Assembly (NCBI GenBank): GCA_903902745.1
Contig: CAIUWA010000009.1
Location: 1 to 64,000 of the forward strand
From: an uncultured Opitutia bacterium
GTDB lineage: Bacteria > Verrucomicrobiota > Verrucomicrobiia > Opitutales > Opitutaceae
Reading direction: 5' to 3'
Length of the DNA: 64,000 nt
Positions 1-64,000 of the stretch are shown one piece after another (the first letter of the stretch is position 1; each line of letters starts with the position of its first letter). A program made the position numbers and the translations under genes. Under the pieces are notes generated by a model. It ran no database searches. It was not told the DNA's origin and saw only the letters and a program-made list of their open reading frames with translations.

Positions 1-633
1 GCCGCGGGAGCGACCGTCATCGACGTGGTGATACCGGACATCAAGGCCTTGCTCGCCAAACGGACCGGCGATCTGGCGATGGCCGACGCGGCGCTGCAGG
101 TTTATCTATCGCGCAATCCCGGTTCACAGTTCAAGACGCGTGCTGACATCGACAACCATCCCGCCATGGCGACGAGCTTCAAGACGCTCAGCGCCCAAGG
201 CCGTCGGGGCGGCCGCGGTGAAACGGGCGGCGGCGCGAACGGCTCAGCCGACGCGGCAAAAATTCTCGAAGGTGAACGCGCCAGTCAGCAATTGCTGCTG
301 AACATCGCCAAGGTGATGGCCGACAACAAACTCGATTCCCTCGCCTTCAAGACCGTCGAGCATCAGCCCAGCCTGATTGCCGAGGCGGCATATCCGCCAT
401 ACAAGAGCAACGGGGGTACGATCATGTTGAATACCTTTTTGATCTACACCCCGGTCATCACCGTCCCGATGGGTTTTACCAGCGACAAGATTCCCGCCGG
501 GCTGTGCTTCATGGGCCTGCCCTATTCGGAGCCGACTCTCATCAAATTCGCCTACGCCTACGAGCAGGCGACCCATCATCGCAAACCGCCAGCCAGCACG
601 CCGCCGCTCGACGCCGCGTTCGCTGCGAAATAA
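1..633 (+). CDS. Amidase family protein, C-terminal part (cut by window edge)
   Basis: The reading frame is open from the first base (residues reading AAGATVIDVV), so the gene starts upstream and only the last 210 residues are seen. The GATVIDV-like stretch and the later segment TPVITVPMGF followed by GLCFMGLPYSEPTLIKFAYAYEQ match the C-terminal part of the amidase signature family, which hydrolyses carboxamides with a Ser-cisSer-Lys triad. That triad would lie upstream of the window and cannot be checked. A Gly/Arg-rich insert (around residues 55-75 of the visible part) looks lineage-specific. The substrate cannot be told. Confidence 0.8.
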   Translation, partial: AAGATVIDVVIPDIKALLAKRTGDLAMADAALQVYLSRNPGSQFKTRADIDNHPAMATSFKTLSAQGRRGGRGETGGGANGSADAAKILEGERASQQLLLNIAKVMADNKLDSLAFKTVEHQPSLIAEAAYPPYKSNGGTIMLNTFLIYTPVITVPMGFTSDKIPAGLCFMGLPYSEPTLIKFAYAYEQATHHRKPPASTPPLDAAFAAK

Positions 634-816
634 ATCCTCGCCAGAGTTCCAGCATCCCCCCCGCAAGGGGTGGATGCAATTTCGTGCAGCGATGAAAAGG
701 TTTCATCGCGCCGGCCCTTTACGGCGCGCGCCGGGGGAATAACGTTTGCCTTGTCGAAGCGGTCCAACCCCAACCCGGGCCGCGTCAGTCACGCCAACCC
801 CTGTCTTGTTGTCTCC

Positions 817-1515
817 ATGAATTCCCTGAAGCTTGTCTTCGTCGCGGGCCTTGCGCTCGCCTCGTCCCTCGCCGCCCGCGCAGAAATCTCCGCGCAGGCC
901 TCGCTCGAAACTTATTATGTGAATCCACAGCCCGCCGAGTTGCCCCGCATTATCCGGGGCCTTGGCCAGCAGGGCTATTTCGAAAAACCCGGCAACACGG
1001 CCATCGCGATCGGCTTTCTCAGCACCCTCTTCGCGCAAAATCCGGAGCGCGTGGATGCCTGGCTGCTCGAATTCAACGGCCTGCCTCTCGCCCAGCACCG
1101 TCTCATCGCGTCCGCGCTGTGGCAGGCCGGCAATCCGCTGGGGGCTGACATGCTCCGCCACCTCAGCCGCTACACGACTCCGGTCAACTACGCCATCGCG
1201 CGGCTGGCGGACACGCCGAGCCTCGATGTCGCCAGCACGCCCGTGCTGTCGCCCTCGTCCATGAACCTGCAGTGGGGCGCGTTCCTCGCCACGGGCGACG
1301 AGCGCTATATCATCAACATTCTCGAGGCCATCGGCACCAATCGCCCCGGTCTCGATTCCGCCGCGCGCTATGCCCTCGCCCAGGATGCGGCCGCGCATCC
1401 GCGTGTGTTCGAAATCTGCCAGGCACAGCTGGCCAAGCAGTCCAATGAGGCGCAGGCCGTGCTCCGGGCCGCACTCAATGATGCTGCCGCCCACGCCGGA
1501 CGGCCCACCATCTGA
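817..1515 (+). CDS. Secreted hypothetical protein
   Basis: A 232-residue protein whose ATG at 817 is followed by a clear signal peptide (MNSLKLVFVAGLALASSLAARA). The open frame extends further upstream to 670, but that extension is Arg/Ser-rich without homology features, and the signal peptide marks the start. The mature part is alpha-helical in appearance, with repeated aliphatic helices (for example FLSTLFAQNPERVDAWL and LIASALWQAGNPLGADML) reminiscent of helical-repeat proteins. I do not recognise a named family. It is probably exported to the periplasm and is followed at once by a strong hairpin terminator, so it seems to be a single-gene unit. Confidence 0.75.
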   Translation: MNSLKLVFVAGLALASSLAARAEISAQASLETYYVNPQPAELPRIIRGLGQQGYFEKPGNTAIAIGFLSTLFAQNPERVDAWLLEFNGLPLAQHRLIASALWQAGNPLGADMLRHLSRYTTPVNYAIARLADTPSLDVASTPVLSPSSMNLQWGAFLATGDERYIINILEAIGTNRPGLDSAARYALAQDAAAHPRVFEICQAQLAKQSNEAQAVLRAALNDAAAHAGRPTI

Positions 1516-1535
1516 CACCAGCCCACCAAACCATG

Positions 1536-1568
1536 AAGGCCGGCCCGGAAACGGGCCGGCCTTTTTTA
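1536..1568 (+). terminator. Rho-independent terminator
   Basis: A 12-bp perfect stem (1536-1547 with 1552-1563) closes a GAAA tetraloop and is followed by a run of T. It lies about 20 bp after the preceding stop codon, the classic position for a factor-independent terminator of the secreted-protein gene. Confidence 0.9.
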
Positions 1569-1667
1569 TGACCGCGATTCCTCCCCGGCCGGAGTGGCTC
1601 CAAAACAATTCATCCCGCAGGGCTGCACGGCCGGCCGGCATGGCATGGCACGTGCGTCATCCGGGGC

Positions 1668-2240
1668 ATGGCCGCGTCGACCCTTTCCATTTTAGTGGCC
1701 GAGATCACCCGCCTGCGCTGGCGGTGGTTGATTCTGCTGATCTTTTCGTCGGACGGGATTCTGCTCCGGCTCCCCGGGGCCGAACCCGCCGTGGCCGAAT
1801 TTCATGATATCGCGTGGTCACCCGGCGACAGTTCAAAATCCGGCGCCTCGGAGATGGCCATCCTGATGTGTGTCGCCCAGCTGCGCCAGGGCCATGCGCT
1901 CGCGGGCCTCGTTTGCGTAGGCAATCGGGATGGCGCGTTTCATGCCGCCACCGAGGACACGCTCGCCCGCGTCGCGCTCATGGGCGTGCCGGTCGTCAAG
2001 CTCGCCCAAGGCGATCCCATGCCCGTCAATCCGGACGACGTCTTCATCGAAGCCGGGGTGCTGGCGCCGGCCGCCGCCAAGCGCCTGCTCACCGATTGCC
2101 TGACCCGCTATGGAGCGCCGCCCGCCGCCGTTGACCCCAGTCACCCCACCGCGCGCGAGCTCACCGCCACCCGTGCCAAACTCGCGCTCTACCAGACGGT
2201 CTTCGACACCGCCAACGCCACCCAGGTCGTGTTGCGCTGA
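1668..2240 (+). CDS. Hypothetical protein resembling an asparaginase C-terminal domain
   Basis: A 190-residue frame with ATG at 1668. The first 35 residues contain a hydrophobic stretch (WRWLILLIF), perhaps a poor signal or membrane anchor. From about residue 75 the order of elements (AGLVCVGNRDG, EDTLARVALMGVPVVKLAQG, then FIEAGVLAPAAAKRLLTDCL) resembles the C-terminal domain of asparaginase-type enzymes, where a GIPVV segment and a final helix after a DLTPEKA-like segment are typical. The N-terminal catalytic domain with its threonine nucleophiles is missing, so asparaginase activity is unlikely. This may be a stand-alone domain or a decayed remnant. The start codon is uncertain. Confidence 0.5.
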   Translation: MAASTLSILVAEITRLRWRWLILLIFSSDGILLRLPGAEPAVAEFHDIAWSPGDSSKSGASEMAILMCVAQLRQGHALAGLVCVGNRDGAFHAATEDTLARVALMGVPVVKLAQGDPMPVNPDDVFIEAGVLAPAAAKRLLTDCLTRYGAPPAAVDPSHPTARELTATRAKLALYQTVFDTANATQVVLR

Positions 2241-2270
2241 GAGCCATCGCGGAAACACGAACCGGCAAAA

Positions 2271-2301
2271 TGTAGCAGCGGTTCATGACCGCCGGATTCG
2301 G
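2271..2301. repeat. Dispersed palindromic repeat, TGTAGC-GCGG family
   Basis: TGTAGCAGCGG-TTC-ATGACCGCCGG forms a hairpin around CGGT/ACCG. A second copy with about 26 of 30 bases identical lies at 34090-34119. Both sit in intergenic gaps. Confidence 0.6.
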
Positions 2302-2317
2302 GAAGGCTGGGATTGAT

Positions 2318-2352
2318 TTTCAGCGTTTCAGTATTTCAGCGTTTCAGCGTTT
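2318..2352. repeat. TTTCAGCG tandem-like repeat
   Basis: Four degenerate copies of TTTCAG(CG) stand one after another in the gap before the cyclophilin gene. A related, longer inverted arrangement (CAGCTTTTCAGA and GCTGAAACGCTGAAA) lies at 40815-40904, so this is a dispersed family. Confidence 0.6.
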
Positions 2353-2421
2353 AATTTCGCCGCCACCCGGATCGTTTTGTTTCTTGCGGCCCGGCGGTCC
2401 CCGGGGTTCGCTGGCCCTTCC

Positions 2422-2940
2422 ATGAGCACTCCCGCCCCCGCTGAAAACGCCATCATCAAGACCACCTACGGTGAAATGACCCTCGCCTTCTGGCCCGACG
2501 TCGCGCCGAAGACCGTCGAGAATTTCAAGAAGCTCGCGCGGGAGGGATTCTATGACGGCACGGCGTTCCACCGCATCATCAAGGGCTTCATGGTCCAGGG
2601 CGGCTGCCCGAACACCAAGCCCGGCCGCAACGGCATTCCCGGCACCGGCGACCCCGGCTACAAGGTCAAGGCCGAGTTCAACGCCAAGTCGCACGTCCGC
2701 GGAGTCATTTCCATGGCCCGCGCCGCCAATCCCGATTCCGCCGGCTGCCAGTTTTTCATCTGCCACGGCGACGCCAAGTTTCTCGACAAGCAGTACACCG
2801 GGTTCGGTGAACTCATCAAGGGTGACGACGTCCTCGAACGGATCGCCGGCGTGCCCACCAAGAGCGAGCGCGGCGGGGAAAAAAGCACCCCCGTCGAGCG
2901 CATCGAGGTCGAGAGCATCAAGATCGTCCCCGCCGCCTGA
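2422..2940 (+). CDS. Peptidyl-prolyl cis-trans isomerase, cyclophilin type
   Basis: A 172-residue cytoplasmic cyclophilin that accelerates proline isomerisation during protein folding. The family signature is complete: FYDGTAFHRIIKGFMVQGG (residues near 45-65, with the catalytic Arg in FHRII), SMARAANPDSAGCQFFI (the SMA..NPxSAGSQFFI motif, here with Cys replacing the usual Ser) and the FGELIKGDDVLERI segment. The ATG at 2422 was chosen because the shorter MSTPAPAENAIIKTTYGEM start fits family length. There is no signal peptide. Neighbours are unrelated and the gene appears monocistronic. Confidence 0.93.
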   Translation: MSTPAPAENAIIKTTYGEMTLAFWPDVAPKTVENFKKLAREGFYDGTAFHRIIKGFMVQGGCPNTKPGRNGIPGTGDPGYKVKAEFNAKSHVRGVISMARAANPDSAGCQFFICHGDAKFLDKQYTGFGELIKGDDVLERIAGVPTKSERGGEKSTPVERIEVESIKIVPAA

Positions 2941-2952
2941 CCGGCTTTAGGC

Positions 2953-3144
2953 TTACTCGGCCTGCGACCGGCCCTCTTCCCGCTCCGTCCGCGGGGGGAG
3001 CGAGGCGCCGTTGCTCGACAGGATCTTGCCCAGAAATGAACCGTCGTCCGGGCGATTACGGTACATGCGCTTCATCAGGACAAAGCCGAGCCAGCCCGCG
3101 AGCGGGAAGGAAATCAGCAGAAAACAAACCAGGGCCTCGACCAT
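2953..3144 (-). CDS. Small single-pass membrane protein, hypothetical
   Basis: A 63-residue frame with an N-terminal hydrophobic helix (LVCFLLISFPLAGWLGFVLM) followed by a charged, probably cytoplasmic tail rich in Arg, Asp and Glu. That single-anchor pattern is typical of small real membrane proteins. It converges on the cyclophilin gene with a 12-bp gap. No family is recognised. The support is composition and position only. Confidence 0.5.
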   Translation of the reverse strand: MVEALVCFLLISFPLAGWLGFVLMKRMYRNRPDDGSFLGKILSSNGASLPPRTEREEGRSQAE

Positions 3145-3235
3145 GCAGGTCAGACGGTCCCCACGCGCACAGGGTTGTCAACGCGGCCCCGGGTTTCAGT
3201 AGCAAAACCGTTTGCACCCAGTAAATCCCGAGGCA

Positions 3236-3321
3236 GGTAGTTGGTAGTTGGAAGCTGGTTGCTGGCAGTTTGTAATTGGCCCGGACGATCAGGATCGGCC
3301 CCAATTACCAACTGCCAACTA
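3236..3321. repeat. Inverted repeat, GGTAGTTGG family
   Basis: The left arm (3236-3280) is made of GGTAGTTGG-like units and the right arm (3299-3321) of the complementary CCAACTGCCAACTAC, with a smaller GATC-centred palindrome between. Related blocks lie at 9374-9407 and 10483-10730, so this is a dispersed intergenic family. Here it ends about 37 bp before the folA start. Confidence 0.7.
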
Positions 3322-3357
3322 CGCCGCCGTTGCGGCGCGCCTTCCACCTTCCTGCCC

Positions 3358-3867
3358 ATGCCGAAACTGCTCCATGTCATCGTCGCCTGCGCGGAAAACC
3401 GCGTGATCGGCCGCGACGGCCGGCAGCCCTGGCGCATCCCGGAGGATGCGAAGTTTTTCTCCGGCCAGACTGCCGGGCAGATCGTGGTGTTGGGCCGCAT
3501 CTGTTTTGAAACCTGGCCGCGCGCGGCTGAGGACGGACGCCGGCCCGTGGTCATCACGCGCAACCGTGCGCTGGAGCGCCCGGGCGTCCGGGTCGCAGGG
3601 TCGTTGGGCGAGGCACTGGCCATCGCCGAGTCGTTGCCCGGCGAGATCTACGTCTGCGGCGGGCAGCGCATCTATGAGGAGGCCCTCGCCCTGCCGGGGC
3701 CCTTGCGCCTGCATCTCACGCTAGTCCATGCCGAGATCCCCGGGGACCGCTACTTTCCCGATTGGCGGAATCTGGCCTGGCGCGAGCTCACCCGGAGCGA
3801 AAGCAGCGATGAAAACTACCGCTATTCGTTTTTAACGCTGGAGCGACTTGTCCCATCGGGAACCTGA
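3358..3867 (+). CDS. folA: Dihydrofolate reductase
   Basis: A 169-residue enzyme that reduces dihydrofolate to tetrahydrofolate with NADPH. It starts with the family core HVIVACAENRVIGRDGRQPWRIPED, where the W-x-(L/I)-P-E-D loop carries the acidic substrate-binding residue. Then come VVLGRICFETWP (the MGR nucleotide-binding segment, here LGR) and YVCGGQRIYEEAL (the GGxxxY motif). ATG 3358 is the first start after the repeat block and gives the normal family length. The frame is open further upstream but runs into repeat sequence. Confidence 0.93.
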   Translation: MPKLLHVIVACAENRVIGRDGRQPWRIPEDAKFFSGQTAGQIVVLGRICFETWPRAAEDGRRPVVITRNRALERPGVRVAGSLGEALAIAESLPGEIYVCGGQRIYEEALALPGPLRLHLTLVHAEIPGDRYFPDWRNLAWRELTRSESSDENYRYSFLTLERLVPSGT

Positions 3868-3872
3868 AATCA

Positions 3873-3915
3873 TTTTACCGTGGATTAAACGGATGGGCGC
3901 GGATGCGGGAAAATT
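3873..3915. repeat. Dispersed repeat, CCGYGGATT-ACGGAT family
   Basis: The block reads as serial ACGGAT / GCGGAT units between T-rich and A-rich ends. A longer, inverted copy lies at 4639-4712, so the two flank the mazEF-like pair on either side. Confidence 0.55.
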
Positions 3916-4030
3916 TGTGCTTTTTTGAAAGAACGGGCTTCCGGCCAGCGTTTAGGGGCATATGCCCCAGTCATTTATCACCGCCCTCGCTCGGCTTGAC
4001 GGACTCATGCGTGTATCCATTGTAGCTACT

Positions 4031-4276
4031 ATGCAGACCAAGATCCAGCAGTGGGGGAACAGCCTGGCCATCCGCATTCCCCGTGCCTATGCCGCCCACG
4101 CCCGTGTCAGGAAAGGCGCCAAAGTCGAAATCGTGGCCCAGGATGGCCGGCTCACCATCACACCCATGTCTCCGTCTGCCCCCCGGCTGGATGCCCTCCT
4201 GAGGAAGGTTTCCCCGGATAACCTGCATGCGGCCATTGATACCGGTCCCGCCGTCGGGCGCGAAGCGTGGGTATGA
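4031..4276 (+). CDS. mazE: MazE/AbrB-type antitoxin
   Basis: An 81-residue protein with the swapped-hairpin AbrB fold typical of MazE antitoxins: KIQQWGNSLAIRIPRAYAAHARVRKGAKVEIVAQDGRLTI. The Q-W-G-N-S-L-x-I-R-I-P motif (residues 5-16) is the DNA-binding hallmark. The C-terminal tail (SPDNLHAAIDTGPAVGREAW) should thread along the toxin to neutralise it. The ATG at 4031 begins directly at this domain, although an upstream in-frame ATG exists at 3962. A GTAGCTAC palindrome lies just before the start and could be an autoregulatory operator; that part is inference. Confidence 0.92.
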   Translation: MQTKIQQWGNSLAIRIPRAYAAHARVRKGAKVEIVAQDGRLTITPMSPSAPRLDALLRKVSPDNLHAAIDTGPAVGREAWV

Positions 4277-4626
4277 AAAGTGGGGCCTATAAACCAGCCC
4301 AGGGCGATTTAGTCTGGCTGGATTTCAACCCGCAGTCGGGCCATGAGCAGGCCGGACGCCGGCCGGCCTTGGTGGTCTCGCCGCGCGCCTACAACGACAA
4401 GGTGGGACTCGCCCTTTGCTGTCCGGTCACGAGTCAGACCAAAGGATACCCGTTTGAAGTCGCTATTCCGGATCAGGTCAAAATCAAGGGCGTCGTGCTC
4501 GCCGACCAGCTCAAGAGCCTCGACTGGCAGGCCCGCCGGGCCGAGTTCATCGCCCGACTCCCTGCCACCAACCTGCAGGAAGCCTTGGGCAAAATCGCCG
4601 CCTTGACCAAATTCAGCAACGACTAG
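4273..4626 (+). CDS. mazF: MazF/PemK-type mRNA interferase toxin
   Basis: A 117-residue endoribonuclease of the MazF/PemK family. It begins YKPAQGDLVWLDFNPQSGHEQAGRRPALVVSP, the family opening in which D-L-V-W-x-D-F-x-P and the GHEQAGRRPALV loop hold the catalytic Arg. This is followed by CCPVTSQTKGYPFEV, with the active-site Thr/Ser region, and VLADQLKSLDW. ATG 4273 overlaps the antitoxin stop by 4 bp (ATGA), showing translational coupling in a two-gene operon. A GTG two codons earlier is possible. The pair cleaves mRNA under stress in known relatives. Confidence 0.94.
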   Translation: MKSGAYKPAQGDLVWLDFNPQSGHEQAGRRPALVVSPRAYNDKVGLALCCPVTSQTKGYPFEVAIPDQVKIKGVVLADQLKSLDWQARRAEFIARLPATNLQEALGKIAALTKFSND

Positions 4627-4638
4627 CGTGAACTCGAA

Positions 4639-4712
4639 TTTTTTCCGCGGATTGCACGGATAAAAGCGGATGCGGAAAAAATATTGCACGCTCATCCGCG
4701 CCAACCGCGGGA
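4639..4712. repeat. Inverted dispersed repeat, CCGCGG-ACGGAT family
   Basis: The left arm (TTTTCCGCGGATTGCACGGA and onward) pairs with a right arm containing CATCCGCGCCAACCGCGG. It belongs to the same family as 3873-3915. It lies between the mazF stop and the convergent carbonic-anhydrase-like gene. Confidence 0.6.
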
Positions 4713-4750
4713 AGAGTCCGGCTCCGTCGATCGAAATCCTCCCACCCCTC

Positions 4751-5272
4751 TCAGCGCGCGGCGTGCGCCTTGGCCACCTCGACGTATTTTTCCGCCGACT
4801 GACGCAGGGCGCGCTGCTCCTCCTCCGTCAACGGACGCACGACCTTGGCCGGCGAGCCGTAGACCAGCGAGCCAGGCGGACACGCGAATCGCTGCGGCAC
4901 GAGCGAGTTCGCCCCGATGAGGCTGCGCGCGCCGATCTTCGCGTGGTCCAGCACCGTGGCGCCCATCCCGACCAGGCACTCGTCGCCGATCGTGCAGGCG
5001 TGGATGATCGCCGCGTGCCCGATCGTGCACCAGGCGCCGATGTGCGCGCCTGCGTCATCCGCGAGATGGATGATCGCATTGTCCTGGATGTTCGTCCCTT
5101 CACCCACCCGGATCTCGTTGATATCGCCGCGCAGCACCGCACCGTAAAAGACGCTGCTCTGCGGGCCGAGCACAACATCGCCGATGACCGTGGCGTTGGC
5201 AGCGATGAAAACAGCCTGGGCGGTATCGGGAGTCTTGCCGAGATAGCGGGCGAGGCGTTCGGAAACATTCAT
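4751..5272 (-). CDS. Gamma-carbonic-anhydrase-like hexapeptide protein
   Basis: A 173-residue left-handed beta-helix protein of the gamma-class carbonic anhydrase/YrdA family. Repeated hexapeptide turns run through residues 20-130 (VFIAANATVIGDVVLGPQSSVFYGAVLRGD). The metal ligands expected in the family are visible as His in IIHLADD, and in GHAAIIHACTIGD. The end (YGSPAKVVRPLTEEEQ) is the standard C-terminal helix. Family members include active carbonic anhydrases and inactive relatives, so activity is not certain. It is the last gene of the nucleoside-transporter operon orientation, 93 bp after the second permease. Confidence 0.9.
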   Translation of the reverse strand: MNVSERLARYLGKTPDTAQAVFIAANATVIGDVVLGPQSSVFYGAVLRGDINEIRVGEGTNIQDNAIIHLADDAGAHIGAWCTIGHAAIIHACTIGDECLVGMGATVLDHAKIGARSLIGANSLVPQRFACPPGSLVYGSPAKVVRPLTEEEQRALRQSAEKYVEVAKAHAAR

Positions 5273-5298
5273 ACAGAATTAAACATAGAGTTCAAAGC

Positions 5299-5357
5299 GG
5301 CCCCAGAGAGGAAAGATTTGGAAAGCAACTCTCCGTGCTCTCTGCGTTCTCTGGGTT
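5299..5357. repeat. Imperfect inverted repeat, CCAGAGAG/CTCTCTGCG family
   Basis: CCCCAGAGAGG on the left faces CTCTCTGCGTTCTCTGGG on the right, between the second permease gene and the carbonic-anhydrase-like gene. Only one copy is seen in this window. Confidence 0.45.
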
Positions 5358-5365
5358 AAAAACCT

Positions 5366-6340
5366 TCATTTCTCCTTCGAGTAAGGCACGCCGATGGCCT
5401 TGGGCGCAACCGCCTTGCCGACAAAACCCGCGAGCAGGAGCACGGTGAGCACATAGGGCAGTGCGAGGATGAACTGCACTGGAATCACGCCGACTCCCGG
5501 TAGCGTCACACCTTGCAGGCGCACCGCCAGCGCGTCGGTGAACGCGAAGAGCAGGCACGCCCCGAGCGTGGGCCACGGGCGCCATTTGCCAAAGATGAGC
5601 GCCGCGAGCGCGAGGTAGCCCTTGCCCGCCGTCATATCGCGCACGAAGCCGGAGCTCGCCGCCGTCGAGAGGTACGTCCCGGCCACGCCGCAGAGCACGC
5701 CGGAGATGATCACGGCCTGGTAGCGGAGCGCGTTGACGGAAATGCCGGCGGTGTCCACCGCGAGCGGATTCTCCCCCACGGCCCGCAGCCGCAGGCCGAA
5801 GCGCGTGCGATACAGCACCCAGGCGCTGAGGGGCACGAGAATCAGGGTAAAATAAACGATGAGGTTATGCCCGCTCAGCAGCTCGGCGTACAGCAGCCCG
5901 GGAAACGGCGCCTCGCGCGCCGCTTGCGCCCACGGCCAGCTGATCGCGGTGAAACGCTGCCCCGGCCCGTCGAGTTGCGGAGTCTGCCCGCCGAGATTGA
6001 ACCATGCCAGACCGAGCGTCGGCGCGAGCCCGGCGACCATGATGGTGACGGCCATGCCCGCAACGACCTGGTTGCCCCGATGCGTGATGCATGCAAAACC
6101 GATGATGAGGGCGAGCGCGACCGCCGTGACGATGCCCGCACCCAAGCCGAGCCAGGCGGAGCCGGTGACCGCCGAGACGGCCGCGGCCGCGAAGGACGCA
6201 CCGAGCATCTTGCCCTCGAGCCCGAGGTCGATGATTCCCGAGCGCTCCGAGAACATCCCCGCGAGCGCCGCCAGCAGCAGCGGCGCCGCCACACGCAGCG
6301 TGGCGGCGAGCAGGAGGACGATGAGCGTGTAGGTTTCCAT
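5366..6340 (-). CDS. ABC transporter permease, BMP-type nucleoside uptake
   Basis: A 324-residue inner-membrane permease of the BPD_transp_2 family (relatives NupQ/YufQ), with about 8-9 hydrophobic helices. The signature near residues 30-45, MFSERSGIIDLGLEGKMLGAS, is the conserved SGxxNLGxEG-type loop. The end (VLTVLLLAGFVGKAVAPKAIGVPYSKE) matches the family, which often ends with P.ALG.PY. It works with the permease at 6444-7541, the ATPase at 7538-9094 and the binding protein at 9423-10409 to import nucleosides or purine-like substrates. A palindromic repeat separates it from the upstream permease. Confidence 0.93.
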   Translation of the reverse strand: METYTLIVLLLAATLRVAAPLLLAALAGMFSERSGIIDLGLEGKMLGASFAAAAVSAVTGSAWLGLGAGIVTAVALALIIGFACITHRGNQVVAGMAVTIMVAGLAPTLGLAWFNLGGQTPQLDGPGQRFTAISWPWAQAAREAPFPGLLYAELLSGHNLIVYFTLILVPLSAWVLYRTRFGLRLRAVGENPLAVDTAGISVNALRYQAVIISGVLCGVAGTYLSTAASSGFVRDMTAGKGYLALAALIFGKWRPWPTLGACLLFAFTDALAVRLQGVTLPGVGVIPVQFILALPYVLTVLLLAGFVGKAVAPKAIGVPYSKEK

Positions 6341-6350
6341 CAGCAGGAAT

Positions 6351-6430
6351 GGTAGGGCGCGTTATCCCTAACGCGCCGCGTCCAGCTCCGACTGCGTCCA
6401 ACCGGCGGATTAGGGATAATCCGCCCTACC
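6351..6430. repeat. Perfectly paired inverted repeat between permease genes
   Basis: GGTAGGGCGCGTTATCCC-TAACGCGCC (6351-6377) and GGCGGATTAGGGATAATCC-GCCCTACC (6404-6430) each fold on themselves and their outer GGTAGGGC/GCCCTACC ends pair together, giving another branched structure. It interrupts the intergenic space of the ABC operon without touching a gene. Confidence 0.75.
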
Positions 6431-6443
6431 TCGATAGGCGCAT

Positions 6444-7541
6444 TCATTCGCCGTCCTTTCGCCGGAACATCGCCGCCAGCGGCGCCCGGAACAGGTTTTC
6501 CATCGCGCCGCAGAGCAGAATCACCAGGCCCTGGATGACCACGACCATGTCGCGGTTGACCTTCGGCAGATCGAGCGAGAGCTGAGAGCCGCCCTGGTAG
6601 AGCGCGCCAAAGAGCACGGCCGCCACGAAAATGCCGGCCGGGTGGTTGCGGCCCATTAACGCGACCGCAATGCCGACAAATCCCGCCCCGCCCGGAAAAT
6701 CGAGCACCAGCCGGTGCTGCGCTCCCATGATCTCGTTGAGCCCGAGGCCGCCGGCGAGCGCCCCGGAAAGCAGCATCGCTCCGATGATGATGCGCGGGGG
6801 GGAGATGCCGGCATACACGGCGGCCTGGGCATTTTCGCCCGCCACGCGCAGCGCGTAGCCCCAGCGCGTACGCCAGATGAAGAACCACACCAGTACCGAG
6901 GCCGCCAGCGCGAACCCGAAGGCCAAGTTGAAGGGAGTGGCACTGAAGGAGATTCCGACCTTGGCCAGCAGCTCATGCATTGCGGGCATCACGGCCCCCG
7001 GCGCGAACTCCCGCGTTTCGGGCGATTGCTGGCCCGGCTTGATCAGCACGTTGACCAGCAGGTAGGTCATCAGCGCCGCGGCGATGAAGTTAAACATGAT
7101 CGTCGTGATAACGATGTGGCTGCCACGCCGTGCCTGCAGCCAGGCCGGGATAAACGCCCAGGCCGCGCCAAACCCTGCGCCCGCCAGCACCGCCAGCGGC
7201 AGGACCGCCCACAGCGGCCAATGGCCCAGTCCCAGGCAGACCAGCCCCGTGCCCAATCCACCCATGTAGGCCTGGCCCTCGGCTCCGATGTTGAAGAGGC
7301 CCGCGTGATACGCCACCGCTACCGCCAGGCCGGTAAAGATGAAATTCGTGGCGTAGTAGAGCGTGTATCCGATCGAATCCTGCGAGCCGAACGCGCCCGC
7401 CCCCATCAGCTTGAAGGCGTTCCACGGGCTCTCGCCCATGATCCGGATGATCGCACCCGAGAGCAGCAGCGCGACCGTCAGGTTGATGAACGGCAACAGC
7501 CCAAACTCGGCCCAGCGCGGAAGTTTCGCCGGGACGCTCAT
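6444..7541 (-). CDS. ABC transporter permease, BMP-type nucleoside uptake
   Basis: A 365-residue membrane protein of the BPD_transp_2 family (relatives NupP/YufP). It has a predicted 8-10 helices and the conserved loop NFIFTGLAVAVAYHAGLFNIGAEGQAYMGG (residues near 70-100), the counterpart of the FNIGxEGQ motif of this subfamily. A periplasmic domain is suggested around residues 175-210. The start overlaps the end of the ATPase gene by 4 bp, so the two are translationally coupled. It should form a heterodimer with the permease at 5366-6340. Confidence 0.94.
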   Translation of the reverse strand: MSVPAKLPRWAEFGLLPFINLTVALLLSGAIIRIMGESPWNAFKLMGAGAFGSQDSIGYTLYYATNFIFTGLAVAVAYHAGLFNIGAEGQAYMGGLGTGLVCLGLGHWPLWAVLPLAVLAGAGFGAAWAFIPAWLQARRGSHIVITTIMFNFIAAALMTYLLVNVLIKPGQQSPETREFAPGAVMPAMHELLAKVGISFSATPFNLAFGFALAASVLVWFFIWRTRWGYALRVAGENAQAAVYAGISPPRIIIGAMLLSGALAGGLGLNEIMGAQHRLVLDFPGGAGFVGIAVALMGRNHPAGIFVAAVLFGALYQGGSQLSLDLPKVNRDMVVVIQGLVILLCGAMENLFRAPLAAMFRRKDGE

Positions 7542-9094
7542 GCTCCACCCTCCCCGCGCACGCCGGCCATCATCAGCCCCAGTTTTTGCTCGGTCGCGTC
7601 CGCCGGCGCCACCTCGCCAATGATTTCGCCGCCATTTATGACGAGAATGCGGTCGGCCAGCCCGAGGATTTCCTCCAGTTCCACGGAAACGATCAGCAGC
7701 GCCTTGCCGGCGTCGCGCAGTGCCACGAGTTTTTTGTGGATGAACTCGATCGCGCCGATGTCCACGCCGCGCGTCGGCTGGCCGATGAGCAACACGCTCG
7801 GGTCGGCGCCGATCTCCCGCGCCAGGACGAGCTTCTGCTGATTACCCCCCGAAAAGGCGGAGATCCGCAGCCGCGGGTTGGGCGGGCGCACATCGTAGGC
7901 TGCCATCTTTTCCTCGCAGCCGGCCAGGATGGCAGCGCGGTTGGTGGCGACACCACGGTTATAGGCCGGGCGGTCGTGATAGCCCAGAATCGCATTGGCC
8001 TGGGCCGCGAAACTCGTGACCAACCCCATGTGAAGGCGATCCTCGGGCACATGGGCCAGGCCCAGCCGGCGCCGCGCGCAGGGATCAAGCCCCTCGCGCA
8101 CGAGGTCGCGGTCCTGCAGCCGGATCTCGCCCCGGCTCGGGCTCCGGATGCCCGCGCACGCCTCCAGCAGCTCGGACTGGCCGTTGCCGGCCACCCCCGC
8201 GATGCCGACGATTTCTCCGGCGTGCAGTTCAAAATTAACTCCTTTGACCCGCGGTACGCCCCGGTCGTCCCGCACTTCCAGGTCCTGCACCGTGAGCAAC
8301 GGCGCTCCCGGCCGGGCCGGGCCTTTCGCCACCTGCAGCAACACCGCCCGACCGACCATTCTCTCGGCCAGATCGCGCAGCGAAGTTTCGCGCGTGGGCA
8401 CTGCCGCCACCACCGCGCCCTGCCGCATCACGGTCACCCGGTCGGTGACTGCCATGATCTCGCGTAGCTTGTGCGTGACGAGAATGACCGATTTCCCCTG
8501 CTCCCGGAGCCGCGCGAGCAAACGGAAAAGCTGGTCGGCCTCCTGCGGCGTGAGCACGGCCGTCGGCTCGTCGAGAATCAGGATCTCCGCCCGCCGGTAC
8601 AGCGCCTTCAGGATTTCCACGCGCTGCTGCAGTCCCACGGGCAACTCCGACACCACGGTCTCGAGCGGGACATCCAGTCCGTAGTCGCGCGCCAGCCGTT
8701 CGAGTTCGGTCCGGGCCGCGGCGAGACCTTGCGCGAGCAGCCGGCCGCCCTCGATCCCGAGCACGACGTTTTCCAGCACCGTGAAATTCTCCACGAGCAT
8801 GAAGTGCTGGTGCACCATGCCGATGCCCGCCGCAATCGCGGCCTGCGGCGAGTCGATCGCCACGGCGCGTCCGTTCACGAGGATCTCACCCGCGTCGGCC
8901 TGGTGAAATCCGTAGATGATGTTCATCAGCGTGGACTTGCCCGCGCCATTCTCGCCGATCAGCCCGTGGATGCTGCCCTTCGCCACGGCCAAGGAGATGG
9001 CCCGGTTCGCATGCACCGCACCGAACCGCTTGTCGATCGCGCGCAATTCCAGCGCCGGCGGAGCAGAATGGGTCGAAGGGGCGGTCATGGACAT
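7538..9094 (-). CDS. ABC transporter ATP-binding protein with two nucleotide-binding domains
   Basis: A 518-residue double ABC ATPase that drives nucleoside import (NupO/RbsA-like architecture). Domain 1 has Walker A GENGAGKST, signature LPVGLQQRVEI and Walker B ILDEPTAVL. Domain 2 (from about residue 265) has a degenerate Walker A GVAGNGQSE, signature SGGNQQKLVLAREI and GQPTRGVDI, as is usual for this family, in which the second site is often altered. The frame extends to 9169, but ATG 9094 (MSMTAPSTHS) fits the family start better. A large repeat block, 9095-9422, separates it from the binding-protein gene. Confidence 0.94.
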   Translation of the reverse strand: MSMTAPSTHSAPPALELRAIDKRFGAVHANRAISLAVAKGSIHGLIGENGAGKSTLMNIIYGFHQADAGEILVNGRAVAIDSPQAAIAAGIGMVHQHFMLVENFTVLENVVLGIEGGRLLAQGLAAARTELERLARDYGLDVPLETVVSELPVGLQQRVEILKALYRRAEILILDEPTAVLTPQEADQLFRLLARLREQGKSVILVTHKLREIMAVTDRVTVMRQGAVVAAVPTRETSLRDLAERMVGRAVLLQVAKGPARPGAPLLTVQDLEVRDDRGVPRVKGVNFELHAGEIVGIAGVAGNGQSELLEACAGIRSPSRGEIRLQDRDLVREGLDPCARRRLGLAHVPEDRLHMGLVTSFAAQANAILGYHDRPAYNRGVATNRAAILAGCEEKMAAYDVRPPNPRLRISAFSGGNQQKLVLAREIGADPSVLLIGQPTRGVDIGAIEFIHKKLVALRDAGKALLIVSVELEEILGLADRILVINGGEIIGEVAPADATEQKLGLMMAGVRGEGGA

Positions 9095-9182
9095 CTCGTT
9101 GCAGGCCTCATGCCCACTCTCGCAGCCGTTGGAGCGAAGTCTAGCCCGCAGGACGCCGATCATCGCCAATCACCCAAACCGG

Positions 9183-9339
9183 TTTTGGCCACGGTAAGGC
9201 ACGAGATGACACGAAAAAATCGGGTGACAGGGGACAGAAGTCGGGTGACGGAAAGACAGACGAGTATTTGTCCCCTGTCTCTTGTTGCCCTGTCTCCTGA
9301 TTGGCTTCCCGTCATTTCGTGCCTCTTGGTGGCAAAATT
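9183..9339. repeat. Large palindrome, GGCCAC-GGCAC-ATGACAC family
   Basis: The left arm (9183-9213: TTTTGGCCACGGTAAGGCAC then GAGATGACACG) pairs with the right arm (9310-9339: CGTCATTTCGTGCCTCTTGG then TGGCAAAATT). An inner hairpin is made by CAGGGGACAG (near 9227) and GTCCCCTGTC (near 9270). A second family member is at 42398-42557. Confidence 0.75.
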
Positions 9340-9373
9340 CCCGAGCCTGAAAGCAGACACGCGGCCGAAATGC

Positions 9374-9407
9374 CCCCAATTCCAAACTCCCAATACCCAA
9401 TTACCCG
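9374..9407. repeat. GGTAGTTGG-family block
   Basis: CCCCAATTCCAAACTCCCAA and the following TACCCAATTACCCG match the right arm of the 3236-3321 repeat and lie just after the binding-protein stop codon. Confidence 0.5.
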
Positions 9408-9422
9408 CGGGCCCGGCCCGCA

Positions 9423-10409
9423 TCACTGCGCCTTGTATTCCGAGACCTTGATCTTGCCGCTGATGATGTCGGTCTTCGCCTGGTTCAGCTTCGCTTCCAT
9501 CTCGGGTGTGATGAGCTTGCGGTTGTACTCGTCGAGCGAGTAGTCGACGCCCTCCTCCGCCAGGCCGAGCACGATCTGGCCGGCTTTCCACGTGTCGGCC
9601 TTGGCCATCGTGAACGCCTTGTAGACGGCGACATCGACGCGTTTCACGGCCGAGGTGAGCACACTGCCCGGATGAAGGTAATCCTGGTTGCTGTCGCAGC
9701 CGATGCTGAGCTTGCCCGCGTCCTTCGCGGCCTGCATGACGCCGATCCCGGTCGCACCCGCGGCATGAAAGACCACGTCCGCCCCGCGGCCAAACTGGCT
9801 CTTCGCCAGCTCCGCGCCCTTGGTCGGGTCGCCCCACGCCGCCGGCGTCGTCCCGGTCATGTTTTGAAACACCTCCGCCTTCGGATTCACGAAGTGCGCG
9901 CCCTCGGTGTAGCCCAGCGCGAATTTGCGGATGAGCGGGATGTCCATGCCGCCGACAAAGCCGACCTTGCCGGTCTTCGACGCCAGCGCCGCGGCCATCC
10001 CGCAAAGGAAGGAGGACTCCTGCTCGCGGAAGTTCACCGACTGCACATTCGGCAGGTCGACGACCGCATCGATGATCGTGAACTTCACCTCGGGAAACTG
10101 CTTCGCCACCTTCTCGACCGCGGAGGCCTGGGTGAAGCCGACCGCAACGATGATGGTCGCCCCGCGCTTGGCCAGCTGGGCCATGGCCTGCTCGCGCTGC
10201 GCGGCGTTGGAAATCTCAAATTCGCGGAAGGCGATGCCGGTGTCCTTCTTGAAACGCTCGGCCCCCTCGCTGGCAGACTGGTTGAATGACCGGTCGTTCT
10301 TCCCGCCGAAGTCATAGACGATGGCCGGCTGGAAGTCCTTCGTGGCGGCAGCGACCACTACGGCGGCGGATAGGAAAAAGAGGGCAAAAAGGCGGCGGGG
10401 AGAAGTCAT
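9423..10409 (-). CDS. BMP-family substrate-binding protein of nucleoside ABC transporter
   Basis: A 328-residue periplasmic binding protein of the Bmp/Med family, which binds nucleosides or purine-like ligands. After a signal peptide (MTSPRRLFALFFLSAAVVVA) come the family hallmarks AIVYDFGGKNDRSFNQSASEGAERF (the GxxDxSFN motif), VAVGFTQASAVEKVAKQFPEVKFTIID, and FVGGMDIPLIRKFALGYTEGAHF, with VVFHAAGATGIGVMQAAKDAGKLSIGCDSNQDYL later. No lipobox Cys is present, unlike many Gram-positive members. ATG 10409 was chosen over the upstream start because it begins the signal peptide. It is the first gene of the operon. Confidence 0.95.
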   Translation of the reverse strand: MTSPRRLFALFFLSAAVVVAAATKDFQPAIVYDFGGKNDRSFNQSASEGAERFKKDTGIAFREFEISNAAQREQAMAQLAKRGATIIVAVGFTQASAVEKVAKQFPEVKFTIIDAVVDLPNVQSVNFREQESSFLCGMAAALASKTGKVGFVGGMDIPLIRKFALGYTEGAHFVNPKAEVFQNMTGTTPAAWGDPTKGAELAKSQFGRGADVVFHAAGATGIGVMQAAKDAGKLSIGCDSNQDYLHPGSVLTSAVKRVDVAVYKAFTMAKADTWKAGQIVLGLAEEGVDYSLDEYNRKLITPEMEAKLNQAKTDIISGKIKVSEYKAQ

Positions 10410-10741
10410 CGGGAGTGGTGCTGTGAGCCTGCGTGGAATCGTTGCGGCATTCAATGACGGAACGGCGGTCGCGGCGACCGCCGGGCAATTGGTAGTTGGG
10501 AATTAGGAATTGGTAAATGCTAGCGCGCTGCGCGCCCCGGGATTGGAGTAGGAGCGCACCTTGCCCGTTCGACAAGCTCAGGGCCCCGAGCCAGTCGCGG
10601 GGTGTGCGCCCAAGAGGTTCGGCCTGATTGTGATCACAGCTTTGCGAACGCAAACCGGGCGCACAAAGTACGTCCCTACAAGAGGCAGGACCCACCGAAA
10701 CCAATTCCCAACTGCCAACTACCAATTCCCCGCGCGTCGCG
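10410..10741. other. 332-bp intergenic region of repeats upstream of the bmp operon
   Basis: No gene is seen. It holds an inverted pair of GGTAGTTGG-family blocks (10483-10518 and 10701-10730) enclosing other repeat-like pieces (GTTCGACAAGCTCAGGGCC near 10567). The promoter of the binding-protein gene must lie in the first part. I found no convincing purine riboswitch. Confidence 0.6.
10483..10730. repeat. Outer inverted pair of GGTAGTTGG-family blocks
   Basis: GGGCAATTGGTAGTTGGGAA at 10483 is the reverse complement, with few changes, of CCAACTACCAATTCCC at 10715-10730. The intervening 180 bp look like an insertion into, or between, two arms of one element. Confidence 0.55.
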
Positions 10742-11119
10742 CTACTTCTTATACCACGAGCCGTCCTCGTGCTGCAGCCAGACGCCGGCGGCGCTGTTGG
10801 CGGCGATCTGCTTGGCCCGGGCGCGGCCGACGCCATCGGGCGAGGCACCGGTCTGCTTGCCGATGGCAGCATAAACCGTCTCACGGTCGTGGTTTTCATC
10901 CGCCACCACGCTGGCGGCGTCACCCCCGCCACCCCGGACTTCGACGAGGCCGCGGTTATTTTCCCCAATGGCCCCGCCGGCCTTGAGCGAGTCGAGCTTC
11001 GGCAGGCGCTGCTCGATGCGGGCCTTCACGGCACCAAGATCCTCGGCGGCCCGGGTGATCGCCACCGTGGCGAAGAAAGCGCCGACAACAAAACACAGGC
11101 GGATAAGAATCGTTTTCAT
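10742..11119 (-). CDS. ydbL: YdbL family (DUF1318) periplasmic protein
   Basis: A 125-residue exported protein with signal peptide MKTILIRLCFVVGAFFATVAITRA. The mature part follows the DUF1318 pattern: AVKARIEQRLPKLDSLKAGGAIGENNRGLVEVRG, then NHDRETVYAAIGKQTGASPDGVGRARAKQIAANSAAGVWLQHEDGSWYKK, the conserved C-terminal G-x-W-L/IQ-x-x-D-G-x-W-Y-x-K end. In Escherichia coli YdbL modulates the YdbH-YnbE envelope bridge. Here it is the third gene of a ydbH-ynbE-ydbL operon in the same order. ATG 11119 marks the signal peptide. Confidence 0.9.
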   Translation of the reverse strand: MKTILIRLCFVVGAFFATVAITRAAEDLGAVKARIEQRLPKLDSLKAGGAIGENNRGLVEVRGGGGDAASVVADENHDRETVYAAIGKQTGASPDGVGRARAKQIAANSAAGVWLQHEDGSWYKK

Positions 11120-11144
11120 GGCGGTCAAAGGGGATGGACGGGGA

Positions 11145-11315
11145 TTATTTGAGCGTGGCGGACTTCTTGTCGATGTCGCCGAAAAAGTCATCCAGCGCCT
11201 TGTCCACCTTCACGTTCACGTCGACCACCGCGTGGACTTCGATCGGCTCCATTTTCACATGGATGCAACCGCTGGAAAAGCCGACGAGAACCAGAAGAAG
11301 CAGGCGTTGAAGCAT
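11145..11315 (-). CDS. ynbE: YnbE-like outer-membrane lipoprotein
   Basis: A 56-residue lipoprotein: a signal (MLQRLLLLVLVGFSSGC) with a lipobox-type Cys at residue 17, then CIHVKMEPIEVHAVVDVNVKVDKALDDFF, the beta-strand-rich YnbE pattern. In Escherichia coli, YnbE multimers cap YdbH at the outer membrane to build a lipid-transport bridge. The gene lies 25 bp upstream of ydbL and 167 bp downstream of ydbH. The upstream ATG at 11330 is possible, but MLQRLL fits better. Confidence 0.88.
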   Translation of the reverse strand: MLQRLLLLVLVGFSSGCIHVKMEPIEVHAVVDVNVKVDKALDDFFGDIDKKSATLK

Positions 11316-11384
11316 GGGAGGAAGTTTCAAGGTCAGACCGCAAAATGCAAACTAGGTTTCAATAACCGCAGAAGAGACGGATTG

Positions 11385-11478
11385 ATCGCGGAAGCGCGGA
11401 AACACGGAACGGCGGAGATGTTAGGATCCTCTCTTCCCCGCATTTTTCCGTTCTTCCGCACTTCCGCGATTCCGCGAT
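11385..11478. repeat. 94-bp inverted-repeat element without a gene (ATCGCGGAAG ends)
   Basis: The left end (ATCGCGGAAGCGCGGAA) faces an inverted right end (read inward ATCGCGGAATCGCGGAAG) around a GGATCC centre. The ends match those of the 449-bp element at 17422-17870 that carries a GxxExxY gene. It sits between ydbH and ynbE. Confidence 0.75.
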
Positions 11479-11482
11479 CCCT

Positions 11483-12736
11483 TCATTGTCCGTTTCCGAC
11501 CTTCACCTTCAGGCCTTCGTTGAGGCCGAGCCGCAGCACCTGGTTGAGCGGCCCGGCGACATTCACGGTGAAGGTTACGCGCTCGACCGCGCCGCCGGCC
11601 GCCGGCCGGGCCGCGAGTTCCACGAGCGCGGAACGCGGGGCATCCGGCCCGTCGGGATAAAGCTGCAGGCGCAGGTTTTCCACCGTCAGCAACTGGCGGC
11701 CCAGCTCAATCTCGTGCAACGTATCGTAGGCGGGATTCTCCGGGGAGAACCACCGCGCGACCGGCCCGAGCCAGGCGGGCAGCAGTGCAATCGTCCGGGG
11801 CATGCGCTGCGTGAGAAACCCGGGCGTGGCCGCCAGCCGGACGGTGGCCGGCGCCTCCGCCGATACGGTCAGCGAGCCGGCGCCCGGCTCGAAACCCGTC
11901 GCCGCGCTCCAGCGCAAAGCAATCCGCCCGTCCACGCGGCCATGCGCCTCTGCCAGTGCCTGCGGCACCAGCAGAGCCAGCTCCGCCAGCGCGACCTGCG
12001 AAAATTCGGCTGTCGCCTCCACCGCGGGTTTCGCCGGATTGAAACCGAAGGGCGCGAGCGAGACGTGCCCGCCCAGCACGTCGAGTTCCGCGCGCCGGAT
12101 TTCGAGCTGCCCGTCCGCCCCCCCCGCGATGTCCACCTGGAGATTGCGCGCCACGAGACCCGAGGCCTGCACGGAGCCAACCCGAATTTGCGCCGAGCGC
12201 ACGGCGACATCACCGGCGATCACCGCGAGTTCGCTCGTGACCGTGATCTCCGCCGCCTCCCAGCCCTGCATAACGCTGCGGGCGCTGCCGTTGGCCAACG
12301 TCGAAGTGACTGTGCCGGCAACCTCCGAGCCCTGCCAGGTGCCTTCACCGGCCAGGCGAATGTCGCCCGTCATCACCAAATCACCCGGGAGCGCTACGGA
12401 TCCCGCCTGCGCCGTCACGACTGGCAACCAGGATACCACCTCTGCGGTGCCTTCGACCACGTGCCACGTGCCCGCGGCGGTCGCCGATGGCAAAGTGGAC
12501 TCGACCCGCAGGACCAGCCCCGGCGCGGTGGTGGAAAGTTCCAGCTTGGTGCCCGCACCCTGAGTGGTGGCAGTTACGCGCCACGCAAAGGGAGGCAGCC
12601 CGGGCCATTCCCGCAGAATGAGGTTGCCTGACAAGTCGCCCGTGACCGGCGGAAAATTGAGCCCCGCGGCCAAGCCGGAAAGTGTGCCTCCCCAAGCCAG
12701 CATGGCGGCAAGGAGATGGCGGCGAGGCGAACGCAT
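11483..12736 (-). CDS. ydbH: Short YdbH-like AsmA-type intermembrane bridge protein
   Basis: A 417-residue protein with an N-terminal hydrophobic segment (HLLAAMLAWGGTLSGLAAGL), then mostly beta-strand sequence with the alternating pattern of AsmA/TamB-type grooves. The end (RVTFTVNVAGPLNQVLRLGLNEGLKVKVGNGQ) resembles the conserved C-terminus of the YdbH/DUF748-like family. Identification rests strongly on the following ynbE and ydbL genes, which keep the Escherichia coli order. Known YdbH is about 880 residues, so this one is half length and may span less of the periplasm or act as an oligomer. Function: phospholipid transport to the outer membrane, by homology. Confidence 0.75.
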   Translation of the reverse strand: MRSPRRHLLAAMLAWGGTLSGLAAGLNFPPVTGDLSGNLILREWPGLPPFAWRVTATTQGAGTKLELSTTAPGLVLRVESTLPSATAAGTWHVVEGTAEVVSWLPVVTAQAGSVALPGDLVMTGDIRLAGEGTWQGSEVAGTVTSTLANGSARSVMQGWEAAEITVTSELAVIAGDVAVRSAQIRVGSVQASGLVARNLQVDIAGGADGQLEIRRAELDVLGGHVSLAPFGFNPAKPAVEATAEFSQVALAELALLVPQALAEAHGRVDGRIALRWSAATGFEPGAGSLTVSAEAPATVRLAATPGFLTQRMPRTIALLPAWLGPVARWFSPENPAYDTLHEIELGRQLLTVENLRLQLYPDGPDAPRSALVELAARPAAGGAVERVTFTVNVAGPLNQVLRLGLNEGLKVKVGNGQ

Positions 12737-12801
12737 GCCGTCATAGATTCAACAAACGCGCAAAGGTTGCCAGCAGAAGCTTCCGTCGAAACGGCCGCAG
12801 C

Positions 12802-12896
12802 AGGTGGAACGCGTTGACCTCAACGCGTTGAGTGACTCCGTCAGCGATTAAACGATGGCGGCGTATATCAGCGCGTTGGGGTCAACGCGCTCCGCC
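12802..12896. repeat. Inverted repeat, GGTGGAACGCGTTG family
   Basis: The left arm 12802-12830 and the inverted right arm 12869-12897 agree in about 25 of 29 positions, and each arm is itself a small palindrome (GCGTTGACC/CAACGC). The right arm reaches the glgP stop codon. Further copies are at 19382-19458, 49666-49742 and a half copy at 34029-34060. Confidence 0.8.
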
Positions 12897-15437
12897 TCAC
12901 TTCACCGGCACGGCCGGCAGGCTCCAGATCTGTTCCGCATACTCCCGGATGGTGCGGTCGCTCGAAAACTTGCCCATCCGCGCGGTGTTGAGGATCGCCA
13001 TTTTCGCCCACTTGGCGCGATCGCGGTAAGCCGCGTCGACCCGCGCCTGGCAGTCGCTGTAGGAGCGGAAGTCGGCCAGTACCTTGAAGGGGTCGCCGCC
13101 GGCCAGCAGGCTGTGGTGCAGCGCACCAAAGCCCTGAGGCTCGTTGGGCGTGAAATAGCTCGAGCCGAGCCAGTCGATGATGGCCCGCAGTTCCTCGTCC
13201 GCATTGTAATAATCCCACGGGCGGTAGCCCTTGGCGTCGAGCGCGGCCACCTCGTCGACGTTCAGGCCGAAGATGAAGATGTTCTCGTCCCCCACCTCCT
13301 CCTTGATCTCGACATTGGCGCCGTCGAGCGTGCCGATCGTGAGCGAGCCATTGAGCGCGAGCTTCATGTTGCCCGTACCCGAGGCCTCCTTGCCGGCGGT
13401 GGAAATCTGCTCGGAGAGGTCGGAGGCCGGGATGATCTTCTCGGCCAGCGACACGCGGTAATTGGGCAGGAAGGCGACCTTGAGTTTGCCGCCGATGCGC
13501 GCGTCACCGTTGATGCGCGCGCCGATGGTGTTGATCGCGTAGATGATGTTCTTGGCGAGATCGTAGCCCGGCGCGGCCTTCGCCGCGAAGACGAAGACCC
13601 GCGGCACGATGTCCAGCGCCGGGTTCTGCAGCAGCCGGCGGTACAGCGCGAGGATGTGGAGCAGGTTCAAGTGCTGGCGCTTGTACTCGTGCAGCCGCTT
13701 GATCTGGACGTCGAAGAGCGCGTCCGCCGACACCTGGACCCCGCACTCGGCCTTGATGACGGCCGCGAGGTCGGCCTTGTTGGCGCGCTTGATGGCCATG
13801 AACTCGCGCTGGAACGCGGCATCGCCGGCGAACTTCCCCAGCTTCTGCAACAGGTCGAGGTCGCGCACCCAGGCGGTGCCGCCGAGCTTCTGCGTGATGA
13901 GCGCGGCCAGCCGCGGATTGCTCTTCAGCAGCCAGCGGCGCGGCGTGATGCCATTCGTCTTGTTCTGGAATTTGCCGGGATAGAGGGCGTCAAACTCGGG
14001 GAAGAGGTGCTTTTTCAGCAGGTCGGTATGCAGCGCCGCCACGCCGTTGACGGCATGGGAGCCCGCGACAGCCAGGTTGGCCATGCGCACCATGCGGCCG
14101 CCGTTTTCCTCGATCACGGAGCAGATGCGTTTCTTTTCGTCGTCGCCCGGCCAGTGGGCCTCGACCTCCTTCATCAGGCCCGCGTTGATTTCATAGATGA
14201 TCTGCAGGTGGCGCGGCAGCACGCGCTCGAACAGGGGCACGCCCCACTTCTCCAGCGCCTCGGGCAGCAGCGTGTGGTTGGTGTAGGCAAACGTGCGCGT
14301 TACGATCGCCCATGCCGCCGGCCAGGCCATGTTCTCCTCGTCGACGAGGATGCGCATGAGCTCGACCACGGCGATGGCCGGATGCGTGTCGTTGAGCTGC
14401 ACGGCCACCTTGTCGGCGAAGTTCGTCCACGAGTTCGCCGGCTGGCGGAGGTGGCGGCGGATGATGTCGCGCAGCGAGCAGGCGACGAAGAAATACTGCT
14501 GGACCAGGCGCAGCTCCTTGCCGTTCTCGGTCTTGTCGTTCGGGTAAAGCACCTTCGAAACGGTCTCGCCGACCGCCTTCTCGCGCACGGCCTCGACGTA
14601 GCCGCCGCTGTTGAACGCCGCGAGGTCGAAGTCCTCCGTCGACTTCGAGGCCCAGAGGCGCAGGAGGTTCACCGTCTTCGTGCCGTAGCCGGCCGTTGGG
14701 ATGTCATGCGGCACGCCCAGGATGGACTTCGTGTCGACCCAGCGCGGTCGGTAGTTGCCGCGGTCGTCAAAGACGTTTTCCACGCGGCCAAAGAGGCGGA
14801 CCTCCTGCGTGTATTCGGCGCGCATGATCTCCCACGGGTTGCCGAAGAGAATCCAGTTGTCCGGATGCTCGACCTGCTGGCCGTTGATGAACGCCTGCTT
14901 GAAGAGGCCGTATTCGTAGTAGATTCCGTAGCCGAGCGCCGGGTAGTCGAGCGTGGCCAGCGAATCGAGGAAGCAGGCCGCCAGCCGGCCGAGGCCGCCG
15001 TTGCCCAGGCCCATGTCGCCCTCGGCCTCGCGGATCTTTTCAAAATCCTGCCCAAGCGAGGTGAGCGCGGCCCGCGCGATGTCGTAATGGTCCGTGGCGA
15101 GCAGGTTGTTGCCGAAGAGGCGGCCCATGAGGTATTCGAGCGAAAAATAATAGATGCGGCGCACGTTCTTCGCGTTGTGCACGGCCTGCGTGGCGATCAT
15201 GCGCCCGTGAATCTGTTCGCGAATCGCCATGGCAGTGGCGATCCACCAGTCGCGCGACGTGGCCGAGCCGGTGTCGCGCGCCAGGGTCGACGTCAGCTGG
15301 CTGACGATGGCCTGGCGAAAGGCGACGACCGGATCGTCCTCCACCCGGCGGTGGGGCGCGGGGCCGGCGGCGGGCGCTTTCGGGGCCGGCGATTTCGGAG
15401 CGGAGGGCTTTTTCTTGGCTTTGGCGGTGGTCGGCAT
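12897..15437 (-). CDS. glgP: Glycogen/alpha-glucan phosphorylase
   Basis: An 846-residue GT35 phosphorylase that releases glucose-1-phosphate from glycogen or maltodextrin with pyridoxal phosphate. The catalytic core is clear: [12 protein letters not shown] (residues near 95), [56 protein letters not shown] and the PLP-lysine motif [28 protein letters not shown] near residue 690. The first 30 residues are a Lys/Ala/Pro-rich tail ([17 protein letters not shown]) not needed for catalysis. The length is normal for the family. No other glycogen genes are adjacent. Confidence 0.97.
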
Positions 15438-15553
15438 GCGAAAATTAAGGAGGAGAGAAACAGGAACCGTGCCAGCGCAGGCGGGCCGGTTCAGTTAGTA
15501 TCTGCGTGGGCGGGGCCAGAAAGGCAATGACGCCGGGGTTTGTCGCGCGAAAG

Positions 15554-17416
15554 TCACTTCTGAAAGCGGCGGGCCAGCTCGCCGTGGTTGAGCTCGATGT
15601 AGGTGGGCCGGCCCGCCGGGCTTGTCAGCGGCGCCCGGGTGGCAAAGAGCTGGCCGGCCAGGGCGTGCAGCTCGGCCTCGCCCGGGTTCGCGGGCAGGCG
15701 GACAGCCTTCGCCGCGGCGAGCCGCGCCAGTTCCTCGCGGGCCAGGTCGGGATTTTTCTCCGGCAGGCGCCCCTCGCGCACGGCGCCGAGCACGTCGCGC
15801 AGGAACGGCTCGGCGTCGGCCGGCTCCATCCAGGCCGGCACGGCCTCGATGCGGAAAAAATTGCGGCCGAACTCGCCGATCTCAAATCCGTGGGCGTTGA
15901 AGAACTTCAGCCGGTCGAGCAGCAGCGCCGCGCCGATCGGATCCAGTTCCACCGGCACGGGGAGCAGCAGGCGCTGGCTCGGCACCGCCCCGCGCCGGAA
16001 CTGCTCCTGCAGCCGCTCGTACCACACGCGCTCGTGGGCCGCCCGCTGGTCAAGCAGCACGAGCCCTGCCGCGGTCTCGAAGAGCGCGTAGCTGCCATGC
16101 GCGAGGCCGACATAGCGCCACGCCCGCGGCGTCGCCGTGGGCGGGTGGCCAGTGGCCAGGGGCATGGGGCGAACAGGTCCCGCCGCGGCGGCGGCGGCCG
16201 ACTGGTAGGGCGTGGACGCCGTCCGCGCCGGGTACACCGGCGATGTCATCGGGAAAACCTGAGGCGCGATTGACTGCGGCAATGGATTTCCCGTCTGCCC
16301 GGCGGCGAGTGGCCTGTCCGCCATAGGCTGGGCGAAGGAGGAAGTCGCCGCCCTACCGGTCGGCAACCCCGGCGTCCGGCCTCCGTCCTCCGGCCTCTGT
16401 CTTCCGTCTTCCGGCACCGCCGCCACGCCGAGCTCCCGCAGGCGCTGCAGCACCGACCGGATCACAAAGCCCCGCACCGCTGTCTCGTTGCGGAAGCGCA
16501 CCTCGCGCTTCGCCGGATGCACGTTCACGTCGACCGCCGCCGGATCGAGTTCGAAAAAAACAAAGGCGAGCGGATAACGCCCCTTGGGCAGCGACTCATG
16601 GTAACTCTCGATCAGCGCATAGTTCAGCGTCCGGCTGTCGACGGGGCGGCCATTGACGAAGGTGACCATTTCATGCCGCGTGCCGCGGCCCACGCCGGGC
16701 CGGCCGATAAGTCCGCTCAGGCGCATCCCCGCCTCCGCCGCCTCCAGCGGCACCAGCGACTCCGCGATCTGCCGGCCGAAAATCTCCGTCACGCGCTCCG
16801 CCAGCGTGGCGCATTCGGGCGAGCGGAAACTCACGCGCCCGTCCTCCACGAGGGTGAAAGACGTCTGCGGACAGGCCAGTGCGTAGAGCCGCACGCACTG
16901 GGAGATGTGCGCCGCCTCGGTCTGGTCGGTCTTGAGGAACTTGCGCCGCGCCGGCACTGAGTTGAAGAGATGCGTCACCTCGATGCGCGTGCCGGTCGGC
17001 TGGCCGCTGTCGCGGACGTGCACGAACTTGCCGCCGTTGACGAGGATCTCCGTGCCCGCGTCGCTGCCGGTCTCGCGCGTCAGCAGCAGGAAGCGAGACA
17101 CGCTCGCGATGGAGGGCAGCGCCTCGCCGCGGAAGCCGAACGTGCCGAGCCGGTCAAGGTCGGCGGCCTCCAGGATCTTGCTCGTGGCATGCCGTTCGAG
17201 GGACAGCAGGGCGTCGTCGCGCGACATGCCATGGCCGTTGTCCTCGATCCGCATCAGCGAGCGTCCCCCGTGACGGAACTCCACCTCGATCCGCGTCGCC
17301 CCGGCGTCGAGGGCGTTTTCCACCAGCTCCTTCACCACCGCCGCCGGGCGCTCGATGACCTCGCCCGCGGCGATCTGGTTGGCGACCCGGTCGGAAAGAA
17401 TGCGGATTTTGGCCAT
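15554..17416 (-). CDS. mutL: DNA mismatch repair protein MutL
   Basis: A 620-residue GHKL-ATPase that links mismatch recognition to strand incision. The N-terminal domain (1-330) shows KELVENALDAGATRIEV, DNGHGM, FGFRGEALPSIASV and VNGRPVDSRTL. A variable Pro/Ala-rich linker follows (about 335-440). The C-terminal domain carries LLDQRAAHERVWYERL, the place of the DQHA-x2-E-x4-E endonuclease motif, with Arg replacing His. Whether this variant still cuts DNA is unknown. No mutS or mutH is in the window. The start at 17416 abuts the GxxExxY repeat element by only a few bases. Confidence 0.96.
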   Translation of the reverse strand: MAKIRILSDRVANQIAAGEVIERPAAVVKELVENALDAGATRIEVEFRHGGRSLMRIEDNGHGMSRDDALLSLERHATSKILEAADLDRLGTFGFRGEALPSIASVSRFLLLTRETGSDAGTEILVNGGKFVHVRDSGQPTGTRIEVTHLFNSVPARRKFLKTDQTEAAHISQCVRLYALACPQTSFTLVEDGRVSFRSPECATLAERVTEIFGRQIAESLVPLEAAEAGMRLSGLIGRPGVGRGTRHEMVTFVNGRPVDSRTLNYALIESYHESLPKGRYPLAFVFFELDPAAVDVNVHPAKREVRFRNETAVRGFVIRSVLQRLRELGVAAVPEDGRQRPEDGGRTPGLPTGRAATSSFAQPMADRPLAAGQTGNPLPQSIAPQVFPMTSPVYPARTASTPYQSAAAAAAGPVRPMPLATGHPPTATPRAWRYVGLAHGSYALFETAAGLVLLDQRAAHERVWYERLQEQFRRGAVPSQRLLLPVPVELDPIGAALLLDRLKFFNAHGFEIGEFGRNFFRIEAVPAWMEPADAEPFLRDVLGAVREGRLPEKNPDLAREELARLAAAKAVRLPANPGEAELHALAGQLFATRAPLTSPAGRPTYIELNHGELARRFQK

Positions 17417-17421
17417 GAAAA

Positions 17422-17870
17422 ATCGCGAAAACGCGGAAGGGCGGAAACGCGGAATTAGAGTGAGAGCACGACCCGTCGGATTTCGAGCGTTGGTTTCGCA
17501 AAATTCAAAACCAAGGCGAGTGGCAAATTCGTGGCCTTGAGATAGGAGCGGGCGGTAGCCAGATGAATATCCTCGATGTCTTTGCAGGCTTTAAGTTCGA
17601 GCACGACGCGGTCTTGGATCAAATAGTCGAGCCTATGCTCCCCAATGGGCTTCCCCTCGTAAAAAAGCAGCACGATCTTCTGCCGCTCAAATGACAGCCC
17701 GGCCTTCGCCAATTCGACCGCGAAGGCCTCCTCATATACCTTTTCCAGAAATCCTGGCCCAAGTACTCGGTGCACCCGAATGCCGCAGCCGATGATCCGC
17801 TCCGAAAGCTCCGCCTCAATTAATTCCATCGGGGTTTCTTCGCGCTTCCGCCCTTCCGCGCTTCCGCGAT
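17422..17870. mobile_element. 449-bp inverted-repeat element carrying a GxxExxY gene
   Basis: Two 30-bp terminal inverted repeats, 17422-17451 and 17841-17870, agree at 27 of 30 positions (read inward they start ATCGCGAAAACGCGGAAGGG and ATCGCGGAAGCGCGGAAGGG). They enclose one complete gene. AAAA stands immediately outside both ends and may be a target duplication, although it is low complexity. The element lies exactly between mutL and argH without damaging either. A gene-less relative is at 11385-11478. Calling it mobile is inference. Confidence 0.6.
17455..17829 (-). CDS. GxxExxY family protein, PD-(D/E)XK nuclease-like
   Basis: A 124-residue protein. LGPGFLEKVYEEAFAVEL (residues 22-40) is the defining G-x-x-E-x-x-Y segment. 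GEHRLDYLIQDRVVLELKA (residues 64-82) reads as the D...ExK catalytic core of the PD-(D/E)XK nuclease superfamily, with Asp in RLDYL and Glu-x-Lys in ELK. The rest (ATARSYLKATNLPLALVLNF) is the typical family end. Biochemical function is unknown. The gene fills the inside of the 30-bp inverted repeat element, with its stop only 4 bp from one arm, so it appears to travel with that element. Confidence 0.9.
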   Translation of the reverse strand: MELIEAELSERIIGCGIRVHRVLGPGFLEKVYEEAFAVELAKAGLSFERQKIVLLFYEGKPIGEHRLDYLIQDRVVLELKACKDIEDIHLATARSYLKATNLPLALVLNFAKPTLEIRRVVLSL

Positions 17871-17875
17871 AAAAA

Positions 17876-19276
17876 TCACTTCAGCAATTTCTTCCAGCGA
17901 TTGAACTGCTTCGCCACCTGCGCCGGGCCGGGCATGCCGGTGCCGGTGCGCTTCGCCAGCGCGCGGTCGAGATCGAAGACCTTCGTCCAGTCAGGCCCAA
18001 AGGCGGCATGGACTTTCCGCACCTCCTCCAGGGGAAGCTGGTTGAGTGCCATGGCATTGCCTTCCGCCAGCCGCACCACCGCGCCCACGGCGTGATGCGC
18101 CTCGCGAAAGGGCACGCCCCGGGTCACGAGGTAATCGGCGAGATCGGTCGCGAGCAGCGCCGGATCGGCCACGGCGGCGGCGCAACGGTCGCGGTTCACC
18201 GTCAGTCCGGCCACGGTGCCGGCCAGCACGTCGGCGCACAGGGCGCTCTGGTCAAAGCTGTCGAACACCGGCGGCTTGTCCTCCTGCAGGTCCCGGTTGT
18301 AGGTCAGCGGCAGGCCCTTCACCAGGGTCAGTAGCGTGTGCAGGTTGCCCTGCAGTCGCGCCGACTTGCCCCGCAGCAGTTCGCAGGAGTCGGAATTCTT
18401 CTTCTGCGGCATCAGCGAGGAGCCGGTGCAGAAGGCCTGCGGCAGTTCCACGAACTTGAATTCCGCGCTCGTCCACAGGATGAGGTCCTCGGCGATCCGC
18501 GACAGGTGCGTACCGAAGAGGGCGCAGGCCGTGGCAAACTCGATGAACATGTCGCGGTCCGCCACGGCATCCATGGAGTTCTGTGTGACCTGCGGCCGGC
18601 CCTTCGCGTCCACGAAGCCGAGCGCCTTCGCCGTGAACTCGCGGTCAATGGGCAAGGTCGTGCCCGCAAGGGCGCCGGAGCCCAGGGGACACCAGTTGGC
18701 GTGCGCGACGACGTCGGCCAGCCGGGCCCGGTCGCGCTCGAGCATTTCGAGCCAGGCAAAAAGATGATGGGCGAACTGCACCGGCTGCGCCCGCTGGAGA
18801 TGCGTGTAGCCAGGAATGAGCACGTCCCGGTTGGCCCCCGCGATGGCCAGCAGGGCGCGCTGGGCGCCGAGGATTTTTCCGCCGAGCACCGCGCTGGCGT
18901 GCTTCAGGAACAGCCGCATGTCCGTCGCGACCTGGTCGTTCCGGCTGCGCGCGGTATGGAGCTTCGCCGCGGCGGGCACCCGCTTGGTCAGCGCCGCCTC
19001 GAGGTTCATGTGCACGTCCTCGAGCCTCGTGTCCCAGGTGAATTTGCCCGCCGCAATCTCGGCGAGGATGGCATCCAGCCCGGCGTGGATGGCGTTACGT
19101 TCCTTCGCCGTGATGAGCCCGACGTGCGCGAGCATGGCCGAGTGCGCCTTGCTGCCGGCGACGTCAAATGGCGCGAGGCGGCGGTCCAGCGAAACGGATT
19201 CGCTGAACTGCAGCATCAAGTCGGCGGGCCCCGCGGTGAAGCGGCCGCCCCAGGTGGCTTGGGTTTTCTTGGGCAT
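17876..19276 (-). CDS. argH: Argininosuccinate lyase
   Basis: A 466-residue enzyme of the fumarase/aspartase superfamily that splits argininosuccinate into arginine and fumarate. The start ([21 protein letters not shown]) is typical. The superfamily signature [12 protein letters not shown], the flexible loop with the catalytic Ser, lies near residue 285. [13 protein letters not shown] and [16 protein letters not shown] carry the substrate-binding residues. The frame extends to 19525 through repeat sequence, but ATG 19276 gives the usual length. No other arg genes are nearby. Confidence 0.97.
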
Positions 19277-19381
19277 GACGAGGGAGGAGCTGACGCCGCC
19301 GCCCCTCGACGCGCAACGCGAAAAGGGGTCGTGGGACTGTCCTCTGCAGTGGGAACGATACAGTTGCGAGTCACAATCCGA

Positions 19382-19458
19382 GGGGGGAACGCGTTGTCCC
19401 CAACGCGTTGCGGCGAAGCCGCTCCGATCAGCGCGTTGGGGACAACACGCTCCACCTT
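19382..19458. repeat. Inverted repeat, GAACGCGTTGTCCCCAAC family
   Basis: Arms at 19382-19410 and 19429-19458 pair; each contains a TTGTCCCCAACGCG/CGCGTTGGGGACAA palindrome. Same family as 12802-12896 and 49666-49742. Confidence 0.8.
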
Positions 19459-19490
19459 GACGCTCCCAATCCCAACCGCAGAGTCGCGGC

Positions 19491-19946
19491 ATGATTACCC
19501 CCCGGATGCTGCTGCTTGCCGCCACGCTGGCGCTGGCCGTATCCGCCCGCGGCGAGGAGGCGCCGTTGAGCCGTTACGCGACCGTCACCGTTGAGACGGC
19601 GAAGACCTCCATCTACGTCGGGAGTGTGACCCTGACGATGCCGGTGTTCACCCGGCAGGCCGGCACCTATGCCACGACCTATGCGGCCAGGGTCTTCCCC
19701 TACTTTTTCTACAATGAGAAAGGGCAGCTCTGGATTGATGTCTCCGACGAAAATCTCCGCGGGCTCGAGCGCGGCGAGACCGTCAACTTCACCGGCCATG
19801 CCCGCAGTGCCGATGGTGAGGAGCGCCGCGTCGAGGGCCGGGCCGTGCCGGCCGATGCCCTTAGTGGGAAGCTCAAGGTGCGCGTCTTCGTATCCAAGCG
19901 CATCGAGCTGATTTTCAACACCACGTACCGGTTTCCACAAAAGTAG
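19491..19946 (+). CDS. Secreted hypothetical protein
   Basis: A 151-residue protein with a signal peptide ([21 protein letters not shown]) and a mature beta-rich domain ([72 protein letters not shown]). The pattern suggests a compact periplasmic beta-sandwich. No family is recognised. It is divergent from argH and followed by a repeat element. Confidence 0.75.
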
Positions 19947-19971
19947 CGGCAGCAAGCCGGACGATGAGGTA

Positions 19972-20084
19972 GTTTCGCGCAGTGGCGCAGTGGCGCAGAG
20001 AAGACCCGGGACTTGGAAATTTCAGAAAGGGGAAAAGGCCTCTCCCCTGCTTTCGCTCAGCGCCACTGCGCCTCTGCGCGAGAC
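19972..20084. repeat. Inverted repeat, GTTTCGCGCAGTGGCGCAG family
   Basis: The left arm 19972-20003 and right arm 20056-20084 pair in about 25 of 29 positions. A related element (GTTTCGCACAGAGTCGCAG and inverse) is at 45806-45957. Confidence 0.7.
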
Positions 20085-20106
20085 CGGTTTGGAATGACTC
20101 CGCCTG

Positions 20107-20517
20107 CTACTCCGCCCAGTGGAACACCACCGGTTTTTCCACGGACGGGTCGAGACTCAGGTGCACCGGACAGTTGTGGGCGGCGTGCTCGAGCAGCATG
20201 GCGACCGCTTCGGTCCGGGGCAGCGGCAACCAGAGATGGGTCGCGAGCCGGGCGATGCGGCGCGGGCCGAATGCGGACATTTCCTTGGTCACCTCGTATT
20301 TCAGTCCGCGCAGCTCGATCCCCTGCTTGCGGGCTGCGAGGGCCATCGTGGTCGCGATGCAGGTGGCGAGCGCCGTCGCCACCAGGTCCGTCGGAGAAAA
20401 CGCCTCGCCTCGCCCCTGGTTGTCCTTGGGCGCATCCGTGGTCAGCGCACTGCCCGACGGGCCGTGGCTGGCGGTGCAGTGCAGGTCGCCCTGGTATTCA
20501 CCCGTGATTTTGACCAT
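20107..20517 (-). CDS. OsmC family protein
   Basis: A 136-residue OsmC/Ohr-type protein, a family that reduces organic hydroperoxides with two cysteines. Cys appears in the buried helix LVATALATCIATTMALAARKQG (near residue 53) and in HAAHNCPVHLSLDPSV (near residue 115), the expected pair. The EAFSPTDLVATAL segment is the usual helix entrance. It is more like the YhfA/OsmC-like branch than Ohr. It may serve envelope or oxidative-stress defence together with the neighbouring DUF1328 and BON genes on the same strand. Confidence 0.9.
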   Translation of the reverse strand: MVKITGEYQGDLHCTASHGPSGSALTTDAPKDNQGRGEAFSPTDLVATALATCIATTMALAARKQGIELRGLKYEVTKEMSAFGPRRIARLATHLWLPLPRTEAVAMLLEHAAHNCPVHLSLDPSVEKPVVFHWAE

Positions 20518-20583
20518 GCGCCCAACTTTCGCCGAATTGCCGCGGTGGCAATCGTCAAAAGCGGGCGCATGGCCACGAACCGG

Positions 20584-20742
20584 TCAAACTTTCCGGCCGC
20601 TGAAAAGCGAGACGATGAAAAGAACCAGGAAGATGACGAAACACACCTTGGCGATCATCGCGGCCGTACCCGCGATCACGCCAAAGCCGAGGATGCCCGC
20701 GATCAGGGCGATGATGAGGAAGGTGATGGCGTAGCTTAGCAT
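20584..20742 (-). CDS. DUF1328 small membrane protein
   Basis: A 52-residue protein starting [20 protein letters not shown] and ending [10 protein letters not shown], with two transmembrane helices. This is the characteristic DUF1328 (YtjA-like) sequence, a family common in environmental bacteria and often located beside stress or BON genes. Function is unknown. The start at 20742 has a GA-rich stretch (complement of GGAGG-like TCCTCC) just upstream, a likely ribosome-binding site. It lies between the BON and OsmC genes on the same strand. Confidence 0.88.
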
Positions 20743-20771
20743 GGGAGGAAGGGGTTCGAGGTGGGCAATGC

Positions 20772-21515
20772 TCAGTTCCTCACGGTCATGTCATTGCGGA
20801 CCGACTTCACCCCGCGCACGCCTTCGGCGAGCTTGGTGACGAGGGACTTTTCCGCGTCGGACGAAGCGTCGCCGGTGACCGAGACGACTCCATCCCGCGT
20901 GTCGACCTTCGTCTTGATGGCGCTGGTCGAGCGATGGGTCAGGAGGGCGTATTTCACCCCGGAAGTGATGGAAGCATCGTCGATGGCTTCGCCCATGGAG
21001 CGTTCGGACGCCGCCGGTTCCTTTACGACGATCTCATTTCGGACCGCCTTCACGTGGTCGATGTCCTTCACGTAGGCCTCGGTGAGGTCCTTCTGGGCGC
21101 GATTGTCCGCGGTCCCGGTCAGGGTGACGATGCCATCGTTCACCGCGACCTTGGTCGCCGTGGCGCTGACATTGGCCTTCATGAGCAGGCGGCTGCGGAT
21201 CTTGAGGGCGATCCAGGCGTCGGAGTGCTCGGGGGTCGTGGACTGGACCACGATCTGGTTGTTAACGCTGAGGACGCCGGGAAGGTTCTTCACCGTTTCC
21301 TCGGCCAGATCGCGGTCGTCCTTGTCCTGGACGGTGCCGGTGAGCGTGACGACGCCGTCGTTCGCTTTGACCTTCACATGATCCTCGAGGACCGTGCGAT
21401 AATTGTAGGATGCCTTGGCCGCGGACTCGATTTTATCGTCCGTGGCGGAGGAGGCAAACAGCGCGACCGGCAAGGTGGCGAGAAGGAGGAAGGCAATGCG
21501 AGTGGAAGTTTTCAT
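20772..21515 (-). CDS. Periplasmic protein with three BON domains (OsmY-like)
   Basis: A 247-residue exported protein with signal peptide [20 protein letters not shown]. Three BON modules follow in order, roughly residues 28-95, 100-165 and 175-245, each with the pattern [14 protein letters not shown] or [14 protein letters not shown] or [14 protein letters not shown] followed by [13 protein letters not shown]-type ends. BON domains bind membranes and are seen in osmotic-shock proteins such as OsmY. The upstream extension to 21599 is not needed. Placement with DUF1328 and OsmC suggests an envelope-stress cluster. Confidence 0.92.
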
Positions 21516-21847
21516 ATGGCGTGATGGGTTGTCTGTCAGAGCGTGAACCCGGGAAATCCGGGATGATGTTGAAGGATTCGGGCCCGTGCCCGGCCGCAAA
21601 GAAGGAATGCGGATGGCGCCAGACCGCGGATGAACCGGGCCGTTCCACGTCGGCGGGTAATTTCCCGAGAAGTGACTTGGTCAACTGTGGGGGGCCTTAC
21701 GCCCCGACTGGATCAGCCGCCACTCAGTCGGGGTGTAAAGCCCCTCCCACAGTTTAAACCTGACGGCCCGACGCGACTCTGCCACTGGGTTGATACCGCT
21801 GAGAACGGTACCCGGGAAGGCCCGGGGTGTCATTCGTTCCCCGCCCC
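21516..21847. other. 332-bp divergent intergenic region with one repeat
   Basis: No gene is seen between the BON gene (minus) and the cardiolipin synthase gene (plus). Apart from the palindrome at 21684-21753 nothing else is recognisable. Promoters of both genes should lie here. Confidence 0.6.
21684..21753. repeat. Inverted repeat, CTTTACGCCGCG/TGTGGGAG family
   Basis: ACTGTGGGGGGCCTTACGCC (21684) pairs with GGTGTAAAGCCCCTCCCACAGT (ending 21753), GTCGGGG/CCCCGAC included. A related element is at 61707-61783 and a half copy at 40150-40174. Confidence 0.75.
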
Positions 21848-23275
21848 ATGAAGATTTTTCTGCTTCTCTGTTATTTTGCCAGCTGGGCTTTCATCCCGCA
21901 CCTCCTGCTGCTTAAGAAGCGTCCCGCGGCCACGCTGGCGTGGCTGTGGGCCATCCTGTTCATCCCGCTGGTCGGCGCTTTCTTTTATTTTGCCATCGGC
22001 ACGGACCGGCTCAAGCGCCGGCGCCTCAAGCGCCGGAATCTGTTTTCCGCCCGCGCGTCGCGCCAGCGCGCGCCGGCGGCGGCCACCGATGACGCCACCA
22101 CCGCCCTCGTGGCCAGCCTGCCTCGGCATGACGCGCAGTTCCTCCAGCTCCTCTCCCGGATCAACCAGCTGCCCGTCAGTTCAGCGGGGGAGCTCCACAT
22201 CCGGCAGGACGCGGCGCAGTTTTATCCCGCACTCGAGGCGCGGATCCGTGCGGCCCGGCACCACCTCCACCTGGAATTCTACATCTGGCAGGGGGACGAC
22301 ACGGGGGTAAGATTCCTGGCGCTGCTGGCGGAGGCGGCGCGGCGCGGCGTCATCGTGCGCCTGCTGATCGATGGCGTGGGCTCGCACGGTTTCACGGAAA
22401 GCCTGCTGGCGGACCTCCAGGAGGCGGGGGGAAAATTCTCGTGGTTCCAGAGCCTGGATCCGAAGCGCAACCGCTTTTTTCTCAACCTGAGAAACCACCG
22501 CAAGCTGCAGATCATCGACGGCACGACGGCCTTTGTCGGCGGCATGAACATCGGCCGCGAATACGAGGGCCGGGACGCCACCCTCGGCCACTGGCGGGAC
22601 GTGCAGGTGGAGGCGACCGGCTCCGTGGCCGCCGAACTGCAGGAGGTCTTCGCCGACGACTGGTTTTTTGCGACCGGGGAGAAAATTTCCGAGCCCGTCT
22701 TTTTCCCCGTGTCCCACGGGCGGCCGCGTCATCCCGTGCACATCGTGCTCGGCGGGCCGGACCGGCGGAACGAACCCATCAGCAAATCCATCGTCAGCCT
22801 GCTCAACGGGGCGACCGACCGGGTCTGGATCGCCACCGGCTATTTTGTGCCCGATGACATCCTCCTGGCCGCCCTCGAGCTGGCGGCGAGCCGCGGGGTC
22901 GACGTCCGGCTGCTCATTTCCGAAAAAACCGACCACCCGCTGCTGGTGACCGTCGGTCGGTCGTATTATGGCCAGCTGCTGACCGCCGGGGTGCGGATCT
23001 TCGAGTACTCGGCCGGCATCTATCATTCCAAGGTCGCCATCGCGGACGGCCAGTGGGCCATGGTCGGCTCGGCCAACCTCGACTACCGCTCGATGCGGCT
23101 GAACTTCGAGCTCAACCTGCTGTTCCGCTCGGAAGCGCAAAACGCGGAGCTCTGCCATCTGCTCGAGAACGATTTCGCACTCTGCCAGGAAATCGATCCG
23201 ACCACCTTCGCCCGCCGCCCCTTCCGCCAGAAATTCGCCGAGGCCGCCCTGCGACCGCTGTCGCCGCTGCTGTAA
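21848..23275 (+). CDS. cls: Cardiolipin synthase, phospholipase D type
   Basis: A 475-residue membrane enzyme that joins phosphatidylglycerol units into cardiolipin. Two N-terminal transmembrane helices (residues 1-20 and 30-55, the PLDc_N module) precede two PLD domains with HKD motifs: NHRKLQIIDGTTAFVGGMNIG near residue 220 and YHSKVAIADGQWAMVGSANLD near residue 395. DRLLISEKTDHPL-like and FAIG-TDR elements match the family. ATG 21848 gives the membrane start. Single-gene unit on the plus strand. Confidence 0.95.
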   Translation: MKIFLLLCYFASWAFIPHLLLLKKRPAATLAWLWAILFIPLVGAFFYFAIGTDRLKRRRLKRRNLFSARASRQRAPAAATDDATTALVASLPRHDAQFLQLLSRINQLPVSSAGELHIRQDAAQFYPALEARIRAARHHLHLEFYIWQGDDTGVRFLALLAEAARRGVIVRLLIDGVGSHGFTESLLADLQEAGGKFSWFQSLDPKRNRFFLNLRNHRKLQIIDGTTAFVGGMNIGREYEGRDATLGHWRDVQVEATGSVAAELQEVFADDWFFATGEKISEPVFFPVSHGRPRHPVHIVLGGPDRRNEPISKSIVSLLNGATDRVWIATGYFVPDDILLAALELAASRGVDVRLLISEKTDHPLLVTVGRSYYGQLLTAGVRIFEYSAGIYHSKVAIADGQWAMVGSANLDYRSMRLNFELNLLFRSEAQNAELCHLLENDFALCQEIDPTTFARRPFRQKFAEAALRPLSPLL

Positions 23276-23331
23276 CCCGTCCGCCCAACACCCCGGCCTC
23301 GTGATCTCGGCCGCCACAGTTCGGACCCGGC

Positions 23332-23673
23332 TTATCGCCGGGACCGCAGATCGGACCGCAGTCGTTCCATCTCGTCGAGCAGGCGAAGTGTGAACTTGAG
23401 GGCGTGGAGATTCATCTCGTAGCGCGACCGCAGGTGCTCAATCCGCCGCAGGGTGCGCAGGGCCTCGTCGTTGAACAGACGTGCGCCGCGTCCGCGAGTG
23501 GCGACCGGGGCGACCAAGCCGTGTTCCTGATAATGGACGATCGTTTGCGACGACACGCCGGTGAGTTCGACGACGACCTCAAGCGTGTAAGCGGCCTCCG
23601 GATCCGGGGCGTAGACCGGTCCGGGAGAAATCTTCATTTTGGCAGGCGCCTTCCTGGTCTTGCGAGGGTTCAT
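23332..23673 (-). CDS. MerR-type transcriptional regulator linked to a DnaJ-like gene
   Basis: A 113-residue protein with a MerR helix-turn-helix (YTLEVVVELTGVSSQTIVHYQEHGLV, residues 29-55) and a short second half (ALRTLRRIEHLRSRYEMNLHALKFTLRLLDEMERL) that looks like a helical dimerisation segment. Its start overlaps the stop of the CbpA-like gene by 4 bp, so they are co-transcribed. Such proteins next to cbpA/dnaJ genes act either as the chaperone modulator CbpM or as HspR-like repressors. An HspR C-terminal tail is not evident, so the modulator role is as likely. Confidence 0.8.
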   Translation of the reverse strand: MNPRKTRKAPAKMKISPGPVYAPDPEAAYTLEVVVELTGVSSQTIVHYQEHGLVAPVATRGRGARLFNDEALRTLRRIEHLRSRYEMNLHALKFTLRLLDEMERLRSDLRSRR

Positions 23674-24671
23674 GACGTGGGCGGGGTGCGGGGATTGAAT
23701 TTAGAGAGGTCGCGAAGTTTTTCCCATTGGGCGCGTTCCTCGTCGCTCAGTTTCGCGGGCAGCTGCACGTCGATGATGACGTAGAAGTCGCCGCGCTCAC
23801 CACTCTTGCCCTTGGGCAGGCCGCGGCCGCGCACGCGCATCTGCTTCCCGGGTTCCGTGCCGGGCGGCAGGCGCAGCTTGATGGAGCCGTCGAGCGTCGG
23901 GACCACAATTTCCGCGCCCAGCACCGCCTCCCAGGGCGCCACGGCCAGCTCATGATAGAGGTCCGCCTCGACGGCGTGAAAATCGGGATGCGCGGCGTGG
24001 CGCACCCGCAGATAAAGATCGCCCGCAGCGCCGCCGGCGTGGCCGGGTTCTCCCTGGCCGGGCACCCGAATGCGCCGTCCGTCCGTGGCCCCGGGCGGAA
24101 TGCGGACCTGAAAGGATCGCGTCTCGGCCTCGCCGGTCTGCGCGTTCATGATCTGCAACGAGAGGGGCCGCAGGGTGCCGCGCATGGCCTCCTCCAGCGT
24201 GACGAGGATGTCGCCCTCGATGTCACTCCCCCGTTGCGGGGGCCGGTTTCCGCCGAAGGCATTCCCGCCGCCGAATCCCGACTCATCCGGGGGAAATCCG
24301 TGACGAGTGCCGCCGCTGAAGAACTGCTCGAAAAAATCGCTGAAGCCCGTGCCACCGAAATGAAATTCCTGGTCCGGACCACCCGCGCCGCCGGGCATGC
24401 CCGCGCCCCGCCGGCCGGGAGGCGGGCGGGACGCGCCCTCATCCTGCCAGTTGGCTCCCAGTTCGTCGTATTTCTTCCGCTTGACCGGATCACTGAGCAC
24501 CTCGTTCGCCTCGTTGATCTCCTTGAACTTCTCCTCGGCGCCCTTCTGGTTTTTGGCGACGTCCGGATGGTAGAGGCGCGCCAGCTTGCGGAAGGCCTTC
24601 TTGATGTCGTCCGCCCCCGCCTCGCGGGTCACCCCCAAGGTGGCGTAGTAGTCCTTGAATTCAACAGGCAT
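23670..24671 (-). CDS. cbpA: DnaJ/CbpA-type co-chaperone
   Basis: A 333-residue J-protein without the zinc finger. The J domain is DYYATLGVTREAGADDIKKAFRKLARLYHPD (HPD near residue 36). A Gly/Phe-rich linker follows (about 75-145, GGTGFSDFFEQFFSGG), then the two C-terminal substrate-binding beta-domains (GDLYLRVRHAAHPDFHAVEADLYHELAVAPWEAVLGAEIVVPTLDG) and the dimerisation end. It stimulates DnaK. ATG 24671 gives MPVEFKDYY, the usual CbpA start. It is followed with overlap by the MerR-like gene. Confidence 0.93.
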   Translation of the reverse strand: MPVEFKDYYATLGVTREAGADDIKKAFRKLARLYHPDVAKNQKGAEEKFKEINEANEVLSDPVKRKKYDELGANWQDEGASRPPPGRRGAGMPGGAGGPDQEFHFGGTGFSDFFEQFFSGGTRHGFPPDESGFGGGNAFGGNRPPQRGSDIEGDILVTLEEAMRGTLRPLSLQIMNAQTGEAETRSFQVRIPPGATDGRRIRVPGQGEPGHAGGAAGDLYLRVRHAAHPDFHAVEADLYHELAVAPWEAVLGAEIVVPTLDGSIKLRLPPGTEPGKQMRVRGRGLPKGKSGERGDFYVIIDVQLPAKLSDEERAQWEKLRDLSKFNPRTPPTS

Positions 24672-24890
24672 GGCAGGAAAGGCGAAGGAAGTGCGGGGAT
24701 CGCATTTGCGGTTGAACCGCTTTTCCACCCGCAGGTTCCCAAACTCGCGATTCGGATCGCTGTGCTCAATATTCGATTTCGGTGAAACGGCGCCAGTATC
24801 GCCGTATCAGATGAAGTACAGCGGGCCAGAAACCGCGCCCGACTTCAGATCCAAACACTTAAAGTCTCAGGATTGCCCCTTGTGAAAATA

Positions 24891-24924
24891 GAAAACCCGC
24901 TTCTCTTTTCAGAAAAGCGGGTTC
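24891..24924 (-). terminator. Terminator of tRNA-Asp
   Basis: AACCCGCTT and AAGCGGGTT form a stem, and on the minus strand the hairpin is followed by TTTTCTATTTTC. It lies just downstream of the tRNA 3' end. Confidence 0.85.
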
Positions 24925-24930
24925 CAAAAC

Positions 24931-25007
24931 TGGCGGGATGGACGGGACTCGAACCCGCGACCTTCTGCGTGACAGGCAGACGCTCTAACCAGCTGAGCTA
25001 CCACCCC
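24931..25007 (-). tRNA. tRNA-Asp (anticodon GTC)
   Basis: A complete cloverleaf on the minus strand, 77 nt including an encoded CCA. The acceptor stem starts GGGGTGG and pairs with CCATCCC with one G-U pair, the discriminator is G, the T-loop is GGTTCGAGTCC, and the anticodon loop CTGTCAC gives GTC for aspartate. A terminator follows at once. Confidence 0.97.
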
Positions 25008-25187
25008 GTGAATCGGGAAAGAGGTCGGAACGTAGAATCGGAGGTAGGCAAGTCAAGGGTGGTTTTCGGCGTTAGGTCGTTCCGCATGGCTTCACCCTTG
25101 GTCGACCGAAATGCCGGTCCGATTGACCGGCGGATGCGTCTGGCGGAGAGGTGCCTCCCGGTTGATCCTGCCAGGCATCCCTACCCC

Positions 25188-27635
25188 ATGAAAATACCCG
25201 CCCGCTTCGTCCTGCTCGCTGCCCTGCAGTCCACGCTGACTGCCGCCCAGCCCTGGCAGCAGATCCAGATGCCGACCGTCGCCGAGGCCGCCGCGGCGTT
25301 TCCCCAGCCGCCCAGGGAATACGGCGCCATTTACTGGGTCACCGGCTTCCCCCAGCCCAAGGAGCAGATCCTGGCCGACATCGAGCACACCGCGGCCAAC
25401 GGCGGTGGCATCTACATGATCAACAATGGCGGCCGGCAGGTGAAAATTCTTTCGCAGGAGCATTTCGACCTCGTGCGGGTCGCCGTCGATGAGGTGAAGA
25501 AGCGCGGGATGAAGCTGTGGCTCAATGGCGACGATGGCTATCCCGACGGCAATGCCGCCGGCCTGATCCGCAAGCTCCACCCGGAGCTGGGCATGCAGGC
25601 GATCGTGGCGGACGCGCATTACACGGTCGCGGCGGGCGAAACCATTTCCCTCCCACTGCCGGCCAACACGCTGGGCATCCTGACCAGCCTGCAGCCGCCA
25701 CCGCTCCCATCCGCGCCGCGGCCGACAGGCCCGACCACCCAGCCGCTCGCGCCGAACGGACTGCCACGGCCGGGGCAACCGATGTTCGCGTCGATTCCCC
25801 CGGACCACACGCTGCCGCTGCCGGCGGATGGACAGTTCAAATGGATTGGCGAGGCGGGAGGAAACTGGGACGTCACCTTCATCGGCAGTGTCGGCAACGC
25901 GCACTACAACGTGACCTCGGGCCAGATCTTTGAGATTCCGCTGCCCCGGGAAACGAAAAGCATCCAGGTCACCCTCCGCTCGGGCGCCGGCGGCGGACGC
26001 CGGGGCGGCGGGCCGCCCCCACCGGTGGTCACCGCGCAACCGATGCCGACGGATGAAACGTTCAAGTGGACCGCGCCCACCGGCAACGGCCCGTGGGAAA
26101 TCTCATTCGTCCGCCACATCTATCGCAGTTCGCCCAATCGGTTCAACCAGCGCGAGGACGGCACGCGGGACAAGGACGCCTACTACACGCTGATCGACTA
26201 CCTCGATCCCGTGGCCACCGCCGCCTACCTCAAGCTCGCGTTCGAACCCTATGAAAAGGATTTCCGCGCCGATTTCGGCCAGACCATCCTCGGCTTCCGT
26301 GGCGACGAAACTGATTTCACCGGCTTCATGCCCTGGACGCCCAAGCTGCTGGAAATTTTCCAGAAACAAAAGGGCTACGACCTGAAGCCTTGGATCGCCC
26401 AGTTCTTCGGCACGACCCTTTCCCCCGAGGCACTGCGCGCCAAGGCGGACTACTACGATGTCTGGAGCGGCCTCTTCCGCGACAATTTCTACCGGCCGCT
26501 CCAGGAATGGTGCCGGGCGCGCGGCATGGACTACATGGTGCACCTCAACCACGAGGAAACCATGCTGGTCCGCAATCCGAACGGCGGGGACATGACGAAG
26601 AACGAAGGCTCCTTCTTCCGCGACATGCGCTACGTCGGCGTCCCGGGCATCGACAATCTCAACCAGATCGGCCCCGGCATCGTGGCGGATTTTCCCAAGA
26701 TCGCCGGCTCGGCGGCGCACCTCTTCGGCCGGCCCCAGGTCTGGACCGAATCGGGCGGGAACGTATCAGCCGGGGGGAAGTTCGTCGTCGATTACCAGCT
26801 CGTGCGGGGCATCAACTACATGAACATCCGCGGCATCCAGGCGCCCGTGCCGCCGGCGTCCGCCAAGGAGCCAACCGCCGCCTCGGGCTGGTACGTCAGC
26901 CGTGCCCAATACCTCCTCACGATGGGCCGCCCGGCGGCGCAGGTCGCGCTGTATCATCCGTCGGACAGCTTTTGGCTCGATGACTACGAGGCGGATGAGG
27001 TCAACGTGAAGCTGACGACCCAGTTGATGGAGCAGCAAATCGACTTCGACCACATCGACCACGATACCCTCGCCTCCCTCTGCACGCTGGAGGGCGGTGG
27101 ATTGAAGAACCTGAGTGGCCAGACCTACCGCGCGGTCATCGTGCCGAGTTCAACCGCCATCCAGAAAAGCGTCCTCGACCGCCTGAAAGCCTTCGCAGCC
27201 GCCGGCGGGAAAGTCGTCTTCGTGGGCCGGACGCCGACGATGGTCGTCGACCGGTCCTTTCTTAATGCGACCGGCGCACCCGATCTAAACTTCGCCACGC
27301 TTGAGCCCGCGGCAGAGATCACCCCGCGGGTCGTCGCCGCGCTGCCGAAGCCGGACGTCAAGCTCGACGCCGCCTGCGCGCCGCTCAAATACATCCATCG
27401 GACACTCAAGGACGGAGACGTTTATTTCTTCTTCAACGAATCCGATAAGCCCCAGACCCGCACGGCGACCTTGGACGGCCGCGGCTCGGTCCAAGTCTGG
27501 GATCCCACCGCCGGGACGATCCGCGCGGCCACTGGCGTCGCCAAGGCCAACGGCAACGTGGCCGTGCCGCTGACACTCGCGCCGCACGAATCGCGCTTCA
27601 TCATCATCGGACCGCTCCCGGCAGGCGCCGGCTGA
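25188..27635 (+). CDS. GH106-like glycoside hydrolase, secreted
   Basis: An 815-residue exported enzyme with a short signal peptide (MKIPARFVLLAALQSTLTAA). The sequence follows the family-106 alpha-L-rhamnosidase pattern: an early IYWVTGFPQPKEQILADIEHTAANGGG (residues 48-75), GFRGDETDFTGFMPWTPKLLEIFQKQKGYDLKPW (near 370-400), then HLNHEETM, GSAAHLFGRPQVWTESGG, RGINYMNIRG and a C-terminal beta-sandwich. It should cleave rhamnosides from plant or algal polysaccharides, but the exact substrate is not shown. A short repeated module, LPLPADGQFKW near residue 208 and PMPTDETFKW near 284, sits in its middle. The frame upstream to 24873 runs through tRNA-Asp and is not coding. Confidence 0.8.
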   Translation: MKIPARFVLLAALQSTLTAAQPWQQIQMPTVAEAAAAFPQPPREYGAIYWVTGFPQPKEQILADIEHTAANGGGIYMINNGGRQVKILSQEHFDLVRVAVDEVKKRGMKLWLNGDDGYPDGNAAGLIRKLHPELGMQAIVADAHYTVAAGETISLPLPANTLGILTSLQPPPLPSAPRPTGPTTQPLAPNGLPRPGQPMFASIPPDHTLPLPADGQFKWIGEAGGNWDVTFIGSVGNAHYNVTSGQIFEIPLPRETKSIQVTLRSGAGGGRRGGGPPPPVVTAQPMPTDETFKWTAPTGNGPWEISFVRHIYRSSPNRFNQREDGTRDKDAYYTLIDYLDPVATAAYLKLAFEPYEKDFRADFGQTILGFRGDETDFTGFMPWTPKLLEIFQKQKGYDLKPWIAQFFGTTLSPEALRAKADYYDVWSGLFRDNFYRPLQEWCRARGMDYMVHLNHEETMLVRNPNGGDMTKNEGSFFRDMRYVGVPGIDNLNQIGPGIVADFPKIAGSAAHLFGRPQVWTESGGNVSAGGKFVVDYQLVRGINYMNIRGIQAPVPPASAKEPTAASGWYVSRAQYLLTMGRPAAQVALYHPSDSFWLDDYEADEVNVKLTTQLMEQQIDFDHIDHDTLASLCTLEGGGLKNLSGQTYRAVIVPSSTAIQKSVLDRLKAFAAAGGKVVFVGRTPTMVVDRSFLNATGAPDLNFATLEPAAEITPRVVAALPKPDVKLDAACAPLKYIHRTLKDGDVYFFFNESDKPQTRTATLDGRGSVQVWDPTAGTIRAATGVAKANGNVAVPLTLAPHESRFIIIGPLPAGAG

Positions 27636-27671
27636 CCACGAAGGCGGGAACTAAAATTTCTTCAGGGTCGT

Positions 27672-27719
27672 TGTAGGCCACCTCGTTGAGGTGGCTGCCA
27701 GGTCAGCGACCTGGCCACA
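27672..27719. repeat. Three-way-junction repeat, copy A (TGTAGG...CCTACA family)
   Basis: TGTAGG, then hairpin CCACCTC-GTT-GAGGTGG, then hairpin CCAGGTC-AGC-GACCTGG, then a decayed closing arm (CCACAG for CCTACA). Other copies are at 32640, 41690 and 63054. Confidence 0.8.
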
Positions 27720-27763
27720 GCTGCAGGGCGCGCACAAGGCGCGGCCCTATAAGGAACTGTTAG

Positions 27764-27792
27764 GGCGTGACTGGTCCACGCCTGAATCGGCG
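27764..27792. repeat. Short direct repeat flanking the AI-2E fusion gene, copy 1
   Basis: GGCGTGACTGGTCCACGCC (a small hairpin) then TGAATCGGC. CTGGTCCACGCC and GAATCGGC recur in the same orientation at 30576-30595. Confidence 0.55.
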
Positions 27793-27814
27793 CCGGAATC
27801 AGTTGCCACGCGCC

Positions 27815-30190
27815 TTACACGGCAACGGCCTCCGCGCCCTGCGGAATGACAGAGGCCGGAGTGGATATCTGTTCGCTGATGACTTCGCCCATGACCGTGA
27901 GCATGCGCCGTTCGGCATCGGTGAAACTCCGGGGTTTCGTGTCAAAAATGCAGAGTGCCCCGACGGGCTGGCCATTGGCCGCATGCAGCGGAACGCCGGC
28001 GTAAAAGCGAAGCTGGTGCTGCTGCAGCATCGGGTTATTCGCAAAGCGGCGGTCCCGCGCCAAGTCCTCGACCACCAGCGGCGCGTCCGCCGCCACCACG
28101 TGGGAGCATACCGAAGAGGAGCGCGGTAGCTCGCAAATCGTCGTGAGCCCCGGAGGCAGACCGTATTGCGATTTAAACAGCTGCCGGTCCCGGTCGATCA
28201 GCGTGATTAGCGCGATGGGCACGTCGAACGTGCGCGTCAGATCCTTGGTCATGCGGTCGAAGACCGGATCCGACGCCGCGCGATAAGCGGGCAGGCTTTC
28301 CAGGGCGCGGAGACGTTCCTCCTCGTCGGGGGGCACCGCGCCGGGCACCATCTCGCCCAGCATCGTGGCGGCAAACGCAGTGAGATGCGTGACCGCATCG
28401 AGGAGCGAGAAAGCCACGAGGTCGGCTCCGCTCTCGCGCAGAATCCGCGTGGATTCCTCGGGATTTTTGGTCCAGCCCCAGATGCCAACCATGATCTTCA
28501 ATTTCGGAAATTGCTGCCGCACCGTGGCGCAGAGCTGCCGGGTGTGGAACAGCGTCCACGGCGGCAGCGCCGAGATGCAGACGATGTCGGCTTTCTGGGC
28601 CGCGACCCAGCCCATCAATTGCACCACGGGCATGCCGACGCCGGCCGCAACGGCGTCGATTCCGTGCTCACGGAGGAGATGAAGCAGGATGGCGCCGGCG
28701 ATTTCGTCGCGCTCAAAGCGGGCGGGGATGCAGGCCACCCGGCAGTCATAACGAGAGGCCACGGCCGGGGCAACGGGCTGGGCGCCCGGTTTCCCGTCGT
28801 CATTCTCTTTCGACCCAGGGCGGGACGAGAGGTCGTCGACGATATCCCGGATGCCCTGCAACACCTGTGTCCTTTGCCCCTCCTGCAGTTCTTCGCGTTG
28901 AAAATCGGTCTCCGCGATCGTGATCGTGGGAATCAACACTTCGTCGTACAGCGTGACCAGCGAGCCCGCCTTCATTTGGAGATCGACCACCTCGACCGCT
29001 TCACTGTGCCCGCCGACCAGCAGCCGGTGATAGCATTCCTGACTGGGGGTGAGGGCCTCCTCATTCCCCAGCAGCACGTTGAGAAAAGCCAGACTGCGGA
29101 CGTGCCGCCCCAGGACGGCCACGCACACGGTCAAAGGGGTGGAGAGAATCAGCCCGACCGGGCCCCAGAGCCAGGCCCAGAAGATCGCGGCCACAATGAG
29201 CGCGAGCGAGGAAATGCCGGTGCTCGAGCGAAACCACAAGGGCTCGACGAAGTTGGCCGTGACCAATTCCAGTAGGGCAAATAGTCCCAGCGTGAAGACC
29301 AGCATCTCCCACCCGGGTGACACGGCCAACGCCAGCGTCGCGGGACCGAGCGCGGCCAGCGGGGCCCCGATATAGGGGATGAAGCGCAGGAGCGCGGCCA
29401 GCGCTCCCCACAAAAATGCATTGGGCACCCCGATAAAAAAAAGACCCGCGGCGATGCCCGTCCCGAACACCATGTTCACCACCAGTTGCAGAATCAGATA
29501 GCGCGAAACCCGCTCCCCCGCGTCCTCCATGGCCCGCGTGGTCATGCTGATCCGCCCCTGGCCGACAATCCGGATGAAACGCGCCCGCAGGTCCTCGCGC
29601 TTGAGCAGCATGAAAATGGTCAGAAGCGTGACGATCCCCATCCGGCCCAGCACGGTCAGAAGGGGGCCGACCACCCAGTGCAGCTGAGTCACCGGGTCGG
29701 CCACGACCACCGGCGCATTCCCGGAGGGAAGGGAAACCGGGGCCACCGCCGACGGTGCGGGTTTGAGCGCCGCCTGCCCGGCACCCAAGGCGACCCATTG
29801 CGGAAGCTGGGATTCGACATCCATCACCATCTCGGAAAAGCGCATGACGGGACTCTCCTTCGGCAATTTTATCGCCTGGATCTTTTTTTCGATATTCGCG
29901 CGGTAATCCGGAAGCTTGGTCATTAAATCCAAGCCCTGGCGCATGATCACCCAACCCATGGTCCCCATGAAAATGAAAACGAGCAGCACGAGCAGGCCCA
30001 CGGCCGGACCGCGGCCCATGAGTCGCTCCAGCCGTGCCACCAGGGGCGAGAACAGAAAAGTGAAGAGGAGAGCCAGGGCGATCGGCACTAGCAACGCCCG
30101 GCCCAAATACATCGCCGCGACCATAACGGCGATGAGGCCGAGCGTGGCCAGCCCGGCCATCGTATGCGTTGGCAGCCGCTTTTCCTTCAT
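27815..30190 (-). CDS. AI-2E-family transporter fused to a B12-binding-like domain and a GAF domain
   Basis: A 791-residue three-part protein. Residues 1-370 are an AI-2E/PerM-type membrane domain with about eight helices (GRALLVPIALALLFTFLFSPLV, ALLRFIPYIGAPLAALGPATL, FVEPLWFRSSTGISSLALIVAA). Residues about 475-605 look like a B12-binding-type alpha/beta fold (RVACIPARFERDEIAGAILLHLL, ADIVCISALPPWTLFHTR, IMVGIWGW), but the cobalamin-anchoring D-x-H-x-x-G is absent. Residues about 635-775 are a GAF domain (DVPIALITLIDRDRQLFKSQYG, SVCSHVVAADAPLVVEDLARD, FYAGVPLHAANGQPVGALCIFD). The sensor-like tail may control transport; that is inference. AI-2E family members are transporters or exporters of diverse small molecules. 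Confidence 0.85.
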   Translation of the reverse strand: MKEKRLPTHTMAGLATLGLIAVMVAAMYLGRALLVPIALALLFTFLFSPLVARLERLMGRGPAVGLLVLLVFIFMGTMGWVIMRQGLDLMTKLPDYRANIEKKIQAIKLPKESPVMRFSEMVMDVESQLPQWVALGAGQAALKPAPSAVAPVSLPSGNAPVVVADPVTQLHWVVGPLLTVLGRMGIVTLLTIFMLLKREDLRARFIRIVGQGRISMTTRAMEDAGERVSRYLILQLVVNMVFGTGIAAGLFFIGVPNAFLWGALAALLRFIPYIGAPLAALGPATLALAVSPGWEMLVFTLGLFALLELVTANFVEPLWFRSSTGISSLALIVAAIFWAWLWGPVGLILSTPLTVCVAVLGRHVRSLAFLNVLLGNEEALTPSQECYHRLLVGGHSEAVEVVDLQMKAGSLVTLYDEVLIPTITIAETDFQREELQEGQRTQVLQGIRDIVDDLSSRPGSKENDDGKPGAQPVAPAVASRYDCRVACIPARFERDEIAGAILLHLLREHGIDAVAAGVGMPVVQLMGWVAAQKADIVCISALPPWTLFHTRQLCATVRQQFPKLKIMVGIWGWTKNPEESTRILRESGADLVAFSLLDAVTHLTAFAATMLGEMVPGAVPPDEEERLRALESLPAYRAASDPVFDRMTKDLTRTFDVPIALITLIDRDRQLFKSQYGLPPGLTTICELPRSSSVCSHVVAADAPLVVEDLARDRRFANNPMLQQHQLRFYAGVPLHAANGQPVGALCIFDTKPRSFTDAERRMLTVMGEVISEQISTPASVIPQGAEAVAV

Positions 30191-30250
30191 TTTCCCATGG
30201 GCAGGCAGGCCTGGCCTCGCGCCGGTTTAATCTGGTTTTTCACTTCAAAC

Positions 30251-30285
30251 TATAAAGTAAAAGGCCCGCCATAATTGGCGGGCCT
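30251..30285 (-). terminator. Terminator after the 38-residue membrane protein gene
   Basis: AGGCCCGCC and GGCGGGCCT form a 9-bp stem with a 6-nt loop, followed on the minus strand by TTTTACTTTATAG. It lies 31 bp beyond the stop codon of the small gene at 30316-30432. Confidence 0.85.
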
Positions 30286-30315
30286 GCGTAAAGATATCGC
30301 CTCTTCGCGGTTCGG

Positions 30316-30432
30316 TTATTTGCCGAACATCTTGGCGATAAAGAAAATCAGGACGGCACCGCCAAGTCCCCCGCCGAAAAGCAGGTAGAGCATCGAGTAG
30401 CCGGCCGCGGCCATGGGTAAGAGTAGGGTCAT
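30316..30432 (-). CDS. 38-residue single-helix membrane protein
   Basis: A frame too short for ordinary gene finding: MTLLLPMAAAGYSMLYLLFG, then GGLGGAVLIFFIAKMFGK. It contains one transmembrane helix with a Gly-rich core and a basic end. A CCTCTCATTCCC stretch precedes the ATG, so a clear Shine-Dalgarno is absent, as for most genes here. A strong terminator follows on the same strand, which supports real transcription. No known family is recognised. It could be a small membrane regulator or toxin-like peptide; that is speculation. Confidence 0.55.
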   Translation of the reverse strand: MTLLLPMAAAGYSMLYLLFGGGLGGAVLIFFIAKMFGK

Positions 30433-30575
30433 GGGAATGAGAGGTTAGGATTTTGCGGATTTCTGAGTGGGAATGTTCGGCAACAGTCAGGGCGCAGCCC
30501 ATATAGTTCCCAGGTGTTTAGGCCCACCCGGCACGCACCAAGCGCGCTCCTGCAAAGCACTGGGTAGCGGCGGGG

Positions 30576-30595
30576 CTGGTCCACGCCGAATCGGC
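30576..30595. repeat. Short direct repeat flanking the AI-2E fusion gene, copy 2
   Basis: CTGGTCCACGCC-GAATCGGC, the same orientation as 27771-27791 with one base deleted. Confidence 0.55.
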
Positions 30596-30659
30596 TACAA
30601 ATTTACTAAACTGCTCTGAAAGGATCGGGCCACCGAGCAGAACCGGCACGGGAGCGATT

Positions 30660-32561
30660 TCAGGGCGCAGGCGAGCCGGGCTTCAGGCCATAGACATAAA
30701 GCGCGCCAGTGGCGACGGGGAGCGTCCCGAAAGAAGCGAGGTAGACCTTGCCGTTGACCACCGTCGGCGGGGCGTTCTTGGAGATCCGGCCGGGGGTGTC
30801 GTGGTCCGCGTCCTGGTTGGAATTCCACAGCTCGTGGGTCACGTCGTTGGCGTCGTAGGCGCGCAGGACGCCGGGAGCGTTGATGTGGCTGTTGCCGTGC
30901 TCTGTCAGGGCCGCGTTGGCCCAGAGGATGCCGTCCTTTTCGCCGTTGGCCGAGAGGGAGAGGATGCCGCCGGGATACGCACTCGTCGCGGCGCCGATCG
31001 CGATCGGCTCGGGCGTAAAGAGGCCGTCCTTGAACGCATACTGATGCAGCGCATCGTCCTGGCCCCAGAGATAGACGAGGCCGCCGCGTGCCGCGCTTTT
31101 CCAGTAGACGGCGCCGACATTGACCTCGCCCTTCGCCACTTTGAAATGCTGCACGGCGTGCTCGTCGCCGAGATGGCCGAGGTTGTCCCGGTTGATGACA
31201 TAGGCGATGCCGTCCTTGCCCGCGCCCATCATCACGTGCGTCCCGGGCAGCAGGATCGCGCCGGAGGAGTTCAGGTCATGGTCGCGCTTGTCGAGGTCCT
31301 CGTAGTTCGTCGGCGTGAACCAGTCCAGCACGTGCAGGTCGGGCGACACCTTGAGGAAGCTGTCGCTGAGGTTGTCCTTGCCGTCCCAGGTGCCGTTGGA
31401 CGTGACGAAGAAGATCGTGCCATTCTCGTCGGTCGCGGGGCCTTGGCCCGATTGCCAGATGCTGTTGCCGACCTGGCCCGGGCTGAGGTTGAGGACGCCC
31501 TGCTGCTTGAGGGACTTCGCGTCGTAGCGGAAGAGGTAACCGTGGTAGGGCTCGACGTCGCAGTGCGACGCATAGCCGACGTAGACGCTGCCCTGCGACA
31601 GGAGCAGGGCCGGGCGCTGGTTCTGCAGGATCGAGTCGAAGCCGTCCGCGGCTATTACGACCGGGCTGGCGGGCTGGTCCTTCCCCGTGACGAGATCGAG
31701 CGCGTGCAGCCGCTGCACGAAACCGCCACCCTCGTAGGTGAGGGCGACGACGTAAAGCGTCCGCGTGGCGGGATCGATGACGGGCGTGCCGATGATCCCC
31801 ATCTTGCCGAGGATGTCCTGGCACCAGAACGGATGGAGCTGCACGCTGCCCGGGACGCCGAGATTGACGGTCCAATAGGCCGGGGCATCGCGGTCCGCGT
31901 CGAAGGCATAAATCGTGTTCGCGACCGTGGCGACGAAGACGACGTTGTGGCGTCCGCCCGCGATGGCGAGGTTGGGCACGTAGAGCGGCTGCGCGTAGAC
32001 CTCGTCGTCGACGACGTGGCGGAAGAGCAGGCCGAACTGGCGGGGATTGACGTTGGCGGGAGTGAGTGTGGATTCGCCGAGGTTGGCGCCGGTGCGGGCG
32101 TTGTCATTGTGCTGGGTGTAGACCCCGACCTTGCCGAGCACGACGGGGCCCGCGCCGAAGCCGGGCGGGGCGAGCTTGGGCTCGATCGGCAGCGGAAGAT
32201 CGCCCTGCTTGCGGAGGCGGTTGCCCTTGAACTCGCGCACGTAGGCGATGAGGGCGGCGATCTCGGGATCGGAAAAACCCGCGCCAATGGCCGGCATCTT
32301 GTTGTTGACGCCGTTGCGGATGGCCGCGGCGAGCTCGGCGTCGGGATGGGCGTTCTGCCAGGCCGGGTCGGTGAAATTGGGAACGCCGAGGGTGACGTAG
32401 CCGCTCCCATCGGCGTTGTGGCAGCGCGAGCAGATGTTGGTGAAAGTATCCACCGCCATGGTGCGGGCAGGTGAATCGGGCACAACTAGGTCGGTGGCGG
32501 CTGAGGCCACAGAAGGGATGAGGGCGAGAACACCAAGGAAGAGAGACAATGAGTGCTTCAT
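30660..32561 (-). CDS. Cytochrome c plus PQQ-type beta-propeller protein, exported
   Basis: A 633-residue exported protein with signal peptide MKHSLSLFLGVLALIPSVAS. Residues 25-115 form a c-type cytochrome domain with one haem site (CSRCH) and a distal Met candidate in NKMPAIG. The rest is a beta-propeller with quinoprotein-like blades (FVATVANTIYAFDADRDAPAYWTVNLG, LHALDLVTGKDQPASPV, ILWANAALTEHGNSHINAPGVLRAYDAN). The order cytochrome first, propeller second is the reverse of type-II quinohaemoprotein dehydrogenases. Catalytic PQQ ligands are not evident, so it may be an electron-transfer or binding protein. The neighbour at 32793 is another propeller on the other strand. Confidence 0.8.
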   Translation of the reverse strand: MKHSLSLFLGVLALIPSVASAATDLVVPDSPARTMAVDTFTNICSRCHNADGSGYVTLGVPNFTDPAWQNAHPDAELAAAIRNGVNNKMPAIGAGFSDPEIAALIAYVREFKGNRLRKQGDLPLPIEPKLAPPGFGAGPVVLGKVGVYTQHNDNARTGANLGESTLTPANVNPRQFGLLFRHVVDDEVYAQPLYVPNLAIAGGRHNVVFVATVANTIYAFDADRDAPAYWTVNLGVPGSVQLHPFWCQDILGKMGIIGTPVIDPATRTLYVVALTYEGGGFVQRLHALDLVTGKDQPASPVVIAADGFDSILQNQRPALLLSQGSVYVGYASHCDVEPYHGYLFRYDAKSLKQQGVLNLSPGQVGNSIWQSGQGPATDENGTIFFVTSNGTWDGKDNLSDSFLKVSPDLHVLDWFTPTNYEDLDKRDHDLNSSGAILLPGTHVMMGAGKDGIAYVINRDNLGHLGDEHAVQHFKVAKGEVNVGAVYWKSAARGGLVYLWGQDDALHQYAFKDGLFTPEPIAIGAATSAYPGGILSLSANGEKDGILWANAALTEHGNSHINAPGVLRAYDANDVTHELWNSNQDADHDTPGRISKNAPPTVVNGKVYLASFGTLPVATGALYVYGLKPGSPAP

Positions 32562-32639
32562 GGAACGGACGGCCATCGAACGGCACCGGACGATTTTTGC
32601 CAGCCAAGATTGCGCCGGGTGGCAGGGCGAACCGACCAT

Positions 32640-32687
32640 TGTAGGCCACCTCGCTGAGGTGGCGCCAGGTCATCGACCTGGCCTACA
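32640..32687. repeat. Three-way-junction repeat, copy B
   Basis: This is the most regular copy: TGTAGG, hairpin CCACCTC-GCT-GAGGTGG, CG, hairpin CCAGGTC-ATC-GACCTGG, CCTACA. All 20 expected base pairs form. Confidence 0.85.
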
Positions 32688-32792
32688 GCGCCACGCGGAA
32701 AACCTCGGGACAGATTACGACATTGTCATCATTCCGGCACGGTTTTGGACGTGAGTTCGAGTCAGTGTGGTTTATTTACAGTCACGTCTCCC

Positions 32793-33944
32793 ATGAAAAA
32801 AACTCCCCTATCGCCCCGCCTGCTAATTCCGACTGTCCTGAGCCTGACTGCGTTGCTCAGCCTCGCTTCAATCGCTCCGGCAGCCGATTCTGCCGCCAAG
32901 CCCTACAAAATCCTCACCACCACGCAAATTCCCGCCGCCGGCGGGATCGATTATGTCACCGCGGACAGCGTCAACCGCCGGGTCTGGGTCGCATGCGGCA
33001 ATGTGGTCAGCGCGTTCGATCTCGATACCTACAAGCTGGCGGGCAGTTTGCCCAACGCGTCCGGCCATGGCGTCGCGATCGACCCGGAAAACCACACCGG
33101 ACTGGTCTCCGGTAATCCCGCGACCTTCTTCAACACGAAGACCCTCGAGGTGATCAAAACCGTTCCCGCGCCCGGGGCGGATGGCTACATCTTCGACGCC
33201 CCGACCCATCACTTTTTCATTCTCAGTCACCGCGCACCCAACCTCCTCGTGGTTGACTCCAAGGATGGGTCGATCGTCGGCACGGTGGACGCCATCGCCC
33301 CCAACGGCGAGAATGCCGCCGTCGAGCAGGGTGCCTCGGACGGCGAGGGCCATCTTTATTTCGACGTGGCCAACATGCATCACATCGCCGTGGTGGATGC
33401 CAAGACGCTCAAGGTAACGGGACATTTCGACCTGGGTGAAAAGGGCAACGGGCCGGCCGGTTTGGCCATCGACGTGAAGAACCACATTCTTTTCGCGATG
33501 TGCCGCGGGGGAACGGGTGGCACCCCGACTTGTGTCGTCCTCAGCGCCATTGATGGCAAAATCCTCGCCACCCTGCCCCTGGCGGGCAGCAGCGACGGCG
33601 CCACCTTCAATCCCCGCACGATGGAGGCGTTCAGTTCACATGGCAACGGCACGCTCTCTGTCATCAAGGAAGTCAGCCCCACGGAATTCGTGCTGGAAGA
33701 AACCGTGCAAACCAAGGCCGGCGGCAAAACCTGCACGCTCGATGCCAAGAACGATCACGTCATCGTGATCACGCGGGAAGCCGATCCGGCCGCTCCGCCG
33801 ATGCCCGCCCCGCAGGCGGCCGCGGCTCCGGCACCGGCTGCGCCTGCCACCCCGGCAGCGCCCGGTGCGCAAGGCGGCGCTGGTCGTGCCGGAAAAGGTC
33901 CGACCGGACCGCAGCTCCTGGACGTCATGTTTATCGGCCGATAA
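32793..33944 (+). CDS. YncE-like beta-propeller protein, exported
   Basis: A 383-residue exported protein with a signal peptide (MKKTPLSPRLLIPTVLSLTA to APAADS). The body is a seven-bladed YVTN/NHL-type propeller with repeated blades such as GGIDYVTADSVNRRVWVACGNVVSAFDLDTYKL and FILSHRAPNLLVVDSKDGSIVGTV. The last 50 residues are an Ala/Pro-rich linker (PQAAAAPAPAAPATPAAPGAQGG). Members of this family include quinoprotein amine dehydrogenase-like and DNA-binding YncE proteins; activity cannot be assigned. A strong terminator follows. Confidence 0.85.
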   Translation: MKKTPLSPRLLIPTVLSLTALLSLASIAPAADSAAKPYKILTTTQIPAAGGIDYVTADSVNRRVWVACGNVVSAFDLDTYKLAGSLPNASGHGVAIDPENHTGLVSGNPATFFNTKTLEVIKTVPAPGADGYIFDAPTHHFFILSHRAPNLLVVDSKDGSIVGTVDAIAPNGENAAVEQGASDGEGHLYFDVANMHHIAVVDAKTLKVTGHFDLGEKGNGPAGLAIDVKNHILFAMCRGGTGGTPTCVVLSAIDGKILATLPLAGSSDGATFNPRTMEAFSSHGNGTLSVIKEVSPTEFVLEETVQTKAGGKTCTLDAKNDHVIVITREADPAAPPMPAPQAAAAPAPAAPATPAAPGAQGGAGRAGKGPTGPQLLDVMFIGR

Positions 33945-33961
33945 GTTTTTCAACCGCCAGG

Positions 33962-33997
33962 ACGCGCCGCACTGTTCGCAGTGCGGCGCGTTTTTTT
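33962..33997 (+). terminator. Rho-independent terminator with TTCG tetraloop
   Basis: A 13-bp perfect stem (33962-33974 with 33979-33991) closes a TTCG tetraloop and is followed by seven T. It lies about 17 bp after the propeller stop. Confidence 0.95.
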
Positions 33998-34028
33998 GTC
34001 CAGCCGGACGCACGTGGATCGCGGCATA

Positions 34029-34060
34029 TAAGGTGGAGCGAGTTGACCTCAACCCGCTGG
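34029..34060. repeat. Half copy of the GGTGGAGCG-TTG repeat family
   Basis: AAGGTGGAGCGAGTTGACCT then CAACCCGCTGG matches one arm of the elements at 12802, 19382 and 49666; no partner arm is found nearby. Confidence 0.6.
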
Positions 34061-34089
34061 ATCGAGGCGGCTTCGCCTGTTTGAATAAT

Positions 34090-34119
34090 TGTAGCGGCGG
34101 TCTATGACCGCCGGGCTCG
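34090..34119. repeat. Second copy of the TGTAGC-GCGG palindrome
   Basis: TGTAGCGGCGGTCTATGACC then GCCGGGCTCG; CGGCGGTC and GACCGCCG form an 8-bp stem. Same family as 2271-2301. Confidence 0.65.
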
Positions 34120-34263
34120 AGGGGTCCGCTCGTCCGCGCAGACGTGCGGCTCTGCAAAGTAAAACGGACGGGCGGGCCGCCCGTCCCTGCCATCGGCGCT
34201 CATCCGCCGTCGCTGAAGCTATGGCGAGACAAATAGAGCGCCGCTACAACTGCCTGACCAGCG

Positions 34264-36747
34264 TCAGCCCGTGCCGGGCGGCAGCGGGCCAATCACAATG
34301 AAACGCGATTCCTGCGGTCCAAGAGTCAGGGGCAAGGCAACACTCCCGGTCGCCTTCGGAGCGCCGGCCACGGCGTTAACCTTCCCGCTCGCAGCGTCCC
34401 AGACCTGGACCGAGCCGCGGCCATCGAGGGTCACAGTGCGCGTCTGGGGCTGGTCGGATTCGTTGAACAGGAAATAGACATCCCCGTCCTTCAGCGTGCG
34501 GTGCATGTATTTCAAGGGCGCGCAGGCGGTGTCGAGTTTGACGTCCGGCTTCGGCAGCGCCGCCACCACACGCGGGGTGATTTCCGCCGTGGGTTCAAGC
34601 AGGGTCGCGAAGTGCAGGTCCGGCGCGCCCGTCGCATTGAGGAAGGACCGGTCCACCACCATCGTCGGCGTGCGGCCGACAAAGATGACCTTGCCGCCCG
34701 CGGCCGCAAAGGCCCGCAGACGATCAAGGACGTTTTTCTGGATGACGGTCGAACTCGGCACGATGACCGCGCGGTAGATTTGCCCGCTAAGATTCTTCAA
34801 TCCACCACCCTCCAGCTTGCAGATCGAGGCGAGCGAATCGTGATCAATGTGGTCGAAGTCAATCTGCGCTTCCATCAGCTGGGTCGTCAGCTTCACGTTG
34901 ACCGCATCCGCCTCGAAATCGTCCAGCCAGTAGCTGTCCGACGCATGGTAGAGCGCGACCTGCGCTGCCGGCCGGCCGATCGCCATCAGGTATTGCGCGC
35001 GGGTGACGTACCATCCCGTCGGCGCCGCTGGATCAGCCGCGGGGGTGGCCACGTTCAGCCCGCGGATATTCATGAAGTTGATGCCGCGCACCAACTGGTA
35101 ATCCACCACGAATTTGCCGCCGGCCGCCACGCTCCCGCCCGATTCCGTCCAAGCCTGGGGCCGGCCGAAGAGGTGGGCCGCCGAGCCTGCCAGCTTGGGG
35201 AAATCCGCCACGAGGCCGGGGCGGATCTGGTTGAGATTGTCGATGCCGGGAACACCGACATAGCGCATGTCGCGGAAAAAGGAGCCCTCGTTCCTGGTCA
35301 TGTCCTCGCCGCCGCTGCGGTTCAGCATGAGCTCCTCGTGATTCAGGTGCATCATGTAACCCATGCCCCGGGCCTCGCACCACTCCTGCATCGGCTTGTA
35401 GAAATTGTCACGGAACATGCCGCTCCAGACATCGAAGTAATCGGCCCTGGCCCGCTGCGCCTCCGGCGACAGAGGTGAACCGAAGAACTGGGCAATCCAG
35501 GGCTTCAGATCATATCCCTTTTGCTTCTGGAATGTTGCCAGCAGCTTGGGCGTCCAGGGAATGATCCCGGTGAAATCGGTTTCATCGCCGCGGAAGCCGA
35601 GGATGGTTTTCCCGAAATCAGCGCCGTAGTATTTTTCATAGGTTTCCGGGACGAGCTTGATGTAGGCGGCAGTGGCCTCGGGATCGAGGTAGTCGACCAA
35701 CGAGTAGAGGCTGTCCTTGTCCCGCGAGCCGTCCTCGCGCTGGCCATAGCGGGTGGGCGAGCTGCGGTAGACGTGGCGCACGAAGGTGACCACCCAGGTG
35801 CCGGAAGCCGGTGCCGTCCACTTGAACTGGCCGTCCGCCGGCAACGGCAGCGCCGTGGTGACCGGACCGTCGTTGCGGAACTCCGGCTGGCCGGGGCGCC
35901 AGTCCGTCCGGAGATCGGCCACGATGCTTTTCGTTTCACGCGGCAGCGGAAACGCCAGCGTCTGGCCGGAGAAAACGCTGTAGCGCGGCTCACCGGCGCT
36001 GCCTTGAAAGGTCACGTACCAGATGCCTCCGGTGGGCGCGATCCACTTGAACTGACCATCGGTGGGCAGCGGCAGCTCCTGGTGCGGCGGAACCACGATG
36101 GTCACCGGCGGCGGGCCAGCCCGGCCTCCCGCACGGCCGCCGCGGGCCCCCGCGGCCGCCTGCCCCGGTGCCGCTCCGTCCGCGGGCGGCGTCGCCCCCG
36201 CCCGCGGTCCCCTCGCGGCCGGAGCCGCTGCGGGATCCGGACGCAGGCCGGTCAGGATGCCCAGCGCATCGGGCGGCACCGGAATGCTGAGCGTCTGGCC
36301 CGCTTCCACCGTGTAACGCGCATCGGCCACAATGGCCTGCATGCCCAACTGCGGATAAAGTTTGCTGATCATGCCGCCGGCAAAGCCGTCCGGATAGCCA
36401 TCGTCGCCGTCGATCCACATCTTCATGCCGCGCTTCCTGAGCTCGGTCATGGCGACGTTCATCAGGTCAAAATATTCGGGGGACAGATACTTCACCGTCC
36501 GGCCACCGCTGTTGATCATGTAGGTGCCGCCGCCATTGGCGGCCGTGTTCTCGATGTCCGAGATGATGCTCTCCTTGGGCCTGGGAAATCCGGTCGCCCA
36601 ATGGATGGCGGTGTATTCCTTCGGAGGCTGGGCGAATGCCGCAGCCGCCTGGGCCACGGTCGGCGAGGTGATCTCCTGCCAGGGCTGGGCGGCTTTCAGG
36701 ACAAACGGGAGGCAGGCAAGCAGGACGAAGCGGGGCAGGATTTTCAT
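34264..36747 (-). CDS. GH106-like glycoside hydrolase, secreted, paralogue of the 25188 gene
   Basis: An 827-residue exported enzyme (signal MKILPRFVLLACLPFVLKAA) that aligns with the gene at 25188-27635 over its whole length and is very similar in the last 250 residues (VPSSTVIQKNVLDRL, GKVIFVGRTPTMVVDRSFLNATGAPD, LKDGDVYFLFNESD). It keeps the core segments GFRGDETDFTGIIPWTPKLL, MHLNHEELM and RPQAWTESGG. It differs by a Gly/Ala/Pro-rich insert (about residues 185-225, GARGGRAGGRAGPPP). The two genes lie in opposite orientation 6.6 kb apart, so one arose by inverted duplication. Rhamnosidase activity is inferred only. Confidence 0.8.
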   Translation of the reverse strand: MKILPRFVLLACLPFVLKAAQPWQEITSPTVAQAAAAFAQPPKEYTAIHWATGFPRPKESIISDIENTAANGGGTYMINSGGRTVKYLSPEYFDLMNVAMTELRKRGMKMWIDGDDGYPDGFAGGMISKLYPQLGMQAIVADARYTVEAGQTLSIPVPPDALGILTGLRPDPAAAPAARGPRAGATPPADGAAPGQAAAGARGGRAGGRAGPPPVTIVVPPHQELPLPTDGQFKWIAPTGGIWYVTFQGSAGEPRYSVFSGQTLAFPLPRETKSIVADLRTDWRPGQPEFRNDGPVTTALPLPADGQFKWTAPASGTWVVTFVRHVYRSSPTRYGQREDGSRDKDSLYSLVDYLDPEATAAYIKLVPETYEKYYGADFGKTILGFRGDETDFTGIIPWTPKLLATFQKQKGYDLKPWIAQFFGSPLSPEAQRARADYFDVWSGMFRDNFYKPMQEWCEARGMGYMMHLNHEELMLNRSGGEDMTRNEGSFFRDMRYVGVPGIDNLNQIRPGLVADFPKLAGSAAHLFGRPQAWTESGGSVAAGGKFVVDYQLVRGINFMNIRGLNVATPAADPAAPTGWYVTRAQYLMAIGRPAAQVALYHASDSYWLDDFEADAVNVKLTTQLMEAQIDFDHIDHDSLASICKLEGGGLKNLSGQIYRAVIVPSSTVIQKNVLDRLRAFAAAGGKVIFVGRTPTMVVDRSFLNATGAPDLHFATLLEPTAEITPRVVAALPKPDVKLDTACAPLKYMHRTLKDGDVYFLFNESDQPQTRTVTLDGRGSVQVWDAASGKVNAVAGAPKATGSVALPLTLGPQESRFIVIGPLPPGTG

Positions 36748-36841
36748 AAGCAGACAGGGGTTGGTTGAAGGGGAAAGCTTAGAGCCAGACGAATCAGCGG
36801 GATGAAAGGAACGGCCTTTTTGTCAAATCTAGGGGCATCCC

Positions 36842-39028
36842 TCAATGCCAGCGAAAGACGCTGAACAAGCTGGAATAATCGTCGGTCCAAACCGCCTGCC
36901 GGTCGTTGCCCCGCGCGGGCTGCCAGCGTGGATCCCCGGCCAGCTTCGTCAGGTCGTCCGGGTTCCGCGCCATGACGAGCCAGATCGACGGCGACTTGCC
37001 CGCCGCCAATTCCTCCGGCGAGAGCACGGTGTCGTAGCGGATCAGGCTCGCGAGGTGCGCATCGCGCGCGAGGTTGGCGAAGACGGGCTCCAGATCGAGG
37101 TGCAGGTTCGAGATGTGGAAGGCCAGCAGACCGCCGGGGGCCAGCTTGCGCAAATAGAGCGACAGCGCCTCGCGGGTGATGAGATGCACCGGGATCGCAT
37201 CCGAGCTGAAGGCGTCCAGCATCATCACGTCGAATTTCGCGTCCGGTTCCCGCCCCAACGAAAGCCGCGCGTCACCCAGCACCACCTTCAACTCCGCCGG
37301 CGAGTCGCGCAGGAAGGTGAAGTAGCGCGGGTCGCTCGCGAGCTTCAGCACCACCGGGTCGATTTCATAGTAAGTCCAGGATTGCCCCGGCAGCGCGTAG
37401 CTCGCCAGCGAGCCTGAACCCAGTCCGACCGCCCCGATTTTCTTCCGTGCCTCCCGGCCATAAAGCGTCAGCACCTCGCCCGCCGGGCCGCTGCGGCTGT
37501 AGTAGGTGAGCGGTTCGTCACGGCGCGCCGGATCGAGGCTCTGCCGGCCGTGCTGCGTCAGGCCGTGGATGAGCAGATGATAGCGGCCGGTCGGATCGAG
37601 CATCACGCGGTTGACGCCGAAAAAACTGCGCTCGGCGTAAAGCAGGGTGCCCTTCTCCCGCTGATACAAACTGCCGGCCAATAAAATTGCCCCGACCCCC
37701 AGCGCGAAGCGCAGGGGACGCCGGGAAAAAAAATAACAGACCAGCGTCGGCAGGCCCAACAGCAGCCCGGCGATCGCCGCATCGCTCCGGAACCGCGAGG
37801 CCTGGACCAGCAGCACGAGCCCGCCCATGCCCAAACCCAGCAGCGCCGGCCAGAGCCAGTCCTTGATTCTTCCGGACCGGTCCGCGCCGCCATCCGCACG
37901 CAGACCCACGAGGCACGCGAGCATGAGGACCAGCGGGTATTCGGCGACGGAGTTAAAAATCAGCGGGGCGACGAGCGCGTTGAACATCCCGCCAAGCACC
38001 CCGCCGACGGACATCCAGAGGTAAAACTGCGTCAGGTGCGCGGACGATGGCCGGTCGGCAGCCAGTTGGCCGTGACAGAGCATCGTGGCCACGAAGAACG
38101 TCGCCAGGTGCAGCACGATCAAGCCGGCGATCGGCTCCGCCGCCTGCAGGTTGAACAACAGGACGAGCGCGACCAGCAGGATCGGGAAAGCCCGGGTCAG
38201 CAGGGATCGCGAAAGGATTTCACGGCGCGCAAAAACGAGGATGAAGGTCAGGAGATAGATGGCCAGCGGCACGATCCACATCAGCGGCACGACCGCGATG
38301 TCGCTCGAAAGATAGGTCGTGACGCCGAGCATCAGGCTCGACGGCACGAAGGCCAGCAGCACCCAGCGCACACGGCGCCGGCCCGTGATTTTTTCCGGCG
38401 GAGCGGCCGGCAACGCCGGCTCGGCGGCGCCGGCCGCCTTGGACCGCCACAGACAGGCGACGCAGATGGAAATTAATCCGACGAGCACCCAGTAGCCCCA
38501 CATCCAGTACCGGCTTTGCTGCTCCAGGCGCAGGTAGGGCTCCACCACGATGGGATAACTGAGCAGCGCCACCATGCTGCCGACATTGCTGGCGGCGTAG
38601 AGGAAGTAGGGATCCGCCGCGTGGCGGTGGCCCGTCGCTGCAAACCAGCGCTGAATCAACGGACTCGTGGTCGAGACCGCAAAGAACGGAAGTCCGACCG
38701 CCACGACCATCAAGGCCAGCAGCCAGAGGGAGGGATTGCCCTGCACGGGCGGTGACCAACCCGCGGGTATCGCGATGGGCAGGACAACCAGCGGCAACAA
38801 CAGGACGAGAAGATGCCAGATCGCATGGCGTCGCACACCCAGCCGCGACGCTCCCGCGTGCGCATAAGCGTAGCCGGCGAGCAGCGCCGACTGGAAAAAC
38901 ACCATGGCCGTGTTCCAGACTGCCGGTGACCCGCCGAGCAATGGCAGAGCCATCCGGGCGAACATCGGCTGCACCAGAAACAGCAGCGCCGCGCTGGTGC
39001 AGATCGTGAGGGCGTAAAGCGCAACCAT
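36842..39028 (-). CDS. Fused membrane / spermidine synthase-like protein
   Basis: A 728-residue protein of the fused MFS/spermidine synthase type. Residues 1-440 carry 12 or more transmembrane helices (LYALTICTSAALLFLVQPMFARMALPLLGG is the family opening). Residues from about 490 form a methyltransferase-like Rossmann domain of the polyamine-synthase class: IGAVGLGSGSLASYALPGQSWTYYEIDP (SAM/dcSAM-binding loop) and KFDVMMLDAFSSDAIPVHLITREAL (the D-A-F-S-S-D-x-I-P-x-H-L motif). In vivo substrate is unknown for most members. ATG 39028 starts the first helix; the upstream frame looks non-coding. Confidence 0.92.
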   Translation of the reverse strand: MVALYALTICTSAALLFLVQPMFARMALPLLGGSPAVWNTAMVFFQSALLAGYAYAHAGASRLGVRRHAIWHLLVLLLPLVVLPIAIPAGWSPPVQGNPSLWLLALMVVAVGLPFFAVSTTSPLIQRWFAATGHRHAADPYFLYAASNVGSMVALLSYPIVVEPYLRLEQQSRYWMWGYWVLVGLISICVACLWRSKAAGAAEPALPAAPPEKITGRRRVRWVLLAFVPSSLMLGVTTYLSSDIAVVPLMWIVPLAIYLLTFILVFARREILSRSLLTRAFPILLVALVLLFNLQAAEPIAGLIVLHLATFFVATMLCHGQLAADRPSSAHLTQFYLWMSVGGVLGGMFNALVAPLIFNSVAEYPLVLMLACLVGLRADGGADRSGRIKDWLWPALLGLGMGGLVLLVQASRFRSDAAIAGLLLGLPTLVCYFFSRRPLRFALGVGAILLAGSLYQREKGTLLYAERSFFGVNRVMLDPTGRYHLLIHGLTQHGRQSLDPARRDEPLTYYSRSGPAGEVLTLYGREARKKIGAVGLGSGSLASYALPGQSWTYYEIDPVVLKLASDPRYFTFLRDSPAELKVVLGDARLSLGREPDAKFDVMMLDAFSSDAIPVHLITREALSLYLRKLAPGGLLAFHISNLHLDLEPVFANLARDAHLASLIRYDTVLSPEELAAGKSPSIWLVMARNPDDLTKLAGDPRWQPARGNDRQAVWTDDYSSLFSVFRWH

Positions 39029-39193
39029 GGGGCGATTTTCTTGTTCCGGCGGAGCCCAAGGGAATGAAGTCACCTCTCCCCCACTCCAAGCCCCAAAGCA
39101 CGGCCGGCCAATGCCTGAGTTCAAGCTGAGCGAAGGCGCACGAGGTAGCCCACTACCTCCGCATCCATTGTCGGCCCAAACGCCCCATGGCCT

Positions 39194-39234
39194 GCCATGC
39201 GTAGCTCACCGGGCAACGACCGGTGAGCGAAGCA
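39194..39234. repeat. TTC/TAC double-stem hairpin joined to the tRNA-Arg 3' end
   Basis: On the minus strand GCCATGC, TTC, GCTCACCGG, loop, CCGGTGAGC, TAC, GCATGGC. The first CCA of the hairpin is the encoded CCA of tRNA-Arg, so the element begins inside the tRNA gene. Same architecture at 43911-43939 and 44097-44132. Confidence 0.7.
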
Positions 39235-39311
39235 TGGCGCGGTGGAGGTGACTCGAACACCCGACCGGCGGTTTAGAAAACCGCTGCTCTATCCAGCTGA
39301 GCTACCACCGC
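39235..39311 (-). tRNA. tRNA-Arg (anticodon TCT)
   Basis: A 77-nt cloverleaf on the minus strand with encoded CCA. Acceptor GCGGTGG pairs perfectly with CCACCGC, discriminator G. The D-arm is AGCTCAGCTGGATAGAGC, anticodon stem GCGGT/ACCGC, and loop TTTCTAA gives TCT for arginine (AGA codons). The T-loop is GTGTTCGAGTCAC. A structured repeat follows directly. Confidence 0.96.
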
Positions 39312-39406
39312 AGCACAATGCTGCGACGGGTAGCGGGTGCCCGCCGGTGCGACAAGGGGAAAAACCAGACGTGATGGTTCGGACCGGTTAGAAAGCCTCC
39401 GCACCC

Positions 39407-40000
39407 TTATGGCGCTACGATCCAGCGACCCCAGTTTTCCGAGGACCCCTTTATCGGGACCACGACCCCGACCACTCCGACCGTCAGGGATTTTGACTGC
39501 AGGTAGAGGGAACCTTCATTCCCCTTGTAGAGAATGATCGCGGTCGATTGATCCGTCGCGGCCGCCAGGTTTCCTCCCACCCCAAAGTCATTTTTCCGGG
39601 GCAATCGCACGGCGCCACTGGCGCGGTCAACCTCGATCACCACCGTCTTGGACGCCACCACCCGCCCATTCGTCATTGCCGCAATCTCCAGTTGATCCGG
39701 TCCGTGCTGGACGAGGCGGACCTGCTCGGCCGCGACCGCCGGCTTGGTTTCCGGGAACAAGAGAACTGTGAGCCTTCCGGGGGAGACATGCCCGGGACCG
39801 CGGGAATACTCATGGGTGTATTCGCCCGCATCCAGATAGGTCCCGGACACGTCCGGCGCCGCGCTCCTCGGAGCCAGCGCCGCCAGCCAAGATGCGGGCA
39901 ATTCCTGACGGGATACACGGTCGTGGGCCGCAATGCACCCCGCGAGCATTAGGCCGCAACACAAAATCCCGAGGAGGTTGAGGGCATGGCGACAGATCAT
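39407..40000 (-). CDS. Hypothetical lipoprotein
   Basis: A 197-residue protein with a lipoprotein signal (MICRHALNLLGILCCGLMLAGC, lipobox LAGC, Cys 22). The mature part is beta-rich (VSPGRLTVLLFPETKPAVAAEQVRLVQHGPDQLEIAAM, ASKTVVIEVDRASGAVRLPRKND), ending SLTVGVVGVVVPIKGSSENWGRWIV. I do not recognise a family. It should be anchored in an envelope membrane. Confidence 0.72.
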   Translation of the reverse strand: MICRHALNLLGILCCGLMLAGCIAAHDRVSRQELPASWLAALAPRSAAPDVSGTYLDAGEYTHEYSRGPGHVSPGRLTVLLFPETKPAVAAEQVRLVQHGPDQLEIAAMTNGRVVASKTVVIEVDRASGAVRLPRKNDFGVGGNLAAATDQSTAIILYKGNEGSLYLQSKSLTVGVVGVVVPIKGSSENWGRWIVAP

Positions 40001-40149
40001 GGGAGACGGAATACCGAGGCAATTGCCCGCGGGCGGAAGTTCGTCGGGGCGAAGGGGCTGAAGGACGGGACCGGGGTTCCCCGTGATACTTCCAACAACG
40101 TCACCTCAAGCAACGCCTTTATGGGAATCGCCCCGTATGCCATGCCCTC

Positions 40150-40174
40150 GTTGGGAGCGGCTTTATGCCGCGAT
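40150..40174. repeat. Half copy of the GGGAGCGGCTTTACGCCGCGAT family
   Basis: GTTGGGAGCGGCTTTATGCC-GCGAT matches one arm of the inverted repeats at 21684 and 61707; CGGC/GCCG forms its stem. Confidence 0.6.
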
Positions 40175-40231
40175 GATCGTGTCTGTCCGGCAGCCAGGCC
40201 GCAACCCGGCCGGCCACCGGTCAGCCGATTT

Positions 40232-40768
40232 TTACGCTGCCGCGGTTTCCAGCACGCCCTGCCACAACTCCGCCTCGCCGGCGAAGCCGTGGTCGCGGAG
40301 GCCGGCGGCGATGGCGGCGAGCGCGGGCTCGACGACGAGGTGCTTCGGATCATTCGGAAACTCGGGGCGCACGGCGCGGGTGAGCGCCCAGCAGGCCCAG
40401 GCGCGCCAGGCGCGCTGCTCGCGGCGCGGGGCGTTCATGCGGTCCGCGTAGTGCTGGAAATGCACGCGGGGATTGCCGAGAAAAATCCCGGGTGGCGTAT
40501 GCGTGATGATCCAGGCCGTCGCCGCGTAGGGCATCGGCCAGGCGCGTAGGATCGCCTCATCCCCCTGCAGGTCGGCGCCGAACGCGCGGTCGAGACACAG
40601 GAGCGCGCGCGCCGCTAGCCCGCGCTGCCAGAGGGAGTGCGCGTATTCGAGGCAGTCGTGGTAAAACTCGGCGCCGCGCTCGTCCTCGCGGTGGACATGC
40701 AGCGCCCGCCAGTCGAGCCCGGCCCGCGGCGCGGGCAGCTGGGGACAGGGCGGCAGGCTTGCAGGCAT
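40232..40768 (-). CDS. Hypothetical protein (helical, Trp/Arg-rich)
   Basis: A 178-residue cytoplasmic-looking protein (MPASLPPCPQLPAPRAGLDW start). It is strongly alpha-helical with many aromatic and Arg residues (YHDCLEYAHSLWQRGLAARALLCLDRAFGADL, MPYAATAWIITHTPPGIFLGNPRVHFQHYADRM, EPALAAIAAGLRDHGFAGEAELW). The regular helices and length suggest a tetratricopeptide-like small helical domain. No family is recognised. A TTG start 36 bp upstream is possible but less likely. Confidence 0.7.
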   Translation of the reverse strand: MPASLPPCPQLPAPRAGLDWRALHVHREDERGAEFYHDCLEYAHSLWQRGLAARALLCLDRAFGADLQGDEAILRAWPMPYAATAWIITHTPPGIFLGNPRVHFQHYADRMNAPRREQRAWRAWACWALTRAVRPEFPNDPKHLVVEPALAAIAAGLRDHGFAGEAELWQGVLETAAA

Positions 40769-40814
40769 GCGCGGGTTGGTGCCGGGGAAAGGGAGTGCTG
40801 CCAAGCAGCAAAAC

Positions 40815-40904
40815 CAAAAGCTGAAACGCTGAAATTCTGAAAAGCTGAAATCCGGAGACAGAAAATTTCAGCTTTTCAGATTTTCAAAATTTCAGCGTTT
40901 CCAT
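40815..40904. repeat. Inverted repeat, GCTGAAACGCTGAAA/TTTCAGCG family
   Basis: GCTGAAACGCTGAAATTCTG and AAAAGCTGAAATCC on the left face TTTCAGCTTTTCAGATTTTC and AAAATTTCAGCG on the right, making a long AT-rich hairpin. Same family as 2318-2352. Confidence 0.7.
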
Positions 40905-40931
40905 GCGTCAGCCCAATCTTTCGCTTGGCGC

Positions 40932-41660
40932 GTGCGCGGGTTTCCGCGACAACCGGCCACGCTGAATCCGCCGCCCGACACTTCCCCCGCCGGCCCCACC
41001 CCGCCCGCCGCCCCGCGGCCCGAGGTGTATGATATCCGCGGCTGGCGCCACCTCGTCGTCTGGCCGTTCGCCCTGCTGTTGCGGCTGTGGGGCCGGTCGC
41101 TGCGCTTCGAACTGTCGGATGACGACCGGCGGAATATTTCCAAGCGCGACGAACCCGTGGCGATCATTCTCTGGCACAACCGGCTGTTCCTCGCCGCCGA
41201 GATCGTCCGCCGCTACCGGCAGGGGCGCCGGGCGTATGCGCTGGTCAGCGCCAGCCGCGACGGCGCCTGGCTGCACGCCTTTTTTGCGACCATCGGGCTG
41301 AACACCGTGCGCGGATCGAGCAACCAGCTCGGCCGCGAAGCCGCCTCGGCCCTGGTCGGGGTCTTGCGCGCAGGTCATGACGTCGGCATCACGCCGGACG
41401 GACCGCGCGGGCCGTGCTATGACTTGAAACCCGGCGGGCTCATCGTCGCCCGGCGGGCGCAGGTGCCGCTGCTGCTGATCGGGGCGACGTTCACGTCCGC
41501 CCGGCGACTCAAGAGCTGGGACCGGTTCTATCTGCCCCGGCCGTTTTCGCGTGTCCACCTGCGCTGCGAGTTCGTGCCCAACGCCGAAATTGCGGGCGAC
41601 CGCGAGGAAGCCATGGCGCGCCTGAAGGATCGCCTGCTGGCGATCAATCCGGACGGGTGA
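40932..41660 (+). CDS. DUF374 lysophospholipid acyltransferase-like protein
   Basis: A 242-residue protein of the LPLAT superfamily, DUF374 branch. The catalytic motif H-x4-D appears in altered form as IILWHNRLFLAAEIV, and the second block is GITPDGPRGPCYDLKPGGLIVARRAQVPLLLIG, the typical TPDGPRGP of this branch. Members attach acyl chains to envelope lipids, perhaps lipid A or its precursors. The start is the only in-frame one, a GTG at 40932. A Pro-rich N-terminal 30 residues precede a membrane-near segment (HLVVWPFALLLRLWG). Confidence 0.9.
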   Translation: MRGFPRQPATLNPPPDTSPAGPTPPAAPRPEVYDIRGWRHLVVWPFALLLRLWGRSLRFELSDDDRRNISKRDEPVAIILWHNRLFLAAEIVRRYRQGRRAYALVSASRDGAWLHAFFATIGLNTVRGSSNQLGREAASALVGVLRAGHDVGITPDGPRGPCYDLKPGGLIVARRAQVPLLLIGATFTSARRLKSWDRFYLPRPFSRVHLRCEFVPNAEIAGDREEAMARLKDRLLAINPDG

Positions 41661-41689
41661 AATTTGACTGGGCAGTAGTTTGGCCGCGC

Positions 41690-41737
41690 TGTAGGCCACC
41701 GGTTGAGGTGGCGGCCAGCTCAGCGCGCTGGCCTACA
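41690..41737. repeat. Three-way-junction repeat, copy C
   Basis: TGTAGG, hairpin CCACC-GGTTGA-GGTGG, CGG, hairpin CCAGC-TCAGCGC-GCTGG, CCTACA. The inner stems are shorter but the outer TGTAGG/CCTACA stem is perfect. Confidence 0.75.
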
Positions 41738-41795
41738 ACGGAAGATGGCTTGGGAGCGGCCCAATTCCGCCGCCCGGAAGGCGGCGGATACTTCC

Positions 41796-42167
41796 TCAAA
41801 ACACCGGCGAGATCGCCATCTTGGTGCCTGGCGTGATGACGAAGTCATCTCCCGCGCACCAAATGAGATCGTTGATGAGAAATTTGCAGATCACCGGGCC
41901 GGTGGCGTCCGCCAGCAGGATGGCCCACTGGTCGTCCGCGACGCAGGCCATCAGCACACCCTTGTCCCAACTGAGGCCGGGACCAACGCCGCGGATGTAA
42001 AGCATGTTGCCGAAACCCACGTTGACCTGCGCGGAGATCGAGGTGACGACCGCCTTGGGCGCCGACTTCTTGACGGCGGGCGCGGCGGTCGTCTTGCGGG
42101 ACTTGGCGGCGGTTTTCGCCGGGGCGGGCGTCTTGGTGATCTTGGTGACCTTGGTCTTCTTTTTCAT
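41796..42167 (-). CDS. Lys/Ala-tailed protein with a carbohydrate-binding-like domain
   Basis: A 123-residue protein. The first 40 residues form a histone-H1-like basic tail (MKKKTKVTKITKTPAPAKTA then AKSRKTTAAPAVKKSAPKA). The rest (ISAQVNVGFGNMLYIRGVGPGLSWDKGVLMACVADDQWAILLADATGPVICKFLINDLIWCAGDDFVITPG) has the strand pattern G-F-G-N-x-L-Y-I-R-G...G-L-S-W...W near a cleft, similar to starch-binding modules of the CBM25/26 or CBM20 type. The combination would fit a nucleoid-associated or polysaccharide-associated protein. Neither role is proven. ATG 42167 begins the basic tail. Confidence 0.7.
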   Translation of the reverse strand: MKKKTKVTKITKTPAPAKTAAKSRKTTAAPAVKKSAPKAVVTSISAQVNVGFGNMLYIRGVGPGLSWDKGVLMACVADDQWAILLADATGPVICKFLINDLIWCAGDDFVITPGTKMAISPVF

Positions 42168-42597
42168 GGCGGTGTACGTGACTGTGAATCGCGGGACAGC
42201 CGAAATGTCCGTCCCGTTACCCGGCGGCATCAATAGCATTCTGAAGGCCAAGCGCAACCCGAGCGGTGATTTTTCACGGCTGTAACGTACCTGCCCGCCA
42301 AGGGATTGCCCGGACGAGATTTAATCGGGACGACTGCCTGGAAGCTGCCACAGCCCGAGCTCGAGATGAGGCCATGGAATCGCTTGCAGCTAACCTCGGA
42401 TTTTTTTGGCCACAAAAAGGCACAAAATGACACAAAAAAAAGACGTAGACGGTTTGGGATCTGAATCCGGAATCCGATCTGAGGGCTTTTAACGTGTCAC
42501 TTCGTGCCTTTCCTGTCCGCCGAAGCCTTGGCGAAGGAGGATTGTGGCCAAAAATCCGGAGCTCCCGCGTGAAACCGTGCCCACACGCGAAATGCAC
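42168..42597. other. 430-bp gap without a gene, holding a nested repeat
   Basis: No convincing coding frame is seen between the convergent-side tail protein and the lactonase gene. The gap holds the 42398-42557 palindrome with a second palindrome inserted in its right arm. The remainder (42168-42397) has no structure I can recognise and should include the promoter of the Lys/Ala-tailed protein. Confidence 0.6.
42398..42557. repeat. GGCCACAAAAAGGCAC palindrome with a nested 30-bp insert
   Basis: The left arm 42398-42433 pairs with a right arm made of 42494-42511 plus 42542-42557. The 30 bases between, 42512-42541, break the pairing; if removed, the right arm restores GTGCCTTTTTGTGGCC exactly as the left arm predicts. 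The insert contains GCCGAAGCC-TT-GGCGAAGG-like symmetry. Related to 9183-9339. Confidence 0.8.
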
Positions 42598-43776
42598 TCA
42601 ATTCGGCAGCGGGAGGAACTTCACGCCCGTCGGGGTCCGGACCTCGAGGCTCTGGCCGGTGGGCGCCGGGATCCCGGTGGTTGGGTCGATGGCGAAGACC
42701 GCGATATTGTGCGTGTCCTGATTGGCCGCGATCAGCCACCGTCCCGTGGGATCGAGGCTGAAGCCCCGCGGCGTCCGGCCCCCGGAGGGGACGTTCGCCA
42801 CCAGCCGCAGCCGGCCCGAGTCGTCGATCGCAAAAACCGCGATGCTGTGGAGCCCGCGGTTGGAGGCATAGAGAAACCGGCCCGAGGGATGCACCAGGAC
42901 TTCCGCGGCGGTGTTCATCGCCTTGAAGTCGTCGGGCAGTGTCGAAAGGGTCTGTAACTCCCGGAGCGCACCGCGCGCGGCATCGAACGCCAGGACGGTG
43001 ACGGTGTTGTCGATCTCGTTGACGGCATAGGCGACCTTGCCGTTCGGGTGGAAGGAAAAATGGCGCGGCGCCGAACCCGGCCGGAAGGGCACAGACGGGG
43101 GCTCCGCGGGCTGGAGCGAACCGGCGGCGGCATCAAACCTGTAGACCAGCAGGCGGTCCGTGCCGAACTCGGCGGCGACGGCGAGGCGGTTGTCCGGCGA
43201 GACATTGAACGAATGAGCGTGCGGCCCCGTCTGCCGCGCAGTCGCGCCGGTGCCGGTATCCTGGGCAAACGCCGAGGCGGGCCGCAGCGTGCCATCCGCA
43301 TTGAGCGGCAGGACCGCGACGCTCCCGCTGCCAAAATTCGCCACCAGCAGGTTCTTCCCGATGTGGTCCACGCAGAGATGGCACGGGCCGGTGCCGCGGC
43401 TGACCACCTGGTTCAAAAACGTGAGCCGGCCGCTCGCGGGATCGATCGCGAAGGCGCTGACGGTTCCCGTCGGCTCGCCCTGATACTGATAGATCTCGTT
43501 GACGGCATACAGCACGCGGCCCGACTGGGAAAACGTGACGTAGGTCGGGTTGGGCGTTTCCGCGGCCAGCCCGAGCGGGGTCAGCTTGCCGGTGTCGGGA
43601 TCGAAACGAAAGACATAGAGGCCCTTGCTCCTCTCGCCGGAGGCGTTGCTGCGGGAAGGCACCAAAAGTTCCCGATCCGTGTAGGTCCCGACATAAACCA
43701 GGTTCGGTGGGGCGGCGGCGGAAGCGGTCACAGAAACGAGGAGGCCAAGCAGCAGCCAAAGATTCATTTCCTTCAT
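42598..43776 (-). CDS. Lactonase family protein (6-phosphogluconolactonase-type propeller), exported
   Basis: A 392-residue protein with signal peptide MKEMNLWLLLGLLVSVTASAAA followed by the seven-bladed lactonase propeller. Hallmarks are YVGTYTDRE, GLYVFRFDPDTGKLTPLGL, NPTYVTFSQSGRVLYAVNE, TGPHAHSFNVSPDNRLAVAAEFGTDRLLVYRFD and SAPRHFSFHPNGKVAYAVNE. The PHAH and RHF-HP segments hold the catalytic Glu/His/Arg cluster region of Pgl-type enzymes. Because it is exported, a sugar lactone outside the cytoplasm is the more likely substrate than 6-phosphogluconolactone. Single-gene unit. Confidence 0.9.
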   Translation of the reverse strand: MKEMNLWLLLGLLVSVTASAAAPPNLVYVGTYTDRELLVPSRSNASGERSKGLYVFRFDPDTGKLTPLGLAAETPNPTYVTFSQSGRVLYAVNEIYQYQGEPTGTVSAFAIDPASGRLTFLNQVVSRGTGPCHLCVDHIGKNLLVANFGSGSVAVLPLNADGTLRPASAFAQDTGTGATARQTGPHAHSFNVSPDNRLAVAAEFGTDRLLVYRFDAAAGSLQPAEPPSVPFRPGSAPRHFSFHPNGKVAYAVNEIDNTVTVLAFDAARGALRELQTLSTLPDDFKAMNTAAEVLVHPSGRFLYASNRGLHSIAVFAIDDSGRLRLVANVPSGGRTPRGFSLDPTGRWLIAANQDTHNIAVFAIDPTTGIPAPTGQSLEVRTPTGVKFLPLPN

Positions 43777-43826
43777 TGGGGTTCAATCACTCAGGACAGC
43801 GTAAGCCCCCCGGGCGAACAAAAATC

Positions 43827-43936
43827 ATCCTTCGCCAGGCTACGGCGAGGCATCCTTCGCGCGAACATGATCCTGCCAGCAAAAACCGCCAGTTTGACTT
43901 GGATGGCGTGCCATCCGTAGCCCAAAGGGCGAAGGA
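43827..43936. repeat. TTC/TAC hairpin pair upstream of, and joined to, tRNA-Ala
   Basis: CATCC-TTC-GCC-A-GGC-TAC-GG at 43827-43846 is one copy. CCATCC-TTC-GCCC-TTT-GGGC-TAC-GGATGG, read on the minus strand over 43911-43939, is a second copy whose first CCA is the CCA end of tRNA-Ala. Confidence 0.7.
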
Positions 43937-44012
43937 TGGTGGACCAGATCGGGATTAAACCGACGACCTCGTCGTTGCGAACGACGCGCTCTATCAACTG
44001 AGCTACTGGCCC
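43937..44012 (-). tRNA. tRNA-Ala (anticodon CGC)
   Basis: A 76-nt cloverleaf on the minus strand with encoded CCA. The acceptor stem GGGCCAG/CTGGTCC contains the G3-U70 wobble pair that defines alanine tRNAs, discriminator A. The anticodon loop TTCGCAA gives CGC, reading GCG codons. The T-arm is GTCGGTTTAATCCCGAT, where the usual GTTCGA is GTTTAA. A structured repeat starts on its CCA. Confidence 0.93.
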
Positions 44013-44096
44013 ATAAGGGGGAGGCGAGGTATTGGGAAATCGCGGCCCGCAAGTAAACATCAATTTTCCGCCCGCACCCCCGTGCGGCGGAAAATT

Positions 44097-44132
44097 GTCC
44101 GCCGTAGCCTGCCATCGCAGGCGAAGGCGGAC
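44097..44132. repeat. TTC/TAC double-stem hairpin, free copy
   Basis: On the minus strand GTCCGCC, TTC, GCCTGC, GATG, GCAGGC, TAC, GGCGGAC. Both stems are perfect and the internal loop is TTC opposite TAC, as in the two tRNA-linked copies. Confidence 0.8.
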
Positions 44133-44167
44133 CTTACCCTCAGCCTGCCAAACAGCCCAGCGCCGCC

Positions 44168-45199
44168 CTACTCCACCAGGCTGAGCATCCGCGCAAACAC
44201 CATCTTCCCGCCGGCGCTCGGCAGCACGCTCATGATCTCGGCGCTCACGCGCTTGCCGATGTAGCCGCGGGCGGCATTCACCACCACCATGGAGCCGTCC
44301 TCGAGGAAGCCGACGGCCTGCGTCTCCTCTTTGCCCGGCTTCACCAGGTCAACTTCCAGGGTTTCGCCGAGCAGCAACTCCGGCCGCAGCGCCTTGGCGA
44401 GCTGGTTGAGATTGAGCCACGGCACGCCGTGGAACTCGGCCAGCTTGGCCAGGTTGTAATCGGTCGTCAGCAGCTTGGCGCGCATCGACTGCGCGAGGAA
44501 GACGAGCTTGGCGTCGACATGCTGGCTCTTGGCCACCTCGCTCTCGGTGATCCGGATGTCGATGTTCTTGATCTTGCGCAATTCACCCAGGATCTCGAGG
44601 CCGCGTCGGCCCCGCGCCTGCCGGTGCGGATCGCTCGAGTCGGCCACCGTCTGTAGTTCATCGAGTACGAAACGCGGGATGATCAGGGCCGCGCTCATGA
44701 ATCCCGTCTCGCACAACCGCGCAATGCGGCCGTCGATCAGGACGCTGGTGTCCACGACGACCAGCGGCACATCCACCTCGTGTGGCACGAAACGGACATA
44801 CGGAATGATGAGATTGAATTCGTCCTTCCCCCGCAGGGCGATCACCGCCGCGAGATAGGGACAGACCACGAAAAGTGCCACGCGGATCAGATAGATCGTC
44901 CTCGGGTCCAGTCCGTCGCCGTCCTCGACGATCCGCTGCTCCATCAACGGGGAAACCCCCACCAGGTAGGCGATGAGCAGGCCGACCCCGAGACCGAAGG
45001 TCAGCGCCGAAAGTCCGCGCAGGGAGAAACCCTTCAGCATCACGTCCACCAGGACCACGAGTGCACCGATGAAAAACCCCACGACCACAGCGATCACCCG
45101 GGAGCGATCCCCCGCCAAGATGGTCAGGGACACGAGCCAGCCGGCCGCCGCACACAGGGCGACAAAGAATAGCCGGATCGAAAGAAGGGTTTTGTCCAT
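44168..45199 (-). CDS. PIN/TRAM-domain membrane protein, YacL-type
   Basis: A 343-residue protein with four N-terminal transmembrane helices (residues 5-125), then a PIN nuclease domain (VVVDTSVLIDGRIARLCETGF, residues 148-168, with acidic residues VDTS and DAKLVFLAQ, LTTDYNLAKLAEFHGV), then a TRAM RNA-binding domain (EETQAVGFLEDGSMVVVNAARGYIGKRVSAEIMSVLPSAGGKMVFARM). This is the domain order of YacL-like PIN/TRAM ribonuclease proteins. Function is unresolved. A small membrane protein gene lies 19 bp upstream on the same strand and is probably co-transcribed. Confidence 0.93.
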   Translation of the reverse strand: MDKTLLSIRLFFVALCAAAGWLVSLTILAGDRSRVIAVVVGFFIGALVVLVDVMLKGFSLRGLSALTFGLGVGLLIAYLVGVSPLMEQRIVEDGDGLDPRTIYLIRVALFVVCPYLAAVIALRGKDEFNLIIPYVRFVPHEVDVPLVVVDTSVLIDGRIARLCETGFMSAALIIPRFVLDELQTVADSSDPHRQARGRRGLEILGELRKIKNIDIRITESEVAKSQHVDAKLVFLAQSMRAKLLTTDYNLAKLAEFHGVPWLNLNQLAKALRPELLLGETLEVDLVKPGKEETQAVGFLEDGSMVVVNAARGYIGKRVSAEIMSVLPSAGGKMVFARMLSLVE

Positions 45200-45218
45200 G
45201 GACGGCCGGCCGGAGCGG

Positions 45219-45335
45219 TTAGCGGGAGCGGATGAAAAGCAGGACCAGCGGCAGAAAGGTGAACACCGCGATGATGAAATAGATCAATTGCTGCGCCCGG
45301 CGGGCTTTTTCCTTTTCAGCGGAATCGGGCTGCAT
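45219..45335 (-). CDS. 38-residue membrane protein upstream of the PIN/TRAM gene
   Basis: The frame reads MQPDSAEKEKARRAQQLIYF then IIAVFTFLPLVLLFIRSR: a charged cytoplasmic start, one transmembrane helix and a basic end. It ends 19 bp before the PIN/TRAM start and begins 30 bp from the divergent EVE gene, leaving almost no other space, which supports it being real. No family is recognised. Confidence 0.55.
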   Translation of the reverse strand: MQPDSAEKEKARRAQQLIYFIIAVFTFLPLVLLFIRSR

Positions 45336-45365
45336 TTAACTGCGAATGAACCACCTGCCCCACAT

Positions 45366-45776
45366 ATGACAACGCAATACTGGCTGGTGAAATCGGAACC
45401 CGAGGCCTACTCGTGGGAAAGTTTCGTGAAGGATGGGCAGACCGCGTGGACCGGAGTCCGCAATTATGCTGCACGCATCCACCTTAACGGCATGCGCCGC
45501 GGCGACCGGGTGCTATTCTACGCCAGCGGCGGCCCGAAGGCCGTGATCGGCACTGCGGAGGTGACTAAGCCGGCGTTCCCCGACAAGACCGCCGAAGAGC
45601 CGGGCTGGGTGGCGGTCGAGCTCAAGGCCGGCGCCGCCCTCGCGCAGCCGGTGACCCTCAAACAGATCAAGGCCGAGCCCGCCCTCGCCGGCGTCATGCT
45701 GATCCGCCAGGGCCGCCTCTCCGTCATGCCCCTCGCCAAGGCCGAGTACGAACGGATCCTTAAGTTGGGATCATAA
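45366..45776 (+). CDS. EVE domain-containing protein
   Basis: A 136-residue stand-alone EVE domain (PUA-like fold). MTTQYWLVKSEPEAYSWESFVKDGQTAWTGVRNYAARIHLNGMRRGDRVLFYAS is the hallmark start, with the W-x-G-V-R-N-Y-x-A-R segment lining the pocket for modified bases. The bacterial family binds modified cytosine or other modified nucleotides in DNA or RNA, and resembles thymocyte nuclear protein 1. ATG 45366 was chosen because the open frame further upstream covers the minus-strand genes. Confidence 0.94.
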   Translation: MTTQYWLVKSEPEAYSWESFVKDGQTAWTGVRNYAARIHLNGMRRGDRVLFYASGGPKAVIGTAEVTKPAFPDKTAEEPGWVAVELKAGAALAQPVTLKQIKAEPALAGVMLIRQGRLSVMPLAKAEYERILKLGS

Positions 45777-45805
45777 CGGTCTGGCCGGAGCGGCCCTTCA
45801 AACGA

Positions 45806-45957
45806 GTTTCGCACAGAGTCGCAGAGTCGCGGAGCAAAAAGCCGGGGAATTGAGTAAAACTCCCAATCAAACATCGCGACTGCAGTTGACGCGCTCCGCC
45901 GCCTCTGAATTTCCACCATTCTCATTTTCCCTGCGCCTCTGCGGCTCGGCGCGAAAC
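45806..45957. repeat. Inverted repeat, GTTTCGCACAGAGTCGCAG family
   Basis: The arm 45806-45834 pairs with 45931-45957 (CTGCGCCTCTGCGGCTCGGC then GCGAAAC). Same family as 19972-20084. It fills most of the 246-bp gap before tyrA. Confidence 0.65.
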
Positions 45958-46022
45958 CATGCTGGAGATCCTCCGGACAAGCGGCTCGACACTCCGCGTG
46001 CTTTTGCGTCTTTTGACGCACC

Positions 46023-46877
46023 GTGGCCCCGCAACTCACGATCCTCGCCCCCGGTCTCCTTGGGGGTTCCGTCGCCCGCGCCGCCCGCGCGCGCGGCCTT
46101 GCGTCGCGCATCGTGATCTGGGCGCGTCGTCCGGAAGTCCGCCTGAAGCTGCGCGAGCAGCCCTGGTGTGACGCCGTCGCCGATACGCCCACCGACGCGG
46201 TCCGTGGCTCCGGCATCGTGGTCATCGCCGCGCCGGTCAACCAGATCGTCGCGCTCATCCAGCAAATCGCCCCGCACCTGACTCCGGGCGCCGTTGTCAC
46301 CGATGTCGGCAGCGTCAAGGGCGAGATTTCCCGGCTGGGCCACGCCGCCATCGGCAAGCAGGCCCACTTTGTCGGGGCCCATCCGATGGCCGGATCGGAA
46401 AAAACCGGCTGGGAAAACAGCACTGCGGAACTCTTCGAGCGCCGCCCCTGCTTCGTCACCCCGCTCCCGGAATCCAATCCCGGCGCGGTCGAGACCATCG
46501 TCCGCTTTTGGAACGGGCTCGGGGCCGAGGTCGTGACCGTGACGCCGGATGCACACGACGAGATCGCCGCGCATATCAGCCACCTGCCGCAGGTGCTGGC
46601 CTCGACCCTGTGCGCCCTGCTCGCGGGCAAGGACCTGACCTGGCGCAACCATGCCGGCGGCGGCCTGCGCGACACGACCCGCATTGCCGGCAGTGATCCG
46701 CTGCTCTGGCGCACCATTCTTGAGCAAAACCGCGACGAGGTGCTTCGCGCGCTCCGGAAATACCAGGACGAGCTGCAGGCCTTCCACTCCGCGCTCTCCA
46801 ACCGCGACTGGCTCGACGTCATCGCCCGCCTCGAACGCGGCAAGGCCTATCGCGACCAGTTCCGGCCGCTGACGTGA
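46023..46877 (+). CDS. tyrA: Prephenate dehydrogenase
   Basis: A 284-residue NAD(P)-dependent enzyme of tyrosine biosynthesis that oxidises and decarboxylates prephenate. The Rossmann start is LTILAPGLLGGSVARAARARG (an APGLLGGS loop in place of GxGxxG). VVTDVGSVKGEI and FVGAHPMAGSEKTGWENS hold the catalytic His (in GAHPMAGSE). HDEIAAHISHLPQVLASTLCALLAG and GGGLRDTTRIAGSDPLLW complete the family. The start is GTG 46023. First gene of a tyrA-aroA-cmk-plsC group. Confidence 0.94.
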   Translation: MAPQLTILAPGLLGGSVARAARARGLASRIVIWARRPEVRLKLREQPWCDAVADTPTDAVRGSGIVVIAAPVNQIVALIQQIAPHLTPGAVVTDVGSVKGEISRLGHAAIGKQAHFVGAHPMAGSEKTGWENSTAELFERRPCFVTPLPESNPGAVETIVRFWNGLGAEVVTVTPDAHDEIAAHISHLPQVLASTLCALLAGKDLTWRNHAGGGLRDTTRIAGSDPLLWRTILEQNRDEVLRALRKYQDELQAFHSALSNRDWLDVIARLERGKAYRDQFRPLT

Positions 46878-46887
46878 GGGGGAAATT

Positions 46888-46976
46888 TATCGTTGGTTAT
46901 GGCTTATCGCTCATCCGGCCATTGACGGAAGGCCCTCCGCAATGACCCAATAAGCGATAACCGATAGCCAATGAGC
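46888..46976. repeat. Inverted repeat TATCGNTTGG-type reaching into the aroA start
   Basis: TATCGTTGGTTATGGCTTAT-CGCTCAT (46888-46915) pairs with ATAAGCGATAACCGATAGCC-AATGAG (46951-46976). The right arm contains the ATG of aroA, so the element covers the translation start region. Confidence 0.7.
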
Positions 46977-48332
46977 GTTCTCCCTGACCTTCTGCCGATC
47001 ACGCCCTTCACCCGCCCCGTGCGCGGTGAGGTGACGCTGCCCGGCTCGAAGAGCCTCACCAACCGGGCGTTGCTGCTCGCGGCCCTGTGCGAGCAGCCCG
47101 TGACCTTGACCGGCGCGCTTTTCAGCGAGGACACGGAGATCATGGCCGAGGCGCTGCGCCGGCTGGGTTTCACCGTCATCGCCAATGAAGCCGGTAAAAC
47201 CCTCGTCGTTTCGAATCAACGCCAGGGGTTTGGCAGCCAGCTCTCGGTGGATCTCTTCGTCGGCCTGGCAGGCACCGCCGCTCGCTTCCTCACCGCGCTG
47301 TGCGCGGCCGCTCCCCGCGGCATTTACCGCCTCGACGGCGTGCGGCAGATGCGGAAGCGGCCGATGAAGGCCTTGATTAATGCGCTGCGCGCACTGGGCG
47401 CCGATATCCGGTGCACCGGCGAAGATGGATTTTTTCCAATCGAAATCCATGCCCGCGGCCTGCTGGGCGGACCGGTCAGCATTGATGCCAGTGAAAGCAG
47501 TCAGATGCTTTCGGCGCTTTTCCTCGTCGCCCCGCTCGCGCAGTCGTCCGTCGAGATCAGCCTCACCGGCGGGGTGCGCTGGCCGTTCGTGCAGATGACT
47601 GCCCGGCTGATGGAGGACTTTGGCCAGCCGCCCGTTGCACGGCGAAAGGGAGATGTTTTTTTCATCGTGCCCGGAGTGCGGTACGCGAAGCACGGCGGCA
47701 CGCATGCGATCGAATCCGACGCGACCGCCGCGAGCTATTTCCTCGCCCTGCCCCTGGTGGCCGGCGGGGAGATGGCTTTGCCCGGCCTCAAGGAGCCTGG
47801 CAAGGGACTGCAGGGCGACACGGCCTTCATCGATGTCATGCAACGGGCGGGTCTGGCGGTCACCACCCTTGACCGGGGGAGCGGGCTCAATGCCCGGCTC
47901 GCCCAAGGATCCCCCCGCCGCGGCCTGACCCAGGACTTCAGCAACTTCTCCGACACCTTCCTCACCCTCGCGGCCATCGCGCCGCTGCTTGACGGGCCGA
48001 CCCGCATCACCGGCATTGCGCACACACGCAAGCAGGAGACCGACCGCGTGGCGGGCATGGCGCGGGAGTTGAAGAAACTCGGGCAGGATGTCGTCGAGGA
48101 GCAGGACGCCCTCACCATCACGCCCCGGCCACTCCTGGCCGGCCAGACCATCGAGACCTATGGCGACCACCGCTTCGCGATGAGTTTCGGCATCCTGGGC
48201 TGCCACGACCTTTTGCAGAATGGCCGGTCGTGGCTCACGATCAAGGATCCGGCCTGCTGCGCGAAAACCTTTCCCCACTTTTTTGAGTTGCTGGAGAGCC
48301 TGCGGCTAAAATCGTTGCAGCCCGCGAATTAA
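46971..48332 (+). CDS. aroA: 3-phosphoshikimate 1-carboxyvinyltransferase (EPSP synthase)
   Basis: A 453-residue enzyme of the shikimate pathway that joins phosphoenolpyruvate to shikimate-3-phosphate. LPGSKSLTNRALLLAALCEQP (residues 23-43) binds substrate. GLAGTAARFLTALCAA, RMRKRPMKALINALRALGADI, SSQMLSALFLVAPLA and TYGDHRFAMSFGILG are the family blocks. ATG 46971 lies in a repeat arm. The stop overlaps the cmk start (TAATG), so the genes are coupled. It is the second step-pair gene next to tyrA. Confidence 0.97.
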   Translation: MSVLPDLLPITPFTRPVRGEVTLPGSKSLTNRALLLAALCEQPVTLTGALFSEDTEIMAEALRRLGFTVIANEAGKTLVVSNQRQGFGSQLSVDLFVGLAGTAARFLTALCAAAPRGIYRLDGVRQMRKRPMKALINALRALGADIRCTGEDGFFPIEIHARGLLGGPVSIDASESSQMLSALFLVAPLAQSSVEISLTGGVRWPFVQMTARLMEDFGQPPVARRKGDVFFIVPGVRYAKHGGTHAIESDATAASYFLALPLVAGGEMALPGLKEPGKGLQGDTAFIDVMQRAGLAVTTLDRGSGLNARLAQGSPRRGLTQDFSNFSDTFLTLAAIAPLLDGPTRITGIAHTRKQETDRVAGMARELKKLGQDVVEEQDALTITPRPLLAGQTIETYGDHRFAMSFGILGCHDLLQNGRSWLTIKDPACCAKTFPHFFELLESLRLKSLQPAN

Positions 48333-49003
48333 TGGCTGCCTCCCCTTTCATCATCATCGCCATCGACGGCGGCGCGGCGTCGGGCAAATCGACGTCGGCC
48401 CGCATCCTGAGCGAGCGGTTCAACCTGCTGCACGTCGACACCGGCTCGTATTACCGTGCGATCACCGCGGAGCTGCTGCGCCGCAACGTCGCGGCGGGCG
48501 ACCTGCCCGCGGTCCGGGCCGCCCTCGCCGGGCTGCGCCTCGGCACGCGCCTGAGCGGACGCTCGGCGCAGATGGAAATCGACGGACGCCATTCGGATGA
48601 CGACATCCGCAGCCGCGCCGTCAACGACCACGTCTCCCATTTTGCCGCCATCCCCGAGCTGCGCGCCGCCCTGCTCTCCTACCAGCGCGGCCTGGCCGAC
48701 GTGGCGCGCACGCACAAATTTCGCGGGCTCGTCATGGAGGGCCGGGATATCGGCTCGGTGATTTTTCCCGACGCCGACTTCCGCTTCTTCCTCCATGCCG
48801 ATCCCGCCGAACGGGCGCGCCGCCGCGCCGGCGAGGGCCAGCAGGATTCGATCGCCGAGCGCGACCGGCTCGATACCTCACGCAAGGCCTCGCCTCTCAC
48901 CTGCCCGCCCGGGGCGACATCGATCGACAGCACCCACCTCACGCTCGAGCAGGTTGTCACGCTCATGGCCGTCCCCATTAACGCGAAGCTCGGCCCCGCA
49001 TGA
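48332..49003 (+). CDS. cmk: Cytidylate kinase
   Basis: A 223-residue CMP/dCMP kinase that regenerates CDP. The P-loop is IAIDGGAASGKSTSARIL (residues 9-26). HVDTGSYYRAIT and VMEGRDIGSVIFPDADFRFFLHADPAERARRR are the characteristic NMP-binding and lid segments. It starts on the last base of aroA and ends over the plsC start, an arrangement (aroA-cmk-plsC) known in many bacteria. Confidence 0.95.
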   Translation: MAASPFIIIAIDGGAASGKSTSARILSERFNLLHVDTGSYYRAITAELLRRNVAAGDLPAVRAALAGLRLGTRLSGRSAQMEIDGRHSDDDIRSRAVNDHVSHFAAIPELRAALLSYQRGLADVARTHKFRGLVMEGRDIGSVIFPDADFRFFLHADPAERARRRAGEGQQDSIAERDRLDTSRKASPLTCPPGATSIDSTHLTLEQVVTLMAVPINAKLGPA

Positions 49004-49656
49004 TGCGCCGCTACACCCAGGGTGCGATGACCCCGGTCTATGGATTTTTCCATTACCTGTCGGTCGTCGTATACGATATGTTTTTCCGCGGCGAGGTCGC
49101 CGGCTTGGAAAACCTGCCGAAGTCCGGGGCCTTCCTCATCGCCTCGAACCACGCCAGCCATCTCGACCCGCCCATCGTCGGCAGCCAGGTGTCGCGGCAA
49201 ATGTGTTTTTTCGCCCGGAAGACGCTCTGGAAGCCCGGTATCGCGACGTGGTGGCTCGATACCGTGGGGACCATCCCGGTCGATCGCGACGGGGGCGCCG
49301 ACGTCACGGCCATCAAGCGGGTGCTGCGAGCACTGGCCGAGGACAAGGCGCTGATCCTCTTTCCCGAGGGCACGCGCTCGCCCGATGGCAACCTGCAGAC
49401 CCCAAAACCGGGGGTGGGCATGATCGCGTGCCGCACGCAGGTGCCCGTGATCCCGGCCCGCATTTTTGGTTCGTTCGAGGCCTTCGGTCGCAGCGGCTCG
49501 CTGCGCCCCGGCACTCCGGTGTCGGTCGTTTTCGGCCGGCCGCTGGCCGCCTCCGAATACGATCCCGGTGCCGGCAAGGAACGCTACCAGCAGGCCTCCG
49601 AGCGCATCATGGCCGCGATCGCCCGGTTGGAGTTGCCGGCCGAGACCGTGGTCTGA
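49000..49656 (+). CDS. plsC: 1-acyl-sn-glycerol-3-phosphate acyltransferase-like protein
   Basis: A 218-residue membrane-associated acyltransferase that makes phosphatidic acid. The catalytic block is ASNHASHLDPPIVG (H-x4-D), and the second block is ILFPEGTRSPDG (FPEGTRS). VYGFFHYLSVVVYDMFF near the start is a membrane helix. It overlaps the cmk stop by 4 bp (ATGA) and completes the tyrA-aroA-cmk-plsC unit. A repeat element follows. Confidence 0.94.
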   Translation: MMRRYTQGAMTPVYGFFHYLSVVVYDMFFRGEVAGLENLPKSGAFLIASNHASHLDPPIVGSQVSRQMCFFARKTLWKPGIATWWLDTVGTIPVDRDGGADVTAIKRVLRALAEDKALILFPEGTRSPDGNLQTPKPGVGMIACRTQVPVIPARIFGSFEAFGRSGSLRPGTPVSVVFGRPLAASEYDPGAGKERYQQASERIMAAIARLELPAETVV

Positions 49657-49665
49657 GCTGCCGGA

Positions 49666-49742
49666 AAGGTGGAGCGTGTTGTCCCCAACGCGCTTGTCCG
49701 TCCGCTTCAAGCCAAAGCGTTGGGGACAACGCGTTCCACCTT
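49666..49742. repeat. Inverted repeat, AAGGTGGAGCGTGTTG family
   Basis: Arms 49666-49695 and 49714-49742 (each with TTGTCCCCAACGCG or its inverse) pair. Same family as 12802-12896 and 19382-19458. It separates plsC and the convergent methyltransferase gene, where its hairpins could help stop transcription from both sides. Confidence 0.8.
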
Positions 49743-49744
49743 GG

Positions 49745-50539
49745 TCACGACTTCCGGCGGAACTTCACGGAGACAAAGCTGGAGTTGCGCGGGAAGCACC
49801 GGATCGCGAGGGAGAGCCTGGTCATCGTTTCCGCGAAAAACCGGGACTGGTACTTGAGCCAGCCGAAGACGCCGAAATCAAAGGCCAGCCCCTCCGACTG
49901 CACGAACTCGAAGCCGCCCGCCTGCACGTTCTTGACGATGTCGGCATAGGTCCACTCCGTCAGGTGCTCGGAGATTTCGAGATTCCAGCCGAGGCCGAGC
50001 TTGCGCTGGATCCGCTGCATGAGGGTCCGGTTGACCGTGGGATAGGTGAGGACCAGGCAGCCGCCGGGCTTCAACGTACGGTGGAATTCCGCAATCGCCT
50101 TCCGCGGGTCGAGCAGGTGTTCCAGCGTCTCCACGGAAACAATCCGGTCGAAAAACCCGTCGGCAAACGCGAGCGCCTCGACGTTCATTTTTTTGAACTG
50201 CAGGTTCGCGATGCTGCGATGGGCGGGATCCAAGGCATTGCCCGCGATGTCGATCGCGTGGACCGTCCGGCAACGCGGGGCAATTTGCGCGGCCAAGCCG
50301 CCGTCGCCACAGCCGGCATCGAGAATGACGTCATCCGACGTAGGCTGGAGAAAAGCGAGCGCCGACCGGTGCCGCGCCTCGTGAAACAACCTGCTGAGGT
50401 GAACGCCATGAATAACGCAGCCGTCTTCCCCGTAACCGCCCCGGCGGTATTTGTCCTCGTAGTATTTTTCCAGCTCGCCGTTGTCCTTGAAGTCGAGCCG
50501 CTCCTTGTCGTGGATGCCGGTCCATTGGACGTTTTTCAT
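49745..50539 (-). CDS. Class I SAM-dependent methyltransferase
   Basis: A 264-residue Rossmann methyltransferase. DDVILDAGCGDGGLAAQIAPRCRTVHAIDI (residues 68-98) is the SAM-binding motif I and II (DAGCGDG). FFDRIVSVETLEHLLDPRKAIAEFHRTLKPGGCLVLTYP is motif III-IV of the Methyltransf_11/UbiE-like type. The C-terminal part has an aromatic-rich segment (FDFGVFGWLKYQSRFF). The acceptor substrate is unknown. It converges with plsC and follows trpS on the same strand. Confidence 0.9.
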   Translation of the reverse strand: MKNVQWTGIHDKERLDFKDNGELEKYYEDKYRRGGYGEDGCVIHGVHLSRLFHEARHRSALAFLQPTSDDVILDAGCGDGGLAAQIAPRCRTVHAIDIAGNALDPAHRSIANLQFKKMNVEALAFADGFFDRIVSVETLEHLLDPRKAIAEFHRTLKPGGCLVLTYPTVNRTLMQRIQRKLGLGWNLEISEHLTEWTYADIVKNVQAGGFEFVQSEGLAFDFGVFGWLKYQSRFFAETMTRLSLAIRCFPRNSSFVSVKFRRKS

Positions 50540-50577
50540 GGAGGAGCAGCGCCCGGCGGGAGCAAAGAGGAGTCGCT

Positions 50578-51543
50578 TCAGGCCAACCCACTGGCCTTGC
50601 GCGCGCGCTGGAGCACCTTGTCCGCCACCGCGCGGGCGCGTTCGGCCCCCTCAGCGAGCACCCGGTTCACATGACCCGGGTCGGCCGCCAGCTCGGCGCG
50701 GCGCACGCGGGCGGCGGCAAAATAATTCCAGTAATGCTCGAAGAGCCCCTTCTTCAAGTCGCCATAGCCCAGGCCCCCGGCGCGCAGGCGCTGCTCGTAG
50801 TCGGCGGCGACGGCGGCGGGCGCGACCAGCTTGAGCAGCTGGATCGCGAGGTTCTTGTCGGCATCCGGCTTCGGCTCCTGCGGCGTCCGGCTGTCCATCA
50901 CGATGCCCATGATTTTTTTCCGCATGGCCTTCTCCTCGCCGAAGATCTCGATCGTGTTGCCATAGCTCTTGGACATCTTCTGGCCATCGAGACCGGGGAC
51001 GACCGAGACCTCGTCGCGGATTTCCGACTCGGGCACGACAAACGTCTCGCCGTAGGTCTGGTTGAACTTGATGGCGATGTCGCGCGTCATCTCCACGTGC
51101 TGCTTCTGGTCCCGGCCGACCGGGACGCGCTGCGTGTCATAAAGCAGGATGTCCGCGGCCATGAGCACCGGGTAGGAAAAGAGCCCGAAGTTGGGCGAGA
51201 TGCCCTTGGCGATCTTGTCCTTGTAGCTGTGGGCCCGCTCCAGCAGCCCCATCGGCGTCAGCGTGCCGATCAGCCACATCAGCTCGGTGACCCCGGCGAC
51301 ATCGCTCTGCCGCCAGATGACGCTGCGCGCGGGATCCAGCCCGCACGCCAGCCAGTCCAGCGCCACGCCCAGGGTGTTGGCCCGGCGCTGGGCCGGGTCG
51401 GTGAGCGACGTCATCGAGTGGTAGTCGGCGATGAAATAAAAACAGTCGCCTCCGGCCTGCGCCTCGATGGCGGGGCGCATCGCGCCAAAATAGTTGCCGA
51501 TGTGGACCGTGCCGGTCGGCGTGATGCCAGTGAGGGTGCGCAT
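50578..51543 (-). CDS. trpS: Tryptophanyl-tRNA synthetase
   Basis: A 321-residue class I aminoacyl-tRNA synthetase that charges tRNA-Trp. The HIGH signature is TGITPTGTVHIGNYFGAM (HIGN, residues 5-22). GLDGQKMSKSYGN near residue 200 is the KMSKS loop. VGRDQKQHVEMTRDIA binds tryptophanyl adenylate. The length matches the short bacterial form. It is followed after 38 bp by the methyltransferase gene and preceded by a TCGTTCTC inverted repeat. Confidence 0.97.
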   Translation of the reverse strand: MRTLTGITPTGTVHIGNYFGAMRPAIEAQAGGDCFYFIADYHSMTSLTDPAQRRANTLGVALDWLACGLDPARSVIWRQSDVAGVTELMWLIGTLTPMGLLERAHSYKDKIAKGISPNFGLFSYPVLMAADILLYDTQRVPVGRDQKQHVEMTRDIAIKFNQTYGETFVVPESEIRDEVSVVPGLDGQKMSKSYGNTIEIFGEEKAMRKKIMGIVMDSRTPQEPKPDADKNLAIQLLKLVAPAAVAADYEQRLRAGGLGYGDLKKGLFEHYWNYFAAARVRRAELAADPGHVNRVLAEGAERARAVADKVLQRARKASGLA

Positions 51544-51553
51544 GAAAAAGCTG

Positions 51554-51633
51554 TCGTTCTCGTTCTTCGTAATCGTTCTCGTTCTCGAAGGGTTCCGATT
51601 AGAGAACGAGAACGATTAAGAGAACGAGAACGA
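51554..51633. repeat. Inverted repeat made of TCGTTCTC units
   Basis: TCGTTCTCGTTCTTCGTAATCG and following units (51554-51588) pair with GAGAACGAGAACGATTAAGA and onward (51599-51633). It lies in the 93-bp gap between the beta-helix protein gene and trpS and is shaped like a long hairpin, not like a CRISPR. Confidence 0.8.
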
Positions 51634-51636
51634 TTT

Positions 51637-52317
51637 TCAGTCCCGCCGTGGCAGGAGCGTCACCGTCTGGCGGGCCTTCGCAATGGTGGCGGGCGGCAAC
51701 ACGCCGCCGAAGGAGACCGTCGGCATCACGACCGAGCGCGGGCCCAGCAGCGTGCCGGGGTTGAGCACGGCGTTGCAGCCGACCTCGGCGCGGTCGCCGA
51801 TGATGGCGCCGAACTTCTTCAGGCCGGTTTCATACGTGGCGTCCGGCGCCTTCACCACCACCGGCTGCTGGTCGAACCGCAGGTTGGAGCAGACCACACC
51901 CGCCCCGAGATGGGCGCCGTTGCCGAGGACGGAATCGCCGACATAACTGAAATGCGGCACCTGCACGCCGTCCATGAGCAGGCAGTTCTTGAACTCGCAG
52001 GCGTTGCCCAGCACGCAACCCTCGCCGACGATGACATTGCCCCGGATGAAGGCGCCCGGGCGGATCTCCGTTCTCGCGCCGATCCACACCGGGCCGATGA
52101 TAGTCGCCGTGTGCGGCAATTTCACCGTCGGATGCAGGTAAACGAGGCCCTCCAGATGAACCCCGGGAGGATGCGCCGGCGGCCTGGGATCAAGCCGCTG
52201 GGCCGCGAGGGCCGGGCCGATGCGCTTCAGCCACTCCCACGGGGGCAGATCTGCCGGAAAATGCGCGGCAAACGACGCGAGGGAAGCCGGCAGGGTGAAG
52301 TAATCGGAGGCTTTCAC
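51637..52317 (-). CDS. Left-handed beta-helix (hexapeptide) protein, GlmU-like
   Basis: A 226-residue protein with many hexapeptide repeats from about residue 55 to 205 (VHLEGLVYLHPTVKLPHTATIIGPVWIGARTEIRPGAFIRGNVIVGEGCVLGN). The layout, including KNCLLMDGVQVPHFSYVGDSVLGNGAHLGAGVVCSNLRFD, closely follows the acetyltransferase half of GlmU-type enzymes. The uridylyltransferase half is missing. It may acetylate a sugar nucleotide or amino sugar. The acceptor is unknown. Confidence 0.85.
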   Translation of the reverse strand: MKASDYFTLPASLASFAAHFPADLPPWEWLKRIGPALAAQRLDPRPPAHPPGVHLEGLVYLHPTVKLPHTATIIGPVWIGARTEIRPGAFIRGNVIVGEGCVLGNACEFKNCLLMDGVQVPHFSYVGDSVLGNGAHLGAGVVCSNLRFDQQPVVVKAPDATYETGLKKFGAIIGDRAEVGCNAVLNPGTLLGPRSVVMPTVSFGGVLPPATIAKARQTVTLLPRRD

Positions 52318-52405
52318 GGGCTAGGTCATAATGACTCGCGCCCGGGCGTCGCAACCCGCGAATTACGGGGCGGAAGCGGAGGCTGACTCGGGTGCAGGAT
52401 GAAAT

Positions 52406-52445
52406 AAAAAGCCCTCCGTCGCCTGAAGGCTAGGGAGGGCTTTTT
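52406..52445. terminator. Bidirectional terminator between tRNA-Gly and the beta-helix gene
   Basis: AAAAAGCCCTCC and GGAGGGCTTTTT form a 12-bp stem around a 16-nt loop, with T runs in both directions. Its minus-strand use fits the tRNA-Gly gene. Confidence 0.9.
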
Positions 52446-52462
52446 TTGCCGTAGGCAAAAAA

Positions 52463-52538
<76 letters not shown>

Positions 52539-52754
52539 AAAACAGGGTGTTAGGACTAGGGTGGCGATGGCTTCCGTCAACTGCTTTTTTGGCCGCGGGT
52601 CGCGCCATTTTGGTAGAGCGGCAACTCCGCTCGCCGCTGGGAACGTCCCTAAAGTCTGCCCGGCGCGGACGGATGCGCCAGAGGCGCACAAGGCTTGCCC
52701 GCCTCCGGCGGGTCCGCGCCCCACCGGGATTGAAATCCGGGCAACACCCGGCCC

Positions 52755-54902
52755 CTACTCCTTCAGTTCGAGCTTGTCGCCGGACTCGGCTGGGGCCGTG
52801 CCTGCCTTGGCGGACTTGCGGCCTTTTTTACCACTTTCGCCGTAGTACGAATAGTTGCTCGTGTAGTAGCCGTAGTCGTCACCCGCGTTCAAGGGCACCT
52901 GGTTGAGCACCACGCCGAGCAGCGGCGTCTTCAGGCCCTCGATGATCTGCTGGGCGCGGAGGACCATGCTGGCCGGGTTGCGGCGGTGCTGGATGAGGAG
53001 CACCGCCCCGTCGACGGAGCTCGCGAGCACGCTGGCGTCACTCACGCCGATGATCGGCGGCGAATCAAAGATGATCTTGTCGTAGCGCCCGCGCAGCTCG
53101 GTGATCAGCTCGCGGAGGCGATTCACGTAAAGCAGGCTGAGGGTAAACCCGGGCGTCGCCCCGCTGGGGATGAAGTCGAGCCCGGGAGAGATACTACGCT
53201 GCACCACCGCGTCGAGCTTCTGCTTGCCGAGCAGCAGGTCGCTCAGCCCGGGTTCGCGCGGGCACCCGGCGAGGCGGTGTTGCGTCGGACGGCGCACGTC
53301 GGAGTCAACAAGGAGCACGCGCTCGCCCGCCGCCCCCATGAGGCGCGCCAGATGGTGGAGCGTGGTCGACTTGCCCTCACCCGGGCCGGCGGAAAACATC
53401 ACAAAGCTCGCGGCCTTGCCCGGCGTGAGCGCGAGGTTGAGGTTGGTGTGCAGGACACGGAAGGGCTCGGCCTCGGCCGGGTCGTCGCCGAGGTCGCGCG
53501 CGGCGTCGCGGTTGAAGGGAATGACGCCAAGGACCGGGAGTTTCAGGCGGCTTTCCACGTCGGCGACGTTGCGGAAGCTCATGTCGAAGTACTCGAGGAG
53601 CACCGCCACGCCGACGCCGAGGATGGAGCCGAAAAACAGCGAGAAGAGGAAATTGAGCGTCCAGTTGGGCTTACTCGGGAAGCGCGCGGCTTCGGCGGTG
53701 TTGAGGATTTCGATCGTGCGCTTCGGCACCTGGAAGTCGATTTCTCGCTGCCGCAGCGTGAGCTTCAGCGTGGTGGAGAGCCGGGTCTCGTCCTCCAGTT
53801 TCTGGGCGGCCTCCTCGAAGGGCCGCATGCGGTCGCGGGCGGACAGGATCTGGTCGACCTTGGCCTGGCTGAGCTGGCTCTTGAGCTCGGCGACGCGGGC
53901 GTCGGCCTCCTTGTAGGTGTTTTCCAGCGAGATCTCGTAACCGTGCAGCATCGCGTCGAGCTGCTCGCGGATCTTCGCCCGGTTATCGATCGCCGAGACC
54001 AGGTCGGGATGCGCCTCGCCGAGCCGGGCCTTGAGCTGGGTGACCTTCTGGTCGGCGAGCAGGTAGGCTTGGAGGAGATTCTGGATGTTGGGGTCCTGGA
54101 TGAGCTCGGAGTTGACCAGCGCGAGGCGGTCCGGCGGCGGGATGGCCTTGAAGCGCTCGTACTTGGTCTTGCGGCCGATGGCATCGACGCTGAGGGCGAT
54201 GAGCGAGTTCTGCATCTGGCGCAGCGTCTCGATCTCGATGTCGGAGTAGCGGGCGTTGAGATCGACGCCCGAAATATTCAGGTCCTTGCGGAGCTTCTCG
54301 ACCGCGTCGCGCTGGCGGATGACGGCTTCCTCCTGGGCGACCAGTTCCTTCTTGAGCTGCGCCATGCCCTCGCGCTGCTCGGAGGTGGCGAGGGCGATGC
54401 GGTCCTCGGAGTAGACGCGCGCGATCTCGTTGGCGATGGCCGCGCCCAGGGCGGCGTCCTGCGCATACACATTGATCTCGATGAGCGAGGAGCGGCTCTG
54501 CGACTCGATCCGCAGCATCTTTTTGAGCAAGTAGGTGAAACTTTGCGCCGGCGTCAGCGCCGCGGTGCTGCCGAGGGCGCCGGCCAGCTTGGCATTGAGG
54601 CCGAGATGCTCGATGACCGGGTAGAGGATCTTTTCCGACTGGATGATCTTGAACTGATCCTGCAGGAAATAGGGGTCGTAGTAGTTGGAGATCTGCGCCT
54701 GGAAGAGCTTCACTTCACTCTCGGGCTTTTCGACCCGGATCTTGGTCGTGGCCAGGTACCAGCTGGGCAGGAACGCGGTGACCCCGAGCGTGGTGGCGAC
54801 CACGAGGGCGAGAATCAGGGCGATGAGGGCCTTCCGCAGCCGCAGCAGCTGCATGAAATCAGCCAGCGAGACGCTTTCCTTGCTGGCGGGAGAGGAGGCC
54901 AT
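52755..54902 (-). CDS. Polysaccharide co-polymerase / tyrosine autokinase, Wzc-type
   Basis: A 715-residue inner-membrane protein that controls exopolysaccharide chain length. Transmembrane helices lie near residues 25-50 and 420-445, with a long periplasmic coiled-coil Wzz domain between (ALLSEQREGMAQLKKELVAQEEAVIRQRDAVEKL). The cytoplasmic BY-kinase has Walker A SAGPGEGKSTT, Walker A' VLLVDSDVRRPT and Walker B IIFDSPP. A Tyr cluster ends the protein (DDYGYYTSNYSYYGES), the place of autophosphorylation. It follows an outer-membrane barrel gene in the same operon. Confidence 0.93.
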   Translation of the reverse strand: MASSPASKESVSLADFMQLLRLRKALIALILALVVATTLGVTAFLPSWYLATTKIRVEKPESEVKLFQAQISNYYDPYFLQDQFKIIQSEKILYPVIEHLGLNAKLAGALGSTAALTPAQSFTYLLKKMLRIESQSRSSLIEINVYAQDAALGAAIANEIARVYSEDRIALATSEQREGMAQLKKELVAQEEAVIRQRDAVEKLRKDLNISGVDLNARYSDIEIETLRQMQNSLIALSVDAIGRKTKYERFKAIPPPDRLALVNSELIQDPNIQNLLQAYLLADQKVTQLKARLGEAHPDLVSAIDNRAKIREQLDAMLHGYEISLENTYKEADARVAELKSQLSQAKVDQILSARDRMRPFEEAAQKLEDETRLSTTLKLTLRQREIDFQVPKRTIEILNTAEAARFPSKPNWTLNFLFSLFFGSILGVGVAVLLEYFDMSFRNVADVESRLKLPVLGVIPFNRDAARDLGDDPAEAEPFRVLHTNLNLALTPGKAASFVMFSAGPGEGKSTTLHHLARLMGAAGERVLLVDSDVRRPTQHRLAGCPREPGLSDLLLGKQKLDAVVQRSISPGLDFIPSGATPGFTLSLLYVNRLRELITELRGRYDKIIFDSPPIIGVSDASVLASSVDGAVLLIQHRRNPASMVLRAQQIIEGLKTPLLGVVLNQVPLNAGDDYGYYTSNYSYYGESGKKGRKSAKAGTAPAESGDKLELKE

Positions 54903-54933
54903 GAAGCAGGACGGCAGGCGCAGCGGGGCGCAT

Positions 54934-56109
54934 TCAGAACGAATACTTGGCGGTCAGACCCTCGCGATTGCGGGTCTGGATGCGCGACGCATCACCGGAG
55001 GAGACATTGTCGTAGTCGTAGCTGACGGAAACGGTCCAGTTCTTGGTCGGCAGGTAGGACAACGCGACACCGAAGCGGGTGGTCGTCTCATGCACATCGG
55101 CGGTGCCCCGGCGGCCCTGCAATTGCGAGGGCTCGTAATCGATCGAGCCCGAGGCGGCGATCAGGGCGGTGACGGCATGCTGCACGTTCACGAAGAAGCG
55201 GTTCACCTGGGTATCCGTGTAGAGCACGGTGTTCGACGATTCCTCCAGGGTGTAAATATAGCCACCGGTGACATAACTGCCCTTGGCGTAGTCGTACTTG
55301 GTGGTGATTTCAGCGTAGGGCGAGGTGGCACTACGCTCGCTGTCGCGGTGGCGCCACTCGAAGCCGAGGCGGCCCGTGGCCGTGACCTTCTTGGCCAGAC
55401 TGTAGTCAACGCCGCCAAGTAAAAAATTCGAGGTCTTGTCCTTGGTGTCGCCAACGTAGTGATAATTGATGGTCTGATGGCGGAACTCACCCACGCCTTT
55501 CAACTCGGGCAGGATGGCGTAGTCGCTGGAAACGCCATAAAGGTTCTCCGTGCGGTCCAGGCTCGTCCCCAACTTGGCGCTGTCGTAAAGAAAAATGACT
55601 GAACGCACCTTGAAGTTCAGGCCCACCTTCGCGTTTAGATCCGTGGCAAAGCTGCCATCAAACTCGTTGTTCTTGAATGACTGGTCGGCATTGACCGACA
55701 ACCCGTTCAACGCCGACTCGGGATTTTTCTGGATGCTAAAAGAGTCGGTCAGGTCGATATTCGTCGCCTGGGTGAACTCGTGCGCCACGCGCCCCATGAG
55801 CGTATGGCTGTCGAGCGTCTTGTCGCCCGGGCGGTTCGTGAAGTAATCCAAATTGAGCCCGTAGGAAGCCGAAATGAAAGTCTGGTCAGTGACCGAGGCG
55901 TTGAAGGAGATTTTGGGCGCAAATTTGAAGACCGTGCTGCTGATCGCGCCGCTGGAGGTACCGAAGATATTGCTGTCGTGCGTCATGCCGTATCCCAGCT
56001 CAAACGACCAGGCCTTCCCCTGATCCTGTTCCGGTACCGGAGCATAGACGGCCCGTGCCAGATGGCTGGCGGCAAGCGCACAAATGAAAAATAGCCTCAG
56101 GAATTTCAT
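54934..56109 (-). CDS. Outer-membrane beta-barrel protein, exopolysaccharide-associated
   Basis: A 391-residue exported protein (signal MKFLRLFFICALAASHLARA) with amphipathic strands throughout and a C-terminal Phe (EGLTAKYSF), the BAM recognition end. Strands such as SFELGYGMTHDSNIFGTSSG and WTVSVSYDYDNVSSGD fit an EpsL/BBP2-type outer-membrane barrel found next to polysaccharide genes. It would form an export pore or surface protein for the Wzc-driven polymer. A sigma-54-like promoter lies upstream. Confidence 0.88.
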   Translation of the reverse strand: MKFLRLFFICALAASHLARAVYAPVPEQDQGKAWSFELGYGMTHDSNIFGTSSGAISSTVFKFAPKISFNASVTDQTFISASYGLNLDYFTNRPGDKTLDSHTLMGRVAHEFTQATNIDLTDSFSIQKNPESALNGLSVNADQSFKNNEFDGSFATDLNAKVGLNFKVRSVIFLYDSAKLGTSLDRTENLYGVSSDYAILPELKGVGEFRHQTINYHYVGDTKDKTSNFLLGGVDYSLAKKVTATGRLGFEWRHRDSERSATSPYAEITTKYDYAKGSYVTGGYIYTLEESSNTVLYTDTQVNRFFVNVQHAVTALIAASGSIDYEPSQLQGRRGTADVHETTTRFGVALSYLPTKNWTVSVSYDYDNVSSGDASRIQTRNREGLTAKYSF

Positions 56110-56145
56110 AAGTAAAAGCTGGGGAAAAACGTGCGGGACGCTAGG

Positions 56146-56161
56146 CGCAAATCACGGGCAG
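56146..56161 (-). promoter_or_regulatory. Sigma-54-type promoter candidate
   Basis: On the minus strand CTGCCCGTGATTTGCG resembles the -24/-12 consensus TGGCACG-N4-TTGC, with the -12 TTGC intact and the -24 element half matched. It lies about 37 bp upstream of the barrel gene, right after the glycosyltransferase stop. A sigma-54 activator is encoded two genes upstream. Support is the match and the context only. Confidence 0.4.
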
Positions 56162-56167
56162 TATCAA

Positions 56168-57957
56168 CTACTTTCCCCGAGGGGGCGGGAGCACCGGGTT
56201 GAAGAGAACGTAGAGATTTTCGGCGAGTTTTTGGGGCACGGTTAGGGGGAATTCCGGCGGCGCCCGGCCCGTGAGAAAGGCCGAGTAAATCTGCACCCAT
56301 TCGCCAAATCTCTCCGTCGCCTCTCCCAGCGATCCCGGCAGGGGGCCGCGCAAGGCCAGTTCCGAAAAAAACGGCCGGTCCAGGGTGCGGGGAGTCAGCA
56401 GCAGTTCGGCCATGGGCTGGTCGACCGTGATCGCATAGAAATCCCTTAACCGGGCCGGTTGGGCCCACACCCGCTGCCGGCCATACCATGCCGCCCCGGC
56501 AGGCACATCGGCCATCACACCAAAGCGGCCCATGGCTCCACGCTGCTCGAGTTCCAGCCGCAGGCCGATGAAAAGGCCCGGATAGTAAGGCGGATAGTCA
56601 AAGTGGAGCCGGCGCGGCTCAAGGGCGTCGCGCAGCAGCGGCAGGCCTTGCGCCACCAGGAGGACGGCCGCCGTGACCCGGGGCCAGGCGGCCGGGCCGG
56701 TGCTGGCCTCGAGCAACACGAAGAAGAAACCCGCTCCGAAAATCATCAGCAACGGCGAGAGCCACAGCACCGGCAGCCTTTCCGTCTCGCCCGAATTCAG
56801 GAAAGCCTGCGCCACCACCAGCGCCGCGAACGACAGCGTGAACCACCAACGCATCCGGTTGGCCGCGGGCGCGCGAAACATATAGAGCCAGCCCGCCACA
56901 AAAAACGCCGTCAGAAACAGCCCGCCGCCCGACCACAGCCGCGACTTCACGTTGTCCTGCACACTCGTGAGCGCCTTGTTGCCGAGCTTGTTGAGGTTGA
57001 TCCGCGGACTTTCCGTCGAAAGGCGGGTGCGATACGTCGCGGGTTCGGCCGTGGGATCACCAGCCTTGAGCGCGACATTCTGCGCCGCCAGCGCCACCGG
57101 GTGGCCGGTCAGGCGGATATTGCGGACGGCCCACGGGGCCGCCACGAGCAGGTAGGCCGCCGCGAGCAGGCCAGCGGCGACCAGCCGCGCCCGGCCGGAA
57201 AATCGCCAGGACGCATAGCCCAACGCGACCAACACGAGCACGCCCGCCGAATATTCCGACAGGAACAGCAGACCGCAAACCAGCCCCAGCGCGGCCAGCC
57301 AGCCGCGGGGCGCCGACTCCCCCGCTCCGGCCGCCTGCTCGACCTTCAGCCACATCCAGAATGCCCCCAGCGCGAGCACCATGAGCAACGGCACCCCATT
57401 GACCGCGACTACCTGTTGCCAGGCTGAAACCGACACCAGCAGCGCCAGCGCCGCCAACCAACCCACCCGTGGCGCAAACAGCCGCCGCCCGAGGTGGTAG
57501 GTCAGCCAGGCCGCCAGCCAGAAGAGCACCAGGTTCAGGCCCAACAAGAAGTAGTCGCCGCCAAAGCCGTTGGGCACCTCCGGCACCTTGGAGAACAATG
57601 CATCGCGCAACTCCGCTGGCAGGACTCGCAGGCTCGCGGCGATGACCAATGCGTAAAGCGGGGCTTGCGACAGTTCGGGGTAAGGTTGCCGCGGGTCGAA
57701 GCGCTGCCCGCGCTGGGCCAGCACCGCCGCGGTCTGCGGATAATTGACCAGCGTGGTGAAGCCGGCGCCACTCGCCAGCTGCCGGCCCATGTCCGCCTGC
57801 AACAGCGTGCCTTCCGTCAGCGGTCCGTGGAACTGCGTCCACGCCACGCGCAGGGAAAGCACCAGCCCAACGAACAGCACTGCCCCCAGCCGGATCCACC
57901 GCGCCCCCTCACCGACCTCGAGCCAGTGGACCAGCTCCTGCGTCGTTTTCGGCCGGC

Positions 57958-57961
<4 letters not shown>
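56168..57961 (-). CDS. Membrane glycosyltransferase-like protein (GT39/GT83 type), exopolysaccharide operon
   Basis: A 597-residue protein with about 12 hydrophobic helices (residues 25-430). LGRRLFAPRVGWLAALALLVSVSAWQQ resembles the R-L-F-x-x-x-x-G loop of ArnT/GT83 and PMT-type proteins. The long loop near 45-110 contains ADMGRQLASGAGFTTLVNYP, with the acidic residue typical of the catalytic loop of these enzymes. They transfer sugars from lipid carriers. The start overlaps the response regulator gene by 4 bp, so they are coupled. Substrate is unknown. Confidence 0.75.
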
Positions 57962-59340
<1,379 letters not shown>

Positions 59341-59401
59341 TCACGCGGCGCGGCGCGCGGCGGTCAAGCCCGGCAGAAGACGGATTTCCTCCGTGCTCCG
59401 G

Positions 59402-60049
59402 TTATTTCCTCGGCTCGGCGAGCCGCTGGACGTCTGGCGCAAGCCGGCTATAGAGGATGCTCGGAGGCGTCACGGAATCGATCAGGGCAAGGAAGCTTTT
59501 CCGGCGCTCCTCCACCAATTTGCGCGCCTTCAGCTGTTGCTCGGCATCCAGCTTGTAGTCCTTCGTCATCGTCTCGAGCTTGGCGTTCACGGTCACCCAC
59601 GTGAGCACGGTGTACAGTCCCTGCTCCTGCCGGCTCAAAATCTCGTCGTCGCTGAGCGGAGCCAAGTTTGCCTCCACCGCGTTCGGCGGCCTTTGCGCAT
59701 GCCTTTTTTGAATCGCGGCTACGGCCTCGGCGCGATGCTGGCGCTGCTCCTCGTTCAGGATCGCCTCGAATTCGTGGTCGTACTTCGCGTCGAGTTCGGC
59801 GATTTTCTCCCGGAACATCGTGATTTGCGGGCCCAGTTTCTGGATGTCCGCGATGATCTGGGTGCGATCCCTGATCAATTTTCTCGGGCTCGGAACCGGC
59901 GGCCGGGGCGCCCCTTGGAGGGCAAACTCGCTGCCGATCGGCGCGGGCGGGGGCGGCAGGGCCGTGCGGCTTTCCGTCCAAACGTGCGTGGCGAAGCCGG
60001 CGGCAAACACCAACACGGTGAGCAGGGGGACTAGCACGCGTTGCTTCAT
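59402..60049 (-). CDS. Periplasmic Spy/CpxP-like sensor protein of the ECF operon
   Basis: A 215-residue protein with an N-terminal membrane anchor or signal (MKQRVLVPLLTVLVFAAGFATHVW), a Pro-rich linker (ALPPPPAPIGSE), then long helices (IQKLGPQITMFREKIAELDAKYDHEFEAILNEEQRQHRAEAVAAIQKRHAQRP). This layout fits Spy/CpxP and CnrX/ZraP-type periplasmic sensors. Its start overlaps the anti-sigma-like gene by 4 bp. It is the third gene of the operon sigma - anti-sigma - sensor. Confidence 0.75.
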   Translation of the reverse strand: MKQRVLVPLLTVLVFAAGFATHVWTESRTALPPPPAPIGSEFALQGAPRPPVPSPRKLIRDRTQIIADIQKLGPQITMFREKIAELDAKYDHEFEAILNEEQRQHRAEAVAAIQKRHAQRPPNAVEANLAPLSDDEILSRQEQGLYTVLTWVTVNAKLETMTKDYKLDAEQQLKARKLVEERRKSFLALIDSVTPPSILYSRLAPDVQRLAEPRK

Positions 60050-60420
60050 GGACTCAGATCAAAATCCTGTGCGTCCGCGGCCAGACGCTGCCAGTCGGCG
60101 AGGCTGCGTTCGTCTTCGATCCGGGTGGTGCGATCATGCAGGTAAACCACTGCGGCCATGCACACGGCCACGGTTGCAGCACTCAGGGCAAACTGGCTGA
60201 AGAAAGAGGGGATTTCCGCGGGAATCGCGGTGCGCACGGCATGGAGCACGCGGTCGGCAAAGCCGGCCTGCAGCCGGGCGGCGGCCTGCTCCTCCAGCTC
60301 GCTCCAAACCTGGGCGTCGGCTGGGCGCGCCGCGCGCAGCACGCGGCTGGCGAAGCTGACCCGCAGTCGGGCGGCCGCGTGTTCCTCAAGCTGTTTCCAA
60401 GCGGATGATTCAGGTTTCAT
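60046..60420 (-). CDS. Anti-sigma-factor-like membrane protein with an internal repeat
   Basis: A 124-residue protein. The cytoplasmic half (residues 1-65) holds a near-duplicate helix: WKQLEEHAAARLRVSFASRV then VWSELEEQAAARLQAGFADR, 28 residues apart. A transmembrane helix follows (FALSAATVAVCMAAVVYLHD), then a short end. The 11-bp overlap with the sigma gene and the membrane anchor suggest an anti-sigma factor, but no ZAS motif (H-x3-C-x2-C) is present. It begins at ATG 60420. The repeated helix is unusual. Confidence 0.75.
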   Translation of the reverse strand: MKPESSAWKQLEEHAAARLRVSFASRVLRAARPADAQVWSELEEQAAARLQAGFADRVLHAVRTAIPAEIPSFFSQFALSAATVAVCMAAVVYLHDRTTRIEDERSLADWQRLAADAQDFDLSP

Positions 60421-61042
60421 GTTGTGGCTGATAATATTCGCGCAAACGTTCCCGTGCACGGTGCAAACGCGCCTTGATGACCACCACGCTCGTGCCGGTG
60501 ATCTTCGCCATCTCGGCCTGGCTGCGGCCTTCCTGCGCCAGCGCCAGCAGTGCCCGGTCGGCGGGACGCAACAGTGAAAGCGCGTGACGCAATGCATCCA
60601 GTTCCTCCGTGTCGACCGCCCCCGGCGGCTCGGGAATATCCGTATGCTCCGCGGCAAACGGCGTGAAAATCCGCCGCAAACGCTGCCGGCGGAGATGGTC
60701 GATGCAGGCGTTGCGCGCGAGCCGGAAGAGCCAGGCCTCGAATTGCGCCGGGTCGTGCAACCGGTCGAGTCCGCGCACCATCTTGATGAAGACAGTCTGC
60801 GCCAGATCCTCGATCGAATCGCTGCGGCCGACGATGGCATAGATGAAGCCCGCCACCCGGCGCTGGTAGCTGATGATCAGGGCACGCTGGGCGGACTCCT
60901 CGCTCTTCTGGGCGCGACGGACAATACTGGCCAGCGGCTCGGTCGTTGAAGTTGGATCCACGCGGGTACATTGCTGTGCGGCCTGACGCAGAATAAGCCC
61001 CGTAGTTGCAGGGTTTATGCTAGCCGTGTCGCAACTTTCCAT
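60410..61042 (-). CDS. ECF-type RNA polymerase sigma factor
   Basis: A 210-residue sigma-70-family protein. Sigma2 region: YQRRVAGFIYAIVGRSDSIEDLAQTVFIKMVRGLDRLHDPAQFEAWLFRLARNACIDHLRR (the D-x-x-D-L-x-Q-x-x-F core). Sigma4 region: ALSLLRPADRALLALAQEGRSQAEMAKITGTSVVVIKARLHRARERLREYY. Start is uncertain: ATG 61042 leaves only 26 bp to the divergent gene, while GTG 60961 would begin MDPTSTTEPLASIV and leave room for a promoter. It is first in the ECF operon. Confidence 0.93.
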   Translation of the reverse strand: MESCDTASINPATTGLILRQAAQQCTRVDPTSTTEPLASIVRRAQKSEESAQRALIISYQRRVAGFIYAIVGRSDSIEDLAQTVFIKMVRGLDRLHDPAQFEAWLFRLARNACIDHLRRQRLRRIFTPFAAEHTDIPEPPGAVDTEELDALRHALSLLRPADRALLALAQEGRSQAEMAKITGTSVVVIKARLHRARERLREYYQPQHET

Positions 61043-61068
61043 CTGACTATGGGGTCACACCCCACTCC

Positions 61069-61695
61069 ATGATTCAAGACCGTTTCTTTGTCCGCCGGCC
61101 TGCCCTCCGCCTCATGGCGGGATCTATGTTGTTGATTGCCTTCGCCGGCTGCGGGAGCCCGGCCAATCCCGGCAATATTTCCCTCGCGGCGGCTGCCGTG
61201 CCCCAGCCGGTCGCCATGAAGGGCGAAGGCCGGTTCTTCGACGGCCACCTGGTCGCGACCGTGTCCATCAGCCGCGGGTTTGAACGGGTCCAGCGGAATG
61301 CCGACGGCCGGCTCAAGGATCAATTCGAGGAAATCGATCTGCCCGACGAGACCGACAAGGATTACGCTGAGAGCGTCTATAAGATTCAGCAGCTGATGAT
61401 CCGGGGCAGCCCGATGCCTCCGGTCACCCTGCGTCTCAATCTCTCCAACCAGTCCAAGGAGGCCGTCGAGATAGCGATCCTGGAGGTGAACTCCGATCTC
61501 GGCAACTTTGCCGTGCAGCCGGACCACCTGACAGTCGCCGCGGGACAAGCCGCCGAGCCGAGTCCCATGAATTCCCAGCTGGGTCTCATCGGCGACAATT
61601 TCCCGGTGAAAGTCGCCCTGCGCATCGGGGATAAAACTGAAAATCAGGTTATCAACGTCAAGAGCCTCTTCACGCCACAGGGCACCAGGAAGTAA
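61069..61695 (+). CDS. Hypothetical lipoprotein, divergent from the ECF operon
   Basis: A 208-residue lipoprotein with a signal (FVRRPALRLMAGSMLLIAFAGC, lipobox FAGC). The mature part is beta-rich (AMKGEGRFFDGHLVATVSISRGFERVQRNADGRL, VTLRLNLSNQSKEAVEIAILEVNSDLGNFAVQPDHLTVAAGQ). The second half looks like an immunoglobulin-like fold. No family is recognised. It is divergent from, and may be controlled by, the ECF sigma factor; that is inference. Confidence 0.75.
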   Translation: MIQDRFFVRRPALRLMAGSMLLIAFAGCGSPANPGNISLAAAAVPQPVAMKGEGRFFDGHLVATVSISRGFERVQRNADGRLKDQFEEIDLPDETDKDYAESVYKIQQLMIRGSPMPPVTLRLNLSNQSKEAVEIAILEVNSDLGNFAVQPDHLTVAAGQAAEPSPMNSQLGLIGDNFPVKVALRIGDKTENQVINVKSLFTPQGTRK

Positions 61696-61706
61696 TCCCG
61701 GCAAGT

Positions 61707-61783
61707 TGCAGGAGCGGCTTTACGCCGCGATTTCCAGACTCCGTTCACGGTGATGCAGCGCGGCGTAAAGCCGCTCCTGCAGT
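61707..61783. repeat. Inverted repeat, TGCAGGAGCGGCTTTACGCC family
   Basis: TGCAGGAGCGGCTTTACGCC-GCG (from 61707) pairs with CGCGGCGTAAAGCCGCTCCT-GCA (to 61781). Both arms also fold on themselves. Related to 21684-21753 and 40150-40174. It lies between convergent genes and may help termination. Confidence 0.85.
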
Positions 61784-61799
61784 TTCCACTCAGCGGACG

Positions 61800-62981
61800 T
61801 CAGCCACCCAGCATCCGCACCCGCCGGTCCTTGCGCGGGAACTGGAGGGTCACAATCGTGCCGACGCCCTCCTTGCTCTCGATGCCCACCTGGCCGCCAT
61901 GCTCCCGCATGATGCGCTGCACGATCATCAGGCCCAGGCCGTGGCCGCCGGGTTTCGTCGTGTGGTAGGGCTGAAACAGCCGCCCCAGGTCCTCCTGCCT
62001 GATGCCGGCGCCGCTGTCGCCGATCAGCAGGAACACCGAGTCGTCGTCGGCCCTGGACTTGATTTTTAATTTTCCGCCTGGCTGCATCGCCTCCATCGCG
62101 TTCTTCGTGAGGTTGAAGAAGACCTGCTTGAGCTGGTTGCGGTCAGCCATGACAGACGGCAGCGAGTCGGGCGTCTCGGCCTCAACGACAATGCGGCGGT
62201 CGGCAAATTCGCGCTGCTGGAAACGCAGCACCTCGGCCAGCACCCCGGCCAGATTGACTTCCGCAAGATCCGGCGGCCGGGGACGGATCGCCTCGAGAAA
62301 ATTGCCGATGATGCCATCCAGCCGCTGCACCTCGCCCTGGCACACGCGCAGCGACTCCTGCACGGCCTCGGCCTCCTTCGAGGCCTTGAGCTTCTTGAGC
62401 TTCCGCTCGATGAGCTGGAGGTGGATCGTGAGCGAGTTGAGCGGGTTGCCCAGTTCGTGTGCCACCCCCGCAGCCAGCAGCAGGACGGACGACGTCCTCT
62501 CATCCTCGATGCGCTGCGCGGCGGAATGTTTCTCCTTGGTCACATCGGTGAGGATGACCGCAAAGCGCTGCCCGGAGCCGCGGTTCTCGCCGCGAAACGG
62601 CACCATGTAGAGCCGCACCGTGCGCGGCTCGGGATAAGTGAGCTCGAACTCGCGGGCCACGACGGTCAGGGCCGTGGCCGCGGCCTCCTCATCCAGCGCC
62701 GTGTCGAGCGAAGGTCGCAGGCCCGGCACGAGGCGCCACAGCGTCTGCCCGATGAGCTCGTCCGCCCCGAGGCCGATGAGCCGGTGCGCGGCGGCGTTGG
62801 CGTATTCGATGGCGCCGTCGGCGCTGATGACCAGCACGCCTTCCTGCAGCGTGTTGAAGATTTCCTCGAACAGCCCGCGCTCCCGCGCGAGCCGCTGCAC
62901 GAGGTTGGCGAGGTTGACCGAGTCAAGGGTGTCGAGGCGCCCGAGCACGCGGTCGAGCGAGGAGTTTTTCTTGCCGGCCAT
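61800..62981 (-). CDS. PAS-domain sensor histidine kinase
   Basis: A 393-residue cytoplasmic two-component kinase without clear transmembrane helices. PAS domain: residues 38-150 (EEIFNTLQEGVLVISADGAIEYANAAAHRLIGLGADELIGQTL). HisKA: VAHELGNPLNSLTIHLQLIERKL, with phosphorylated His in H-E-L-G-N-P. HATPase: N box FFNLTKNAMEAM, G1 LIGDSGAGI, G2 GGHGLGLMIVQRIM. Partner could be the NtrC-type regulator at 57958; the two are 2.5 kb apart on the same strand, separated by the ECF operon. That pairing is inference. Confidence 0.94.
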   Translation of the reverse strand: MAGKKNSSLDRVLGRLDTLDSVNLANLVQRLARERGLFEEIFNTLQEGVLVISADGAIEYANAAAHRLIGLGADELIGQTLWRLVPGLRPSLDTALDEEAAATALTVVAREFELTYPEPRTVRLYMVPFRGENRGSGQRFAVILTDVTKEKHSAAQRIEDERTSSVLLLAAGVAHELGNPLNSLTIHLQLIERKLKKLKASKEAEAVQESLRVCQGEVQRLDGIIGNFLEAIRPRPPDLAEVNLAGVLAEVLRFQQREFADRRIVVEAETPDSLPSVMADRNQLKQVFFNLTKNAMEAMQPGGKLKIKSRADDDSVFLLIGDSGAGIRQEDLGRLFQPYHTTKPGGHGLGLMIVQRIMREHGGQVGIESKEGVGTIVTLQFPRKDRRVRMLGG

Positions 62982-63053
62982 CGATGCGCGTTATGACGCC
63001 GGCGCGGCGCGGGTCAACGCCCGTGGGGCGTTCTGTCATCCGGAAGCCGCTGT

Positions 63054-63102
63054 TGTAGGCCACCCCGCTGAGGTGGCTGCCAGCCCACCGGGCTGGCCTA
63101 CA
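63054..63102. repeat. Three-way-junction repeat, copy D
   Basis: TGTAGG, hairpin CCACCCC-GCT-GAGGTGG (one mismatch), CTG, hairpin CCAGCCC-ACC-GGGCTGG, CCTACA. The second stem has GCCC/GGGC where copy B has GGTC/GACC, so both arms changed together. Confidence 0.85.
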
Positions 63103-63143
63103 GCTCTGCGCAATCCATGACTAAAATACCGACCGGGCCAAAC

Positions 63144-63164
63144 GGGCAGGTCTCAGACCTGCCC
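63144..63164. repeat. Perfect GGGCAGGTCT-C-AGACCTGCCC palindrome
   Basis: A 10-bp perfect stem with a single-base loop touches the rnhB stop codon. No T run follows, so it is more like a repeat than a terminator. Confidence 0.6.
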
Positions 63165-63922
63165 TACCCGCCCAGGAAATCCATCTGGGCGGGATCGACC
63201 CGTTCGGCCAGCAGCTTGCGCAGGAACAGGTCGCGGTGCTGCGGGCAGCGGCCCAGCCGGAGCACGGCCTCGCGGTGCTCCTCGGTGCCGTAGCCCTTGT
63301 GCTGGCCAAAGCCATAGCCGGGATACTGCACCTCCAATTCGCCCATCATCCGGTCGCGAGTGACCTTCGCAATGATCGACGCCATCGCGATGCACAGCGA
63401 GCGGGCGTCGCCATTCACGATGCCCTGGTGCGGATAAGGGAAATGGCGCAGGGGCAGACCGTCGATGAGCACGCGGCAGGAAACCGTCGGCTTGAAGTTC
63501 GCGATCATTTCCGGCGAAGCAAAGAGATCCGGCTCCGTCTTTTGCTCGAACGCGCCCGGGGCATAAATCCCCTCGAGGGCGCGGCGCATGGCCAGCTTCG
63601 TCGCCCCGAGGATGTTCAGCCGTTCGATCTCGTCGACGTCGGCCACGCCAAACTGGGCGTGGATCTGCCCCTGCGCCACCAGCGCCTCGAACTCGGACCA
63701 CAGTTCATCGCGCTCCCCCGCCGTGAGCTGCTTCGAGTCGTTCACCCGCCCGGCCTTGGCCAGGGCCCAGCGGCCCTCGAGAAACCCCTTGTTCACCAGC
63801 ACCGCACCGGCGACGACCGGTCCCGCCAGCGCACCGCGTCCGGCCTCGTCGACGCCGATGAGCTCGGCCACGCCCTCGATCTGTCGGAGGTCGAACCCGC
63901 GAAGCTGGCGGCGTTTCGGCAT
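63164..63922 (-). CDS. rnhB: Ribonuclease HII
   Basis: A 252-residue enzyme that cuts RNA in RNA-DNA hybrids and single ribonucleotides in DNA. The N-terminal signature LIGVDEAGRGALAGPVVAGAVL (residues 22-43) holds catalytic Asp-Glu of the DEAGRG motif. ILIDGLPLRHFPYPHQGIVNGDARSLCIAMASIIAKVTRDRMMGEL carries the other acidic residues and the conserved S-I-x-A-K-V-T-R-D block. Length is normal. A gene on the same strand ends 6 bp upstream. Confidence 0.96.
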   Translation of the reverse strand: MPKRRQLRGFDLRQIEGVAELIGVDEAGRGALAGPVVAGAVLVNKGFLEGRWALAKAGRVNDSKQLTAGERDELWSEFEALVAQGQIHAQFGVADVDEIERLNILGATKLAMRRALEGIYAPGAFEQKTEPDLFASPEMIANFKPTVSCRVLIDGLPLRHFPYPHQGIVNGDARSLCIAMASIIAKVTRDRMMGELEVQYPGYGFGQHKGYGTEEHREAVLRLGRCPQHRDLFLRKLLAERVDPAQMDFLGG

Positions 63923-63928
63923 GAAGGC

Positions 63929-64000
63929 TTAATATTCCCAATCCGTCTTTTCCCTCGGCTCCGGCAGCGGCAATTCGTCGAGCTTGCCGGCAGCTAACAC
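63929..64000 (-). CDS. C-terminal end of an unknown protein (cut by window edge)
   Basis: The last 23 residues of a minus-strand frame end in KLDELPLPEPREKTDWEY and a TAA stop at 63929, only 6 bp from the rnhB start. Acidic, Pro-rich tails of this kind are seen at the ends of many cytoplasmic proteins. Nothing more can be said; the rest lies beyond the window. Its closeness to rnhB suggests one operon. Confidence 0.5.
   Translation of the reverse strand: MLAAGKLDELPLPEPREKTDWEY

Follow-up and report, generated by a model that had tools for sequence, protein, structure and literature searches.

What is a small nuclease-like gene doing alone between two inverted repeats, in the gap that separates mutL from argH? 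The question arises from the window analyzed here (the whole stretch of 64,000 nucleotides from an uncultured Opitutia bacterium), in which two arms of 30 nt each, 90% complementary and 389 nt apart, enclose a single open reading frame. The left arm (17422-17451, plus strand, ATCGCGAAAACGCGGAAGGGCGGAAACGCG) is built of GCGGAA-type units at 8-bp spacing and the right arm (17841-17870, minus strand, CGCGCTTCCGCCCTTCCGCGCTTCCGCGAT) of inverted copies of this type of unit, and the gene (17455-17829, minus strand, 124 amino acids) forms the loop of the resulting palindrome. The element fills the gap from the argH stop to the mutL start: in the list of open reading frames mutL (15554-17416) lies downstream and argH (17876-19525, the true start being inside this frame) upstream, both on the minus strand. 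An earlier note on this DNA had described one gene within 30-bp inverted repeats at this position, and our analysis agrees.

A GxxExxY gene in the loop of a palindrome

The encoded protein is a member of the GxxExxY family, with 125.6 bits for TIGR04256 (cut-off 35) and 122.3 bits for the Pfam profile PDDEXK_3 (PF13366, cut-off 22). Residues D68, E78, and K80 are invariant over 18 sequences and make up a D...ExK core like that of PD-(D/E)XK nucleases, as the earlier note had recognized, and a confident structure model (pLDDT 94.6) is in agreement. This model matches the fold of the Cas4 protein SSO0001 best (Z 10.1), with other restriction-endonuclease-like and RecB-type nucleases next in rank; a Holliday-junction resolvase was rejected as the nearest fold, Hjc scoring below Cas4 with a Z of about 6. 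Based on the model, the fold is RecB/Cas4-like PD-(D/E)XK and the protein a predicted nuclease. A QxxxY motif is present in most aligned members, the window protein having Thr for Gln. No PADLOC anti-phage defence profile matched the protein at an E-value of 10. GxxExxY being the sole frame enclosed, there is no DDE or other known transposase between the arms, nor is the gene, intergenic between argH and mutL, surrounded by an intron or intein.

The earlier note had allowed that the ends might be mere low-complexity sequence. They are not such a coincidence, since at least 12 further matches to the arms are found elsewhere in the genome; moreover, a paired-arm pattern scan of the window returned exactly two elements (17422-17870 and 11385-11478), and none in 20 Markov shuffles. 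All four GxxExxY genes of the source genome lie within inverted repeats, with units of the types GCGGAA, CACAGAG (twice), and GCAAAG. We then scored the inverted repeat between the two flanks of each gene in wider sets, with a threshold of at least 28 and displaced windows of the same loci as controls. This threshold was reached by 60 of 72 genes in relatives, by 54 of 63 from the phylum, and by 59 of 74 across other phyla, archaea included. Overall, approximately 83% of 209 GxxExxY genes are flanked by palindromes versus approximately 1% of control windows, a rate possibly biased upward because most loci were taken from among the family matches with the highest scores; the other ∼17% have no clear palindrome by the score used. 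Such ends thus flank GxxExxY genes generally, which is what the earlier note had wanted to see counted. GxxExxY genes also occur in AT-rich viral contigs (L344, L345, and L342, at approximately 1501-1833) between long inverted repeats whose units are different (AAATTTTACTTAAAATTT); the score is 112 in both L344 and L345.

The design of the arms can be described from 181 elements. The unit is a heptamer that fits CRCNRAN in 160 of them, its preferred spacing is 9 bp, then 8 and 10 bp, and the arms consist of exactly 3+3 units in 103. Gene-less elements of genome G071 follow the same 3+3 design around a loop of approximately 12 bp. Read inward, the ends begin with TTTTAACC, after which comes the first unit, and an A/T tract at the ends usually belongs to the end itself. 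The AAAA outside both ends at the mutL-argH locus, recorded in the earlier note, is no evidence of target-site duplication, as direct repeats in the larger set barely exceed the shuffles (direct 4-mers outside 22% of 141 elements versus 16 ± 3%). The elements lack the target-site duplication of an insertion sequence with MITE derivatives, and the gene-bearing element of the window lacks a known transposase.

Arm units and the protein they enclose

The type of unit follows the protein. Leaving out pairs with similar flanks, mismatches between units decrease from 2.85 for proteins of less than 40% identity to 0.49 for those of at least 70%. Unit types change far fewer times on the protein tree than shuffled labels do, position 7 of the unit, for example, requiring 8 changes versus 31.8 with shuffled labels.

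This relationship can be narrowed down to a single residue. We scanned all protein columns against the bases at four unit positions (2, 4, 5, and 7), and the top outlier was residue 9 with base 5 (r 0.56, against a background over all columns with a mean of 0.01 and a standard deviation of 0.08). Position 5 was the only clear outlier among the four, position 2 being marginal, and no protein column exceeded the permutation limit for positions 4 and 7. Residue 9, located at the start of helix 1, is usually Thr, and the next two columns in rank, residues 10 and 13, are near it in the same helix. Thr at this residue is paired with G at base 5 in 103 cases and with A in one; units with A at base 5 almost always go with Ser, Ala, Gly, or Cys. 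The window protein has Ser (S9) with G at base 5, a minority pair among G units. The association is also seen where at least 15 nt separate the arm from the point at which the protein domain begins (Thr versus other residues 87/20 for G and 1/40 for A), and in the phylum and cross-phylum sets, outside the relatives, Thr occurs with A in none of 25 cases. On the best tree, path-disjoint pairs are concordant in 13 cases and discordant in one (p 0.0018 before correcting for the column scan), while the same test restricted to strongly supported branches retains 5 pairs and has no power. A unit type that follows the protein, together with one residue covarying with one base, implies sequence-specific recognition; judged from these sequence comparisons, recognition of the arms by the GxxExxY protein would be the simplest reading of the covariation, and it is well supported.

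Gene-less copies, fixed sites, and turnover of palindromes

If the protein reads its own units, palindromes lacking a gene might be expected to accompany the gene of their type. Such a relation is clearest for the CACTRAT type. Each of the 8 genomes in which a CACTRAT-type gene was seen contains between 9 and 234 CACTRAT unit pairs, versus a median of 0 in the 87 other genomes (p 1e-7), and a control with the reversed pattern stays near 0. In 85 of these 87 genomes the number of pairs is 0 to 6, and the two exceptions are G077, which carries a CGCTAAT-type gene, and G013, which is 67% complete. The link between gene and repeats is looser for the GCGGAA type: G000 and G004 have both, and G002, G003, and G017 have many GCGGAA-type repeats, with no gene of this type among those typed there.

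The window itself holds a gene-less palindrome of the same GCGGAA unit type as the gene-bearing one (11385-11478). This 94-bp element folds into an extended hairpin (-28.1 kcal/mol, z -4.85), and the sister genome G002 carries it at the identical site, indicating that it is old and vertically inherited. What the earlier note had taken for a gene-less sibling is therefore a real hairpin with the same units and no gene, but not a recent copy.

The genes, for their part, sit at fixed sites. An arrangement with GxxExxY between gatA and gatB is common to 16 loci over the family, order, and phylum (L055, L052, L054, L171, L269, and 11 others), one of them from a genome placed only to the same phylum; their proteins come from many genera, are 53-77% identical to that of L055, and have the same arm class throughout. 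The argH site is occupied by a GxxExxY gene in G000, G004, G072, G036, G073, and G075 (in the last, mutL is not adjacent to the gene) and lacks one in the congeners G002, G005, and G008. At the argH-mutL site a dN/dS of approximately 0.13 indicates purifying selection. GxxExxY genes thus appear at fixed sites and are vertically inherited, which speaks against simple mobility.

The palindromes are less stable than the genes, as they turn over and nest. Empty mutL-argH sites had been proposed as a check, and congeners without the gene do exist, but a different palindrome is found there and not a clean empty site. The same is true of 19 intergenic gaps compared between G000 and G002, in which no clean empty allele was seen because nearly all gaps carry some palindrome in both genomes, usually of a different type. 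In the window, a gene-less palindrome with GCGCAGTGGCGCAG-type units (19972-20084) is missing from the G002 gap, where a different short palindrome lies instead, and further palindromes between genes, built of still other short repeats (10474-10740, 40816-40901, and 46910-46975, of the AATTGGTA, GAAAAGCT, and TATCGCTTA types), likewise have different palindromes in the orthologous gaps of G002. When the sequences flanking a G071 element were sought in G003, synteny was broken. Orthologous sites show a concerted switch of the units in both arms, as in CACGGAA versus CACGAAA with Thr versus Ser. In G036, whose gene at the argH site is of the CACGGAA type, a complete CACGGAA-type palindrome occupies the loop of another of the CGCGGAA type, as if a younger type had inserted into an older. 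Nesting is seen again, though less cleanly, in G071 (L329, 7686-7809), where the loop of a CACTAAT-type palindrome contains a CACGGAT-type arm. Inspection by eye suggests a possible nested pair in the window as well, where a CACGAAA-like palindrome (arms 9190-9216 and 9311-9333) apparently encloses a second one with GGTGACAGG-type units.

Could all of this reflect autoregulation, the heptamers being operators of a DNA-binding GxxExxY protein and the gene-less palindromes extra sites used by the host, with nothing mobile involved? The covariation, the flanking sites, vertical inheritance, and purifying selection would fit, as would the rarity of GxxExxY genes on plasmids (8 of 72,556 records). 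We nevertheless regard this as unlikely, as it leaves unexplained the symmetry of the units on both sides of the gene, the unit-pair matches that number over 200 in a single genome, the nesting of whole palindromes, and the conservation of the D-ExK nuclease core.

A probable nuclease-palindrome partnership and its relatives

Alternatively, the GxxExxY gene might be a passenger, with another enzyme such as a RAYT making or moving the palindromes in whose loops it only settles. A precedent exists in the four-helix-bundle genes of the 23S-IVS type (TIGR02436), which settle in another class of comparable palindromes: all four of the source genome are enclosed by stuttering inverted repeats, each of its own type (L013, L014, L015, and L016, at approximately 1250-2150 in each, with units GACGGAG, AATCTCA, AAGTAACA, and CATAGGTC), and in a wider set 23 of 31 score at least 28 versus 2% of controls, with a different unit design. 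RAYT-like genes, moreover, are present in 70 of 95 relatives. Yet a passenger would not be expected to covary with the arms residue by base, nor would unit type be expected to follow protein similarity at unrelated sites, and the number of RAYT genes does not track that of CACTRAT repeats (Spearman 0.20, p 0.12), for which reason we rejected RAYT as a hidden mover and consider the passenger role quite improbable. Since TIGR02436 genes also lie in palindromes, the placement of small genes in such loops may extend beyond the GxxExxY family. Hardly any credence can be given to ordinary transcription terminators or mRNA-stabilizing hairpins that happen to enclose a small gene, because although the palindromes fill intergenic gaps and form stable hairpins, the inward TTTTAACC on both sides makes the RNA after the hairpin A-rich and not U-rich, an Rfam scan of 9000-21000 gave no family above the gathering score, terminators at the GxxExxY locus do not exceed shuffle expectation, and neither the covariation of unit and protein nor the turnover of types would be accounted for.

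We consider it probable that GxxExxY is a small predicted nuclease recognizing the heptamers of its own arms, with the gene-less copies as non-autonomous partners, in a manner resembling REP/RAYT. A palindrome system with a nuclease in place of RAYT had been suggested in the earlier note; the generality of the flanks, the tracking of protein by unit type, the covariation of residue and base, and the co-occurrence of gene-less copies with the cognate gene all point in this direction, but simple mobility of the element, which it allowed for, is at odds with the vertical inheritance of genes that keep their sites and are under purifying selection, and with the conservation of the 94-bp sibling. 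In such a partnership, the protein would bind the units by its N-terminal helix and might cut or trim the hairpin or cruciform of the palindrome, the RecB/Cas4 fold being suggestive of single-stranded or flap DNA as substrate. Repair templated on another copy could then homogenize the arms, and occasionally the same repair may seed new gene-less copies in intergenic gaps. We infer cleavage and mobilization by GxxExxY, the latter as homogenizing and spread driven by repair, from the fold, the copy numbers, the concerted change of units, and the nesting.

In the open-access literature we found neither a role nor a repeat partner described for the GxxExxY family, and no prior description of a partnership between a nuclease and palindromes. 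GxxExxY genes are annotated in many bacteria without a role, and their tie to repeats gives a testable function. It would also bear on the CACAGAG-, CACGGAG-, and CACGAAG-like palindromes scattered between genes in many phyla, for which we found no earlier explanation. The concept of REP/RAYT-type genome parasites or domesticated partners would gain a second class of enzyme through the partnership, which also offers natural pairs of protein and DNA whose specificity has changed many times.

Several known systems share features with this one. Among proteins, the closest folds in both structure searches are Cas4 and RecB-like nucleases (SSO0001, lambda exonuclease, AddB, MGME1), with which GxxExxY shares the D...ExK core and, in most members, QxxxY; it is much smaller, however, and covaries at the residue level with a flanking DNA repeat. 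The four-helix-bundle or 23S rRNA intervening-sequence proteins are likewise encoded by small orphan genes inside stuttering palindromes here, but they are unrelated to GxxExxY and their units are mostly 7-bp tandem repeats of other sequence without a spacer. Homing endonuclease genes resemble the GxxExxY gene as nuclease genes kept in a short element at conserved sites, a likeness that would extend to homogenization by repair, whereas GxxExxY is intergenic, resides in no intron or intein, and has gene-less copies genome-wide.

The nearest parallel is REP/RAYT, in which short extragenic palindromes are present in many copies, the cognate enzyme is found at few fixed sites and is vertically inherited, repeat types are enzyme-specific, and the enzyme gene is flanked by its own repeats. 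As with REP and REPIN palindromes and their RAYT (TnpA-REP) tyrosine transposases (e.g., PMC3116915, PMC8049555, PMC8266576), dispersed palindromes match the type of the GxxExxY enzyme, and the gene is fixed in place (gatA-gatB, argH-mutL) and passed on vertically. In contrast to REP/RAYT, the arms are 3+3 heptamers with spacers of 1-3 nt, a single palindrome encloses the gene in its loop, and the system is spread over many phyla and archaea. The enzyme is a PD-(D/E)XK protein, for which Pfam names only PDDEXK_3, and not an HUH/Y1 transposase, so that the system is not a member of REP/RAYT; grouped by logic alone, it could be regarded as a variant. Both the enzyme and the design of the repeats set it apart from all systems that we can name. 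We give about even chances to a categorically new class of element, occurring in bacteria and archaea as well as some viral contigs, in which a compact RecB/Cas4-type nuclease would read its own heptamers by a simple residue-to-base code, keep the arm units identical by repair-driven conversion, and seed gene-less copies, and which would be a source of stuttering intergenic palindromes in many genomes.
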